The notes under the pieces were generated by a model. That model had not been told where the DNA came from. It made no database searches and saw nothing but the letters and a program-made list of their open reading frames with translations. This document shows, in pieces, positions 1 to 64,000 of a stretch of DNA of 64,000 nucleotides; position 1 is the first letter of the stretch; each line of letters starts with the position of its first letter. Source of the stretch: Rugalucina vietnamica (Eukaryota > Mollusca > Bivalvia > Lucinida > Lucinidae); contig OZ024872.1 in the NCBI GenBank assembly GCA_964017185.1, positions 41,422,188 through 41,486,187 on the forward strand, read 5' to 3'. The translations under genes were made by a program, and so were the position numbers.

Positions 1-222
1 TGTTTAGTATTCATCTGTTTCAAATAAACTTTTAAAACATGATAGTATCTATCGTGAATAACAAAGCAATATTTTTTCTTGAAAAGTGCAAAAAATGCAT
101 GTTTTTGAAAACAAAATTTTGGGATGCAGTAAAGTGACTATGACGACCATTTGCAGCGAAAACGTGAAAAATCACTGATGCAGCGTCGAAATTGTTTTCT
201 TGTGTCGAAATTGTTTTCTTGT

Positions 223-282
<60 letters not shown>

Positions 283-780
283 GGAAATGAAGAGATGATA
301 TGTATTAAGTTTTGGCCAGAAACTCTATTGCGTGCATTTCGGAATGTTATCTCCAGTATTTAAAGGATTTATCATGTGGCGGATCTATTAATAGTAAACT
401 TGTTTGTGGTTTTTAACCAAATCTTCCTGACTTGACGATATATTCTTGTACTTGTGTGAACATGTTTACGTTTTCTAAGTCTGTGAGTCCAACCTTTCCA
501 AAGAAAAGTTCCCTAACTGAGTAATGAGACAACTTTGGCAATGAGTTTGCGTTCAGACACAGCAAAGATTACTTATATTACTTAGCTCGCTCACCTTTGT
601 CATAGGTATTTGACAATGAAACTGCGCCACAGAATTGAATTTACACGAGTATATATTTTTGCGACAAACCTACTTTGTCCAACATAACTTGTCCGTGGAA
701 ACAAGGCCTTAAAATACACAAACGACTTATATTTAAATTAAATCTAAAAATAAGTAAACAATAAGTAATGTTGAACTTCC
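1..780. other. AT-rich sequence, no gene seen
   Basis: No supported coding region or RNA gene. The only structure is a short direct duplication (about 185-222) and the GA microsatellite that follows it. The short ORF across 151-363 owes part of its length to the microsatellite and is not a gene. Confidence 0.6.
227..280. repeat. (GA)n microsatellite
   Basis: About 27 perfect AG dinucleotides in a row. Confidence 0.97.
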
Positions 781-955
781 TCTCAGTACAGGGTGTCCAA
801 AAAAAAAAGTAGCCGCTACAATATATGTTTACTATTTATTTCATTTCTACAAATAACTCAATCAAACTTAGCAGGGGTATGCTTCAAAACAATCACGGTG
901 TCTTTAGATACATATACTACTCAGAGTTTGATAAGCATCAAAATTTTATTTTTGT

Positions 956-1853
956 TCGTAGGACATACTTGTAATTTAACACCCGAAATTTTGCTATAGA
1001 TATGAAGCAGAACCATCACTGTGCAAACATTCCAGCTTTTTTCTCGTTGCCTGCGAGCGCTTTCTAGCTGGGCCGATTAATCCATTTTTTCATAAGTGTG
1101 CATTTAGCGATGCAAGCATGAAACTTGGTAGAAATACTCATGTTGGGCCTCTCTTACAAAAAAGCCCATTAGCCACCCGAAATTTCAAGATGGCGGCCAT
1201 TTTTCAAGATGGCCGCTAAATCATAATTAAAATCTCACCCTTACAGCTGTACAAATATTTCAGATCAATTGTTATCCAAAATAAATAGGCAAAATTGGTG
1301 CAATAGTTTTATGGAACTGAAATTGATATAGAAGTATATCAAATGATGACAATATGGATCAATATGGCCGCCAATTTCAAAATGGCGGCCATTATATTAT
1401 TAAAAAAATCACATTTTTGCCCATAGCTCAAAATATGATAAGACTTTGTTTCCATGTGCCTTAGTTCATACCATGTGATATAAAAATGGTCAAAATAGGC
1501 CAAGTTTGACAGTGTTAGAGTAAACCCTCTCATTTTTTTTCATTTATAGCGGCCATCTTGAAAAATGGCGGCCAACTTTATTTTTTGAGTGGCTAACAGG
1601 TTTTTATTTAATCTTATGGCCTCACGAAGGTTTGTGCCAAGTTTCATGCTTGCATTAATAAATGCACAATCTTTTTACTTACCTGCCCAGCTATTTCGAA
1701 GACTTGCAGAAACGATGGAAACCCCTGAAATTACAGTTGTAATTGTTCATTGACTGTTACCTACCCTATCCAATTCTGTCATTTACCCCCTCTTACTAGT
1801 TCGTTCAATTGCATAACTGAACGTTTTCTTATGTGATTTAAACATCTGACAAC

Positions 1854-1894
<41 letters not shown>

Positions 1895-2280
1895 GCTGGT
1901 TTGAGCTAACCAGAGTGCGTATTCAAAAACGGTTTTCAGTGTCATGCTCACCATGCAAAGGACAACATTTTAAGCGAAAAAAAAAATTTGGTAAAAAATC
2001 GTGTTTTAATAAAAAATCACAGATTTCTGAAATTTTCCAAAAGTGCATTTTAGACACAAAAGTATCGACATTTCGATTATCAAAACAGTTTGATAGCGTA
2101 GGCAACAGTGACAACTTCAATTTCAGGGGTTTTTCATTGTTTCTGCAATTCTGCGAGAAGGGCTCGCAGGCAACGCGAAAAAAACGAAAAAAAAAAGATG
2201 GAATGTTTGCACGGTAATGGTGCTCTTGTGCTATATCTATATCAAATTTTTGGGTGTTAGATTACCAATATGTCTTGTAC
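956..2280. repeat. Composite inverted-repeat cluster
   Basis: Segments around 1140-1230 recur as reverse complement at about 1540-1640, both built on a GGCGGCCAT / ATGGCCGCC core. The segment 956-1060 recurs inverted at about 2150-2275, with the ...GGAATGTTTGCAC... and TTTGGGTGTTAGATTA stretches. A third partial copy lies near 41040-41750. This looks like nested non-autonomous DNA elements. No transposase ORF is visible and exact termini could not be fixed. Confidence 0.55.
1860..1893. repeat. Poly-A tract
   Basis: Uninterrupted run of about 34 A. Similar tracts occur at 28196-28237, 37163-37191, 38092-38121 (T), 38829-38854 and 41752-41803. Confidence 0.9.
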
Positions 2281-2512
2281 CCCCTTAAACCCCACTTTTA
2301 TATACATGTAGTAAATATGGGGTATGCAGGGGTATACACCTGTTTTTCTTATTTTTGCTCCGCGTCGGCGAAGCGGTTCTAACGTGTACCCGCAATCTAT
2401 GTTTTGAGCAAAAATAAGAAAAATATCAATGTTTAAAATGTTTAAGCTGATTTTTTAAAAATGTTTAATGCTAAAAAATCTCTATGTATTGCATGGGCAA
2501 CTTTTCGTAATG
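2272..2512. mobile_element. MITE family A (central palindrome), copy 1
   Basis: Non-autonomous element of about 240-280 bp. Its centre is an inverted pair of the form AACATAGATTGTGGGTAC ... GTACCCACAATCTATGTT around a GC-rich core (CCGCCTCGGCGAGGCGG in better copies). The outer ends read CATGGGCAA.TTTTCGTAATG or its complement. Here the right end (2484-2511) is good and the left half of the palindrome is decayed. Confidence 0.7.
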
Positions 2513-2622
2513 ATAAGAGAGAATAATTACAAAAAAAAATAGTATTTGATGTGAATTAAGAAATGAGCTTTTTCCTGGCGTTTGGTCGTGTTTTGAAGTT
2601 TGGACAAAATGAAAACTTCATT

Positions 2623-2660
2623 TAGAGTGTCACCAGTAAATTATTCAGATTCAGATTCAG
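2623..2660 (+). mobile_element. 3' end of CR1/L2-like LINE with (ATTCAG)n tail
   Basis: The stretch ..GTGTCACCAGTAAA.TATTCAG followed by three ATTCAG units matches the 3' end of the LINE at 13163-14005. Only about 40 bp of the element is present, so this is an extreme 5' truncation. Confidence 0.7.
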
Positions 2661-2904
2661 AACGGTAGCCATATATAATTGTACAATTTCGGGGAAGGAA
2701 CTCTTATTTGTGACCCTTTACAAGCCAATCAATTGTGCTGCAAGTTCTAGACTTACATTGAGGTAGTCTAAGTTCAAGGCTTTTCTTTCCCAAATGGCCC
2801 AAACAATACTAAGAAGAATATGTTTCTTAACGTTGTATCTGTTTTACTATTGGTAACAAAGTCCACTTGCGTACATAGCCGATCTTGAAGTGCATATTTG
2901 CAGT

Positions 2905-3115
2905 TTGTTATGAGCCCCGTCATTAGAAAACCGGACTTTTACATATGCACATCTGGCACATCTGATTAGTGTCTTTGTTTTGAGGTACACGGATTCATTT
3001 TCTAGATATTTACAGAATATTAAGATTCCAGCCTTCTTCTATGACTGTACATGCCGGTTTGTGTCGGACCTGGTCGGTATTCCCGAAGACCTATTTTCTT
3101 GCGTCAGTGCTCAAA
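2905..3115. mobile_element. MITE family B, degenerate copy
   Basis: Related to the better copies at 29156 and 29545. It starts near a GAGCCCCGTCATTAGAAAACC variant of the terminal repeat and retains the 'CCAGCCTTCTTCTATGACTG' and 'GTCGGACCTGGTCGG' segments. The central palindrome is lost. Confidence 0.6.
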
Positions 3116-3314
3116 TATAGTAGAAATGCTTCAAGCAGTATAAGGTTCTTGAATTAATAGTTAAGGAAATTAAAACTGCAAGCAAATTGTCTAAAGTATT
3201 AATTATTTAAAGAATGAGCATGATTAATTTTCTTGCTATTGCCAACCAATCAAAACAACCACAGTTTAGTAGTTTAACTCATATAAGCCTGGCGTCCTTT
3301 TTGTGGGACATAGG

Positions 3315-3380
3315 CAAACAGCATAGCCCCAGATGAGACGCCGCAGAACGCGGCGTCCCATCTGGGGCTATTCTGTTTGC
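3315..3380. repeat. Strong 28-bp-stem hairpin
   Basis: GCAAACAGCATAGCCCC-AGATG... pairs with ...CATCT-GGGGCTATTCTGTTTGC, with a GACGCCGC / GCGGCGTC inner stem and a 5-nt loop. A half-copy of the surrounding sequence (AAGCCTGGCGTCC...GGCAAACAG) recurs at 56885-56925, so this is an interspersed repeat rather than a host RNA element. Confidence 0.75.
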
Positions 3381-3458
3381 TAATAGAATTTTCATCGAAA
3401 AAATAAATAAATTTTAAAAATTACACCTGGTGCCCCTAAGAACATAACTGGACTCACC

Positions 3459-3625
3459 CAAATGATAATGATGGGAGAACCCATTCGTCAAATATGGGTT
3501 AAAAGTTTCAGCAGAACACCACTCCTATAAAGTGTGTTGTATAACATTCATGAATAACCTGATGCTATTTTAACTCGTATTAACCCATTAATGGCGAATG
3601 GTTTCACCCATCATTATCATTTTGG
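3459..3625. mobile_element. Small MITE with ~30-bp terminal inverted repeats
   Basis: AAATGATAATGATGGG.GAA.CCATTCG at the left end is reverse-complemented at 3593-3625. The internal 100 bp has no ORF. The motif AGAATTTTCATCGAAAA occurs on both sides (3386 and about 3655), suggesting a larger duplicated context. Confidence 0.6.
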
Positions 3626-4660
3626 AGCGTCACTGTCATTTTATAGAGAATTTTCATCGAAAAGTGGAAAAAAATCATTTTTGATGCTTATTATACTCCG
3701 AAAGCGGAGGCCGAATGAAAACCGTATACTGTAACTTCCTGGTGTTCGAAGTTTAAGTACGGATCTGTCAACTGGTGTTCTGTCATACTACAAGTTCGTT
3801 AATGACCTCCTTAGAAAAATAATTAACACGCTTTATTTTACTTGTTTTTCCTATTCGGTACTTTAAGATGACATTTAGGCATAAACCATCCGCTGGACTT
3901 ACAAGGGCAAAGGGGACACAATGATAAGGTGTTCAAAAGAATAACAGTTGTTCAACTTGGGGACACAAGTAATATTTCAGAAAAAATGGGGACAATTATA
4001 CACACTCCTGTAAACAAGCTTAAGTAATAAGAATAGAGCTGATATCTATCGTTGCTGTATTGGGGTCAAAAGTTCCACCTACAGTCAATACGGTGAATTT
4101 TATCAGGCTCAACTCTCGTTGATCAAAGGATCCAACCTGTGATTCGTGTTCAAAGATCGCTAGATTGCAAAGAGAACTTTCAGATTTTCCTATCATACAC
4201 GACATACACACTATTTTATATGGGCCAAGATCTGACAAAAGGGGTCTTATGGCCAAAAATTCAGAATTAAGATATTCATAGCATGTGAAAAACCAAGTTC
4301 TTCCGAGTATTTCCTGGAAATTGAAAAGATTATCTTCACAAAAAGCACAGATACGAGCGTTGAAAGTTGTGTAATTGCAGCAATCTAAACATGACGTCAG
4401 GAAAATTATTGATGGCGTTTCGACGTTGATGACGTTAACGTCTTTATATCACTGTGACGAAAAGAAGTAAGGACTAAATCTCTCAAAAGTTTATTGCGTT
4501 TCTTGACGTTCAATATCTACACCACTGTAGAGACTATGCAACAGGAACGAATACACGCACCGTTTGATAAAATATGCATAACAAAGGGCGAATCTGGGTT
4601 TTAAAAGTCCTTAGTGCGCAACGGTTGCTATGGCAACATACATAATACAAATAACTTTGT
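3626..4660. other. No gene seen
   Basis: AT-rich sequence with short ORFs only. The 78- and 67-codon minus-strand ORFs show no recognisable domain, no splice logic and no coding-like composition. Confidence 0.55.
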
Positions 4661-4739
4661 TTCAAAAGAAATATATGTATGGAACGCCAAAGCTGTCTGA
4701 TGGTAAGGAATAAAAACATTTGATGCATCATCGTCATTA

Positions 4740-5934
4740 CAGCTCGGTTTCAAAAATAACATACCCTTGCCATGTCGCAAAATAAATTGACCTCTTTATC
4801 TTCATTGCATCGATCATTGCTTGATGGCTGTTGACCTGGTTCAAATGAAACTTTTACATTTTACGCATATGTGTATTAGTGTTAAAATGGTATTAAATTT
4901 ATATTGATCATGAGCAGTCCGATCGGATAGGAAGCTGCCTTTGGCGTACACCAAAATTCTGACAGATTTAAAGTCAAGTTTGCAAGTTTAGGCGATTGGT
5001 ATGATGTACGTACTGTGAATATTGCCACTTTCTGACCTGAATGCTATTGATGGACATCTATTTTAGATACCATTAGACTTGCACCAGATTCGCTTTACAT
5101 TTAAAGTACTAAAACAATGATTTAATAGACGCTATTCCTTTCATTACAGGTGTGTGTTAAGGAAGCAAAACTGTTCTTACTGTCCATTTACATCTTATTG
5201 TGTTCTCTTGCGCCTGATATTTGTTTTGTTGGGGTTTCTCTGGAACTATTTCTTATATAAAAAGTCTTCATAAGATCACCAGTCACAGTATTTCAATCAA
5301 ATATATTCACATACCAACAAATGTCTTTGATTAAATTATGTTTAAGAGGGTCATTACATAACTTTAACATTGTCATAGGCATGTGCGCGTTGCATGAGAA
5401 ATAATATATATAGGAAATATCTAAAAATAATCATTTCAATTATTACTGCTATTCTCAGATACAAATTTATAAAATTGGATAAATTTGAAGAGAATTTTTA
5501 TGCTGAAAACATGCATTTGCAAGGTACTTAATACAAGGCAGTGGGTACATTCAACTCCCACTTTCTGATTCTATACTTTTTCGAGTGTGGTGCAAGTTTT
5601 AAGATGTCCCAAATAGGTGTCAATGCATAGCGTGCAGCTCATAAAGTGCCAATATTCACAGTAGGTACACCATGCCAACTGCCTTAATTTGAAAACTTGA
5701 CTTTAAATCTGTCAGAATTTTGGTATACGCCAAAAGCAGCTTCCTGTCCGATCTGACTGCTCATGATCGATATAACATTTATACCATTTAAACACATTTA
5801 ACCATATGCATAAAATGTCGAAGTCTCATTCGTACCAGGTTAATAGCCATCAAGCAATGGTCGATGTAATGTAGGTGAAGAGGTCAATTTATTTTGCGAC
5901 ATTGCAGGGGTATGTTATTTTTGAAACCGAGCTG
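4740..5934. mobile_element. TA-flanked DNA element with ~340-bp TIRs, inserted in FB1 left arm
   Basis: Both ends read CAGCTCGGTTTC...GAAACCGAGCTG, and homology between the inverted ends runs about 340 bp (4740-5080 against 5600-5934). Target duplication TA is at 4738-4739 and 5935-5936. The FB1 right arm holds the uninterrupted target at about 10484 (reverse complement: CGTCATTATATCTTGCTCAC), which defines the ends precisely. No internal ORF, so the element is non-autonomous. The TA target suggests the Tc1/mariner/IS630 group by convention. Confidence 0.88.
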
Positions 5935-5954
5935 TATATCCTGCTCACATTTGA

Positions 5955-6300
5955 TATGTTGTATAGTGTGCATTATATGATGAGAAAAGTCCATTATATG
6001 TTGAACCAGGTTCTTTATATTATGAAAATTTTCATTATATGATGAGTAAACATCTTTATATTATGGTAGACTTACATTATATGATGGGTAAACATCTTTA
6101 TATTATGGTAGACTTACATTATATGCTGACACAACCTCATTATATGATGTGACAACTACATTATATTATGGGCTATTGTCTTTATATGCATCAAGTTCAT
6201 TATATGGTTCGATAACTTCATTATATGCGCAAACTTCATTATATGCGCAAACTTCATTATATGATGTGACAACTACATTATATGATGTGGACGATTTTGC
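5955..6300. repeat. CATTATATGATG short-period array (FB1 left arm)
   Basis: Degenerate tandem array with CATTATATGATG or TTTATATTATGG every 20-30 bp. The inverted counterpart is at about 10110-10480. The 74- and 91-codon ORFs seen here are artefacts of this array. Confidence 0.8.
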
Positions 6301-6372
6301 AACAAGAAGAATTACATTGACACCGTTTAGAGAGTTATTGTATACATGCCGGGACTACCGAACATACTGCTG

Positions 6373-6504
<132 letters not shown>

Positions 6505-6637
6505 ATCACCATCATAATCATCATCGTCAATACTACGTAAGATCCACGAATCATTCTATTTCCGTTTCCATGCCACTTTCGATCCGGTTTCTTGTTGGCA
6601 TTTTAAGAACGGCTAGCGTCATCCTGGCCATCACTAG

Positions 6638-7690
6638 CAGACTTCCAGGATACCGGTGCCAGTTAGATTAAGCTTAGATTTCGACTCCCAATACCCTCCC
6701 GAGTCAAAAGCGTCGGTCTGCGACACTACCAGACCACTCGCAGACTTCCAGGATACCGGTGCCAATTAGTTTAAGCTTAGATTTCGACCCCCAAGACCCT
6801 CCCGAGTCGAAACCGTCGGTCTGCGACACTACCAGACCACTCGCAGACTTCCAGGATACCGGTGCCAATTAGTTTAAGCTTAGATTTCGACCCCCAAGAC
6901 CCTCCCGAGTCGAAAGCGTCGGTCTGCGACACTATCAGACCACGCGCAGACTTCCAGGATACCGGTGCCAATTAGTTTAAGCATATATTTCGACTCCCAA
7001 GACCCTCCCGAGTCGAATGCGTAGGTCTGCGACACTACCAGACCACTCGCAGACTTCCAGGATACCGGTGCCAATTAGTTTAAGCTTAGATTTCGACCCC
7101 AAGACCCTCCCGAGTCGAAAGCGTCGGTCTGCGACACTACCAGACCACTCGCAGACTTCCAGGATACCGGTGCCAATTAGTTTAAGCATATATTACGACT
7201 CCCAAGACCCTCCCGAGTCGAAAGCGTCGGTCTGCGACACTACCAGACCACTCGCAGACTTCCAGGATACCGGTGCCAATTAGTTTAAGCATATATTTTG
7301 ACTCACAAGACCCTACCGAGTCGAAAGCGTCAGTCTGCGACACTACCAGTCCACTCGCAGACTTCCAGGATTCCGGTGCCAATAAAGTAAAAGCCTGATT
7401 TGACCTTCTTTAACCATATAACACGGTTTAAAACGGTCTGCGAGACGTTCTGACTACTCGCAGACTTCCAGGATTCCGGTGCCAATAGGGTAAAAGCATG
7501 ATTTGACATTCTGAGATCCTATAAGACCATTTGAAACGGTCTGCGAGACGTTTTGACTTCTCGCAGACTTCCAGGATTCCGGTGTCAATAGAGTTAAAAA
7601 TCTGATTTGACCTTGTTAGACCCTATAAGACCATTTGAATTGTCTGCGACAAGTTTCGACTACTCGCAGACTTCCAGGAATCCGGTGACA
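6638..7690. repeat. 103-bp tandem array, ten units (FB1 left arm)
   Basis: CAGACTTCCAGG recurs at 6638, 6741, 6844, 6947, 7050, 7152, 7255, 7358, 7461, 7564 and 7667: a 103-bp period with one 102-bp step. Units to 7380 are one subtype (CCCGAGTCGAAAGCGTCGG); the last three are a diverged subtype. Each unit can form a GTCTGCGA...TCGCAGAC hairpin. ORFs of 64-88 codons on both strands come from this periodicity and are not genes. Confidence 0.95.
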
Positions 7691-9158
7691 CAACTGTTGC
7701 TACCAAACCTTGACTATCGCTATAATACTACACCAACATGGTCTTCAAAACTACACAAATTTACTTTAATTAAAATTGTCACAATCTTTTATAAAGAAAA
7801 TACAAGATAGGCTTTCATTAACAGAAATCGGGACCATTAAACAAACAAGATTAGGCAAATAATGATTTTATATGGGATTATGGGATACCCTATGACAAGT
7901 AACATATGTAACAGTTATCAACATCTTGAGAACATAGAGTACATCCAAATATAATTGGAGGTAAATGTGCTACGACATTTGTATTATAATTCATAAAATA
8001 TCAGCAGCTGTTGAAATTTTGTGTGTTAAGAACCCAAATGTATCAGTATTCAGTGATCGAGTTGAACCTTTATTTATGCCTTCAAAAAACATGCTGCTGA
8101 CCAACAAAAGCAGAAAAAAAACACCAAAAATGGCTATAGCAAGACACCCCTCGTGTTTTGTAAAAATATTAATGCAAAAATACACAAAAACTTTAAAGAA
8201 TAACACTAAAATATACAGTAACAATGGATATTATGATTTTGTAGCATGTAACATTAATGGTGTAACGTATGTAACATGTGAGAACATCAAAATCGTCCTA
8301 AATCAAATTAATTTAAAAATGCAAATTACTATTTTATGTTTTATTGATAAAACATAAGTAGCTGTTCAATTAATGTATTCAAACCCAAAATATGTGAATT
8401 TATGATATTTTAGTGATCAAGTGTGAACCCGGATTTATGCGTTCAAAGACCCATTGTTGACTTAAGTGTTAAGATTATGTATCTAAAATTGCTTTATATA
8501 GATGTTCCTTATGTCTTTCACTGCACTAAATACAAAAACACACTTAAACCTTTAAATGATACCATTCAAAGAAACAATAACAGCCAATCTATCATTTAAT
8601 GGCAGATAGCGTTAAAAAGTAATGTATGTAACACATGAGAACATACAAACTGTGCAGGTTAAATAAACTTAATATGCTTCAACATATGTTGATTTAATGA
8701 AAACCAACACTGAATGCAGTTAAATGTAACAAAATCTAAAATGAAAAAGTTTATTACACAAACCTGTACAATTCCTAATTTTGGCGGCCATCTTGGATGG
8801 CGGTCATTTTGAAGACTTTTGCCGGCCTAAATTTTTATACACGGACCTGTTTCATAGACTACTATCATATATCTTTCAAAAAAAGCCATCAAACCTTAAG
8901 GCCAAGATCGTGTAGGGTAAACCAAAATTTTGACATCTCCTGGATTTTGGATCTCGGGCTATATATCCAATGTATGTAGCACATAACTTGCATAAACCAT
9001 ATAATATACGGGGGTGGGGGTGGGGTTTTCGCTGAGTATGACAGTCACCGAAAAGTGTCAAATAGCCATTTTGTAGGGTGCGAGGAGTTAGAATGAGGAA
9101 CTGGGGAGGCATGAAGATAAAATAGCTCCATAAATTCCAATCCGAGCTAAATCCTGAA
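7691..9158. repeat. FB1 central spacer with ~360-bp periodic units
   Basis: No convincing gene. The 130-codon ORF at 7965-8357 lies inside repeated units and is AT-driven. The motif TAACRTATGTAACA with nearby GAGAACAT occurs at about 7900, 8262 and 8620, a period near 360 bp. The same motif recurs at 52-56 kb. A GGCGGCCATCTTGGATGGCGG segment lies at 8783. Confidence 0.65.
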
Positions 9159-9850
9159 AGTCTGCGAGTGGTCTGATATTGTCGCAGACCGACGCTTTCG
9201 ATTCGGGATGATCTTGAGAGTCGAAATCTAAGCTTTAACTTATTGGCACCGGAATCCTGGAAGTCTGCGAGTGGTCTGGTAGTGTCGCAGACCGACTATA
9301 TCGACTCGGGAGGGTCTTGGGAGTCAAAATATATGCTTAAACTAATTGACACCGGTATCCTGAAAGTCTGCGAGTGGTCTGATAGTGTCGCAGACCGACG
9401 CTTTCGACTCGGGAGGGTCTTTGGGGTCGATATCTTAGCTTAAACTAATTGGCACCGGTATCCTGGAAGTCTGCAAGTGGTCTGGTAGTGTCGCAGATCG
9501 ACGCTTTCGACTCGGGAGGGTCTTGGGTGTCGTAATATATGCTTAAACTAATTGGCACCGGTATCCTGGAAGTCTGCGAGTGGTCTTATAGTGTCGCAGA
9601 CCGACGCTTTCGACTCGGGAGGGTATTGGGGGTCGAAATCTAAGCTTTAACTAATTGGCACCGGTATACTGGAAGTCTGCGCGTGGTCTGGTAGTGTTGC
9701 GGACCGACGCTTTCGACTCGGGAGGGTCTTGGGAGTCGAAATATATGCTTAAACTAATTGGCACCGGTATCCTGGAAGTCTGCGAGTGGTCTGATAGTGT
9801 CGCAGACCGACGCTTTCGACTCGGGAGGGTCTTGGGGGTCGAAATCCGCC
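9159..9850. repeat. 103-bp tandem array, seven units (FB1 right arm)
   Basis: AGTCTGCG starts at 9159, 9262, 9365, 9468, 9571, 9674 and 9777, exactly 103 bp apart. This is the inverted copy of the 6638-7380 subtype. Confidence 0.95.
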
Positions 9851-9869
9851 CTCTATACTACTTTCAATC

Positions 9870-9974
9870 ATGATGATGATGGTGATGATCGATCGATATT
9901 GATGATGATATATCATCATGACGATGATGATGATGATGATGGTGATGATCGATCATGATTATGATGATGATGAT

Positions 9975-10036
<62 letters not shown>
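9870..10036. repeat. (ATG)n, GATC and (GATA)n microsatellites
   Basis: Mirror of the left-arm microsatellites. The GATA run occupies 9976-10036. Confidence 0.93.
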
Positions 10037-10580
10037 ATCAGCAGTATGTCCGGTAGTCCCGGCATGTATACAATAACTCTCTAAACGGTGTCAATGTAAT
10101 TCTTCTTCTCGCAAAATCGTCTACATCATATAATGTAGTTGTCACATCATATAATGAAGTTTGCGCATATAATAAAGTTTGCGCATATAATGAAGTTATC
10201 GAACCATATAATGAACTTGATGCATATAAAGACAATAGCCCATAATATAATGTAGTTGTCACATCATATAATAAGGTTGTGTCAGCATATAATGTAAGTC
10301 TACCATAATACATGTATAAAGATGTTTACCCATCATATAATGTAAGTCTACCATAATATAAAGATGTTTACTCATCATATAATGAAAATTTTCATAATAT
10401 AAAGAGCCTGGTCCAACATATAATGGACTTTTCTCATCATATAATGCACCCTATACAACATGTAATCAAATGTGAGCAAGATATAATGACGATGATGCAT
10501 CAAATGTTTTATTCCTTACCATCAGACAGCTTTGGCGTTCCATATATATGTGTCTCGGACTGTGTTACACTATTAAAGCA

Positions 10581-11295
10581 GTTTGACATAAAATAACAGA
10601 AGATTTAGATGGCTTTTAAACTTTAATTGTATAAAATGCAAATGAATGCCCGGAGATCCCTTTCGTCAGATCCGCGCTCATATGTAGGAGCAAACGCTTT
10701 CTTCATGATTTCAGTTGTCGAGGCAAGTTCTAACAGACAGGAATGACAATAGAAGTGTATTAGTTAAATCTCAGAAGTACTCTCATACCAATTAGTTCTT
10801 GTGTGATTAGCACTTCTAATGTTGATTAAAATGGATTACTTATTCACACATATCACGTCGGCATTGATGTAGTGTTGCGGTCAGTTAAGTGCCATGACAT
10901 AGAGTACATATCTTGTAGTTCGTCTATCTGTAATGTGACTCACCATTTTATTTCTTTAATATTGATTTAATATGCATAGTAAATTCTTTGATGGCCTACT
11001 ATGCCAATTTTAGCTCTTAACTGTCGGTTGCACTTAGAGTTAGTCAACGTCGAAGAAACTAGTCATGACTATTTACACATTTTGTGCCCTCTTCGCTTTC
11101 TTTTCCAGCTTAATACATTCTCTTTTCTTCATAATGAGTTGTCCCTTTATTGATGAGATAGCGCCTTTATGATCGACTCTGTGTAATCTATAGAAAACTT
11201 TCTTTGGAAGTCGCTCATTAGGCATTCTTATGACATGCCTAGTCCATTTTAGCTGTGTTAGTTTTTACACTGTATGCAAGTTTTGCAGTCCTGCC
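10581..11295. mobile_element. Penelope-like leader joined to antisense LINE 3' end
   Basis: 10581-10731 repeats the leader that begins the Penelope-like element at 11308 (GTTTGACATAAA.., CAGATCCGCGCTCA.ATGTAGGAGC). It is then joined after TTCT to 10732-11295, which matches 14357-14905. Read on the minus strand, that second part encodes a decayed LINE C-terminal region (RMPNERLPKKVFYRLHRVDH) ending in an IGxxGHQR finger-like tail. The unit is either an internally deleted tandem copy of the 11308-14905 block or an independent LINE insertion at a TTCT site. Confidence 0.7.
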
Positions 11296-11388
11296 AATAT
11301 TAACGTAGTTTGACATAAATATATTAGCACACCAAATATTTCAAATTTAGATGGCTTTTAAATTTTAAATTGTATAAAATGCAAATGA

Positions 11389-12890
11389 ATGTTCGAAGCC
11401 CCTTTTGTCAGATCCGCGCTCAGATGTAGGAGCAAACGCTTTCTTCATAATTTTAGTTGTCGATGGAAGTTCTATGCCCACTTAAACGATTTACCTGTTA
11501 AGTTTTCTGTTTCTGTCAATGAAGGCCAAGACAGGCTTCCTACGATGTATTGGTTACCTAAGCTTCGCAAAAGACCATACAAAGCTAGATTTATTGCAAA
11601 TTCTAGCTCTTGTACTACTACTGAACTTTCTAAATTATTAACTTCCTGTCTTACTGCTATCAAATCTCATGTTATAAGATACTGTGAGACAGTGTATGAA
11701 ACTTCAAATAAAAATTGGTTTTGGTCAATAAAAAATTCTGGTGAGGTGCTCAATAAATTGAAGTGTAGAGGGTTCCGTGCGACGAGCTTGTCCACATATG
11801 ATTTTTCTACTCTGTATACAACTTTACCACATAATCTAATTAAAGAAAAACTTCTGGATTTGATAGAGTGGACCTTCAAAAGGGCATTAAAAAACTATGG
11901 TTCACTTTATTTGGCATGTAATGACAGAAAGGCTTTTTTTCACTTCCTCTGACCAAAGTCGGTATACACTTTGGTCATGTCAGAATGTGTGCGACGCCTT
12001 ATCCTATCTCCTGGATAATATTTATATTAGATTTGGGACCAAGTTATACAGCCAAATTGTTGGAATTCCGATGGGTACAAATTGTGCACCTCTCGTAGCT
12101 GATTTATTTCTATACTGCTACGAAAGAGATTTTATGGATTCTCTTAACCATGATAATCAAGCTGATGTTATCGAGGCTTTTAATTCCACTTCTCGACTTC
12201 TAGGTACCTTGATGACCTTTTGAAGATTGACAACCCTTATTTTGAAGGTATGGTCAATCAAATTTATCCATCTGAACTACAGTTGAACAAAGCCAATATC
12301 TCGGATACCGAAGCCCCCTTTTTAGATCTACATCTTTCTGTTGCAAATGGATTTGTTTCTTCTAAAATTTATGATAAGCGCGATGACTTTGATTTTGATA
12401 TAGTAAATTTTCCGTTTTTGGATGGTGACGTTCCTCGTCGTGCTTCTTATGGTGTATACATTTCGCAACTTATTAGGTTTGCTAGAGTTACAGACTTCAA
12501 CGCTCGAAATAAATGTTTAACGGCCAAACTTCTCCAACAGGGCTATCGGTATCATAAACTTCGAAAAACCTTTTCTAAATTTTATCGTAGACACTATGAA
12601 TTGATTTCCAAATATAATGTTGGATTTAAGACGCTTTTAAGTGAGGGCCTTTCGGAACCAGAATTTTATGGTGACTTGGTTTACAAATTTAAGAAACTTA
12701 CAGGAAGTAATGATTTTTCTTTTCAGTTTAGAAAATCATAACACGTTACAGACGTATAGGTTATAACTTGAATGTTATGCGACAGTCTGCATGCTTAGTT
12801 TTTAACCCAGTCACGGTTGATAACTATGCTGCCTTCTTTAATTGCACGCCGGTGGGTCGGGAGTCAGACTCTATGATGGCCCCGACTTAA
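11389..12890 (+). pseudogene. Reverse transcriptase of Penelope-like element, frameshifted
   Basis: RNA-dependent DNA polymerase of the element. Motif A reads YDFSTLYTTLPH (near 11797), motif B GIPMGTNCAPLVADLF (near 12060) and motif C YLDD (near 12205). Three lesions are visible. A 7-T run at 11934-11940 (6 in the other copy) shifts frame after NDRKAFF. An extra CGACTTCT-type duplication just before YLDD shifts it again. A further shift occurs near 12735, after which the frame continues through NPVTVDNYAAFFNCTPVGRE to a stop at 12888-12890. The copy at 21807-22490 helps define the original frame. It is not functional as it stands. Confidence 0.85.
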
Positions 12891-13162
12891 AGCTATTCAT
12901 TTTAGTTGGTTGGGGCCGGAGCCTCTTGTCTGTTGCTTGGCCAACCGGGGTCCAACTGATGTTTTTCTTTTGCTCCGGAGTTAGTAAGTTATTCGGCGCC
13001 CAGGGATCTCCATCGTCGGGCAGCTTACTCAATCTGTGAGTCCTGGTTTTTGATTCATCAGGATGTTTATCATTTTATTTGTTTGTTCTTGATGATTCAT
13101 TGACTAGTTAGAGATTCACCACGAGGACCGAAGAACTAACTAAATGTTATGAACCACTGCAG

Positions 13163-13921
13163 AGAGACATTGATCGTTTAGGCAGTTGGGCTAGGAAATG
13201 GGGAATGAGATTTCAACCCGTCAAATGCAACATGATGCAGCTGACAAATAAACGGTCTAGTAAGATACAGGCTGACTACACCCTTGAGGGCACTGTACTG
13301 GAAAACGTTGAAAGCATAAAATACCTGGGTGTAACTATCACAAATGATTTGAAATGGAATTCTCATATTTCCAATGTTTGTACAAAGGCTAACAGAACTC
13401 TCGGATTCTTGAGGAGAAATTTGTATTCTTGTCCCCCAGATGTGAAAGAAGCAGCTTATAAAGGACTGGTGCGGCCGGTCTTGGAATATGGAAGCTCAGT
13501 TTGGGACCCTCACACTCATGGCCTCCAGGAAGAACTGGAAAAGGTCCAAAATCGTGCGGCAAGGTTTGTGACGGGAAATTATGTTTTTGAAACTGGGAGC
13601 ATGACTGGCATTTTAGGTCAACTGAAATGGGAATCTCTTAAGAAAAGGAGGAAGGATAGTAGACTTATATTGCTATACAAAGGTCTAAAGGGTAAAGCCA
13701 GAATACCCACAGATGACCTTATCCCAAAGAATAGGCGTTGTAGAAATCAACACTCTTTGGCTTTTCAGATACCTTCAGCTAGCAAAGAAGCATACAAAAG
13801 TAGTTTCTTTCCACAGACTATCAGGGACTGGAATGACCTCCCTGATTCACTTATCTCCTCTGCTGAAATGTCTGATGACTGTGTGTCCAAGTTCGCTTCA
13901 CTCGTGCGTTCAAGGGACTAA
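13163..13921 (+). CDS. C-terminal part of LINE reverse transcriptase (5'-truncated)
   Basis: An open frame runs from the truncation point to the TAA at 13919-13921, including the methionine at 13205. It starts inside the RT thumb region (RDIDRLGSWARKWGMRFQ, the usual W..KW.M.FN..KC block), followed by YLGVTI.DLKW..HI and the jockey/CR1-type LVRPVLEYGSSVWDP, KVQNRAARFV and RDWNDLP blocks. The catalytic YxDD and the endonuclease are absent because of the truncation, so it has no independent activity. There are no internal stops, which suggests recent insertion. The start is not a real translation start. Confidence 0.85.
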   Translation, partial: RDIDRLGSWARKWGMRFQPVKCNMMQLTNKRSSKIQADYTLEGTVLENVESIKYLGVTITNDLKWNSHISNVCTKANRTLGFLRRNLYSCPPDVKEAAYKGLVRPVLEYGSSVWDPHTHGLQEELEKVQNRAARFVTGNYVFETGSMTGILGQLKWESLKKRRKDSRLILLYKGLKGKARIPTDDLIPKNRRCRNQHSLAFQIPSASKEAYKSSFFPQTIRDWNDLPDSLISSAEMSDDCVSKFASLVRSRD

Positions 13922-14005
13922 TCTCTCCCCCATCCGAACCCCCTGGTGAAATAATGTCATTTGGCGTGTCACCAGTAAACTATTCAGATTCAGATTCAGA
14001 TTCAG
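13163..14005 (+). mobile_element. 5'-truncated CR1/L2-like LINE inserted in the Penelope-like 3' region
   Basis: The insertion begins right after ...GAACCACTGCAG and ends in four ATTCAG units (13982-14005). The host sequence resumes at AAGCTGAGGGTGAGG. The second Penelope-like copy shows the empty site at about 23139 (GAACCATTGCAG joined to AAGATGAGGGTGAGG). A short microsatellite 3' tail without poly-A is usual for the CR1/L2 group. Confidence 0.88.
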
Positions 14006-14356
14006 AAGCTGAGGGTGAGGTTATGGCCATGTAAAATCGATTTAAACCCGCCAGTAACTTTGTGTTACTGATCGTTCCAAGTCGATACTTCTGTGGTGGT
14101 TCTTTTTGTTTTATGTCTTGGTGTTTAAAATATTTTTGTGCTGTTGGCGCCTTATGTATGTTTTCATATTTTCAGTTAAGTTAAGGTAACTGAGTGGCCA
14201 CATATTGGGAAAATAGCTGCTCATTCGGCTTACGAAATGTTTTCATGGTATAAGTACCTGATTGTTAGTTTGGTTTTTTCCCACCTCGGTTTTTGGAGTG
14301 GGAATCTTTTTCTGATTGCGCCTTTTCCTGATCTTTGCCTACTTGTACCTTTTTCT

Positions 14357-15725
14357 AACAGACAGGAATGACAATAGAAGTCTATTAGTTAAATCTCAGA
14401 AGTACTCTCATACCAATTAGTTCTTTGATTAGCACTTCTAATGTTGATTAAAATGGATTACTTATTCACACATATCACGTCCGCATTGATGTAGTGTTGC
14501 GGTCAGTTAGGTGCCATGACATTTAGTACATATATTGTCGTTCGTCTCTCTGTAATGTGGCTCACCATTTTATTTCTTTAATATTGATTTAATATTCATA
14601 GTAAATTCTTTGATGGCCTAACATGTCAATTTTAGCTCTTAAATGTCGGTTTCACTTGGAGTAAGTCAACGTCGAAGAAAATTGTCATGACTGTTTACAC
14701 TTTTTTGCGCCCTCTTCGCTTTCTTTCGGCTTAACACATTCTCTTTTCTTCATAATGAGCTGTCCCTTTATTGATGAGATACTATGATCGACCCTGTGTA
14801 ACCTATAGAAAACTTTCTTTGGAAGTCGCTCATTAGGCATTCTTATGCCAGTCCATTTTAGCTCTGTTAGCTTTTACACTGTATGCGAGTTTTGTAATCC
14901 TGCCTTGTTTAGGACCTGTGTGACTGGACTTGATCTTTAACAGTTGTTTCAACTAAGAAATGTCTCTTTGCGTGACGCTGGTATACTGTTAATGTCTTAC
15001 ATGCATATATCGGAACTTGACAGTATCACATTTTGGTGTCAAACTTGATTCTATTTGGCTCCCACACATTTGCCCGTTTTTTAAGTCTTCCTTTCAGTTC
15101 TGGCAAATTCATCAATTTGCACCAATCTGAAAAGAGTGATTCCAATACAGGGGCAATAATATTCAGCCTTTGTCAATTCACGGCGACGTTTGGTTCACTG
15201 TACGGCTTTTCGGGTGCTGGTTTGTGTTCAATCAGAGATGTCGGTTTTGTGCTGATTGCAAGGTTATAGTTACTGTATCTAATGATTGTGATACTTGATC
15301 CACTGTCCCTTGCTTATTTGCCTCCGGGGTGATACTTTTATCCATGTCACCAACATAGAGGAGCTCGTCTAGCACATCTGTCAGCTGCTTAGAATTGGCT
15401 TGCAACTTCCTTAGATTTACATAACCTCATCGTGTTAAAGAGTGTTGGTACCATGTTGACACCATGGCACAGCGCTGTTATCAAGACCCGCTTGTCACTT
15501 GAAAAGGTTCAGAGAACTCTCCATCGTTCTGAACACGAGCCTGCATGCGATCATGAAATTTACGCACAGTTATTTTCTTGAACCCCTCACAGCTAACTGT
15601 GTCGAAAGCTTTGGTGATATCGACGAGGGTTACTTTAGGTCTGCATTCTGTTCTTGACATTTCCCTTGAAATTGTATCAACTATTGTTCCTCTGAATCCT
15701 CATTCAATCGGACTTTCTGAGATAA
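14357..15725 (-). pseudogene. Decayed LINE reverse transcriptase, antisense
   Basis: Read on the minus strand from about 15725: VDITKAFDTVS (RT motif A), HDRMQARVQNDGEFSEPF, a broken GVKQGC..PTLFN block (motif B, now GVNMVPTLFNTM), a degenerate LLYVGDMD region where the catalytic FADD motif would lie, HKPAPEKPYSEPNVAV, and the C-terminal RMP.ERLPKKVFYRLH segment at about 14820. Several frameshifts and stops interrupt it. The 3' part (14357-14905) is duplicated at 10732-11295. Confidence 0.8.
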
Positions 15726-16005
15726 GTCCCGTTGATAAGCCAAGATCAAGATGAACAGTCAGGTGATGCTAGTATATTTTAAGCGCGTATCTACTATTTG
15801 GCGAAATCGCTGATCACATTTTCGCACTGCCCGGTCAGACTGAATCAGCGCATTGTTGAACCGCAAATTTCCAATTTAACACCTGTTCGCAAAGGTCACG
15901 CTCAATAATCGGCATCAAAATTCGCGAAGAATCGGTGACAAACTGGTATGCGTTTTCTTTGGTGTGAAAAACTGGTTTCAAATGTTTTGATAGTGAAGAT
16001 AATTA

Positions 16006-16234
16006 AGCCGCATCGTGAGAAAACCGGATTTTTGCCTATGCAAAAAGGCGCGGATCAGCTTCGCAGTAACTGCGAAGATGATCAGCGCCTTTGTTTTCGC
16101 TACAAGGATAGTACAATTCCTCCTTCACTTATATCCAAAATTTCAAGCTTCTAGCCTTGTTCTGTGACTGTACACGCCGGTTTTGTCGAACCTGGTCGGA
16201 AACACCGAAGACAGGTTTTCTCGTGTCGCGGCTC
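16006..16234. mobile_element. MITE family B copy
   Basis: Ends read AGCCGCATCGTGAGAAAACC and GGTTTTCTCGTGTCGCGGCTC. Central palindrome GGCGC.GATCAGCTTCGCAGT/ACTGCGAAG.TGATCAGCGCC. The family runs about 230 bp and has no coding capacity. A neighbouring clean copy (29545) defines a 4-bp target duplication. Confidence 0.82.
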
Positions 16235-16473
16235 ATATTATATTGTGAAGAATTGGAATCGAAAGTAAAGACATGTGTGTCAGGAATGTGCCTGATCACA
16301 AAACACAGAGATTTAAAATATAATGTCACAAATCAAAGATTTCAAATTACAGATCAGACTTAAATCATGTTGCCATTTCTCAAATTAAATGACATACTTT
16401 AAAAAGTCAATTGAAATCATAGAAAAGGGTAACGGTCCTGCCCTGTCGCTAAATGTCTCGCATAGACAGTGGA

Positions 16474-16765
16474 ATTACGAATACACGCCCATGTAATATA
16501 CAGAGATTAAGTTGTAAAAATTGAAAAAAATTCAGTAGAAAAGTTTTGATATTGTCCTTATTTCTGCTCCAAAACATAGATTGTGGGTACACGTTAGAAC
16601 CGCCTCGGCGAGGCGACTCTAACGAGTACCCACATGTTTCGGAGCAAAAAAAAAAGAAGAAAAAAAAAATAGGTATAACCCTGCCTACTCCAGCTTTGCT
16701 ATATAGAAGTTGGGTATAAGGGTGGGCCTAAGGGTGTATATATTACACGGAGATGTTATACTGAT
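16474..16765. mobile_element. MITE family A copy
   Basis: Contains the palindrome ACATAGATTGTGGGTACACG ... CGAGTACCCACATGTTTCGG around CCGCCTCGGCGAGGCG. Ends are CCCATGTAATATACAGA (left) and TATATTACACGGAGATG (right). Confidence 0.82.
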
Positions 16766-17393
16766 GTTGCAAATCGCTGGCTTTTACTTGATAACAACGA
16801 TGTCTAGTATTAAAGTGCAAATCGGTTGTTTTAAGCATGTATTATGTAACATCATCAATTCAATTCCTGTTGTTTTCATAAATTTTAAATGTCGATTTTC
16901 TTTCAGTTCCAAATCGAACAAAACCACTTTCGAAGAATGAATCGTTCACTGGGTAAAAACTATATGCCATTAAAACGTTAGAAATAATTAATATCTTCCC
17001 GCATACGTGCGGTCGGTGATCACCATATTGCATGTAAAACCATTGTTAGGACACAACGAGAGCTTGAGTGAACGTTAAAACGCCCACTTATAAACTGTGG
17101 TGTGATGATTTTCATTTGATCCACTGTAATATATACTAATACAAAAAGAAGCAGACAGTTAAATTTACAGCTGTTTTCGGGTTAAATTTTACTACATAGC
17201 GTTATTTTTGTCATAATTACTTACCCATGGAAAACATGTCCGTGTAATATATACCCCTTTTTTATTTTATACTTTACAGTGAAAACCAATTATATCAAAA
17301 CTTGATAAAATTGGTATTTTCATTGATATGTAATTTCACTGATATCAAATCTCACTGATATCAAAAGTCACTAGTGACTGATATCAGCCTATA
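16766..17393. other. No gene seen; short CACTGATATCAAA repeats near the right end
   Basis: Intergenic sequence. At 17330-17390 CACTGATATCAAA occurs two to three times, followed by the perfect palindrome AGTCACTAGTGACT (17366-17379). Confidence 0.55.
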
Positions 17394-18265
17394 CAGTGGA
17401 GGTAGAAATTAAGGTTACAGGAAGTGCACTTCTTGTGCGCATGCTTTGAGAGACAAGTGCACTTTGGTAAGAGCGACATCTGAACATGATGTGCACATTG
17501 ATTTGCACTCCTTGTGCACCTCGGTCTAAGATTGCGCTGTTTTATAGTGACATTTTAATATATACTAACTATAATTTGAGAACAATCTTGAAATTCTTGA
17601 GTTTAAGTAACAATTATATTCAACTTTTTAAGTGTCTTATTTGACAGGAATCGCTCAATTTCGTTTTATCAAAATATATCTTTGCAATTGGTAAGTGATT
17701 TTAAAATACACTAGTATCTGAGAACGAATGATTTTGTAATCGTTTTCTTTTTTTTTAAACATTTAATCCCTGCCATCAGTACAGTCTTGGGTATTCTAGA
17801 TTTATGACACATTCTCGTATATTCTAGATTTTTGACAGGTGACAGATTCAAGGGTATTCAGTCTAATAAGTATGACAGGTGTGAAGATTTGACACCTTAA
17901 AATTTTCTCAAAATACAAATTCAATTTTTCTGATACGTAACATAAATGGGGTTTTCTTCTCAAATGTAATAGTAATGATCAAAACAAAGTCACTCACATG
18001 TACAAGTTGATTATTCACCTATTCTTCAAAATTGACTAAAGACAATCAGTATAATAGTCTTGTCTCTTCTCGTTTATAGTAAGACGTACATATATATTTT
18101 AACACATGTAAAAAGTGCACTTCGATAAAAGATTGGGAACAGAACTTCAAGTGCACTTCATTCTGAACTTGGGTTGCACATCATAGTTCAGAAATCACTC
18201 TGTTGTTGTGCACATCATGAGCACAGAAGTGCACAAGGGTGTGAAGTTAAGTTCTGTCTCCACTG
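17394..18265. mobile_element. TA-flanked DNA element with GTGCAC subterminal sites
   Basis: Ends CAGTGGAGGTAGAA.TTAA and TTAAGTTCTGTCTCCACTG are inverted and flanked by TA (17392-17393 and 18266-18267). GTGCAC or AAGTGCACTT occurs repeatedly near both ends (about 17417, 17453, 17498, 17515; 18111, 18149, 18210, 18231) and not in the middle. No transposase ORF. Confidence 0.75.
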
Positions 18266-18542
18266 TATCTATACTGTAGATTTTGGTACTTCTGACGTTT
18301 CCATTTACTTGACGTCATTAAATGTGTCTCTCTTTAGAAATTCAAACTCCTATAACTCCGTTATTTATGAACCAAACCATAAAGTGTGTGTATTCATTTT
18401 CTTATTTAGAACGTAAGGAACAATGTGGTACCAAAATTATTTGTGTTTTCAAAAACATTTTCACCGCCTGCCTTGTACGAGGGTGGGTCAGAAAGTTCTG
18501 TCATAGGTGCTAGAACTTTGTTAATAGACATGATAGGTTAAT

Positions 18543-18806
18543 GTATTATACCTTGATTGAAAGGGCTACATTTCTCCTTTATAATGATGCCAAAAGAATG
18601 CATGACATAAATAAAAACAACTTCGAAATAGACGCCTTGAAAGACACCTGGGGTAAAACAAATGGCACTTTTTTGTATTATACCTTGATTGAAAGGGCTA
18701 CATTTCTCCTTTATAATGATGCCAAAAGAATGCATGACATAAATAAAAACAACTTCGAAATAGACGCCTTGAAAGACACCTGGGGTAAAACAAATGGCAC
18801 TTACTT
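18543..18806. repeat. 132-bp perfect or near-perfect tandem duplication in FB2 left arm
   Basis: Two head-to-tail copies starting GTATTATACCTTGATTGAAAG at 18543 and 18675. The right arm has only one copy (about 21045-21175), so the duplication arose after the inverted structure. The 91-codon ORF across it is a by-product. Confidence 0.93.
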
Positions 18807-19391
18807 TTTTTTTTGAATTTGTGAATATTATTTAAAGAAAAACAACTTCGAAAAAATATAATCCATGCAATTTATTTTTCAAACATAGATGAATATATCC
18901 TGCAAAATCAAAATTATTCAATTGAATTTAATTGAGTTATTGCAAAGTGAAATATTGAAATTGGCTTGTTGTACATACATTAAAATTACAGTTTAAATTC
19001 AAAGGACATTTATTGACATAAATGCATTTAACCATTTTATTGTTTCATCCTAGTGTACTCTGTAGTAAACTTATAAAAAAGCAAGCAAATATAATGGTTC
19101 AGCGGTGCCACAAATGCTATAGGGGTATGTATTTTAATGACGTCACATATATCGCTTTAATATAAAGTCAGCATAGAATGAATAACGGTAATTTTTGTCA
19201 CATTGCTTTTCTAAATATACTTTTATTTATCACTGTAAAGTTGGAGAAAATTTGATTTGTAGTTCTAGAGATCACCCTCTGTACCCGTGATACAATCAAT
19301 TACCTTACGTCGGAGACTGATACAACTAGACGCGGCGCGTGGCGGAAGGTGGAGTCAGTTGAGTTGACGATTATTTTAATTTTACAGGCAT

Positions 19392-19616
19392 TTATGCGGG
19401 AGAGTTTGGGTCAAGAGTTGGCAGAGAAATAAAGTGTACGTACCTCTGTTTGTTTGCCATCAACAGTATTCTAAACAACATCTCCTTGCCACAGAAACAA
19501 TAGTTTTCTCGGCGGAAAATTCCACCATCGTCAAGAAAAATGATTGCATTTGCTAATTTCTCCAATCTTTCGTCACCTATTGACATTTTTAACGTTTCAA
19601 TATAGACCAAAAACAT
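19392..19616 (-). CDS. 74-codon ORF in FB2 left arm, function unknown
   Basis: The frame opens MFLVYIETLKMSIGDERLEK and contains GGIFRRENYCFCGKEMLFRI before a stop after DPNSPA. The copy in the other arm differs at only about four residues. I do not recognise the family. It may be a first exon: on the minus strand AACAGAG is followed by GTACGTAC at 19443, a strong splice-donor consensus, so the real protein may leave this frame after MANKQR. The second in-frame methionine (MSIGDE) is an alternative start. Conservation may reflect recent arm duplication rather than selection. Confidence 0.4.
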   Translation of the reverse strand: MFLVYIETLKMSIGDERLEKLANAIIFLDDGGIFRRENYCFCGKEMLFRILLMANKQRYVHFISLPTLDPNSPA

Positions 19617-20290
19617 TCTTTGTTATATACACGCAGAAAACAATAATGAAGTCATGCTGGTTTGTTCACAATATGGTGTTGAACACACACAGGGTAGATC
19701 GATTAGGATACAACTAACCTATATGAGTCAATTACCTCGATACAACTCACGTACAAGACTTTTGGATAGAAAATGATGCTCCTTACGTCGGAGAATAGAG
19801 CAAAAAATGACACTACTTACGTCAAAAGACCATTGTACATTGAAAAGCCCACGGACTAGCGAGCACGAGTGTGTCAGGCAGGGCAAGTATGCATGTGTTC
19901 CTTATATCAACATGTTCCAAGGGCTCTTGTTTGTGCAATTTTAACGGTTGGTAATACGGAATGCTACTTATTTATTTATTTATTACTTTAGTCACAGCGC
20001 ATCTAACATTTTACCAACATGTTATCCAGATGAGTTATATGATATTAGAATTTTAAAAAGACGTCAAATATTGATTCAATAATACTAATAATAATAATAA
20101 CAATAATAATAATGATAATAATTTAATTCATTAACAAAATTACTGGCAAACAGTCAGAAAAAATCGTGACCAGTCAGAAAAATAAATAAAACACACTAAG
20201 TAAAACTTCTTGAGCCCTTGGAACATGTTGATATAAGGGACGCATGCAAACTTGCCCTGGCTGATACACTCGGGCTCGCTAGTCCGTGGG

Positions 20291-20412
20291 TAGACGGAAT
20301 ATTTCTATCGGTGTTCCGACGGAAATGGGATATATTGAACCCTTGGTCAAAAATTAAAACCTAGCAATAATGCAAAGAAACGAAAAACTGTGTTATGTTT
20401 GGCAGCTGATCG
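20291..20412. mobile_element. 122-bp insertion in FB2 right arm with 10-bp target duplication
   Basis: AGTCCGTGGG at 20281-20290 is repeated at 20413-20422 around sequence absent from the left arm, where CACGGACT occurs once (about 19848). The insert is too short to classify. It contains TCTATCGGTGTTCCGACGG near one end. Confidence 0.75.
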
Positions 20413-20653
20413 AGTCCGTGGGCTTTTCAATGTACAATAGTCTTTTGACGTAAGTAGTATCATTTTTTGCTCTATTCTCCGACGTAAGGAGCATCATTTT
20501 CTATCCGAAAGTCTTATACGTGAGTTGTATCGAGGTAATTGACTCATATAGGTTAGTTGTATCCTAATCGATCTACCCTGTGTGTGTTCAACACCATATT
20601 GTGAACAAACCAGCCTGACTTCATTATTGGTTTCTGCGTGTATGTAATAAAGA

Positions 20654-20878
20654 ATGTTTTTGGTCTATATTGAAACGTTAAAAATGTCAATAGGTGACGA
20701 AAGATTGGAGAAATTAGCAAATGCAATCATTTTTCGTGACGATGGTGGAATTTTCCGCCGAGAAAACTATTGTTTCTGTGGCAAGGAGATGTTGTTTAGA
20801 ATACTGTTGATGGCAAACAATCAGAGATATGTACACGTTATTTCTCTGCCAACTCTTGACCCAAACTCCCCCGCATAA
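20654..20878 (+). CDS. 74-codon ORF in FB2 right arm (inverted twin)
   Basis: Inverted duplicate of the 19392-19616 ORF with the same start, length and stop. The splice-donor-like GTACGTAC of the left copy is ATATGTAC here, so if splicing matters this copy is probably damaged. No recognisable domain. Coding status is uncertain. Confidence 0.35.
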   Translation: MFLVYIETLKMSIGDERLEKLANAIIFRDDGGIFRRENYCFCGKEMLFRILLMANNQRYVHVISLPTLDPNSPA

Positions 20879-21239
20879 ATGCCTGTAAAATTAAAATAAT
20901 CGTCAACTCACCTGACTCCACCTTCCGCCACGCGCCGCGTGTAGTTGTATCAGTCTCCGACGTAAGGTAATTGATTGTATCACGGGTACAGAGGATGGAG
21001 ATATGACGCATGAAACGCACACAATAATATTCATAAATTCTAGAAAACGTACCATTGGTTTTACACCAGGTGTCTTTCAATGCATCTATTTTTAAGTATT
21101 TATTTTTTTTCGGACATTATTTTGGCATCATTATAAAGGAGAAATGTAGGCCTTTCAATCAAGGTATAATACAGCAATATATCATGTCTATTAACAAAAT
21201 TATAACACCTATGACATAACTTTCTGACCCACCCTCGTA

Positions 21240-21800
21240 AATTGGAAAATGCCCGTGTATTGAATAAAATAAAAAAGAAAATTTGCTTTTATTCGGTGAA
21301 TACAAAATATATTTCATCTCGTGAGTTGAAAATAGCAGTTTTCATAATGCTTCTAATGATTTGTAGCAATGCCCCATTTTTTCAACAGTATGCATATGTT
21401 CTACCGAGAAAGGAGCCGCACTAACGATGGTAACAGAATGCTTAGAGTACACGTATAAAAGTCTGAAATATTTTATGCCGAAAAAAGTGCAATGGTGGGA
21501 TGATAGAGCATCTTTAATTGTTAGGTGTGAATTATCACGGTAGGTGTAGATTGGCACGTGCACATATACTGTCCTATGACAACTTTGTTATTTACATTCT
21601 TTGTCTCTATACCATCGTAATCGTGATAGTCGTTCATTTGTATTTAATGTGTAGTTAATATTTTGTATCAAAATTATGGTATAATACGTATGCAAAACAA
21701 AGTTTAAAATTGACAACGAACAAAAAATCAGCAGTTCAGTATTTCAGCGTTTTAGTATATTTCTGCTGATCAGTCAGTTGCTGAATTCAGCAGAAAATTC
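21240..21800. other. No gene seen
   Basis: AT-rich. The ORFs at 21242-21563 lack recognisable features. Repeated CAGTTCAGTATTTCAGCGTTTTAG-type words (21730-21810) border the Penelope-like copy. Confidence 0.5.
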
Positions 21801-21806
21801 AGCGTT

Positions 21807-22490
21807 TTAGTCTGTCCCATCTAAAAAGGGGGCTTCAGTATCTGTGATATTGGCTTTGTTCAACTGAAGTTCAGGTGGATAAATTTGATTGACCATACCT
21901 TCAAAATAAGGGTTGTCAATGTTCAAAAGGTCATCGAGGTACCTAGATGTGGAATTAAAAGCCTCGATAACATCAGCTTGATTATCATGGTTAAGAGAAT
22001 CCATGAAATCTCTTTCGTAGCAGTATAAAAATAAATCAGCTACGAGAGGTGCGCAATTTGTACCCATCGGAATTCCAACAATTTGTCTGTATAACTTGGT
22101 CCCAAATCTAATATAAATATTATCAAGGAGATAGGATAAGGCGTCGCATACATTCTGACATGACCAAAGTGTATACCGACTTTGGTCAGAGGAAGTGAAA
22201 AAAGCCTTTCTGTCATTACATGCCAAATAAAGTGAACCATAGTTTTTTAATGCCCTTTTGAAGGTCCACTCTATCAAATCCAGAAGTTTTTCTTTTATTA
22301 GATTATGTGGTAATGTTGTATACAGAGTAGAAAAATCATATGTGGACAAGCTTGTCGCACGGAACCCTCTACACTTCAATTTACTGAGCACCTCACCAGA
22401 ATTTTTAATTGACCAAAACCAATTTTTATTTGAAGTTTCATACACTGTAATATACATTTCGTGACTTATTAGGTTTGGTAGAGTCTGCAA
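21807..22490 (-). pseudogene. Penelope-like RT core, inverted part of copy 2
   Basis: An open frame of 227 codons (the first few, up to the SHEMYI region, come from beyond the inversion junction). RT motif A YDFSTLYTTLPH, motif B GIPMGTNCAPLVADLFLYCY and motif C SRYLDDLLNIDN are all intact and in one frame. Both catalytic aspartates of YLDD and the motif A aspartate are present. The N-terminal fingers region and the C-terminal third are missing from this frame, so no full polymerase can be made. The downstream coding part sits inverted at 22456-22750 with a stop in LLEPEF*GDL. Confidence 0.85.
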
Positions 22491-23400
22491 TCATATTACG
22501 GACTTAACAAGCGAAATGAATGTTTTACAGCCAAACTTCTCCACTAGGGGTAAAGATATCATAAACTTCGAAAAGCATTTTCTAAATTTTATCGCGAAAT
22601 TGATTTCCAAATTTAATGTTGGGTTTAAGATGCTTTTACGTGAGGGCCTTTTGGAACCAGAATTTTAAGGTGACTTGGTTTACAAATTTAAGAAACTTAT
22701 AGGAAGGAGTGATTTTTCTTTGCAGTTTAGAAAAGTCATAATACGTTACAAACGTATATGATATCTTATGCGACAGTCTGCGTGCTTAGTTTTAACAAAA
22801 CATCATGGTTGATACATTTAACTATACTGCCTTCTTTAATTGCCCGCCGGTGTGTCGGCCGTCAGACTCTATAATGGCTCGACTTAAAGCTATTCCTTTT
22901 GGTTGGTTGGGGCCGGAGTTTCTTGTATGTTGCTTGGCCCACCGGGGTTCAACTAGTGTTTTTCTTTTGCTCCAGATTTTCAGTGATGTTGTTTGGCGCC
23001 CAGGGATCTCCATCGCCGGACAGCTTATTGTATCTGTGAGTCCTCGTTTTTGATTCATCATGGTGGTTATCGTGATTTATTTGTTAGAGATTCACCACGA
23101 GAACCGAACAACTAACTAAATGTTGTGAACCATTGCAGAAGATGAGGGTGAGGTTAGGCTCCTGTAAAACCGGTTTAAACCCCGCAGTAATTTTAAATTA
23201 CTGATCGTTCCAAGACGATACTTCTGTTGTGGTTCCAAGTGTTTTATTTTTTTGGTGCTGTTTGCATCTTTATGTACGTTTTAATATTTTCGTTTAGTTC
23301 GGGTAACTGAGTGGCCGCCTATTGGGAAACAGCTGCTCACTCGGCTCGATATGTTTTCTTAGTATACGTACCTAATTGTCAATTTAGTTTTTACCTACCT
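21807..23400. mobile_element. Penelope-like element copy 2 with 5' inversion
   Basis: 21807-22450 is minus-strand RT sequence. 22456-23400 is the downstream part of the same element on the plus strand. Relative to copy 1 the join has lost the segment encoding LHLSVANGFVSS through DGDVPRRASYGV. The 3' region includes the empty site for the LINE found in copy 1. The copy stops before the normal 3' terminus, near 23400. Confidence 0.85.
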
Positions 23401-23737
23401 CTTTTTTGTCTACGCGACGTCTTTACTGTTTGGCGTAAATTGGTGTTTATTCTCGATTTAACAGCAATCTTTAACAGCAAAGTCGAATCTTTGCGAATAT
23501 TTATTCAGATATTAATTTCTAAAACTGTTTTTGTGTTTTCCGTCAGTTTAGACATCGGACTTTCATTTCATACTCATTGTTTTGCAAATCGAATAAATCG
23601 ACAATGTTTTAGACAAAAATAGTGTAAAACCCTTACGTCATTATAACGTCATAATGAAAAAACACGACGTAGAATGAGCGATTGGAAGTATCCGCATCAT
23701 CCACGGGGTTTATTTACAAGAAACAGAGGGTGGGAAA
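23401..23737. other. No gene seen
   Basis: Short ORF 23311-23622 straddles the end of the Penelope-like tail. No recognisable protein. Confidence 0.5.
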
Positions 23738-23971
23738 TTATGCGGCCGAGTAGTTAAGAGCGCTGGTATTTCATAACCACGCTTAACCATTCGATCATCT
23801 CACGACTATGCCTGGTGTGTGTTCGAGCCCCACACAGGGCACATGTGAGACAAGCCAAGTTCTGCTTGATTGTGTGCCAGATGGTTCTCCCATTTTGGCC
23901 TCACCTACTGATTGGCCCGTCTCATGTGAGCTGAAATAGTATTGAAAGGGACGTTAAACTGAATAAAAATA
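23738..23971 (+). mobile_element. tRNA-derived SINE, near full length
   Basis: The 5' end resembles a class-II tRNA gene (Leu/Ser type): box A-like GGCCGAGTAGTTAAGAGCGC at 23744, box B GTTCGAGCCCC at 23821. The body GGCACATGTGAGACAAGCC...GGCCCGTCTCAT.TGAGCTGA ends in GAAAGGGACGTTAAACTGA plus an A-rich tail. A 5'-truncated copy is at 53499-53650. RNA polymerase III transcription would be expected for the family. This copy is about 200 bp upstream of the cGLR gene promoter. Confidence 0.88.
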
Positions 23972-24166
23972 CGCGTTTCCGTTTTGCATTTAAGTATGTG
24001 ACTATAATATCTAATCGTATTGTGTCGTGAATTGCGACCGGTATGGCTAGTTTTACAGCCGACCTGGTTCCCGTTATCAACACTAAAATGCTCACACTAG
24101 CTTTACATGAACTGATATTACGCTAAGCCGCAATGCGTAATGGGTTTACCCTGGGTTTTTCACCTG

Positions 24167-24173
24167 TATAAAA
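24167..24173 (+). promoter_or_regulatory. Candidate TATA box of first cGLR gene
   Basis: TATAAAA about 800 bp upstream of the coding start. A plausible 5' UTR exon would begin near 24197 and end at a splice donor ATG|GTGAGC at 24264. Acceptors CTCTTACAG (to 24879) or CGTGTTCAG (to 24911) precede the coding exon. The ATG at the donor would make a short upstream ORF after splicing to either acceptor. This is inference from consensus only. Confidence 0.4.
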
Positions 24174-24973
24174 CTATATACATTACACCCGCTGTCGTGG
24201 ACAGAGATCAATACATTTATAGTTGTATACGTGGAAGAAAGACGTATCTGGGATTTTAAAATGGTGAGCATTACATTTCTTCCTTTAATAGTTTACTGTT
24301 TCTAGGGTTGTCAACTTAATTTTGTTTTTCAATAGTAGTCTCATAATTGACTGTACATGTCCAGGTCGGCCTGATCGCTTAACTAAATATGAAGAACACA
24401 GTCGAAAGTGGGGCATTGTGTTTGAATCATTGATTATTTAAATCGTAAAAACCAGTGTACCATACAGTAGATACATCGTTGCCAACGATAGTCTACACCG
24501 GTTTTACACGCTTGACATTTTGATCAAGTTGTTGACTGTGAAGAGAGCCGCCGCATTGTGGGCGAATCAGCTTTGCTACCTTGTACATTACAGCAACTAC
24601 AGTGTATACACGTATATTTTTCCCTCAGGCCCAGTCCTCGCAAATGCCGTTTTCCACGTTACACCTATGCTCTTCGATGACGTGGATTAAATTCTTCAAC
24701 CAGATTATTTCTAAACATTTCAGCAGACAATAAAACCTTGATGACTGCTACCCAAGAAACAATAAGAACTACTAACATCAACACATACAGAGGATTACCG
24801 AGATGCCGACATGTTCTTAGATAATTATCTTGTGGTTTAAAATGTAGAGAGCACGAAAACGTACAGTTTACTCTTACAGGAGTTAAGCTTACACTTGTGC
24901 TTCGTGTTCAGCAGTATGCCTATGCTTTAAATCTAAAGTTTCGTAGAACAAGAGGCATAAGATCATATAGAAA

Positions 24974-26335
24974 ATGGCCCTCAGTAAAGCGTGTTCACCT
25001 GAGCTTGGTAACAGTCCAGCTGATAAGGACACAATGAACATTGAGACGTATATAGACACTAGCCTAACTCTAGCGAAGAGAAAAAGACTGAATGAGCTTC
25101 TTGGAGAATTACATTCTATAACTGCGATAGATTACACTAAACAAGAGATCCTTGATATTGAATCGGCAGTACATGAAATGCTCTTGAAGATTTGTGAACA
25201 GATTAACACGCGTGGTCGTTTTAAGGTTTCTCGGCTTCAGACGTGTGGAAGCATGGCAGAGAGGGCATCAGTATGGAAACATCTCAAGCACGGGGAGTAC
25301 TGGATTGGTTTGGAAGATGACGACGCTTATGTAGAGTTTGACTTTCTTGCTATCCTGGGCAAATTTGTGGAAGAGAAAACTAAAGACTGCCCTGAATGTG
25401 CAGAAGTGGATAATGCTAAGCCAGACAAATGTATCAGTGCGGGGGTGGCGATTTCGTCTGATCCATCTGATTTGAAACAACAGTTTTTCAAAGAAGTTTT
25501 TGCGAGTGTGGATGCTCTTTTTCTTTGTTTATCTGCACAAATTACATATGTTTACAATGGAAAAATTGAGGAAGTTAGCTTTAAGCACAATTCAAGTGTG
25601 TGTGACGGCTGCATAGTCAGACCGACAGGTATATTACATTTGAACACATCCATCCCAATTTTACTTCATTCTGAAAGCCAGACACCATCAAAATGCTCTT
25701 TAATACTAGAATGGAGAAGCAATCATGGTACTTTATATACAGCAAACTTAGAATCTACTCAAGCACGTAAAGCCAAAAACCTCCCAATATTTATTGACTT
25801 GTTACCGGCGTTTGAAAGTAAAACACCACACGTGTCTCCTTTTGGCTACGCATTTCAGACATTTCTAATTCCAAAGTACTGCAATTTCTGCTGTTCTTCC
25901 CCAACCGTAACCTATTGGAAGAAGTCAATGTGTTTGTCAGAAATTCATACCGTCGCCAACGAAATGACAGACAAGCACCGGAAGTGTTACCGAATAATCA
26001 AGCTTCTCCTTGAATTGATGGACGACACGATCTGGTACTACTCGTACCTTAACCAGTATGAGGTTAAGACTATGGTCTTCCACCACACCAGAACGTGCAT
26101 GGATTCCTCAGATGACTGTGTTGATTGTGTGTTGCGTATTCTCTGTGAGGTTCAACATGCTTACGAAACGCAAAACTTAAAATCTTTTCATTCAGACCAG
26201 AAGTTTGATGATATTTCAGACACACGTGTTTTCGAACGTTTCATTGTGAAGCTTTGTTCAGTTTCTACAAAGGATTCGCTAGACACGTTTGTTCGTAAAA
26301 TAGCAGCCAGATATTCTGATGAGGCTATAGAGTAA
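24974..26335 (+). CDS. Mab-21/cGAS-like nucleotidyltransferase (cGLR candidate) 1
   Basis: Predicted 453-residue cytosolic nucleotidyltransferase of the Mab-21/cGAS superfamily, in one exon with AAAATGG start context. Visible landmarks: an N-terminal helical leader (about 33-80); the GS motif at 92-93 in CGSMAERASVWKHL; the metal-binding pair E121 and D123 in AYVEFDF; and a third acidic residue D275 in PIFIDLLPAFES. These match the catalytic triad of cGAS-like receptors. The Mab-21 C-terminal helix bundle follows (SEIHTVANEMTDKHRKCYRI at 322-341, then YEVKTMVFHH). The cGAS zinc-ribbon spacing H-x5-CC-x6-C is not seen; instead there is CNFCC at 303-307. Related animal cGLRs sense nucleic acid and make cyclic dinucleotides for STING. 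Ligand and product here are unknown. The paralogue lies at 34093. No transmembrane segment. Confidence 0.88.
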   Translation: MALSKACSPELGNSPADKDTMNIETYIDTSLTLAKRKRLNELLGELHSITAIDYTKQEILDIESAVHEMLLKICEQINTRGRFKVSRLQTCGSMAERASVWKHLKHGEYWIGLEDDDAYVEFDFLAILGKFVEEKTKDCPECAEVDNAKPDKCISAGVAISSDPSDLKQQFFKEVFASVDALFLCLSAQITYVYNGKIEEVSFKHNSSVCDGCIVRPTGILHLNTSIPILLHSESQTPSKCSLILEWRSNHGTLYTANLESTQARKAKNLPIFIDLLPAFESKTPHVSPFGYAFQTFLIPKYCNFCCSSPTVTYWKKSMCLSEIHTVANEMTDKHRKCYRIIKLLLELMDDTIWYYSYLNQYEVKTMVFHHTRTCMDSSDDCVDCVLRILCEVQHAYETQNLKSFHSDQKFDDISDTRVFERFIVKLCSVSTKDSLDTFVRKIAARYSDEAIE

Positions 26336-26345
26336 TTTTACAGTT

Positions 26346-26627
26346 ACATTACCAAAAAACTTGCCCGCGCAATATATGGAGTTTTTTTTTTTCAGATGAA
26401 AAAATAAGAATTTCATTGGACAATTTTTGATATTTTTAGTAGTTTTGCTCAAAACATAGATTGTGAGTACACGTTAGAACCGCCTCACCGAGGCGGTTCT
26501 AACGAGTACCCACAATCTATGTTTAAAATAAAAAATAAGAAAAATAGGTATAACTTTGTTAACCCCTCTTTTGCTATATAAAAGTGGGTTTTAGTGGGTA
26601 TTCATTACACGGATATATTTTCCTGAT
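26346..26627. mobile_element. MITE family A copy just after the cGLR 1 stop codon
   Basis: Full palindrome: ACATAGATTGTGAGTACACG.. CCGCCTCACCGAGGCGG ..CGAGTACCCACAATCTATG. Ends are CTTGCCCGCGCAATATATGG and GTATTCATTACACGGATAT. It begins only about 10 bp after the stop codon, so it probably lies in the 3' UTR or supplies the gene's end. Confidence 0.85.
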
Positions 26628-28158
26628 GTAGGCTTTCCGAAATAGACGATAGTGCCCATCTTCAAACTCATTAACCTGGTCCTAATGTTATAAAACTTTT
26701 TTCATGATCAACTCAGCTGAGCTTAAAATTTCAAATGCCCATAATAAAAATATTACTGAAATAGCCCAAATGAATTTAAATTTCCGGTTTAGATTACAAT
26801 ATCCGGTAATTTATTTTGCTAATAAAATTTCAAAATGCCAACAATTGTTGGTATTTTAATATTTGTGAGCAGGATAAATTTTAGTCTCAGCATGACACCT
26901 GAGTAGAACATGAAATGTTTCATAAGCTCGGGACCTGGTTAGATACAGGGGGCTCTAATGACATTTTGGCTTTGTTGACACAAAGTCGATACAACAAGTA
27001 CGTACATATTTCGAATTCTTTCTACATTTGAACCTTTGATGACTGAATTGACCTAATGGTCTCGTTTTGTTTCGGATTTTCCATGGGTTTATCGTTTATC
27101 AATACGTTACCATCTTTTGTCATGTTTGTAGAAATTGAATATCGATGAAGCAAATCAATAAGTAATGCTATATAAGGTATTAACGCTGATTCATATGATT
27201 ATATCTTCATATCCCATAATTTTGTGATTGTTACAAAGGAAAAGGATCTTGGTTGCGCAATGAATATTTTAATGGAAAACTCATTTCGACAGGCATAAAA
27301 AGAGATGACGGTATAGGTACATGTAGCTTCATTTGATTTCCCCCCGTGATTAAGGTCGCAACGATTTAAATTTATAACATTACAAGTGATGCACAATTGG
27401 ACATGCCATCTGCATCTTTTAAATGCTGATTTCTGCTATGATACATGTACAACATGTCTCTAATTTAACTCTACATCATTTATATAGAGTGTTAAAGTCT
27501 AAAAACTTGCCTCTGATAATGTTTTTTCGCAGAAAATTTTTGTATGGGGGACGACAGAAAAACTATTTTCATGTCAAAATCTTGATCTGAATTTGTCCTA
27601 ATAGGACCTGCAAAAATTTTGAAAATCCGTGAACAAATAAAGTTTTTATGGCCAAAATGAATTTTGCATAGGGATTTTGCATTGGCAAAGGAGATAATCG
27701 ATGATCGTGAAAATGCATATTTTTCAAAAATTTTTACCTGATCATGAAGATTTTGTCTCGGGTATGTCATTTGTGTCAATTTATAATAATTTTGAGCAAT
27801 CATGATTAAATAGTTAGGATTTAAAATTTTTGCGGGAAAATAATTACCTCCCTTCCATGAGATTTTTGTACAGGAAAACCCTATTCAAAAATGTTTTTGA
27901 CCAAAACTTTTTTATTTGTCAACCGATTTTCAAAATTTTTGCTGCACATTTTGCGACAAACTAGATGTTTAATTTTGTCAAGAAAATATTTCTTCTACAT
28001 TTGAACAGTTGTAAAATATCTGCGAAAAACCATTATCACACACTACGAAACAGACATTAGAATAATTTTTTTCTCTGGGTTGCAAGTGGCTTTTTTCTGT
28101 TGTTGTTTTTATTGCTTTAATGTTGCGTTTACACTATGCTCCCGGTGGTCATGGCAGC
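26628..28158. other. No gene seen
   Basis: AT-rich non-coding sequence with only short ORFs (65 and 103 codons, minus strand) that have no recognisable features. No strong repeats apart from those listed. Confidence 0.5.
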
Positions 28159-28191
28159 CACGTTTCAGACCTACCAAATCAAAGCCTAAAA

Positions 28192-28239
<48 letters not shown>

Positions 28240-28287
28240 AAACTGAGATCCGTAAGAGCAGTGAGCATATTAATGAGAAAAGAGATG

Positions 28288-28329
28288 GGCCATACCGCGG
28301 TTTCGGCTAATTAAGCTTCTTCAGTGACC
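28288..28329 (-). ncRNA. Hammerhead-ribozyme motif (type I), slightly degenerate
   Basis: On the minus strand: stem I GGTCA, core CTGAAGA, stem II (GCT/AGC, with an A.C mismatch at the first pair), GAAA, stem III ACC-GC-GGT, cleavage-site A, then stem I partner TGGCC (one G.U pair). Core nucleotides C3, U4, G5, A6, G8, A9, G12, A13 and A14 are all present. Activity may be reduced by the stem II mismatch. Confidence 0.75.
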
Positions 28330-28664
28330 CTTTAGATTTGACAAATTACGCCAAAGACAAATACTAAAATTTTGCGTTTTTCAACAGGATAGTCGTCGAT
28401 ACAAAGACTGGCATGATCCAAACAGAACCAAATATATAAAACGATGGTTAGAAAATGAATCTAAACCGATAATGAATTTCTGATTTCACAGATCCTCTAC
28501 CTGATCTCAAAGGACCAAAAGGAAAATATAATCTGCACTATGGATTATGTACGGGGAGACTTTTTAGGGCCGCCACACGACACAAGACCAGCTGCAGCAA
28601 TAGCTTACATCAATAAAATTGAGATCCTTTATGAGCAGTAAGCATATTAATTAGAAAAGAGATG

Positions 28665-28706
28665 GGCCATACCGCGGTTTCGGCTACTTAAGCTACTTCA
28701 GTGACC
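28665..28706 (-). ncRNA. Hammerhead-ribozyme motif (type I), core mutated
   Basis: Same layout as the 28288 copy, but the core reads CTGAAGT, so invariant A9 is U. GAAACCGCGGTA and both stem I strands are kept. Probably inactive. Confidence 0.7.
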
Positions 28707-29155
28707 CTTTTGATTTGGTAAATGGAGCCAAAGACAAATACTGAAATTTTGCGACTTTCAACAGGATAGTCGTCGATACAAAGACTGGCATGATCCAAAC
28801 AGAACCAAATATATAAAACGTTGGTTAGAAAATGAATCTAAACCGATAATGAATTTCTGAATGCTCAAAATACCCTCGCCGATCTCAAAGGAGTTATTCA
28901 GACAATGAAAAATGTGAATAAGTCAATGCGTTTGGAATAGGACATGTCCTATTCTCAAACAAGGTTCATGAAGCTCCAAAAAGCTCTATGGAAGGACTAC
29001 GAGTAAATCTTGGCAGATAATCCAAGGTCTATAGAGCAAAGATCCATGTGGCCTGTTTTTAACGAAGAGCACTTACCTGGGAGCATGTGATCACGCAAGA
29101 GTGGAAATGAGATAAAGTAACAGCGAAACAAAATGTACAAACTCACCAAATATAT

Positions 29156-29389
29156 AAGCCGTCTCGTGAGAAAACCAACAATGTGGTTTCCGAACAGGTC
29201 CGACACAAATCAGGCTGTACAGTCACAGAAGCAGGCTAGAATCTTGAACTTTCGGATTTAAGAAGAAAAGGGAGTGTACTATCCGTGTAGCGAAAACAAA
29301 GGCGCTGATCAGCTTCGCGGTTACCGCGAAGCTGATTTGCGTCTTTGTTTTCGCATATGCAGATTGTTGGGTTTCTCATGAGGCGGCTC
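29156..29389. mobile_element. MITE family B copy with ATAT target duplication
   Basis: Ends AAGCCGTCTCGTGAGAAAACC and GGTTTCTCATGAGGCGGCTC. ATAT flanks both sides (29152-29155 and 29390-29393). The paralogous locus at about 38481 lacks it (CACCAAATATGTAATTTAG). Central palindrome GATCAGCTTCGCGGT/ACCGCGAAGCTGATT. Confidence 0.9.
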
Positions 29390-29544
29390 ATATAATTCAG
29401 GCATTACATGTAAAATTGTAATGGCCAATATTCATTTCGACCAATGTGAATGTAAAACACATTTAGTCCAACAAGAAGCTGGTTACTATGGTTACCAAAT
29501 ATAACAATTGCATTGGAAAAGAAGACAGTTCCAGGTCAATAATT

Positions 29545-29779
29545 GAGCCTGTGCGTGAGAAAACCAACAATTTGGGTTTTCGACCAGGTCTGACACAAAC
29601 CAGCCTGTACAGCCACAGAAGATGGCTAGAAGCTTGAAATTTCGGATTTAAGTAGATGAGGCATTGTACTAGCCGAGTAGCGAAAACAAAGGCGCTGATC
29701 GGCTTCGCAGTTACTGCGAAGCTGATCTGCGCCTTGGTTTTCGCCTATGCAGATTGTTGGTTTTCCCATGCGGCGGCTC
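29545..29779. mobile_element. MITE family B copy with AATT target duplication
   Basis: GAGCCTGTGCGTGAGAAAACC...GGCGGCTC flanked by AATT (29541-29544 and 29780-29783). The empty paralogous site at 38629-38632 reads GGTCAATAATTACTTT. This fixes the family ends as GAGCC/GGCTC and the target duplication as 4 bp. Confidence 0.93.
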
Positions 29780-29783
29780 AATT

Positions 29784-31518
29784 ACTTTCTATTGTGGTCG
29801 CAATAATATGGTGATACTTTTCGGCATTGTTTGGTTTAAATTTAAGAATTTTCAGAGTCGATTTTAGACTTTAATATGCTATTAATAGAGGTACATCCAT
29901 ATGTATGACACAACATTACAGTTAATTGCTTCTTACTTGACCTTATGTCACCATACTCGTTTTCATTGAACGAAAGTGACAACGCTGCAGATTGGTATTA
30001 TGATTTTACAAGAATGAATGCACCAGATTTCATTTTATTGTAAAACATTTAATTACACGAAAATTTCATTCATTAGCTATATTTTTCACTTTGTTTTCTT
30101 TCTCTCTAAATACAAAAGGCTGTGCTACACGCATATTAAAAAGTAAGGGGTAAGAAAAAAGACCGTGTCAGTTCAGTTGCACGTGTAACAGAACTCAACA
30201 AAATGAGCGGATGAAATAGACTATGGCTGACTCCAAGCACTACCAATATCATGCATTGACATTGTCAAGTTCCGTTTCACGTTCACGTTCACGTTCCGTT
30301 TCACGTTCTCCAGACGTGACATGGTCATTTATTGACCCCTTACTTGTTTAAAAGCACGTATCATTTAGCAAATAGGTTAGTGTATACGGGCGGCGTGGTC
30401 GGCTAGTCCATCTGTTCAAGTGGGGAGTTTATAGAAAAGGCGAACGCTGCGTAGACCACTGTCACAAATTTTCCGTTAGAAATCGGCTACCTGTATGTTA
30501 CCCAATCCTGGCCAGTGAATTAGGCAAATTCCCATTTCATTCTTATTTTCTAAACTTTTTAAGGAAAACCTGTTGAGTTTAACCTTTTACCTGTATACCT
30601 ATATAATGTCAAAAGTAGTATAGGTCTAATAAAGTATTCATGAGGTGCCGCCCATTCAGTAAGCTATTTGCCGAATAATACATATAGCACGGTTCTGTTT
30701 GTTTTCACAGGAACGAATTAAAGTGTAAGTTATAGACAAACAATGGCAGTTTTATGCGTTATGAATTTTTTTGCACGGTGATGAAATACGAAGAAGCAAT
30801 TCAAGTTAGAATATAGGTGTGGCGTTTTCACTTTTTTTCAGTTTACTACACGACGGGTACATTAGACATGATTCTGTTTTATTTTTTCACATCAGAACTG
30901 GAGCGTATTGTCTCATTCGCATTCTACTTCATAGCTGAGATACATTTGCAATCTCAATCACAGAGTCAGTTATTGTTGGTTACATTCATCTAAGAGAATT
31001 TATTTCATCCCAAGACATTTTAAACCTCTAAATAATACCGTTCTCATGATTGGTTCAAACTTTGTAATTAGCTTTGTTATGAATCTCTGTGTGGTCCTGT
31101 TACTCTCTAGACATTTTTAACATCTATCAAGTATCTTTCTATGCAATATGCCTGCAAATGATTAATATAACATGTATCATTTGATTTGTTTTGTTTAAAC
31201 ATGATTCTTTATTTTCATGGAAAATAAGGAAACGCCTTAGGCCGATTAAACCGTTTCCCTTGCCGATTAAACATGCTATCGGACATGTCTTAAATGATGC
31301 AGTAAAAAGATTAGAAATAAAATCAAATTTCAAGAACTTGCTTGTCGAATAGCTGTGCTAGATGTACCGCGCAAAGATAACTTTTGAACCGGCTCAGCTG
31401 ATGGGTTGATATAGTATACCCATGATTCGGGGCCCGTTGGCTGTTCTTTGTTGTCCAAAATGTAACAAATATTTTTTGTATGTCGTTCCAAAGCAGTTCT
31501 GCTGTGGTTTATTTTTTA
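29784..31518. other. No gene seen; diverged segmental-duplication sequence
   Basis: Non-coding. It includes duplicated block 31130-31380 (CCTTAGGCCGATTAAA, GCTATCGGACATGTCTTAAATGATG) also found at 38990-39250. A CACGTTC/CGTTTCACG repeat cluster lies at 30275-30310. Confidence 0.6.
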
Positions 31519-33678
31519 GGTCACCTGAGCCGAAGGCTCATGGGGAGCTTATAGTATGGTAGTCGAGCCGGCATCCGTCCGTGCGTGCGTCCGTGCGTCC
31601 GTGCGTGCGTCCATTCACATTTTCAAAGATCTTCTTCTCTGAAACCGCTTGGCCGATCAAAGCCAAATTTTATGTGGAGCATCCATGGGTAGGGGGAACG
31701 AAAGTTTGTGTTTTTTTTTTTTATCTCGATCGGATAAGAACTCTGGTTGCTATGGCAACTTGAAATTTCCATTGACTTGTATGGAGAAAAAGTGGAAATT
31801 GGCATTTTCCGTTGTCAGGCTGGGGATATTTGAATTTTGTTTTTACATAAATGTTTATTGAGTAGTCCTTCACGTTTAAGGCAACTTTTGTAAAAATCAA
31901 TTTATTCGTTTGGTTGCTATAGCAACATAAAGGGTAAATTTTCGAAAAAAATATTCAAAAATCTTCTTCTCAGAAGCCGTATGGGGGATGAAGCTGAAAT
32001 TTAACATACATGCTTATGACGTTAGTCTGTACAAAGTTTGTGTTTTTTATTGTCTTTGTCCAACTACTTTGGTTGCTATGGTAACTTGAAGTTTCCATTG
32101 ACTTATAAGGCAAAAAGTGGAAATTTGCAATTTCTGCCGTTTCATTGAGGATATTGAAATTTTGTTTTTACATAAATGTTTATTGAGTAGTCCTCCCCTT
32201 TTTTGGCAACTTTGGTCAAAATCGCTTAATTCGTTTGCTTGCTATACATGTAGCAACGTAAAGGGTAAATTTTCGAAAAAAAAAAAAAAAATCAAAAATC
32301 TTCTTCTCAGAAGCTGTAAGGCGGATGAAGCTGAAACTTTGCAAACATGCTTATGATATTAGCCTCTACAAAGTTCGTGTTTTTTATTGTCCTTATCCCA
32401 CTACTTTGGTTGCTATGGCAACTTAAAGTTTCCATTGACTTATAAGACGAAAAGCGGAAAATTGCAATTTTTTGAAAACTATTGCAGCCTGAGACCTGAA
32501 AAGTGATAGATGCAAACAACTAATGGAGTAGATGAAGATATGTGATTAATTTAGGCCAAGGTCATCTCTTGACCTTGAAGGGTCTGTCATCCATACACAC
32601 TTTTCAAAGATCTTCTTCTCTGAAACCGCTTGGCCAATCAAAGTAAAATTTTATGTGAAGCATCCCTTGGTAGTGGGGACGAAAATTTGATCGCGAAATC
32701 TGGGTCACATGACCAAGATGGCCGCCACGCCCATATATGGTAAAACCACTCAAAAATCTTCTTCTCCAGAATGGGCAGGCCGATTTTCACAAAACTTGGC
32801 CTAGGATGACCTTGACCTATTTTACATCAAGGTCAATTTTGGAAACATAGGCTTTTACATGGGAAAAAGTGAAAAATATGGATTATTTGAAAACTATTGC
32901 AGCCTGAGACCTGAAAAGTGGTAGATGCAAAACAACTCATGAATGAAAGTATGTGATTAATTTAGGTCAAGGTCATCTCTTGACCTGGCCGATCTGTCGT
33001 CTATACACACTTTTCAAAGATCTTTGAATTCTTCTCTGAAACCGCATGGCCAATCAAACTGAAATTTTATGTGGAGCACCCCAGGGTAAGGGTAACAAAA
33101 GTTTGATCCCGAAATCTAGGTCACATGACCAAGATGGCCGCCACGCCCATATATGGTAAAAACCACTCAAAAATCTTCTTCTCCAGAACCGGCAGGCCAA
33201 TTTTCACGAAACTTGATTTGTAGCATTTGGGACTCCAGCCCAGCATATTTTGATAAAATAATGACACTAGGATGAGCTTGACCTATTTTACGGCAAGGTC
33301 AATTTTGGAAACATAGGCTTTTACATGGGAAAAAGTAAAAACAATGGATATTTTGTAAACTAAATGCAGCCTGAGACCTGATAAGTGGTAGATGCAAACA
33401 ACTAATAGAGTAGATGAAGGTATGTGCTTAATTTAGGTCAAGGTCAATTTTGGAAACTTAGGCAAACATGGAAACATGGGGAAAAGTGACAACTAGGTCT
33501 CGGTAAGCGTTTACAGGACCAATGATCCTATGGTAACTATTGCAGCCATAGACCTGAAACATTACCAAAATGGCCGTCATACCCATTTAGGGTAAAAAAG
33601 AAAAGAAAAAAATTCACTTTGTCCAGAGACTGTACTTGTTGACTCTCAGGTGAGCGATCGTTGCCCTTGGGCTTCTTG
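31519..33678 (+). mobile_element. Mollusc interspersed repeat (CTCACCTGAGCCGAAGGCTC family), copy 1
   Basis: Starts GTCACCTGAGCCGAAGGCTC and ends CAGGTGAGCGATCGTTGCCC..GGGCTTCTTG. A CCGTGCGT-rich tract lies at 31570-31612. Inside are about three units of roughly 330 bp, each with CAAAAATCTTCTTCTCAGAA and TTGGTTGCTATGGCAAC, then two units with GGTCACATGACCAAGATGGC. The paralogous locus near 39620 lacks the whole element. Short ORFs inside are not genes. Confidence 0.85.
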
Positions 33679-34092
33679 TTCTTTATCTATTTACTTTGTC
33701 TCCATTGTTGTGCTCACCGTATTTGCTTTAGTTTGATGCTAGTCACGTGGACAAAGTGCTGGGAAAGTTCGGTCCATCTACTCGTCATACATATAATTCT
33801 ATTTTCTGTCAAATGCCGTTCTCTGCTTTGTTTCTAATTTAGTTCTATTTTTTTCCAGGACCGACGGAAAGTTGACGACCAAAATCTACTTTAAACCTTC
33901 CAACCGTACGGGTAACATCGATACGAAGTTATTATTGTTATGTAAAATATAAATTTTTCATGTAGTGCGATATGGAATCTAGAACGGTACGGCTTAGCAA
34001 CACCTATATACCTAGATATTACTCGTAACACAAGAAAAATGACAGTGAAATGCGGAGAGATAAGTTTTTAAATCAATAAATTGATACATAAA

Positions 34093-35376
34093 ATGGATAA
34101 TACAGCGGACGTTAGCATGGAGCTTAATATAGAGAAGAAAGAAAAGCTGAACCAGCTGCTTGAAGAATTACATGATAAAGCTGCAATTGACTACAATAAC
34201 ACAGAGATCAAAGACATTGAATCTGCCGTGCATGAGATGATGTGGAAGATTGCAGAAGGGATAAACAAACATGGTCATTTTAAGATTTCTCGTCTTCAAG
34301 CTTGTGGAAGTATGGCGGAAAAGGTGTCGGTATGGAAACACCTCAAGTGTGGCGAGGAATGTGATGGGCTGAAAGAAGATGACGCGTTTATCGAATTTGA
34401 CTTTTTGCCCATTTTAGGTGAATTCAGTGACGAGAACACTGAAAGCGGGTGTCCTGAATGTGTAGAAGTAAATATGCCTGAGCTATTCAAAATTATAAGG
34501 ACAGGAGAAACCCCATTGTATGATGAATATGACTTGAAAAGTCAGGTTTTTGAAGAAGGGATAGCTAGTGCTGGGTCTCTGTTTGAATGTATCCTCCCAG
34601 ACATGCCTGATTCAAGCAGTGTTACTTTTAAACATAATTCTAGTCTTTGTGTTCGTGAGTGTTGCGTAGTCAGAGATACTGGTGAATTGCAGCTGAATTC
34701 TGTGATTCCTATAAAGCCCTTTGGCCAAAATGGCCAAACACCAGCGAAATGTTCTTTAATACTGCAGTGGAAAAGTAAAGCTGGTTCTTTAAAGGCTCCT
34801 AACGCTTTATACACTCAATCACGGGAAATTCAAGTACTGCCAATTTTCATCGACTTTGTACCGGCTTTGGAAAGCCCAGATACACATAAAGGTGATAATG
34901 GATATGAATATGAGATATTCGTAATTCCAAAGTCATGCAACTTCTGTAAAATCATTTCCACGATATGGAAAAGATCAATGTTTTTGTCAGAAATTCATAC
35001 TGTAGCCAATGAAATGACGAACAAGCATCGGAAGTGTTACCGAATAATCAAGCTTCTTCTGGAAGTGATGGACGACACGATTGTTAACTACTCATTCATT
35101 GACCAGTATCATGTCAAAACTGTTGTCCTTCACCATAACAGAACGTGCTTGGATACCTCAGACAAGGTAGCAAACTGTGTATTGCAAATATTTCGAGAGC
35201 TAATACATGCACACAAAACAGAGATTTTGAAATCCTTTCATTCTGTTAAGAGATTTAGATTTCTCGATATTAGAATGTCTGGTGCCTACAGCTCATACCT
35301 TGAGAAGTTGTGTTCTGTAAGCACGAATGACTCTTTGGATACATTTGTTAATAAAATCAAAGCATGTTCTATATAA
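34093..35376 (+). CDS. Mab-21/cGAS-like nucleotidyltransferase (cGLR candidate) 2
   Basis: 427 residues in one exon. The ATG at 34093 (AAAATGG) is chosen because the longer frame starts only with TTG, and because this aligns with paralogue 1. Landmarks: GS at 72-73 in CGSMAEKVSVWKHL, E101 and D103 in AFIEFDF, D254 in PIFIDFVPALES, and the Mab-21 helix segment SEIHTVANEMTNKHRKCYRI at 299-318. The catalytic triad is intact and the spacing matches paralogue 1, so it is predicted to be an active nucleotidyltransferase of the cGAS-like receptor type. The cGAS zinc ribbon is not evident. The strongest divergence from paralogue 1 is at residues about 110-175 and 260-290. An acceptor TTTTTTTCCAG ending at 33858 suggests an upstream UTR exon. 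Confidence 0.88.
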   Translation: MDNTADVSMELNIEKKEKLNQLLEELHDKAAIDYNNTEIKDIESAVHEMMWKIAEGINKHGHFKISRLQACGSMAEKVSVWKHLKCGEECDGLKEDDAFIEFDFLPILGEFSDENTESGCPECVEVNMPELFKIIRTGETPLYDEYDLKSQVFEEGIASAGSLFECILPDMPDSSSVTFKHNSSLCVRECCVVRDTGELQLNSVIPIKPFGQNGQTPAKCSLILQWKSKAGSLKAPNALYTQSREIQVLPIFIDFVPALESPDTHKGDNGYEYEIFVIPKSCNFCKIISTIWKRSMFLSEIHTVANEMTNKHRKCYRIIKLLLEVMDDTIVNYSFIDQYHVKTVVLHHNRTCLDTSDKVANCVLQIFRELIHAHKTEILKSFHSVKRFRFLDIRMSGAYSSYLEKLCSVSTNDSLDTFVNKIKACSI

Positions 35377-35506
35377 ACTTCTAGAGGCGAGCGTTCTGCC
35401 TTTTGCATTACTCAGACTATAGGATTAGAAACAAAGGTTCCAATGTATGTGATTAACCTAATTATTGCTGTACAGAAAATGTACATGTTGTTTATTTCTG
35501 TTTTGG

Positions 35507-36957
35507 TTAGCTCACCTGAGCCGAAGGCTCATAGGTGAGCTTATAGTATACCCATGCTCCGGCGTCCGTCCGTCGTCCGTCCGTCGTCGTCCACAATTTC
35601 AAAGATCTTCTTCTCTGAAACCGCTGGGCCGATTGTTCTCATATTACACATACACTATCTACAGGTAGGGGGAAAGAATAATTGTGTTTTTGTTTTGATC
35701 GGATAAGGACTCTGGTTGCTATGGTAACTTATGCTTCCCATAGACTTATAATGGAAACCAGTGAAAATTGCCAGTTTTTGCTGTCTTGTTGGAGGTATTT
35801 GAATTTTGTTTTTGCAGAAATGTTTATTGAGTAGTCCTCTACATTTCATGTGACTTTTGTCCTAATCCTTTATTTTGATTGGTTGCAGGGGCCCCATATA
35901 GGGCAAAATTTCGAAAAACATTCAAAAATCTTCTTCTCAGAAACTGTCAAGGGGATTAAGCCTGTACTTTGTATACATGTTCCTGATAGTGACCTCTACA
36001 TAATTTGTGTTTTTTATTCCAGGCGGATAAGAACTCTGGTTGCTATGGCAACTTAAAGTTTCTATAGACTTATAATGGGAAAAGTGGAAATCAGCTATTT
36101 TTCCGCTAAAAATGCAGACATTTGAATTTTGTTTTTGCAGAAATGTTTATTGAGTAGTGCTTGACGTTTCTTGTGAGTTTTGTCCTAATCCTTTATTTTG
36201 ATTGGTTGCTGCCCCCCCCCCCCCCCAAAAAAAAAAAACAAAAAAAAAAAAAACATTCAAAAATCTTCTCCTCAGAAACTGTCAAGTGGATGAATCTTGT
36301 ACTTTGTATACATGTTCCTGACAGTAGCCTCTTTATAATTTGTGTTTTTTTTTTATTCCAGTCGGATAAGAACTCTGGTTGCTATGGTTTCCATAGACTT
36401 ATATTGGGAAAAGTGGAAATTAGCTATTTTTTCTGGACCAATTGTTGGTATTTGAATTTTGTCTTTGCAGAAATATTTATTGAATATATCTCTATGTTTC
36501 ATGTGACTTTTTTCCTAATCCTTTATTTTAATTGGTTGCTGGGGCCACATAAAGGGTAAAACTTCGAAAAACATTTAAAAATCTTCTCCTCAGAAAATGT
36601 CTATGGCATGAAGCCTGTACTTTGTATACATGTTCCTGACAGTAGTCTCTACATAATTTGTGTTTTTTATTTCAGTCGGATAAGAAATCTGGTTGCTATG
36701 GCAACTCAAAGTTTCGATAGACTTAAAACGGGAAAAGTGAAAATTGGCTATTTTTTTTCTGGTCCAATCGCAGATATTTGAATTCAATTTTTGCAGAAAT
36801 GTTTATAAAGTAGTCCTCTACAGTTTGGTTGACTTTTGTCCTAATCCTTTATTTTGATTGGTTGGTGGGACCCCATAAAGGTCAAATTTTTTAAATAGAT
36901 ATTTGGTTAATATAGCAGATCTCAGGTGAGCGTTTACAGGACCGTTGGTCCTCTGGT
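35507..36957 (+). mobile_element. Mollusc interspersed repeat (CTCACCTGAGCCGAAGGCTC family), copy 2
   Basis: Starts GTTAGCTCACCTGAGCCGAA and ends CTCAGGTGAGCG..GGTCCTCTGG. It contains GTCCGTCCGTCGTC repeats and four units of about 325 bp (GTTGCTATGG at 35715, 36039, 36378, 36692). A C14/A-rich tract is at 36210-36254. Confidence 0.85.
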
Positions 36958-37047
36958 ATATATGCGTTTATATATACATTGCCGCGGCCGAGGAAGAGAA
37001 GACTGTTTTTCTATTTTACGATGCTTGTGTATGCACTCCGGATACTA

Positions 37048-37162
37048 GGTATAATGATAGTACGGCCATGCAATATACAGATTTTACTAAAGGTAAAAGT
37101 AGTCAATGATCAGGAAATGGCGCAATCGGAAATAATTCCCACTCCAAAAGCTGTAAAAATTG

Positions 37163-37195
<33 letters not shown>

Positions 37196-37262
37196 CAATT
37201 AAAAGTTATTTTATCATATTTCTGCTTAAAACATACTTTGAGGATACACGGTAGAACCGCGC
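37048..37262. mobile_element. MITE family A, left half
   Basis: ATAATG.TAG..CGGCCATGCAATATACAG at the left end, then the first palindrome arm (CATACTTTGAGGATACACGG, TAGAACCGC). The right half is missing. A 30-A run lies at 37163-37191. Confidence 0.7.
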
Positions 37263-37595
37263 TCAGCTGACCCTGAATTGCCGTGACCCACCCATGACTC
37301 AACTATAAGTAAAAAAGTAAAAGTAGGCAATGATCAAGTTATTGCGCAATCAGAAAGAAATTCGGCCCACTCTAAAAACAGAGGTGGGGAAAAAACTAAA
37401 TCAACAGTCAGGTACTTATACTAAGAAAACATATCGTAAGTCGAGTGAGCAGCTATTTTCCAAATAGATGGCCGCTCAAATTCCCAAACTGAATTAAAAA
37501 TAGTGAAAACGTACAAAGGTGCAAACAGCTCATAAATACACCAAAACATTTATCAATAAGAAGCAGAACAGAAGTATTAAAGTATATTTTAAAAC

Positions 37596-37675
37596 CAACA
37601 AGTTGAGCTGTGCAGTTACTGATCCGCACCTTTGTTATACGTATGCAGATTGTTGGTTTTCTGATCAAGCGGCTC
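37596..37675. mobile_element. MITE family B, right-end fragment
   Basis: GAGCTGTGCAGTTACTGATC, then GCAGATTGTTGGTTTTCTGATCAAGC followed by GGCTC, matching the right third of the clean copies. Confidence 0.65.
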
Positions 37676-37797
37676 ATTTATCTTTTCAATGAGAGGAGTT
37701 TTGTAAACAGTTAGTCTAGAAGACTTGGAATCACACAATGAGCCATTTACACCGTACAGACAACAAAATATGTAATAAAACATAAGTATTTAATGGC

Positions 37798-37800
<3 letters not shown>

Positions 37801-37856
<56 letters not shown>
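37801..37856. repeat. (TC)n microsatellite
   Basis: About 27 CT dinucleotides. Confidence 0.97.
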
Positions 37857-37859
<3 letters not shown>

Positions 37860-38090
37860 GACCATAGAATGAACAATAGGTGATATGTAATACACTACGC
37901 TATTGAAAAATACTTTTGTCATTTAAAACTGTTGATAATACAAGGTAAGAATGAAAGTTACATGCTGTCGTCATTTAAACTTTATACTTACTTAAGTTTA
38001 ATTTTTGTCCATGTTTTGTTGAAACTGTAGGTGCTGTAGAAAAATGTCTTAACTGAGGAAAATGATCGGAAACTGGAAATATAGAATTGT

Positions 38091-38121
<31 letters not shown>

Positions 38122-38330
38122 GTGGATATAGTACCAGAGTAACATTTTCTTGTTGATTTTCTTTTCAAAATTGATAATATTAGTCTTAAACAATAGTGCA
38201 ATTTTCGCAAAACACAAACAGGCACTAAACAGCTAAAGGGCGGCTGCAAGTTTGTCGTGTCAAACTTCAGGACATATAATCAATGCATTTAGTAAATTGA
38301 TCAATCACACCAAAACAACAATATACAATT

Positions 38331-38827
38331 TCACGTGTTGCCCTACCAAATCAAAGCCTAAAATGTAACTAAGAACGAGCATTTACCTGCGAACATGCGG
38401 ACAAGCAAGAGTACAAAAAGTTTGGGAGCAAAAAGCGGCGACGAACTTTCAAAAACGAAACTTTGTGCAAACTCACCAAATATGTAATTTAGACATAAGA
38501 TGTAAAAGTTGTAATGGTCAACATTTGTTTCGATCTATGCAACTGTAAAGCCCATTTTGTCCAACAACAAGTGGGTTAATTAGAACACATAATAATCCCG
38601 TTGGAAAAGAAGGCAGTTCTTGGTCAATAATTACTTTTTGTTGATAAACTCTAAATGGAATGGTGCTTATTGATGTATTGTGCGGTTTTTCGAACTTTCC
38701 CAGTCCGAGGCGTTCCTGATTTAGATTCATTTAGACTATTATATATATTATAAAGGTACTTCCATTTATATGGCAGTCCTGTAATTCTTACTTGACCTAC
38801 TCAGTGTCATTAAAGTACAGCATGACG

Positions 38828-38859
<32 letters not shown>

Positions 38860-39757
38860 GGATGCATTTGACATGATAACGTTTTATTTCCATTGGCCGT
38901 ATCGGAACTGGATCCTATTGGCATTTGACATCATGGTTTAGATATAATCCCTAACAAAAGACATATTTTAAACTCAGTCACGTACCCTTTTCTATGCAAT
39001 ATGCCTGCATATGAATAATATAACATGTATCATTTGATTTTCTGGCTTAAAACATCTTTATTTTCATTGAAAATAACGAAAGCCTTAGGCCGATTAAAGC
39101 ATTTCCCTTGCCGATTAAACATGCTATCGGACATGTCTTAAATGATGAAATAAAAGGATTAGACATGAAATCAAATTCTACGAAGTTGCATGTTAGACTA
39201 TGTGGAGTAAAAAGGAAAAAAAAGCTATGCTACATGTATCGCGCTTTTAGATGAACATCAGGAAAACATGCCCATGAATTGTACACCCCATACCCCACTT
39301 TTATATAGTTCAACAGATTTTAAGGGGTACACCTATTTTTCTGATTTTTGCTCCAAAACATAGATTGTGGGTACTCTAACGTGTACCCACAATCTATGTT
39401 TTGAGCAAAGATAAGAAAAATATCATTTTTTTTTCTACTGAAATTTTCACTCTTTTGCAGCTCAGGAAAAATCTGTATATTGCATGGGCGTCTTCATAAT
39501 GTTCGAATATTGGCTCAGTAGATGAGAAAGATCGGCGTCCGCTAGCTGACTTTTTCTTGTCCCAAATCTAGCCAAGAATGATTGTTTTTTCTTCAATGCC
39601 GTTTCAAAGCGGTTCTACGGTAATTTATATTTTCTCTATCTGTTTAGTTTGTCTCCTTCGTGTGCTCTTCAATATTTGCTTTGGTTGATGGTAGCAGTAT
39701 GACCCACTTGCTGTGAAAGAGCGAGTCGTCATGCTCGCCATATGCATGTTTTATAAG
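38331..39757. repeat. Segmental duplication, copy 2 (orphan 5' flank)
   Basis: Paralogous to blocks of 28159-33790 but without the hammerhead insertion, both MITE B copies and the 2.2-kb repeat. It carries its own MITE A (39257-39505) and a poly-A run (38829-38854). No cGLR coding sequence follows it. Homology fades near a CAG/AAT microsatellite at 39758-39797. Confidence 0.82.
39257..39505. mobile_element. MITE family A copy with shortened palindrome loop
   Basis: AACATAGATTGTGGGTACTC directly followed by TAACGTGTACCCACAATCTATG. The GC-rich core of other copies is deleted. Ends are AACATGCCCATGAATTGTAC and GTATATTGCATGGGCGTCTT. Confidence 0.82.
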
Positions 39758-39934
39758 CAGCAGCAGCAGCAATAATAATAATAATAATAATAATAATATA
39801 CAAATCTGAAATTATGCGTTGACCGGTCTGCTTCGAGAAAATGACCTATTGAGGCGTTTACTTTTTTGTGGGTTAGTCTAATAGTAAAACTGGGGAGTAC
39901 AGGGGAAAACATGTTGTTGTTTTTTTCTCGGCTT

Positions 39935-40098
39935 ATTTTGGTTCTTAATATAGATTATTAGTACTGATAGTTCTAAAGTCTGTCCACAAACAATGCCTGG
40001 AACAAAAATAAGAAAAACAATTCAAGTGAAAATTTTCGATTTTTACAACTTTGAGTAACGTTTGTATATTGCAAATGGCTTTCGTAATGGCTGGACTC
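39935..40098. mobile_element. MITE family A, decayed copy
   Basis: The right half is recognisable: ACAAAAATAAGAAAAACAATTCAAGTG.., then GTATATTGCAAATGGCTTTCGTAATGG. The palindrome is largely lost. Confidence 0.55.
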
Positions 40099-40327
40099 GA
40101 TTTCCTATAACTAACTTGGATGTGTGTGTGAAGCATGATAAACTTATATTTAAACGATCAAAATGACAATCGAAAATGTGTTTTTGGAGCTCGTTTTAGA
40201 CCATGTTTTGTCATATTAAGTCACAGTTGCTAAACACTGCTGTCGCTGAAACTTCAAACTTGGACCCATTTTACATCAGGTACAATTATGTAGTCATAGT
40301 ACTTCCAGCGTTTAGTTAAAAAATAAA

Positions 40328-40590
40328 ATGAGTTCCATTAAGAACAGTGAAAACATTAATGAGAATTGGTCATACCGCGGTTTCGGCTACTCAAGCCTCG
40401 TCAGTGACCCTAACATTCTGGCAACATGAAGCCATAGAAAATACTGACTGCAATTCTAAAAAATTTAAATGGGCAATCAATCTAAATAGAGCTAAACAAT
40501 GAAAAAAATATTTTAGAACAATGTGAAATGAGTCTACCTGAACTGATAATAAATTTCTTATTTCTCATAATATTATGAACAAATATAATA
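40328..40590. mobile_element. Hammerhead repeat, single copy
   Basis: Diverged relative of the 28238 and 28614 units: GAG.TCC.TTAAGAACAGTGAAAACATTAAT, hammerhead block, then CTGATAATAAATTTCTTATTTC. It adjoins the LINE fragment that follows. Confidence 0.75.
40368..40409 (-). ncRNA. Hammerhead ribozyme (type I), intact core
   Basis: Minus-strand reading: GGTCA (stem I), CTGACGA (core, N7 = C), GGCT-TGAGT-AGCC (4-bp stem II), GAAA (core), ACC-GC-GGT (short stem III including A15.1-U16.1), A17 as cleavage-site nucleotide, then TGACC, which pairs perfectly with GGTCA. All invariant hammerhead nucleotides are present. Very short stem III is typical of metazoan and Penelope-associated type I hammerheads, which often work best as dimers (recalled knowledge). 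Cleavage is predicted between A17 and the U of TGACC. Confidence 0.85.
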
Positions 40591-40599
40591 TAAGTTCAG

Positions 40600-40925
40600 C
40601 CCAGCACGAGAACATTTGGACGACGTATATTCTGTAATTTCAAAGCCTCTCTGAAGGATTTCGACATACCAATGGGGCCTTGGGAACAGACTGCACAGGA
40701 CCGATTAAAGTGGCGAGGTCTCATCAGCAAAGAAGCAGCTCTCTATGAAGGAAAGAGAATCTTTGAAGCTGAAAGAAAGCACAGAGAATGCAAAGCCAAG
40801 ACCAATGGGCCTCCAGCAGATCCCATGCCTTTGACTTGTGACTTGCTCGACTTGCAACCGACAGTTTAGAGCTAGAATTGGCCTAGTCAGCCATCAACGA
40901 ACTCACATTCATACATGAACCTTAT
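40600..40925 (+). pseudogene. LINE C-terminal fragment with C2H2-type finger
   Basis: The frame reads FKASLKDFDIPMGPWEQTAQ, then RLKWRGLISKEAALYEGKRI, and reaches LTCDLLDLQPTV. After one frame change the next frame gives CNRQFRARIGLVSHQRTH and a stop at about 40917. The C-x-F-x-L-x2-H-x3-H pattern is the finger that ends this LINE type. The only long open part is 40672-40869. Fragment, not functional. Confidence 0.8.
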
Positions 40926-41129
40926 TCGTGGAATAATGATGGCCTTTCTCATTAGTGAGAGACGAACGACCAATTTTGATTATCAAGCCTGACAAAAATG
41001 TTGTTGAATGAACCAGAAAGTAGGGTAAAATGACAGAATTAGAAAAGGTAAGCAGCAGTGACAATTTCAGTTGTATGGGGTTTCCGTTGCTTTTGTAAAT
41101 CTGCGAAAAGCTCTTGTTTAGCTGGTGTG

Positions 41130-41652
41130 TTTCTTTTGCTCCGGATTTTCAGTAAGTTATTGGGCGCCCGTTGATCTTCATCGTCGGGCAGCCTAGTGAA
41201 TCTGCGAGTCCTCGTTTTAGGTTCTTCATAGTGATTATCATGATTTATTTGTTTGTCCTTGATGATTCACTGACTAGTAAGAGATTCACCACGAGGACCG
41301 AACAACGAACTTAATGTTGTGAACCTCTGCAGGTTATGGCCATGTAAAACTAGTTTAAGCCCGCCATTAATTTTATATCACTCATCATTCCATTGCGATA
41401 CTTCTGTTGTGAATCTTAATGTTTTATGTCTTGGTGTTGAATTTTGCACAGTTTGCACCTTATGTGCGTTTTCATATTTTAGTTAGGTTTGGGTAACTGA
41501 GTGGCCACCTATTGGGAAATAGCTGCTCACTCGGCTTACGATATGTTTTCTTAGTATAAGAACCTTTAGTTTTTCCCAGCTCGGTTTATTGGAGTGGAAT
41601 TTTCTTTCTGAGTGCGCCATTTCCTGATCATTGCCTACTTGTACCTTTTTCT
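41130..41652 (+). mobile_element. Penelope-like element 3' region, copy 3
   Basis: Matches the 3' regions of copies 1 and 2 from GCTCCGGATTTTCAGTAAGT through TGAGTGGCCACCTATTGGG to CCTACTTGTACCTTTTTCT. At 41335 CCTCTGCAG is followed directly by GTTATGGCCATG, so it also lacks the LINE that sits in copy 1. Confidence 0.85.
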
Positions 41653-41751
41653 CAAAGTAAACTTGAACTAAAAATGGAATTTTGTATAGTGATAAATTTG
41701 CTAAATGTCTATTGCAAATTTTTGGGTGTTAGATTCCCATGATGTCTTGTG

Positions 41752-41803
<52 letters not shown>
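41752..41803. repeat. Poly-A tract, about 52 A
   Basis: Longest homopolymer in the window. It follows TTTGGGTGTTAGATT.CCATGATGTCTTGTG, a sequence shared with 2255-2280. Confidence 0.95.
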
Positions 41804-41807
<4 letters not shown>

Positions 41808-42107
41808 GATCCTTATACTACTCGAAGAAGTATACATATACTGTTTGGTTTCATTGAAAAACAACAACATGGAGGAGAATATTTTGAATTTTGTTTTTCT
41901 TTTCATTTAAAAGCACACCACTTTTTTCCTTCACTCTGCCAGCAGACTAGGTATATTTTTCTGATCTATTATACATGTACATATCTCCATCCGTTTCAAA
42001 ATAAACAACTTACATTCACATTTATTCAATATCACAGTTTAATGCTCATATTAAAAAAGTTACGCGCGCATTATTTTAAAAGAATATGCTAGGACAGACT
42101 GTATCAG

Positions 42108-42382
42108 GAAAACATGTCAGTGACATGTATACCTCCTTGAACCCCATTTTTATATAGCAAAACTGGGGTATGGAGGAATACACATATTTTTCTTATTTTT
42201 GTTCCAAAACATAGATTATGGGTACTCGTTAGAACCGCCTTGCCGAGGCGGTTATAACGTGTACCCACAATCTATGTTTTTAGCAAAATTAAGAAAAATA
42301 TCAAAATTTTCAGCTGAAAATTTCCAATTTTTAAAGCTCAAAAAATCTATCGATTATTGCATGGGTAAGTTTTCATAATGGT
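42108..42382. mobile_element. MITE family A copy
   Basis: AACATAGATTATGGGTACTC..CCGCCTTGCCGAGGCGG..CGTGTACCCACAATCTATG, flanked by the usual ACCCCATTTTTATATAG..CTGGGGTATGGAGG arms. Right end ATTGCATGGGTAAGTTTTCA. Confidence 0.87.
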
Positions 42383-42611
42383 TTGTGGAGGATTTGGTCA
42401 TAGACCCGATGTCAGTGTTTCGTCTGAACCGGTTTAATTAAAAGGGGTAGGAATACGGGATGATATTTAAATCCTCCATTTTAATATACCTGGTGATGTT
42501 AGTTTATTCCGTCGGCATATCAGTTTTGATGCTATCATTGTTAAATTGCGTTTGGCAAGATATACTTTAAGATTTCTTTCTTTTTTCTTCAAACTGGGTG
42601 CTTTTAACTCG

Positions 42612-42622
42612 TTTATTTTATT
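42612..42622 (-). terminator. Polyadenylation signal(s) of SIS-like gene
   Basis: Two overlapping AATAAA hexamers on the minus strand about 125 nt past the stop codon of the neuropeptide exon, at the expected distance. Confidence 0.55.
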
Positions 42623-42744
42623 CAGAAACATCGGTAAGTTCTAGCAAAAAATAAATAGTCTGAAATTTTGAAATCTCCCGGATGAACACATTGATCACGT
42701 GGTATCGTCGTAATGAATATTCATAAAGTACGTCATAATTGACG

Positions 42745-43005
42745 TCATAATTTTAGACAGCTGTCAATCAAAACGCTATGACGTGTGCGTCGACAACAGT
42801 CAGTGTATAACTCGGCGTTGTTGTATAGTCTTGCACAAACGTAGCATCTGGTGTGTTCCTTCTGGTCGAAGGCGCAGAGTCCTACTCTAAAATCCATAGA
42901 TCGTGGTACGAGGTGGTGGCGTGCGCGCAGGTGAGGGCGGGCAATAGCGCCGGATACCAGAAGAAGCAGAACTAGCTGGAGACACACGGATGACTTCTGT
43001 ACCAT
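42745..43005 (-). CDS. Sodium-influx-stimulating (SIS) peptide-like secreted neuropeptide
   Basis: 86-residue precursor encoded in one exon. The start is the ATG at 43005, three bases after a splice acceptor (TATTTCTCGTTGCAG|AGT). The frame upstream of it opens only with TTG. Residues 1-22 form a signal peptide (hydrophobic CLQLVLLLLVSGAIA). The mature part has six cysteines (44, 54, 57, 70, 71, 83) in the order C-x9-C-x2-C-x12-CC-x11-C within LCAFDQ..RCYVCARLYN..YTDCC. I recall the same CYxCA...CC...C pattern in the pond-snail SIS peptide, a neuroendocrine factor acting on ion transport. Function by homology only. Basic RARHH and PR sites before residue 37 could be processing sites. At least one upstream exon is expected beyond 43008. 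Confidence 0.72.
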   Translation of the reverse strand: MVQKSSVCLQLVLLLLVSGAIARPHLRARHHLVPRSMDFRVGLCAFDQKEHTRCYVCARLYNNAELYTDCCRRTRHSVLIDSCLKL

Positions 43006-43139
43006 ACTCTGCAACGAGAAATAGCGATAACGAGTTAATCAGATGATCATGGTACAAATATATTGTGCAAATAGTAATACCGTACATAGTAAATGAGAAG
43101 AAAAAGAAAGAAAGAACGAAAAAAAAAAAGATGGCACAT

Positions 43140-43385
43140 CATGCAAACTTGTCCATGCAATGAATGTCCTCTTAAGCCTAATTTCAAGAATGGTGAAAAT
43201 CGGGATTACAAAGAAAACCTCATTTTTGCTTTTGCTCCAAAACATAGATTGTGCCGAGGCAGATGTATCCATAATCAATAGTTTGAACAAAAATACTGAA
43301 AAAAGTCTTCTTTTTTTCACTTTGACAGCATAAAAAAATCTCAGTAAATTGCCTGCCAGGTAGTTTTTGTAATGGTAGCAATATG
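43140..43385. mobile_element. MITE family A, degenerate copy
   Basis: AAACTTGTCCATGCAATGAATG at the left, GCTCCAAAACATAGATTGTG..CCATAATCAATAGTTTGAAC in the centre, AAATTGCCTGCCAGGTAGTTTTTGTAATGG at the right. It lies just upstream (5') of the SIS-like exon. Confidence 0.65.
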
Positions 43386-44077
43386 CCAATATCTATGAAC
43401 AATTTAATGATAAAATGGACCCAACTCATAGAACAACTAAAGGCAATATCAGTGGAGGAGAGATGCCCAATTGAGTATCACTGACCTAGATTGCTTTGAC
43501 AGGTAAATGTTACTATTAATAGCAATTTGATACTCAATTGGGCATCTTTTTGTCATTTTTATAGTACTCTCAGAAAATCGAAAAAATGTATCACAGTTTT
43601 TAACCGATTTCCACCAACTTTGGAGAGCTTAAAGATGAATAAATTTCCAAACTTTTGACCGTTCAGATTTTTTTTAATTGTCTAGAAAAAAAGTTATTAC
43701 GGTTTAAAATCAGGATTTTTTTCTGATTTTCTGTGATTTCTATTTGGGAGCTAGAAAAAAAAGTGATGCCCATTTAGGAAACTGTGATTCCTATTTAGGA
43801 ACATATAATAAGATCTATGATTCCTGAATGGGATACATATAATCTGTTATGCTTCCTGCTTAAGAACTTTGTTTACCAGAGCCTCACTGACTTAACTGTC
43901 ATTTTATTTTCTGAATACCTTTCTGTATCTCATATCGATCATAGAGATGTTCCACATTCAACCTTTTTTTATTTTAATGGCCAGAGTGTATTTTAAGTTC
44001 AGTTTCACAATCATTTATACAGGTGCGTTAAGTTATTAATATGCCCCTGCCATATTCAGAAATAAATTGACAACTCT

Positions 44078-46013
44078 CACGGTAGGTAACCAAAACGGAT
44101 CCTTTCAGAGGAAATGTGCGTTGCCGGTTCCTTTCGGGTGAAGGGACGGTTCCTTTCAGAGGAAATCGTCAATATCGTCGTCGTTGTGTTTAGAGAAACG
44201 ATTTTTTGAGGTTTTATCGTGAACAATAAGTGCAAAACGTGTGTGCACGTAATGACGTTGTAATCAAGGTACAATCTCAGCGCTTTCTTTATGTGCACAG
44301 CCATTTCGTAATTGTTTTCGAGATAAAAATGTTGGCCGAGAACTGCTTTTTGTGACGACAGGCAGGCGAAAACCCTTAAATATTTGGGAAAATGTCATTG
44401 ATCAAAACGTTTTAGCACTTCTTGTCCCTAGATATTGTATTTGCTAATTTGAAATTAAATGAATAAAGTGGTAATATACTTGTACTTGATAAATAAACGT
44501 GAAAAACAACTTCTGTTGGTGGTAACGGTTCCTCAAGGAGACAGACACAGGATCCTTTCGGAGCTGAGGCTATGGATCCTTCAGGAGGAAATGTGCTTAC
44601 ATGCATTACCTTCACACGATGATACCACTTCAGACGGTTACTATTCTTTCAATCACCGAAAATGTTGACGGGTAACAAAATGTTTGGTACTACAACTATG
44701 TACTGTAAATAACTTAGACGTGTAAAATTAAGAGTGTTTCTGCTAGTATGTCAAAAATAAGGTCGGAAAAAAGAACACTTTATGATATTTTCATTACTCC
44801 AAATTCGTTTTAATACGTAAGCATTCCGCATTGTAACAAACGAATTTTTATTTGTAAACTTTAAGGACAAGAAGTAAATAAATAAGGTCCAGGAACTGCA
44901 TATGTCTATAAATAGATCAGGGGAAACAATAGTAGATAAGCGACTCGAAGCCGAAAATCGTTTGATTTTACTAGTTTTGTAGGCTATTTAATGTTTTTAC
45001 TGGAAGTTTTTTTGCTGCTGCTAAAATAATAATAAAAAACACACACGATTAACACGAAAATGATGCAGCTACAGGTAATGTTACAAAATCCACAATCGGT
45101 TCGACTTTTGTTTAAATGCAACTAAAGGAGCGAGGTCACGAAGTGCAGGTTTGCTAGACAGTGCAACTAGAAAATATGGCAATAAGACTAAACGCACAGC
45201 CCCTTAAATATTTATTTTTCGGTACACAAGGAAGTAATTCTACCATTTTATGGTTTTGATCAAGCCTTTCGTGGAGCATGCCTTAGGGGCCCACTGGACG
45301 GTATTGCTGGATTGTAGGTGTCTACACACAAATCACACAAATGATTTGTTTTCTCCTTGATTGGCGCATTTAGGATTTTGCGGCAACTTGAATGGAATGA
45401 CGGTATCAGTGGCTATAAAAGATCTTACAGAAAAGAATAGCTAGTCAATATGCCATCAAGATATGCTTTAGTGGTAAAATTTCTCCCAAAGGATCCGGTG
45501 CCAGATACTCTGATCACAGCCGGTGCCCAAAAAATACAACGTCAGGTGTGCTCCGAAAGGATCCGTTTCTACATGATTTTCTGGTGATAGTTAATATTTT
45601 ACTTTTTGTGAGCGAATTAGTGTATTTTGATTGGGTTTTACTGTGTGGTAGTACAAAAAATATATTTCATATTGTATTTCGAAGACATTTCGTTGCAAAT
45701 ATCTTCATTTGCGATTAAAAAAGCGGTTTTGAGTGCAGCCTGTACTGTCGCATTCTTAAAGAATGGTACTTATTTCATTTAAAACGGCGAAAACAAAGAA
45801 GCACATTGCGAATTTTCGCTTCAGCTACCAAATTCATTTTGTTGTGCATTACGTGGACTATTTATCTGAGGATATCACCCAACGGTTGATTATGTTTCTA
45901 GCGTCTAAAAGTCTTCGTCTACCAATTTCCTCTGAAAGGAACCGTCCCTTCCTCCGAAAGGAACGGGAAACGCATATTTCCTCTGAAAGGATCCGTTTTG
46001 GTTACCTACCGTG
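44078..46013. mobile_element. CAC..GTG DNA element with 5-bp target duplication, inside FB3
   Basis: Terminal repeats CACGGTAGGTAACCAAAACG (continuing GATCCTTTCAGAGG) are inverted at the right end. ACTCT is duplicated at 44073-44077 and 46014-46018. The uninterrupted target is in the FB3 right arm at 48510-48514 (reverse complement GACAACTCTTCTTGC). GGATCC..TTC.GAGG words are scattered subterminally (44540-44590, 45486-45570). The two ORFs ending SSERIRFGYLP are just the two terminal repeats. A 5-bp duplication with CAC termini recalls Transib-type elements, but the heptamer differs. Confidence 0.88.
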
Positions 46014-46319
46014 ACTCTTCTTGCTTTTAAACAATCTTCACTGGCAAGAAATAGACAACTGGATGAATTTGTTTATATAATGTGTTAAGTGTGTCTATAA
46101 ATATTTACCCTGTATATAGAACTTCAAGAGTTATGATGCTGTATGCCTAAATTGATTACATAACATATGGAGCCATTTTTTAAACAAAAAATTCACTGAT
46201 ATTCGAGTTTCAAAGAATCCACAAGGAATCATGGTTAATGGTTTGTAATTTTGTTTGTAAATTATGAAAGAATAACCATGTTTGTACCACAGCTGAAAAT
46301 TTGGTGTCTTTATCAGTAC

Positions 46320-47400
46320 TATTTACAAAGTTACACTCTGATTTTCATTCATTGTACAGTTTAGAATTTCGTGGTAAAGCGGTTGTTACAATATAAAACT
46401 TAGCATGTCAGTGTTATTTTGCAAGAAAACTAATATTCTACCAGGGCGGTTTTTCGAACAAAGCTTGCTTGTGGGTTCCTTCATGAGGTAAGCATGCCTT
46501 AAGATATTGACATGAGTGGGTGGGGTATGTTAAACAGACATCTACTGTGTTTTTTTTTTTTAATCTGTCAATCAAATGATGATGTGCATTTATTGCTAAT
46601 AAATATTTGACAGAATACAAAGTCATGGGTGACTCCAGAGTGTTTTAAGACATGCTTACCTCATGAAGGAACCCATAGGCAAGCTTTGGTCGTAAAACCG
46701 TCCTAGTAGAATATTAGTTTTCTTGCAAAAAAAACACACACTGACTTTCTTAGTTTATATCGTAACAACCGCTTTACCATGAAATTCTAAAATGTACAAT
46801 GAATGTAAATCAGCGGTGTTACATTGTAAATAGAGCTTTAACGGTTTTACGACCAAAGCTTGCTTATGGGTTCCTTCATGACGTAAGCATGTCTTAAAAC
46901 ACTCTGGAGTCACCCATGACTTTGTATTCTGTCAAAACGTGGGTTGGCATTTCATCATACAGTTTCATGATTGTTTCCTACGCACCGAGGGGCTAAGTGG
47001 GCTAAAATTGTTAAGCAATGACTCATATCTCCTCATTGTGATTTCAATATAGCGTTTAAGTCATGGAAATTAACATGCCAGTAAAGGATGTCAAAAACTA
47101 GTAGTATTAATACAAGGCAATATTCTTTGTATTCATCCTTAATCCGCAAAATACATTATTGATATTAGAGGAATGTCTGTCTGTGAATGTCCTGGTGATT
47201 CCCTTGACTTAACGCCTATACAAGAGGATTTAAAAATCATGAATATGAGCAGTGAGACATAGCCTAAGTATAAATGTTTCTCTGTGAAAGTCCCTGTCCC
47301 CTATGGTATTCTGTGCCAAGAAAACAAACCATGAATTTTATGATGAAATGCCAACCCACGTTTTGGCAGAATACAAAGACATAGGTGGCTCCATAGTACT
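46320..47400. repeat. Nested palindrome cluster in FB3 centre
   Basis: GGTTCCTTCATGA.GTAAGCATG.CTTAA occurs at 46470, inverted at 46640-46675 and direct again at 46868. 46320-46500 pairs with 46640-46830, 46605-46712 pairs with 46840-46945, and 46920-46965 pairs with 47339-47375. Many alternative hairpins are possible. No gene. Confidence 0.8.
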
Positions 47401-47455
47401 TTAAGGACTTATGTGTGGTCACTGTATATACATGTTTGAAGATTTACCTGTATTA

Positions 47456-47530
47456 TCACCTCGGTGTTTGGAGTGGGAATCTTTTTCTGATTGCGCCTTT
47501 TCCTGATCTTTGCCTACGTGTACTTTTTTA
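47456..47530 (+). mobile_element. Penelope-like 3' terminal fragment
   Basis: TCACCTCGGTGTTTGGAGTG..GATTGCGCCTTTTCCTGATC..GCCTACGTGTACTTTTTT matches 14280-14356. It is the last 75 bp of the element, inserted in the FB3 centre. Confidence 0.82.
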
Positions 47531-48060
47531 TTTATTTTTGTCAACAATGTTATATTCTTTAGCATGCTTTATCATGGGGCTGTTGAATATGTTGCAGATA
47601 CATGGATTTGTGTATACATGATTGTGAAATGAGTGGTCAGCTCAGAGCAAGTGAGTCATTTTTCAGTTACTTCCAGGTTGAAATCGTCGGACCCATTTTT
47701 CTTAGCTTTTTGAAAAAAAAATAAGCCAGATTTTTCGATGTAGTCATTGACTTCAATGACATAAGAACCTGAAACAAAAGACATATCATCTTTCAGCAAA
47801 CAATAAGTGCACACAAGCTGCCCAAAGCTACCCACTTCGAGAATTTCCCAGATAAACATGTTTACACTAACTTTTTCCAGAGAAATACATTTCCATGACC
47901 ACAAAATAATCTTTAATTTTTCAGATTATGTAGGCTTTGTGTAATTTTTTATTCACATGCATTCCATTTCCGGGAAATGGGTCCCATGAAAACCAGTTAC
48001 ATTTCCAATTCTAAACCAAGCTATTTAAAATTTTAAAAGAATAACTATATTGAGTCATTC
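47531..48060. other. FB3 centre, no gene seen
   Basis: Unpaired part of FB3. The ORFs of 82 and 68 codons have no recognisable domain. Confidence 0.5.
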
Positions 48061-49451
48061 CTTGTATCTGTGACATCTATTAGCAATAAATGCACATCAT
48101 CATTTGATTGACAGATTAAAAAAACAGTAGATGTCTGTGTAACAACCGCTTTACCATGAAGTTCTATAATGTATAATATATGAAAATCAGAGTGTAACTT
48201 TGTAAATAGTGCTGATAAAGACACCAAATTTTCAGCTGTAGTACAAACATGGTTATTCTTTCATAATTTACTAACAAAATTACAAACCAATAACCATGAT
48301 TCCTTGTGGATTCTTTGAAACTCAAATATCAGCGATTTTTTTGTTTAAAAAATGGCTCCATATGTTATGTAATCGATTTAGGCATACAGCATGATAACTC
48401 TTGAAGTTCTATATACAGGGTAAATATTTATAGACACACTTAACACAATATATAAACAAATTCATCCAGTTGTCTATTTCTTGCCAGTGAAGATTGTTCA
48501 AAAGCAAGAAGAGTTGTCAATTTATTTCTGAATATGGCAGGGGCATATTAATAACTTAACGCACCTGTATAAATGATTGAGAAACTGAACTTAAAATACA
48601 CTCTGGCCATTAAAATGAAAAAATGGTTGAATGTGGAACATCTCTATGATCGATATGACTTATGAGATACAGAAATGTATTCAGAAAATAATATGACAGT
48701 TAAGTCAGTGAGGCTCTGGTAAGCAAAGTTCTTAAACAGGAAGCATAACAGATTATTTGTATCCCATTCAGGAATCATAGATCTTATTATATGTTCCTAA
48801 ATAGGAATCACAGTTTCCTAAATGGGCATCACTTTTTTTTTCTAGCTCCCAAATAGGAATCACAGAAAATCAGAAAAAAATCCTGATTTTAAACCTTAAT
48901 AACTTTTTTTTCTAGACAATTAAAAAAAATCTGAACGGTCAAAAGTTCGGAAATTCATTCATCTTTAAGCTCTCCAAAGTTGGTGGAAATCGGTTAAAAA
49001 CTGTGATACATTTTTTCGATTTTCTGAGAGTACTATAAAAATGACAAAAAGATGCCCAATTGAGTATCAAATTGCTATTAATAGTAACATTTACCTGTCA
49101 GTGATACTCAATTGGGCATCTCTCCTCCACTCAATATTATCGAATTAATTTATGGCCATGGGGTTGTTATGTTTTAAACTTTTCAAGTTACCATTTCAAG
49201 TGGTGAAATGCGAATAAATCTCTTCAAAAAGATTTCTGAGTCATAGACATAACAAAGATTAAAAATCTGCCATTTTTTCCTACAAAATTTATTGTGTTTT
49301 GAAGAGTAATAAATTTGACATGTTTAAGAACAAAAGATAATAAATGAAATTAGATGTACTTTTATCTTTACCTTCATTTTATCAAGACCTATTAAAGTAG
49401 TCAATGTATTTCCAAAGATGTAAAGCGAAATATTACTAACTTATTCATATA

Positions 49452-50348
49452 CTGAGCCAAACTTATAACGCAACACGGTTATGGCATTTTGTTTGCATTT
49501 TAATGTAATGCAAGACGGTCTACCAGACATATGCTGGTCAACAATCGCCAGTGAATAAATTGGGTACAAAAATTTTGATTTTCAGAGCACGGGTCACTGA
49601 GCTCGAATCTGATTGGTCTAAACGGTTATTTGGGTGGCATGCGCCTCCTGAGAGATTCTGTAAGTCAGTTTTAACACAAATTGCTTCTTTGTTGATCGTC
49701 CAGTGAGGCTCGATGAGGTAATTGCAAAATGCATCCAATTTGTACCCGAAATTTCAATTCAAAACTTGCATCATTGAAAATTGAACGTTTAACAATGAGC
49801 ATTCCATTGATTACAATAGAAAATGGAATTGGTGAAAAATTCTAACGGCGAATGATTTTAATGAAACCTTTGTGGAAACATGTTCATTCTGTCATAAAGC
49901 ATTGTTAGAAAACACAAACGCACCCAAATGTTTTGTCAGGAACGTCTGTAACAAACGTTAAAATGCGGGTAAACTTGAAAGTTTGAGAGCAAACATGGGT
50001 CTTCAACTCTGCTCAAAACTGAGCAAAATTGATCTTTTGACAGTAAAATTATTCATTGTCTAAAGTGGAGCAGGGGTAATCCTCGAAACCGACATTAATT
50101 TCTAGGGTACGAATACACGTCACATGTCGCGTTCTAGAAAACCACAATGCATTTCATTTTTTGCAAAGACCCTACCTTTGAAAAATGATTAATTTCTTTA
50201 GACGCATAACACAGAATGTTACGACCAAGATTTTGTGAGATGTGTCGATCATCAGGCAATCTAATTCAGTAGAGACAAAGTTTATTTGATGGCTTTCCGG
50301 GGTTTGATATAAAAAATAAACCGATGTTGCGTTATAAGTTTGGCTCAG
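49452..50348. mobile_element. TA-flanked DNA element, ~900 bp
   Basis: CTGAGCCAAACTTATAACGC at the left is inverted at the right end (..GCGTTATAAGTTTGGCTCAG), with TA at 49450-49451 and 50349-50350. Perfect repeat of about 27 bp. No transposase ORF. An ATAT duplication is an alternative reading. Confidence 0.8.
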
Positions 50349-51716
50349 TATATGTTTCTGCTCTGAAATATAGATATTGAACACAGCTGTTGTTCTCGAA
50401 GAGAAATAAGTCTATGCGAAATTAAACGTAGCAAAGCTTCAGTATTAAAAATAATTACCTGTAACAGCAAAATGATATTTAATATTCCAGAAAAATGTAC
50501 TATTTTCGACTTTTCAATGTTATATTTCACTATATATTTTACGTCTCGGATTTCTTGGGACTATGAATGAAAGCCATTGCTGTGGGCACTCTTTTTATAT
50601 TGCGAAAAGATAATGCTGCGTCATCGGGCACCTTGCGACAGACATGTTGTAGTTTATTTGTTGACTAAAGTGCAAAGTCTAAGAGGGCACTCCCATTGTT
50701 TGATAACGACCAAACGTGATTAAATGCAGGAGAAAACTTGCTTTTAGCATTTGCAAGAACAACCTTTAAGCTGGCATCAGTCGCATCAAAACATCAAGCT
50801 CTCCTACTTCATGATTTTAAAATTTAAAGCAGTTAGCCATCTGAAGTTGTTGTAAAGTCCAGTTAAATGATAAACCTGTTCTGAAACCACTCTAAAGTCA
50901 GTTTTATTTCGCGCGGCTCGTTTGTATTCATCACCACAGATAATGTTTGCGCAAACATGGCTACGCATTAGCACCTTAACTCTAGCTGAAGTACACCTTT
51001 AAAATCCTCACCTTGGCTTTTCACAGAAATAGAATCTAATACTATTTTCAAACATGCTTTAATCGATGATTTCACAGATTGACTAAGTTGTGTAAATTTA
51101 TTTTGTAAATTGCTTTAGTGGCTTCTCATCACATGGACGTCATTTTAATTCTGCTAAAAAGGGTTTGACCGGAAGACCGTGATGAAAACAATACAAACTT
51201 GTTACAATGTACATACGAGCTTCTTTGAAAGCTAATTTAGATGAAAGGAAGGGGAGGTGATTCAACTCCGCCATAATGTTAGAAAAAAATGTAATAACGC
51301 CACCGTTCTTAAGACCCCTGATATGCCATGCCATGCGGATAGCAGAGGCGATCAACGATAAGTCTGGTCATTGTATAATTTTACTTCATTCCGTTTTTGT
51401 AACTGGTTTTTGTAACTGTTGAGGTTGGGTATGTCATAGAAGAATAATTATTTTAAAAAACTTACTGGTGATACCCCAAAATGACACAACTTCACCAGGG
51501 GTCTGGGCTGGCAAACTTAGACGCTCAAATTGACATTTCAGCAACAGTGGAAATAAGAGAATCAGGGTGGTCAATCCAGTTCGTGATAGTCAGGGGAAGG
51601 AAACTGCATTAGACTTCTACCCTTGCATATGGTATCTGAAATGCCCGACAGACAAACTCGAAACAGAAAGGATCTATTGCTTTTGCAATGATCTATTGCT
51701 TTTGCAATTATCAAAT
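50349..51716. other. No gene seen
   Basis: AT-rich non-coding sequence. Minus-strand ORFs at 50345-50530 and 51140-51355 carry no recognisable motif. Confidence 0.5.
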
Positions 51717-51955
51717 CTGGAAAATATGTCCATGTAATGTATACCCCCTAAAACCCCATTTTATATAGTAAAACTGGGGTTTACAGGAAAATACATATTT
51801 TTGTTACTTTTGGACCCAAACATACATTGTGGGTACTCGTTAGAATCGCCTCGCCTAACGTATACCGACGATCTATGTACTTAGCAGAAATATTAAAAAT
51901 ATCAAAATTATTCAGGTGAAATTTTCATTTTTTACAGCTGAATAAAATAGAGGAG
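51717..51955. mobile_element. MITE family A copy, right end eroded
   Basis: ATATGTCCATGTAATGTATACC at the left, AACATACATTGTGGGTACTC in the palindrome, then CGATCTATGTACTTAGCAGAAAT. It breaks off at TTTTTACAGCTGAATAAAAT. Confidence 0.75.
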
Positions 51956-51984
51956 ACGGTGGGTAGGGAAATTTTTCGTTTCGC

Positions 51985-52720
51985 ACAACACCCTCCACAT
52001 ACTAGGTTTGATACTATGGGTTGCTTCTTTGATCAATATAAAGAGCTTCTAGGCACGTTGTCGCCCTCTGATATGGTGCATTTGTCCTCCAGAAGCCGTT
52101 ACGTATGTTACACATTCAAACCAGAAATTTGCTCTAAGTTTGTAAAATACACTATGAATCTCTAATCTAAATGCCAAACCTAAATGTATCAATATCGTCT
52201 GATGAAAGAATGTTACGGGCACATATATTGATATATTTAATCATTTTCATGCATCGATGGTGTTACGTATGTTACATTCTCAAAACAGTCTGTGTAATTG
52301 TTAATTACAGAACAGTAAGCTATTTTAATATACTTCTCTTTGCGAATTTCACTTTTAATATACTACGGGTGGCTTCGTTGATCAAAATAAAGATTTTCTA
52401 TGCACGTAGTCGCCCAATGGTATGGTGCATTTGCCCTCCAGAAGCCGTTACGCACGTCGTATGATACCCATTCAAAACAGAAATATACTCTAAGTTTGAA
52501 AAATGCACTATGAATCTCTAAAATAAATTCCAAACCTAAATATATTAATGTCATCTGATGAAAGAATGTTATTGGCACATGCGTTGATACTTTTAATCAC
52601 ATATATGCATCGATGGTGTTACGTATGTTACATTTTCAAAACAGACTGTTCAGAGTTTAATTACAGAACAGTAAGCTATTTTAATATACCTTTCTTTGCA
52701 CATTTATATTTTAGATACAC
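51985..52720. repeat. ~355-bp tandem dimer
   Basis: Two head-to-tail units. GGTTGCTTCTTTGATCAA / GGTGGCTTCGTTGATCAA, CTCCAGAAGCCGTTACG, CACTATGAATCTCTAA, TCTGATGAAAGAATGTTA and GATGGTGTTACGTATGTTAC recur 349-356 bp apart. The 97- and 98-codon ORFs are repeat-derived. Confidence 0.85.
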
Positions 52721-53498
52721 TGGTCTAAAAGACACTTATTCCTTTTCTTTTACATACCTGAAAAAACTAATCATCATGTCATTCCTTAGTCGAAAGTTAT
52801 TGCATATAGTCCACTGTAACTCACTTCAGATTATGAAAGAATAAAGTGTTCAAAGTCAACTATGAACAGACAAGTTTGAAAAAAAAGAAGAAAACATACA
52901 CTCATCTTGTTGTAGACCAATAACATATATGCCTTCTTTAAGTTGAATGCCCACTGCTTTGCCAGAAATGTGTACTTTTGATTGGTAAATATGGTAACGT
53001 ATGTAACACATAATTATTAAATATCAAAACTCAGTTTTTATAATTTTAATGCCGATAAAATGCTCATCGCTGTATGTGATTATGATTTAGCACTAATTTA
53101 GAAATCACATAAGAGCAAATATTCAAGAGTGTAATCCGGTTGTCAGCGAACTTAAAGCGCGCACACCCAAACCTTAAAATACCAAAGCATGTTTTACACC
53201 ATTGTTAGTATCCAGTGTTATGAAATGACACCGTCGGTCACTATTTCTTAAGTTACCTTTCTCAAGGCTTGCCAATATTAGTAAGCAAATATCAATGCGG
53301 GTGACGGGCGACTTAATGGTAACGTATGTAACACATTTTTCACTTAAAATTTTAGGTGTTAAAACCTAAGGAAAACAAATAGTAATAAGATATAATAATC
53401 GTGACCTTAAGATTGTTTTCCGATTTCCGGATTATGAAATGACTCGCCGGCCATACAAAAGCACAATTCTGCGCATGCTAGTTCATTTTGTCTTGGTT

Positions 53499-53650
53499 CG
53501 GGGCACATGTGAGACAAGCCAAGTTCTGCTTGTGCGTGTGCCAGGTGTTTTTTTTTTCTCGGGGTTCTCCCGTTTTCGCCCCGCCTACCGGTTGGCCCGT
53601 CTCATATGAGCTGAAATAATATTGAAAGGGACGTTAAACGGAACAAAAAT
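53499..53650 (+). mobile_element. tRNA-derived SINE, 5'-truncated
   Basis: Begins at GGGGCACATGTGAGACAAGCC and continues to GAAAGGGACGTTAAACGGAACAAAAA. It lacks the tRNA-like head of the 23738 copy. Confidence 0.87.
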
Positions 53651-55285
53651 TGTTCAGTCCTTGGTCATGAGCACTGCTTCAATATAAGTACCATTGATGT
53701 TCCAGGCATTGCCCGATGCGGTTGTTTTGTTTGATTTTGAGTTGATGCTTAACAGCCTAGCCAACAGTTATTGTCATATTGAGACGTTGACTCCATTTCA
53801 TGGGACTTTTGCCCGAAAATCGGATGCCATGACATCCAAACAATGCTCTAAATATAACCACCAAAGTAAGCCATTACGGCTTATACGTATGGGTGGTTTG
53901 ATTTTAAAACACTTTTCCTTGTCAGGCTCAGACCTGAGCGGTTAACCAGTAATAAGATGGTCAGTAAGTAGCGTATAAGCTATGCCTGGAGGCAAAAGAA
54001 GCCCATCTAAGTCTTAAGGACCCGATTAGCAGGGCCCATATTCCCACCCGACCAACCTTCTGAGGGATTCTGCTTAGGCTGATTCGGTTGAGCGTTTCTG
54101 CTAAGGCTGAAAACATGTTTTTGAAGTTTTCACGTTATAAATGTGTCATCAAACGATCATGCTTTGGTGGTACATTTTCATTTGTGTAGCGCTAATGGCA
54201 ACAGAACAAGTGACGGACACTATTTACACTTGAACCAGATTGCCCAGCAGATGAACAGAATCGGCAAATGGTTTTTCGTACACCTTCTTATGTGCTGTTG
54301 GGAGTGTTATCGTCTGTTTGCACAAGGCAGTTTGTGATTGATCGCTTTTCTCAGCAACATTCCAAGCTTTCGTTTTACCAATGCCATTGTGTGGAGTCTC
54401 ACCTAAACTGCCTTATTTCTATTTATTGAAGATATGGAATGGTCAAAAGTCTCACCAGGGCATCAAGGCTTGCTCAAAATGACAGACTGCTAGTATCGTG
54501 CTTTTTCATGATTTCCAGCGTGGAACCATAATGTATTGCAATCATTTGGCTAGAATAGACAGCAGCATAAAACCAAGACATCAAATGATTGTATCGTCAG
54601 AAGCATCGTGGCTGTTATGAAAATTCGCGTATCTGTGTCTCCATTGTCTAAAGTGCAGTTACGTCATCCCTGGCAAGAAAGCATTTTCGTTATATGTAAA
54701 AACGCATACACGTTGTTTGCACATCCTGTTCTATGTTCGGATTTCACACCGAGGGCACTCAAGAAATTCACATTTTCTGTTATTACTGCTTTACATTGGA
54801 TTTTGCCACTCACGGGGAACTGGTCTTTCTCGTTCATCTGATCTGATGGATTTACTCTACAGGTGTATATGAAACACTGCGTCAAATCAACAGTTTCGAA
54901 AGGCGCACACAAGCTGTAATACCACAAATAGTATAAAATAAATGGGCCCAGGAGTCTGAGGATAATATCCGCATCTAGTTAGATGCGACTGTCAGTGCGA
55001 TAATTGCGAAGTCTTTGTCTTCCTAAGTCATTAAGTTGGCACATGTGATTCATCGTGGATCGTGGATCTTGTTCAAGGACACAACATAGCACCGAAAAGG
55101 TCGAACAACACACGATGGGTCCCCAACTCATAATATATACCTTTACAGTGCCCTATATGAAAAGGGTGTTACATACGTTACCATGAGCATACTGACAAGT
55201 AACCAGTGGGTCAACATATTCTAAACACCTTACTGTGTTCTATGCGAAAACCTTTGCAGATAATTATGTGAGACCACTTTCACGT
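53651..55285. other. No confident gene
   Basis: Somewhat higher GC than surroundings, with ORFs of 83, 64 and 77 codons in different frames. They may be remnants of a decayed coding element, but no motif could be recognised. Confidence 0.45.
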
Positions 55286-55476
55286 GAGCCGCAGCGCGCG
55301 AAAACCCTTCCGACAATATCCTTCTACACAGTCACAGAATTTAGACGCTTGAAATTTCGGATTTAGGAAGACGTTTGAATTATCTGTGTAGAGTAAACAA
55401 GTGTGCTGATCAGCTGTGCAGTAACTGCATCTTTGTTTTCATATAGGAAGAATCTGGTTTTCGCATGAAGCGGCTC
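55286..55476. mobile_element. MITE family B, internally shortened copy
   Basis: GAGCCGCAGCGCGCGAAAACCC to GGTTTTCGCATGAAGCGGCTC with a reduced centre (GCTGATCAGCTGTGCAGTAAC). Confidence 0.78.
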
Positions 55477-57380
55477 ACTATATATACATTTATAATCACC
55501 AAAATGAAATCTACCCATGTTTGAACATTAAGGTGTTACATACGATACCGTGAGCATACTTGCAAGTCACAGGCTGTGTATTTTAGCACACTAAACATGT
55601 ATTTATCAAAGTGTGTGTAAAATAGAACTAAATAATTTACACAAACATATAACAGTTATTAATTTTGATATTTTTGTTGAAACACCTACTTTTTAAATGT
55701 TACAGCATACGGCGGTACCCTTAGGAAATGTTAAATTATTTAAATAAAATAAATTAAATATTTAATATAAATGTATGATTTTGTGTAATAGCCAAGTTAA
55801 ACTATTGGTCAGTAAGAAAGGACCTATCGCTTTTAGAATATGACGAAAGAAATGCCAAAAACAAAAACGTTTTTGAACCCAAACCCCTATTTTCACGCCA
55901 TAGATGTAGAAGTAACGTTTGTAACACCGTATAATGTCTAATTTCAACTTTTAAAGATCATAAAGCATGTCCGTTAAACTGTTCTAGTACGTGAAATAAT
56001 TAGTGTTGTTGCATGATTAATGTGGGTGGAGCATAGTAGGTGTCACTTTTTTGTTGGTACAAATATATTTTGAATATGTAACTTCTGTAACGAGCTACAG
56101 AAATATTGTGCACCACTTGCCGGGGCGACAACGTGCCTAGAACTCATCTAGGATGACCAATGGACCAATTTCATACTGCAAACAAAGTATGTGGAGGGTG
56201 TTGTGCGATTTCGTTAAATACGGTAGATACAGAATCTAGCGTCTCGCCTAAAATCTCTGTATATTACATGGGAAAGTTTTCACAATCATTATTTCGAAGC
56301 CACGCTGTGGTCGAAGCCGGACTAAGGGAGAGTCTACGCCACAAGAATTCGGCTGTTTACTGGCATGGGATCGGATCGTGTGACGCGTAAGATTTTGACG
56401 CCTTTTACTGAAATTCTGGTATATGTACCGAATCAGGCACAAAGTAGCGTGATAGTCTAAAGAGGCACTGATAAGGCTGACCCGCGTCTCCGAGTTAAAA
56501 GTGCAGTTGTAAAATAAAGGCATGGCAGTAAATTATTATCTTTTAACTTAAACCCTTAAATCACAGAAAAACAATCATTGCGTTGTACAAAATATGTGGT
56601 AAACCGAAATAGACGTGTAATTGGATGGATTTGAATGTTTGATTTCTGGTAAGGACCCTTATTATGAAGGTTGATGTATTAGAAAATGTGCAAAAGTGTT
56701 GTAACAAAAAAGCACAACTTTGTATAAGCAGGAATAGGATCCCTCAGGAACACCGAAGAAAAAAGTAAAGATCATAAGCTGGTTCGCAGACTGCTCTGAA
56801 TGCCCTACAGATGGCCTCATTTCGACGAATATGCTTTGTAGCAATCAACACCCGATGGTATTTCAGATTCTGCCAGCTTAAGAAGCCTGGCGTCCTTTTT
56901 AGGGAACATAGGCAAACAGTATAGGGTTTTAGCGAAGATATAACTGTACCGTATTCTTGTAACATGCAAAGTTGTGTCCTTATGTAATAAAAATGTGGCC
57001 ATAACAGTTCAAGCGTTCCACATTATACTCCTTCATCAAAACTGCCGATTTTGGATAGAATTCAGTACATGAAGTTCAAAAATGCAGGGATCTATGATAA
57101 TCTGGCCTTGGAATACTTGTCCTTAATATTCACACTTCAATCTAATTTTACTTTGTTTACTTGTTCATTTATCTCACGTGGATTCACTTTTATCGCATAA
57201 GTGCAAATATGCTCAATAAATATTTGCTGTCCAAAACTGACCGTATGTGTTGACCATCACGCCAACGCCTCCCACTAAACCAATAGAGATTGTCGATATT
57301 TGCTTCCAGTCGCTTTGCGATTTAATGCATTTACGAAAACAAGTCCATTCTATATACTGAGAATTTTTGAGATGTACAAA
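55477..57380. other. No gene seen; repeat fragments
   Basis: Contains periodic-motif sites (55534, 55912), a MITE A right end at about 56250-56300 (CTCTGTATATTACATGGGAA) and a half-copy of the 3315 hairpin repeat at 56885-56925. Short ORFs lack domains. Confidence 0.5.
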
Positions 57381-57382
57381 AT

Positions 57383-57445
<63 letters not shown>

Positions 57446-57486
57446 TTATTATTATTATTTTTTTTTTTTTTTTGGGGGGGGGGGGG
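57381..57486. repeat. (TTTA)n, (TTA)n, poly-T, poly-G tract
   Basis: About sixteen TTTA units pass into TTA, then about 18 T and about 14 G. Assembly errors are likely here. Confidence 0.93.
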
Positions 57487-57640
57487 TGTGTTCTTAAACA
57501 TAAATTGTTGGTACAAGTTAGAACCGCTGACGAGTACCCACAATCTAAGTTGTTTATCAAGAAAAAAGAAAGAACATCCACGTAAACCCCAGTTTAACTA
57601 CATTAAAGTGGGGGTTTAAAGTGACAGGTTATTCTGATGT
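57487..57640. mobile_element. MITE family A, decayed copy
   Basis: TTCTTAAACATAAATTGTTGG.. TAGAACCGC..GACGAGTACCCACAATCTAAG, then ACCCCAGTTTAACTACATTAAAGTGGGGG. Confidence 0.65.
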
Positions 57641-58659
57641 TTATTCATGGAAGTTGTGGTATAGTTCAGTGTAAGCCTTCATGATACATATTCACACACA
57701 TTAATAAAATTTAAATTTGATCATTACAATTAAATGCAATGTACATGTATATTCATTTTCTCCATTCTTTTAAAGATTAAATAGATTTAAGGTATTGGTG
57801 AAGGAACCAAATTAATGAAATGATCAAGATAATACAAATTGTTTAAATTGTCATCTCCATGATTGCTCTCCCCCCCCCCCCCGAAAAAAAAAAATACATT
57901 TCTTGAAACTTGAAAGCAACGAGTTTGTGTCTAATATGTTACAGATTAGGACGTTTTTCCTGCCATCTTGTTCATTCCCAATATAAAATTTAAATCAGCT
58001 CATACGCAACTGGCTGACACACTTGTTGGCATTGTTAACACCTATCAGCAGGATAAATCACTGACTTTGGTGATCTTTACATGAAGTTTCCAATGAAATT
58101 TGATGATTTTAGTATTTATATGTATGTATAATAGCATACAATGTACTTTAATGACCAGACCCCTTTTGTCTGATCCACGCTCATATATGAGATACTACTT
58201 GGCAAAATTTACGAAAACATCTAAGCTCTTAGCACTGAATGATTTATGGCCAAAATTAGACTGGACTGACATGATACATAAATGGATGCCAAGTATATTA
58301 TTATGCAGGTTGCCAAATACAAGCGTAAAATACATAAAATACATTTTGATGTTTTGACTACCACCTTGGATGCTATCCTGCATACTCAAATTAGATAATT
58401 GGCAAAAAAGACATGCCTCAAGTTATGCTATGCCTTACACAAAATGTTTCGATTAGCACAACATCTCAAATATGTACAGGTTAAATTGTGTTTTTGTGCT
58501 TCTTTTTATCATGACCGCCATCTTGGATGCCATCTTAGTTTCTTGAAGCTACAAATGTTATGACTTATGATGAAATGTTATGTTTCATAACTTCTTTATC
58601 TATGTCTTACACACGAGCAAACCAATAAGTAGCATTATAAATTTGCCCCATATCTGTTT
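57641..58659. other. No gene seen
   Basis: AT-rich. A CCGCCATCTTGGATGCCATCTT segment at 58506 is a diverged outlier of the tandem array that follows. Confidence 0.5.
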
Positions 58660-59150
58660 GCTATTTCTGGTTTCCATCTTGGATACCATCTTGAATATAT
58701 CAAAAATGCTCAATGATGCAAAAGTGGCATCAATTGGATTCTTCAAGGGCTAGGTCTGCTAAACAAGATTCAGTAAAGAAAAACACTTTAGAACTTAATT
58801 CCATGTTCTCTCAGATGTAAAATATTGATTTTTGCTATTTCTGACTTCCATCTTGGATATCATCTTGAATATATCAAAATGCTCAATGATGCCAAAGTTG
58901 CATCACTTGCATTCTTCAAGGGCTAGGTCTGATAAACAAGAGTCAGTAAAGAAACACTGTAGAACTTAATTCAAGGTCCTTTCAGATGTAAAATTTTAAT
59001 TTTTGCTATTTCTGGCTTCCTTCCCGGATACTATTTTGGATATATATGAAAATGCTCAATGATGCCAAAGTGGCATCACTTGGATTCTTCATCAGTAAAC
59101 ATGTAAAGAAAACAAACTTTAGAACTAAATTCCAGGTCCTCACAGAATTC
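58660..59150. repeat. ~172-bp tandem array, three units
   Basis: GCTATTTCTGRYTTCC starts at 58660, 58834 and 59005. Each unit has TTGGATA.CATCTTGAATATAT, AATGCTCAATGATGC and TAGAACTTAATTCCA-like segments. Confidence 0.85.
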
Positions 59151-59447
59151 AGCCCTTTTCTGCTGGACTATTATTGGTAAAGCACGAAAAAAAAAATGTT
59201 TAGCCACGGGACGTGGTAGTCGTCCTTGAAGAATGTTTCTGTATAAACGGTGCTGGCTGAGGTTGTCCTTTGATTGTTGTCATCACTTTGTAACATTTTT
59301 TCCCCAATATATACTGACGAGTTCATAAAAATCGCTTCTCATCAGAATCATCAAGACGGCCCTGTTTCGATTTATCTGTTTATTTTTTTCTGCATCTCTG
59401 ATGTTCTCGTCACCTTTGTATATGTATTTGGTTGATGCTAGCCGAAT

Positions 59448-59660
59448 GAGCCGCGACGGTAGAAAACCAGTCTCCAGGGTATCCGACAAGGTCTGACACA
59501 AACTGGCCTGTACAGTCTTAGAAGCAGGCCAAACAAATTTCAGAATAAAGAAGAAGAGAAATTGTACTATCCGTGTAGCGAAAACTTACGGTCACTGCGA
59601 AGCTGATCAGCGCCTTTGTTTTTGCATAGGCAAAAATCCATTTTTCTTATGATGCGGCTC
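59448..59660. mobile_element. MITE family B copy
   Basis: GAGCCGCGACGGTAGAAAACC at the left and TTTTTCTTATGATGCGGCTC at the right. The central palindrome is partly deleted. Confidence 0.8.
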
Positions 59661-60124
59661 AAATAATATTGGAAAAGATTCAGCCAGTTTGCTATCCGTG
59701 GCTTCGTTTGCTATTTTCTTGTTTTGTGCTGCCCTTTCTCTTTTGTCTGATGTCTGAGTTGGGATTCCAAATTTAATTTATCAATATTGTGACATTTTAT
59801 GTGAAAGTGACAAAATGTTTAATTATCGGGAAATGCCTTTTTGTATTTCCATGCTTGGTATTAAGTCAAATGTCCCAATGAATCGTAAGAAATCGTACGA
59901 TTGTCTATTCATAAGGTTATTGAAAAGACTGCGTATGCAAAATTTGTAAAATGGAAAATTTGTAAAATTTGTAAAATGTTTTCAAACGTGCTTCTGCTTT
60001 CTTTGCATATCGGGGTAAAAGAAATAACCCTTAAATTAATATTAAGACGATTCTTAAGCGATCGTAAGCGCAGTGGGACTGGAACTTTACGGGTCTAGAT
60101 TCAACGTGGACCTGGTACAAACAT

Positions 60125-60300
60125 GAGCCGGCGTCATGAGAAAAACGGAATTTCACCGATGCGAAAACAAAGGCGCAGATCAGCTATGCAGTACCATCCT
60201 CATATTCCTTAATCCGAAATTTCAGGCTTCTAGCTATCTTCTGCAGCTGCACAGGCCGGTTTATGTCAGGCCTGGTCGGAAACCCCGGAGCCACGTCTCA
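60125..60300. mobile_element. MITE family B, degenerate right end
   Basis: GAGCCGGCGTCATGAGAAAAACGG then GCGAAAACAAAGGCGCAGATC. The right side retains GTCAGGCCTGGTCGGAAACCC but loses the last terminal repeat bases. Confidence 0.72.
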
Positions 60301-60710
60301 ACAATTAACTCTGACCGAACTGTACTCGTTTTCACATTTAAAATTCCATAGGAGCTTGCCTAAATCTGATAATAACCTGATGCCAAGAACAAGATGTCTG
60401 AGAAAGATTTCAGCTTCTTCATATGCATTATTAAAAAATGGTAATATACAGAAAATTGCATATTACCTTTGGGCAATAGTTTTGCAAAGAAATAGGCTAA
60501 GATGTGCATAATATTTAACATATTTTGTGGGTAACTGGATCAAGCTGTATTTGATCTATTTCAATTCAGTTCACAGAAAATGATGAAGAAACCGCAACCC
60601 ATGTACGTGGGTTGGGATTTAAGTTCGTAGACTTTCTTTTATAAAGTTCAGGTAACTGAAATTATATCATTCTGAAAAAACATTCTTTTACCTATTATAT
60701 GAGATATTAA

Positions 60711-61210
60711 AGGAATAGGCCCACAAACGATTGTGTTGTGCGTTTTACGAAAGCCTTCATGTAGCTGAACAGTTTGCAACAAATTTCATGAAAATCAACC
60801 AAGGTATATGAAAAATATAGCAGTTTGAAAAGTTTGATGGCCCAAATCCAGAACGAGGCTGTGAGGGCATGACGTCACTCCATCACAATCATGGACTTAT
60901 AAATATCTGCCATTTCCATGCATATTAAAGTATGAAAGTTGTCGAAATACTTTCCATTTACTTAATAGAATCATACTGATCTGTTTCCGAATGTAAAAAG
61001 TAAGTCTACACTGTAAATAAGCATTTTTTCTTTTCGGTCACGTGACTAGCTAAACAAAATGGCGACCACCATAGGCGGCCATTGTTGAATCATTAAAACT
61101 TTCATATCTTCAAAACCACTTAACCGATTTTAATAAATGTGGTGTCAAAATGTTTGTTTCGCTAATCACTTTCTTTTGAAATGAAGGATAATGTTTGTTA
61201 ACCTATTCCT
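60711..61210. mobile_element. 500-bp MITE with TTAA target site
   Basis: AGGAATAGG... and ...CCTATTCCT inverted ends flanked by TTAA at 60707-60710 and 61211-61214. TTAA duplications are typical of piggyBac-type elements and some other superfamilies. No ORF. Confidence 0.8.
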
Positions 61211-61275
61211 TTAAGCATAGTTCTACTTTATACGGTTTCAAAACAACAATGAATTGAAAACAATGACCTTCCATC

Positions 61276-61927
61276 ACCCGGGGCACGCCGTGGAAACTGT
61301 GACGTCGAAACTACGTCAGCTTTCAATAAATATCGACATTTAAACTTTTATTGTTGAACCATACAACATGCCCTACCTTTAGTTACCTACAAAGTTTCCT
61401 TCATGGATTCGATACTTGTTATCGCCGAAAATACTGTGATCATCAGAAATAGCTGTTATACTCTATTTTATGTGTATTATGCATATTCGTGTTTTCTAGT
61501 AAGAATGTTGGCCATGGCGATTGCAAATAAATTTTAGGCATGTACATTTCTCATAGTGTAAAAGTCAAGTGCGTCCATCTGACATCTCACAAGCCATTTA
61601 AATACCACAGCATTATCTATTCTACATCTGTACATCAAATCGCTATCATTTTGAATGATTCTGTGGGCATTTTCGCCAATCAAACATAAGATGGTATCAT
61701 TGCTCTTGTGTTGACGTTGCTTGTTAAAGTCGTTTTTCAGTAACGACTCGCTATACGTTTTCTCCAATAACAAAATAAGTCGTTCACATTTATCGAAATA
61801 ACAACATGACACTACGATGCCTCAAATTGATTAAGCTCAAATTTTGGTCTACAATATGGGAATTATTGGCATGTTTTTCAAATTCTTATAGCTTCAGAAT
61901 CATTCAAAATACGACGTGCCCCGGGTA
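61276..61927. mobile_element. ~650-bp element with ACCCGGGGCACG ends
   Basis: ACCCGGGGCACGCCGT at the left, complement at the right (ACGACGTGCCCCGGGT). Between them is a minus-strand 92-codon ORF (61534-61812, LLEKTYSESLLKNDFNKQRQ) that I do not recognise. No clear target duplication. Confidence 0.5.
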
Positions 61928-62118
61928 GCGAAACCTAGGTTGCTGTGGAGACAATTTTAATGTGCACTGCGCATGATTTCTTGAAAAATATTTTAAATAC
62001 TGAACAAGGAGACGTTGCTTCTTTATAATAATGCATCAAATATGTAGCAATAGAACTACCAACATACTTTGAGCGACCCATGAGATTAAAAGAATCTATA
62101 ATGGGGTTGAGGCCGAGA

Positions 62119-62222
62119 CAAGGAAATCTCAGGCAAGTTTTCAGATTATTCAAGTCTCATCCGAGGCTCTGCCGAGGATGAGACTTGAATAATCTGAAAA
62201 CGAGCCTGAGATTTCCTTTTTG
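62119..62222. repeat. ~45-bp-stem palindrome
   Basis: AAGGAAATCTCAGGC..TTTTCAGATTATTCAAGTCT pairs with AGACTTGAATAATCTGAAAA..GCCTGAGATTTCCTT. The loop is GAGGCTCTGCCGA. Weaker pairing extends to about 62077 and 62262. It is probably a short foldback-type MITE. Confidence 0.85.
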
Positions 62223-62262
62223 AGGCCTAAATACCATCATTGATTATTTTTCTCACCCATCA

Positions 62263-63122
62263 AATACCATTTTGACTCTGAATAGGCTTCAAATGCAGTT
62301 CAGGCAGCCATTTTGTTTTTACATGAAACAATATGCAAATTAACCAGTGAAAAAAAAAATAAAAATAATTTTGTATATGCACTTACCTTACAAAAAATAT
62401 TTAATTAGCATTTTGTTTTGTGCAGAAAAGCCTCAACAAAATTAAATTTTGAGATTTTTTATCAAAGCAGCAGACTACAATTACTCATGTAAACGTCCTG
62501 AAATTAACACCTGCAGGGTTATTTTTGTCACTGACAGTTGACACCTAGCTCACCATTTCCTTATATGGAAGTACACATAAAGATGTACATTTCTATTGGC
62601 TAATTGCAGAAATGATTGGCATTTTGAGACAGCTAAAATCTACTAGTACTGATGAGACAGAAATACCTCAGACAGGCACACAAAGGGATATGCTTGTCTG
62701 ATGGGTGAGAAACACTCGTCACATGCACCCCTCTTGCGTATACTATTATTAGGCAGATTCATACAGCTGTCAGTTATTACCAGCATTCTTTTTATCCTGC
62801 ATCAATACTCCTCTGAAACAGACTTCCTTCAGAGATTGTCCTATTGGAAGATCTTGACTCATTCAGAAATGGAGTCTGTATTTCATACACTGATTTTTAA
62901 ACATCTTTTAATCTCACATCTTCTTCACTAACACTTTTATCTTTTATCAAGTCTCACTATTGCACTTTTTATCTTCTACAATCTTTCTTTTATTCTTGCG
63001 CTGACAGCGCAACGGCACATAATAAATAAAATCAGTGGCAAAAGTCTACGAACTTAAATCCCAACCCCCGTAAATAACACAATTGCGAAATTCATAAATC
63101 AGCGTTGTATATGATTTGAATC
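62263..63122. other. No gene seen
   Basis: AT-rich. The 76-codon ORF at 62701 lacks recognisable features. Confidence 0.5.
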
Positions 63123-63315
63123 GCATCACGAGACAACCACCAATGTGGTTTGCGAACAGGTCAGACACAAACGGAGCTGCACAAGCAAGGAAGATGGCTA
63201 GAGGCTGGAAATGTTTGATTTAAGAAGAAGAGGAATTGTACTCTCCGTGTAGCGAAAGCAAATGCTACTGCGAAGCTGATCTGCGTCTTTCTTTTCGTAA
63301 ATGCCGATTATTGGT
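63123..63315. mobile_element. MITE family B, diverged copy
   Basis: CGCATCACGAGACAACCACCAATGTGG at the left. GTAGCGAAAGCAAATGCTAC in the centre. GCCGATTATTGGTTTGGC at the right with the outer bases lost. Confidence 0.7.
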
Positions 63316-63375
63316 TTGGCTTATTTCTTTTACTTTACCCCTGTTGTTGATCATAACATTCTCACCGTCCGGTTT

Positions 63376-64000
63376 AGCTCATCTGAGCCGTCAGGCTCAC
63401 AAGGTGAACTTATGGTTTAGATTATACAGATATAATATAGACATTTATTGATACATGATGGCAGTAACAACAAATATACAATAAGAATTCGGAAGGAAGT
63501 CTTTCGACTATTATAATCCGTCTCCCAAAAGGTGAACTTATGGTATAGGCATCATCCGGCGTTCGTCGTCCATTGTCCGTCGTACACAATTTTCATAGAT
63601 CTTCTCCCCTTAAACCGCTTGGCCAATCAAAACCAAACTTCATGTGAAATATCCTCAGGAAACGGGAACTAAACTTTGTATAAATGTTTCAAGGTCGCAT
63701 GACCAAGATAGCCGCCATGCCAATATATGGTAAAGATACTTAAACTCTTGTACTCCGGAACCGGCGGTCCGATTTCAACGAAACTTGGTATGTAGTATTT
63801 GTATAAGTCATGACCTCGAGTTGACATTGACCTATTTTACGGCAAGGTCAAATTTTACCTGGAAAAAGAATAAACTTTTTTTTTCAGAACGTTCTACAGC
63901 CTATGACCTAAACGTAGATAAATACAGACAATTTATTGTGCAAATTCGAGTATTCGAGGCCAAGAAATGGCCAAAGGCCATTTTCATAAAAAATGTACTT
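63376..64000 (+). mobile_element. Mollusc interspersed repeat (CTCACCTGAGCCGAAGGCTC family), copy 3, cut by window end
   Basis: TTAGCTCATCTGAGCCGTCAGGCTCAC, GTTCGTCGTCCATTGTCCGTC, TTCATAGATCTTCTCCCCTTAAACCGCTTGGCC, and GGTCGCATGACCAAGATAGCCGCC follow the order of copy 1. GGTGAACTTATGGT appears twice (63402, 63532), showing an internal duplication. Confidence 0.8.

What the first reader, a model, noticed from the sequence alone, without database searches (positions are those of the whole stretch)
40368..40409. Intact type I hammerhead ribozyme on the minus strand
Directly visible: GGTCA-CTGACGA-[GGCT/AGCC]-GAAA-[ACC/GGT]-A-TGACC has every invariant hammerhead nucleotide plus perfectly complementary stems I and II. 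Such motifs with minimal stem III are known from Penelope-like elements and metazoan retrozymes. Finding one in a small repeat next to a LINE C-terminus and a Penelope-like 3' tail raises the question of which element mobilises it.
Basis: partly seen in the sequence, partly recalled or inferred. Interest (0 to 1): 0.86.

Follow-up and report, generated by a model that had tools for sequence, protein, structure and literature searches.

The report
Truncated retrozyme with a hammerhead ribozyme
This is a broken-off copy of a small jumping repeat whose RNA carries a self-cutting hammerhead motif; the kind is already known in animals, but the many copies in this genome show where copying back into DNA begins, which helps to test how such repeats spread.

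Summary
The motif is real: 40368-40409(-) is a complete type I hammerhead core. Its family's hammerhead pattern occurs 8,632 times in the 1.09-Gb genome; the reversed pattern 0 times. The finding's copy is a 5'-truncated, 255-bp member (40319-40573) of a ~375-bp non-coding repeat; a tandem member lies at 28229-28892. This is an animal non-LTR retrozyme, a known kind (PMC7229834). Stem III is a palindrome and two strands are predicted to fold as a dimeric hammerhead, so a lone copy is probably weak. New detail: 55 of 63 copies end at the same T-rich tail, about 65 nt past the predicted cut, while 5' ends vary and show no surplus at the cut. Target-site duplications are absent or rare. So the ends of copies seem set by reverse transcription from an internal tail, not by the ribozyme. 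Penelope-like elements here carry hammerheads too, but no shared 3' end was found; the mobilising enzyme is open. No cleavage or RNA data were available.

The parts
40368..40409 (-). Type I hammerhead, complete core; predicted cut between 40373 and 40372
40319..40573 (-). 5'-truncated single retrozyme copy, unit positions 110-371, about 69% identical to the family majority sequence, one hammerhead
   Evidence: relatives at 71-86% identity
40318..40332 (-). 3' T-rich tail of this copy (CTCATTTTATTTTTT), where family copies usually end
   Evidence: Read; family tail
28229..28892 (-). Tandem retrozyme: partial unit (from position 91) plus one full unit, about 87% identical to the majority; its tail runs into a long T run
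28287..28330 (-). Hammerhead of the tandem copy; first pair of stem II is an A-C mismatch
28664..28707 (-). Second hammerhead of the tandem copy; core reads CTGAAGT, so a core base is changed

Best explanation
The site is a 5'-truncated copy of a metazoan non-LTR retrozyme, a ~375-bp non-coding repeat with a type I hammerhead. Proposed cycle: tandem copies are transcribed (inferred). Neighbouring hammerheads in one RNA, or in two RNAs, pair through the palindromic stem III and cut as a dimer (predicted by folding only). Monomers are ligated to circles (inferred from published work on other animals). A reverse transcriptase borrowed from an autonomous element starts at the internal T-rich tail of a circular or multi-unit RNA, about 65 nt past the cut, and stops after about 0.3 to 5 units (the ends are shown by the genomic copies; the enzyme and template form are inferred). 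Hence shared 3' ends, variable 5' ends, and anything from a fragment to a tandem array. The finding's copy stopped at unit position 110. With one ribozyme it can at most be cut once and cannot release a monomer.
For: 8,632 sites against 0 for the control pattern. Unit spacing mostly 374-377 bp. 3' ends at positions 367 to 6 in 55 of 63 distinct, uncut loci (23 of 26, 17 of 18, 15 of 19), where a uniform spread gives 4%. 5' ends scattered, with 2 of 59 at 306-315 around the cut, P 0.47. Stem III octamer self-complementary in 56 of 67 sites. Two strands of the finding's hammerhead fold as the dimeric hammerhead at -33.9 kcal/mol, while one strand's best fold (-11.9) is not the catalytic one (-8.0). 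Covariation score 0.126 against 0.088 in shuffles, 0 of 500. Published retrozymes: 150-450 bp tandem repeats, low GC, circles, dimeric action in axolotl (PMC7229834, parts 1-4 of 6 read).
Against: No RNA or cleavage data. Rfam finds no hammerhead. Units within one array are on average no more alike than nearest units of other arrays (0.053 against 0.046; 13 of 48 comparisons within-array as close or closer), so copying of a single circle is not shown; L012 and L029 are exceptions. 5' ends cluster at 50-62 (9 of 37), which a circle would not predict. 8 of 63 3' ends lie elsewhere. Pair-type count not above shuffles (95 of 500); most covariation is the GC/AT difference in the palindrome, which two CpG transitions could also give. 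22 of 200 random inner tetranucleotides also give the dimer fold, and 2 of 5 natural non-palindromic variants still do.
Confidence: 0.6

Rival explanations
1. The repeat is a SINE-like element copied from ordinary linear RNA that starts near unit position 53 and ends in the T-rich tail, for instance by polymerase III termination at T runs. The hammerhead is a passenger or only trims multimers.
For: 5' ends of 9 of 37 copies at 50-62; the interval was chosen after seeing the data, and in the later batch alone it is 3 of 18, P 0.023. The fixed tail is rich in T runs. No surplus of ends at the ribozyme cut.
Against: Many copies begin in a preceding unit and hold more than one unit, so the template often runs past the tail. 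No A or B box match in one unit and no tRNA in three loci. The hammerhead is conserved in structure.
Confidence: 0.25
2. Penelope-like elements mobilise the repeat, as proposed in PMC7229834 and PMC7761336.
For: 150 scored GIY-YIG matches of 451 candidates, many with long open frames. One family (964-aa frame) has the same layout: hammerhead, then a fixed 3' end downstream of the cut (33 of 40 scored places end at query 861-880, 7 run on in tandem). Its hammerhead and another Penelope-like variant also have palindromic stem III and fold as dimers (the scan required a palindrome, so this is no independent count).
Against: That family's copies run into (AT)n repeats in the 5 loci read (L061-L065), and two further groups end in or beside (TA)n, while one group (L044, L045, L048) does not. 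Retrozyme 3' flanks are mixed. No retrozyme tail within 1 mismatch in 20 Penelope-like loci downstream of the endonuclease and only short chance-level matches of the unit to 23 loci (best E 0.048).
Confidence: 0.3
3. A chance hammerhead-like sequence or an ordinary satellite without mobility.
For: No Rfam match. L003/L009 and L004 show retrozyme units inside larger tandem repeats.
Against: 8,632 sites against 0 in the control, dispersed over the listed contigs with unrelated flanks, fixed 3' and varied 5' ends.
Confidence: 0.02

Closest known systems
Metazoan non-LTR retrozymes (PMC7229834), above all the mussel family
   Same: Small low-GC non-coding tandem repeats with a type I hammerhead; mussel units are ~350-390 bp with ~5,000 copies as stated in the paper, here ~375 bp and 8,632 pattern sites
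   Different: Host unknown and mussel sequences not available for comparison. The paper's parts that I read do not describe fixed 3' ends; here they lie about 65 nt past the cut. Target-site duplications, which the paper says are larger than 4 bp when present, are absent or rare here
Amphibian (newt, axolotl) hammerhead repeats
   Same: Weak stem III with a palindromic loop and predicted action as dimers (PMC7229834)
   Different: Stem III is an 8-base palindrome here; no activity data; no sequence comparison made
Penelope-like elements with minimal hammerheads
   Same: Type I hammerhead with short palindromic stem III, tandem copies, fixed 3' end downstream of the cut
   Different: The repeat codes for nothing long (longest stop-free stretch 57 codons in a doubled unit) and does not share their 3' sequence or (TA)n targets
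Schistosome SINE-like and W-element repeats with hammerheads (PMC8490949, passages; its reference list names the Sj-alpha elements)
   Same: Non-coding repeats with hammerheads that appear mobile
   Different: No sequence comparison was made

Membership tests
Metazoan non-LTR retrozyme | Type I hammerhead core with stems I and II | tested here: met
   no Rfam support
Metazoan non-LTR retrozyme | Small repeats of about 150-450 bp, dimers to multimers | tested here: met
   Unit ~375 bp, tandem arrays up to about 5 units; the finding's own copy is a single fragment
Metazoan non-LTR retrozyme | Low GC, no long open frame | tested here: met
   GC 39% in one unit, 31% in the finding's copy; longest stop-free stretch 57 codons
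Metazoan non-LTR retrozyme | Target-site duplications longer than 4 bp when present | tested here: inconclusive
   7 bp or more in 4 of 47 copies against 2.5% of 2,162 swapped pairs, P 0.03; 25 copies mean 3.8 against 3.27
Metazoan non-LTR retrozyme | Self-cleavage and circular RNA in tissue | not testable with these tools
   Needs RNA and bench assays
Penelope-like element | Own reverse transcriptase with GIY-YIG endonuclease | tested here: not met
   No long open frame in the unit
tRNA-derived SINE | tRNA-like head with polymerase III A and B boxes | tested here: not met
   No A or B box match in one unit; no tRNA in L008, L069, L012 (which runs with the bacterial setting)

The most novel reading that the evidence does not exclude
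In this animal retrozyme family the ribozyme does not set the ends of integrated copies. A reverse transcriptase starts at an internal T-rich tail of a circular or multi-unit RNA and inserts copies mostly without target-site duplication, in a register about 65 nt away from the ribozyme cut. The enzyme would then not be one of the (TA)n-ending Penelope-like elements of this genome but another, unidentified element.
Probability: 0.35. Interest if true: 0.6.

Novelty: new member of a known kind. Interest (0 to 1): 0.42.

Why it matters
Which element mobilises animal retrozymes, and whether their circles are the copied form, is left open in the papers I read (PMC7229834, parts 1-4 of 6; PMC7761336, passages). 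A family with thousands of dispersed copies and readable junctions lets these questions be tested by counting ends. The counts so far put the start of copying at an internal tail away from the ribozyme cut. The case also shows that Rfam models can miss a hammerhead family with more than 8,000 pattern sites in one genome (two loci were put to Rfam besides the window).

Tried and rejected
A LINE or other element sharing the retrozyme tail: a tail pattern with three positions that exclude the retrozyme gave 147 + 124 sites, reversed control 11 + 6; 100 were listed. Two recurrent upstream sequences looked promising; of 8 loci fetched, 7 continue alike past the tail within their group, so the tail is not their end, and the eighth (L093) is a retrozyme array. 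The other listed sites were not followed up. The search was narrow and does not show that no such element exists.

RNA structure as the cause of the 5'-end clusters: mean local folding energy not clearly lower (169 of 2,000 random draws as low).

Single-circle template by unit similarity: not supported on average (see evidence against).

Naming the host: a protein search with a window ORF returned 7 proteins without names. The host stays unknown.

Rows dropped: 7 of 43 distinct hammerheads (cut at a junction or with indels). L001, L009, L019, L025 left out of the 67 sites as copies of stretches already counted. For the 3' ends: L009, L019, L025 (overlap other loci) and L013 (runs to the end of the stretch) of 30; L075, L079 of 20; L094 of 20. 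For the 5' ends: L085, L097, L106 of 40; in the first set 22 values were used, without L002, L003, L004, L009, L011, L013, L019, L025 and one of two copies in L018. The first set was chosen by a full-unit query and so favours long copies. For one search: 19 copies of the first set, 15 of 20 and 13 of 20 of the later batches.

Full report
Observation. Core, stem I and stem II are complete, and a strict scan of both strands finds no second one of that quality in the window. I do not think it is a good test: Rfam is also silent on L008 and L012, which carry intact hammerheads. A model built from 33 hammerheads of other loci finds the site with 58.3 bits and two degenerate relatives at 28287-28330 and 28664-28707; the next hit has 9.3 bits. 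That model shows kinship, not activity.

Family. A search of the window's own genome (1.09 Gb, 47 contigs) with the tandem copy lists 91 matches; 40 of 5,180 first-look candidates were scored. A 34-place hammerhead pattern with up to 2 mismatches occurs 8,632 times, the reversed pattern never. Units are mostly 374-377 bp apart. The finding's copy covers unit positions 110-371 in 255 bp and is 69% identical to the majority sequence; its listed relatives are 71-86% identical. It is an older copy or of another subfamily; the CTGACGA core variant is also seen in L073, L075, L084 and L085. The youngest group is recent: for many arrays the nearest segment at another locus differs by 0-2%.

Ends of copies. 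Counting one last 3' end per distinct, uncut locus, 23 of 26, 17 of 18 and 15 of 19 lie at unit positions 367 to 6, together 55 of 63 (a uniform spread would give 4%). The end is the tail TTTTATTTTTATT, about 65 nt after the predicted cut between positions 310 and 311. The 5' ends scatter. They are not enriched at the cut (2 of 59 at 306-315, P 0.47). They cluster at 50-62 in 9 of 37 copies picked by the hammerhead pattern; that interval was chosen after seeing the data, and the later batch alone gives 3 of 18, P 0.023. Alignment edges of old copies are imprecise by some bases. Target-site duplications are absent or rare: 7 bp or more in 4 of 47 copies against 2.5% of swapped pairs. In L008 the flanks, read by eye, join in frame, leaving room for at most about 3 bp of duplication; the empty site could not be searched.

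Template. Arrays of up to about five units and copies that begin in a preceding unit mean that the template often runs past the tail: a circle or a multi-unit RNA. Units within an array are on average no more alike than nearest units elsewhere (0.053 against 0.046, 48 comparisons), so a single circle per array is not shown; L012 and L029 fit it. The absence of ends at the cut fits both a circle and uncut RNA.

How the ribozyme may work. Stem III is a self-complementary octamer in 56 of 67 sites and, at its two free bases, in 95 of the 100 sites listed (by eye). Two RNA strands fold, as the minimum-energy pair, into the dimeric hammerhead: stem I between strands, stem II within, eight pairs of stem III between strands. 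This holds for the finding's sequence (-33.9 kcal/mol), both main variants and two Penelope-element hammerheads; the single retrozyme strands prefer a non-catalytic fold. As controls, 22 of 200 random inner tetranucleotides and 2 of 5 natural non-palindromic variants also give the dimer. Pair counts on 36 distinct hammerheads give a covariation score of 0.126 against 0.088 in shuffles (0 of 500) and at most 0.050 in slid versions, but the number of pair types is not raised (95 of 500). Most of the signal is the GC/AT difference inside the palindrome, which two CpG transitions could also produce; L012 adds a G-C to A-T change in stem II. Dimeric action is likely, not shown.

Which element moves it. 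Penelope-like elements are numerous (150 scored of 451 candidates). One family with a 964-aa frame has a hammerhead followed, some 140-160 nt after its cut, by a fixed 3' end (33 of 40 scored places; 7 run on in tandem), and its copies run into (AT)n in the 5 loci read. Two other groups also end in or beside (TA)n, one does not. The layout resembles the retrozyme's; the 3' sequence and targets do not. A narrow search for other elements with the same tail found none. The mobilising enzyme stays open.

Known or new. Small tandem repeats with type I hammerheads, their circles, and dimeric action in axolotl are described in PMC7229834 (parts 1-4 of 6 read). PMC7761336 and PMC8490949 were read in passages; other papers were seen as listings only. 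Two papers on minimal Penelope-element hammerheads are not held. This is a new member of a known kind, perhaps kin of the mussel family, which could not be compared. That fixed internal 3' ends are new rests on the parts read and on four library searches, so it is a weak claim.

Noticed in passing
window 12865-12932 (+): Rfam match to a selenocysteine insertion element (SECIS_1, 38.6 bits, cut-off 35).
   Followed up: no
L051, L054-L065 (for example C15:425031-437587): Recent Penelope-like family with a 964-aa open frame, tandem copies 3,893 bp apart, a hammerhead before the frame, and 3' ends running into (AT)n; some copies carry inverted pieces ending at a second point.
   Followed up: partly
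L061, also L062: An inverted repeat beside (TA)n whose arms each carry a hammerhead-like motif (TCCTG CTGAAGA ... AGCGCT A CAGGA); one arm in L062 has a changed base.
   Followed up: partly
L003/L009 (C16) and L004 (C13): Retrozyme units caught in a larger tandem repeat, with hammerheads spaced 376 and 667 bp in turn in L003/L009, and retrozyme units alternating with another sequence in L004.
   Followed up: no
window 34072-35376 (+): ORF of 434 aa with a Mab-21 C-terminal match below the curated cut-off and 7 unnamed database relatives.
   Followed up: partly
window 13112-13921 (+): ORF with a weak reverse transcriptase match below the cut-off.
   Followed up: no
L018 to L030 and listing: Many tail sites have unrelated upstream sequence, as if very short retrozyme fragments that begin inside the tail were common.
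   Followed up: no
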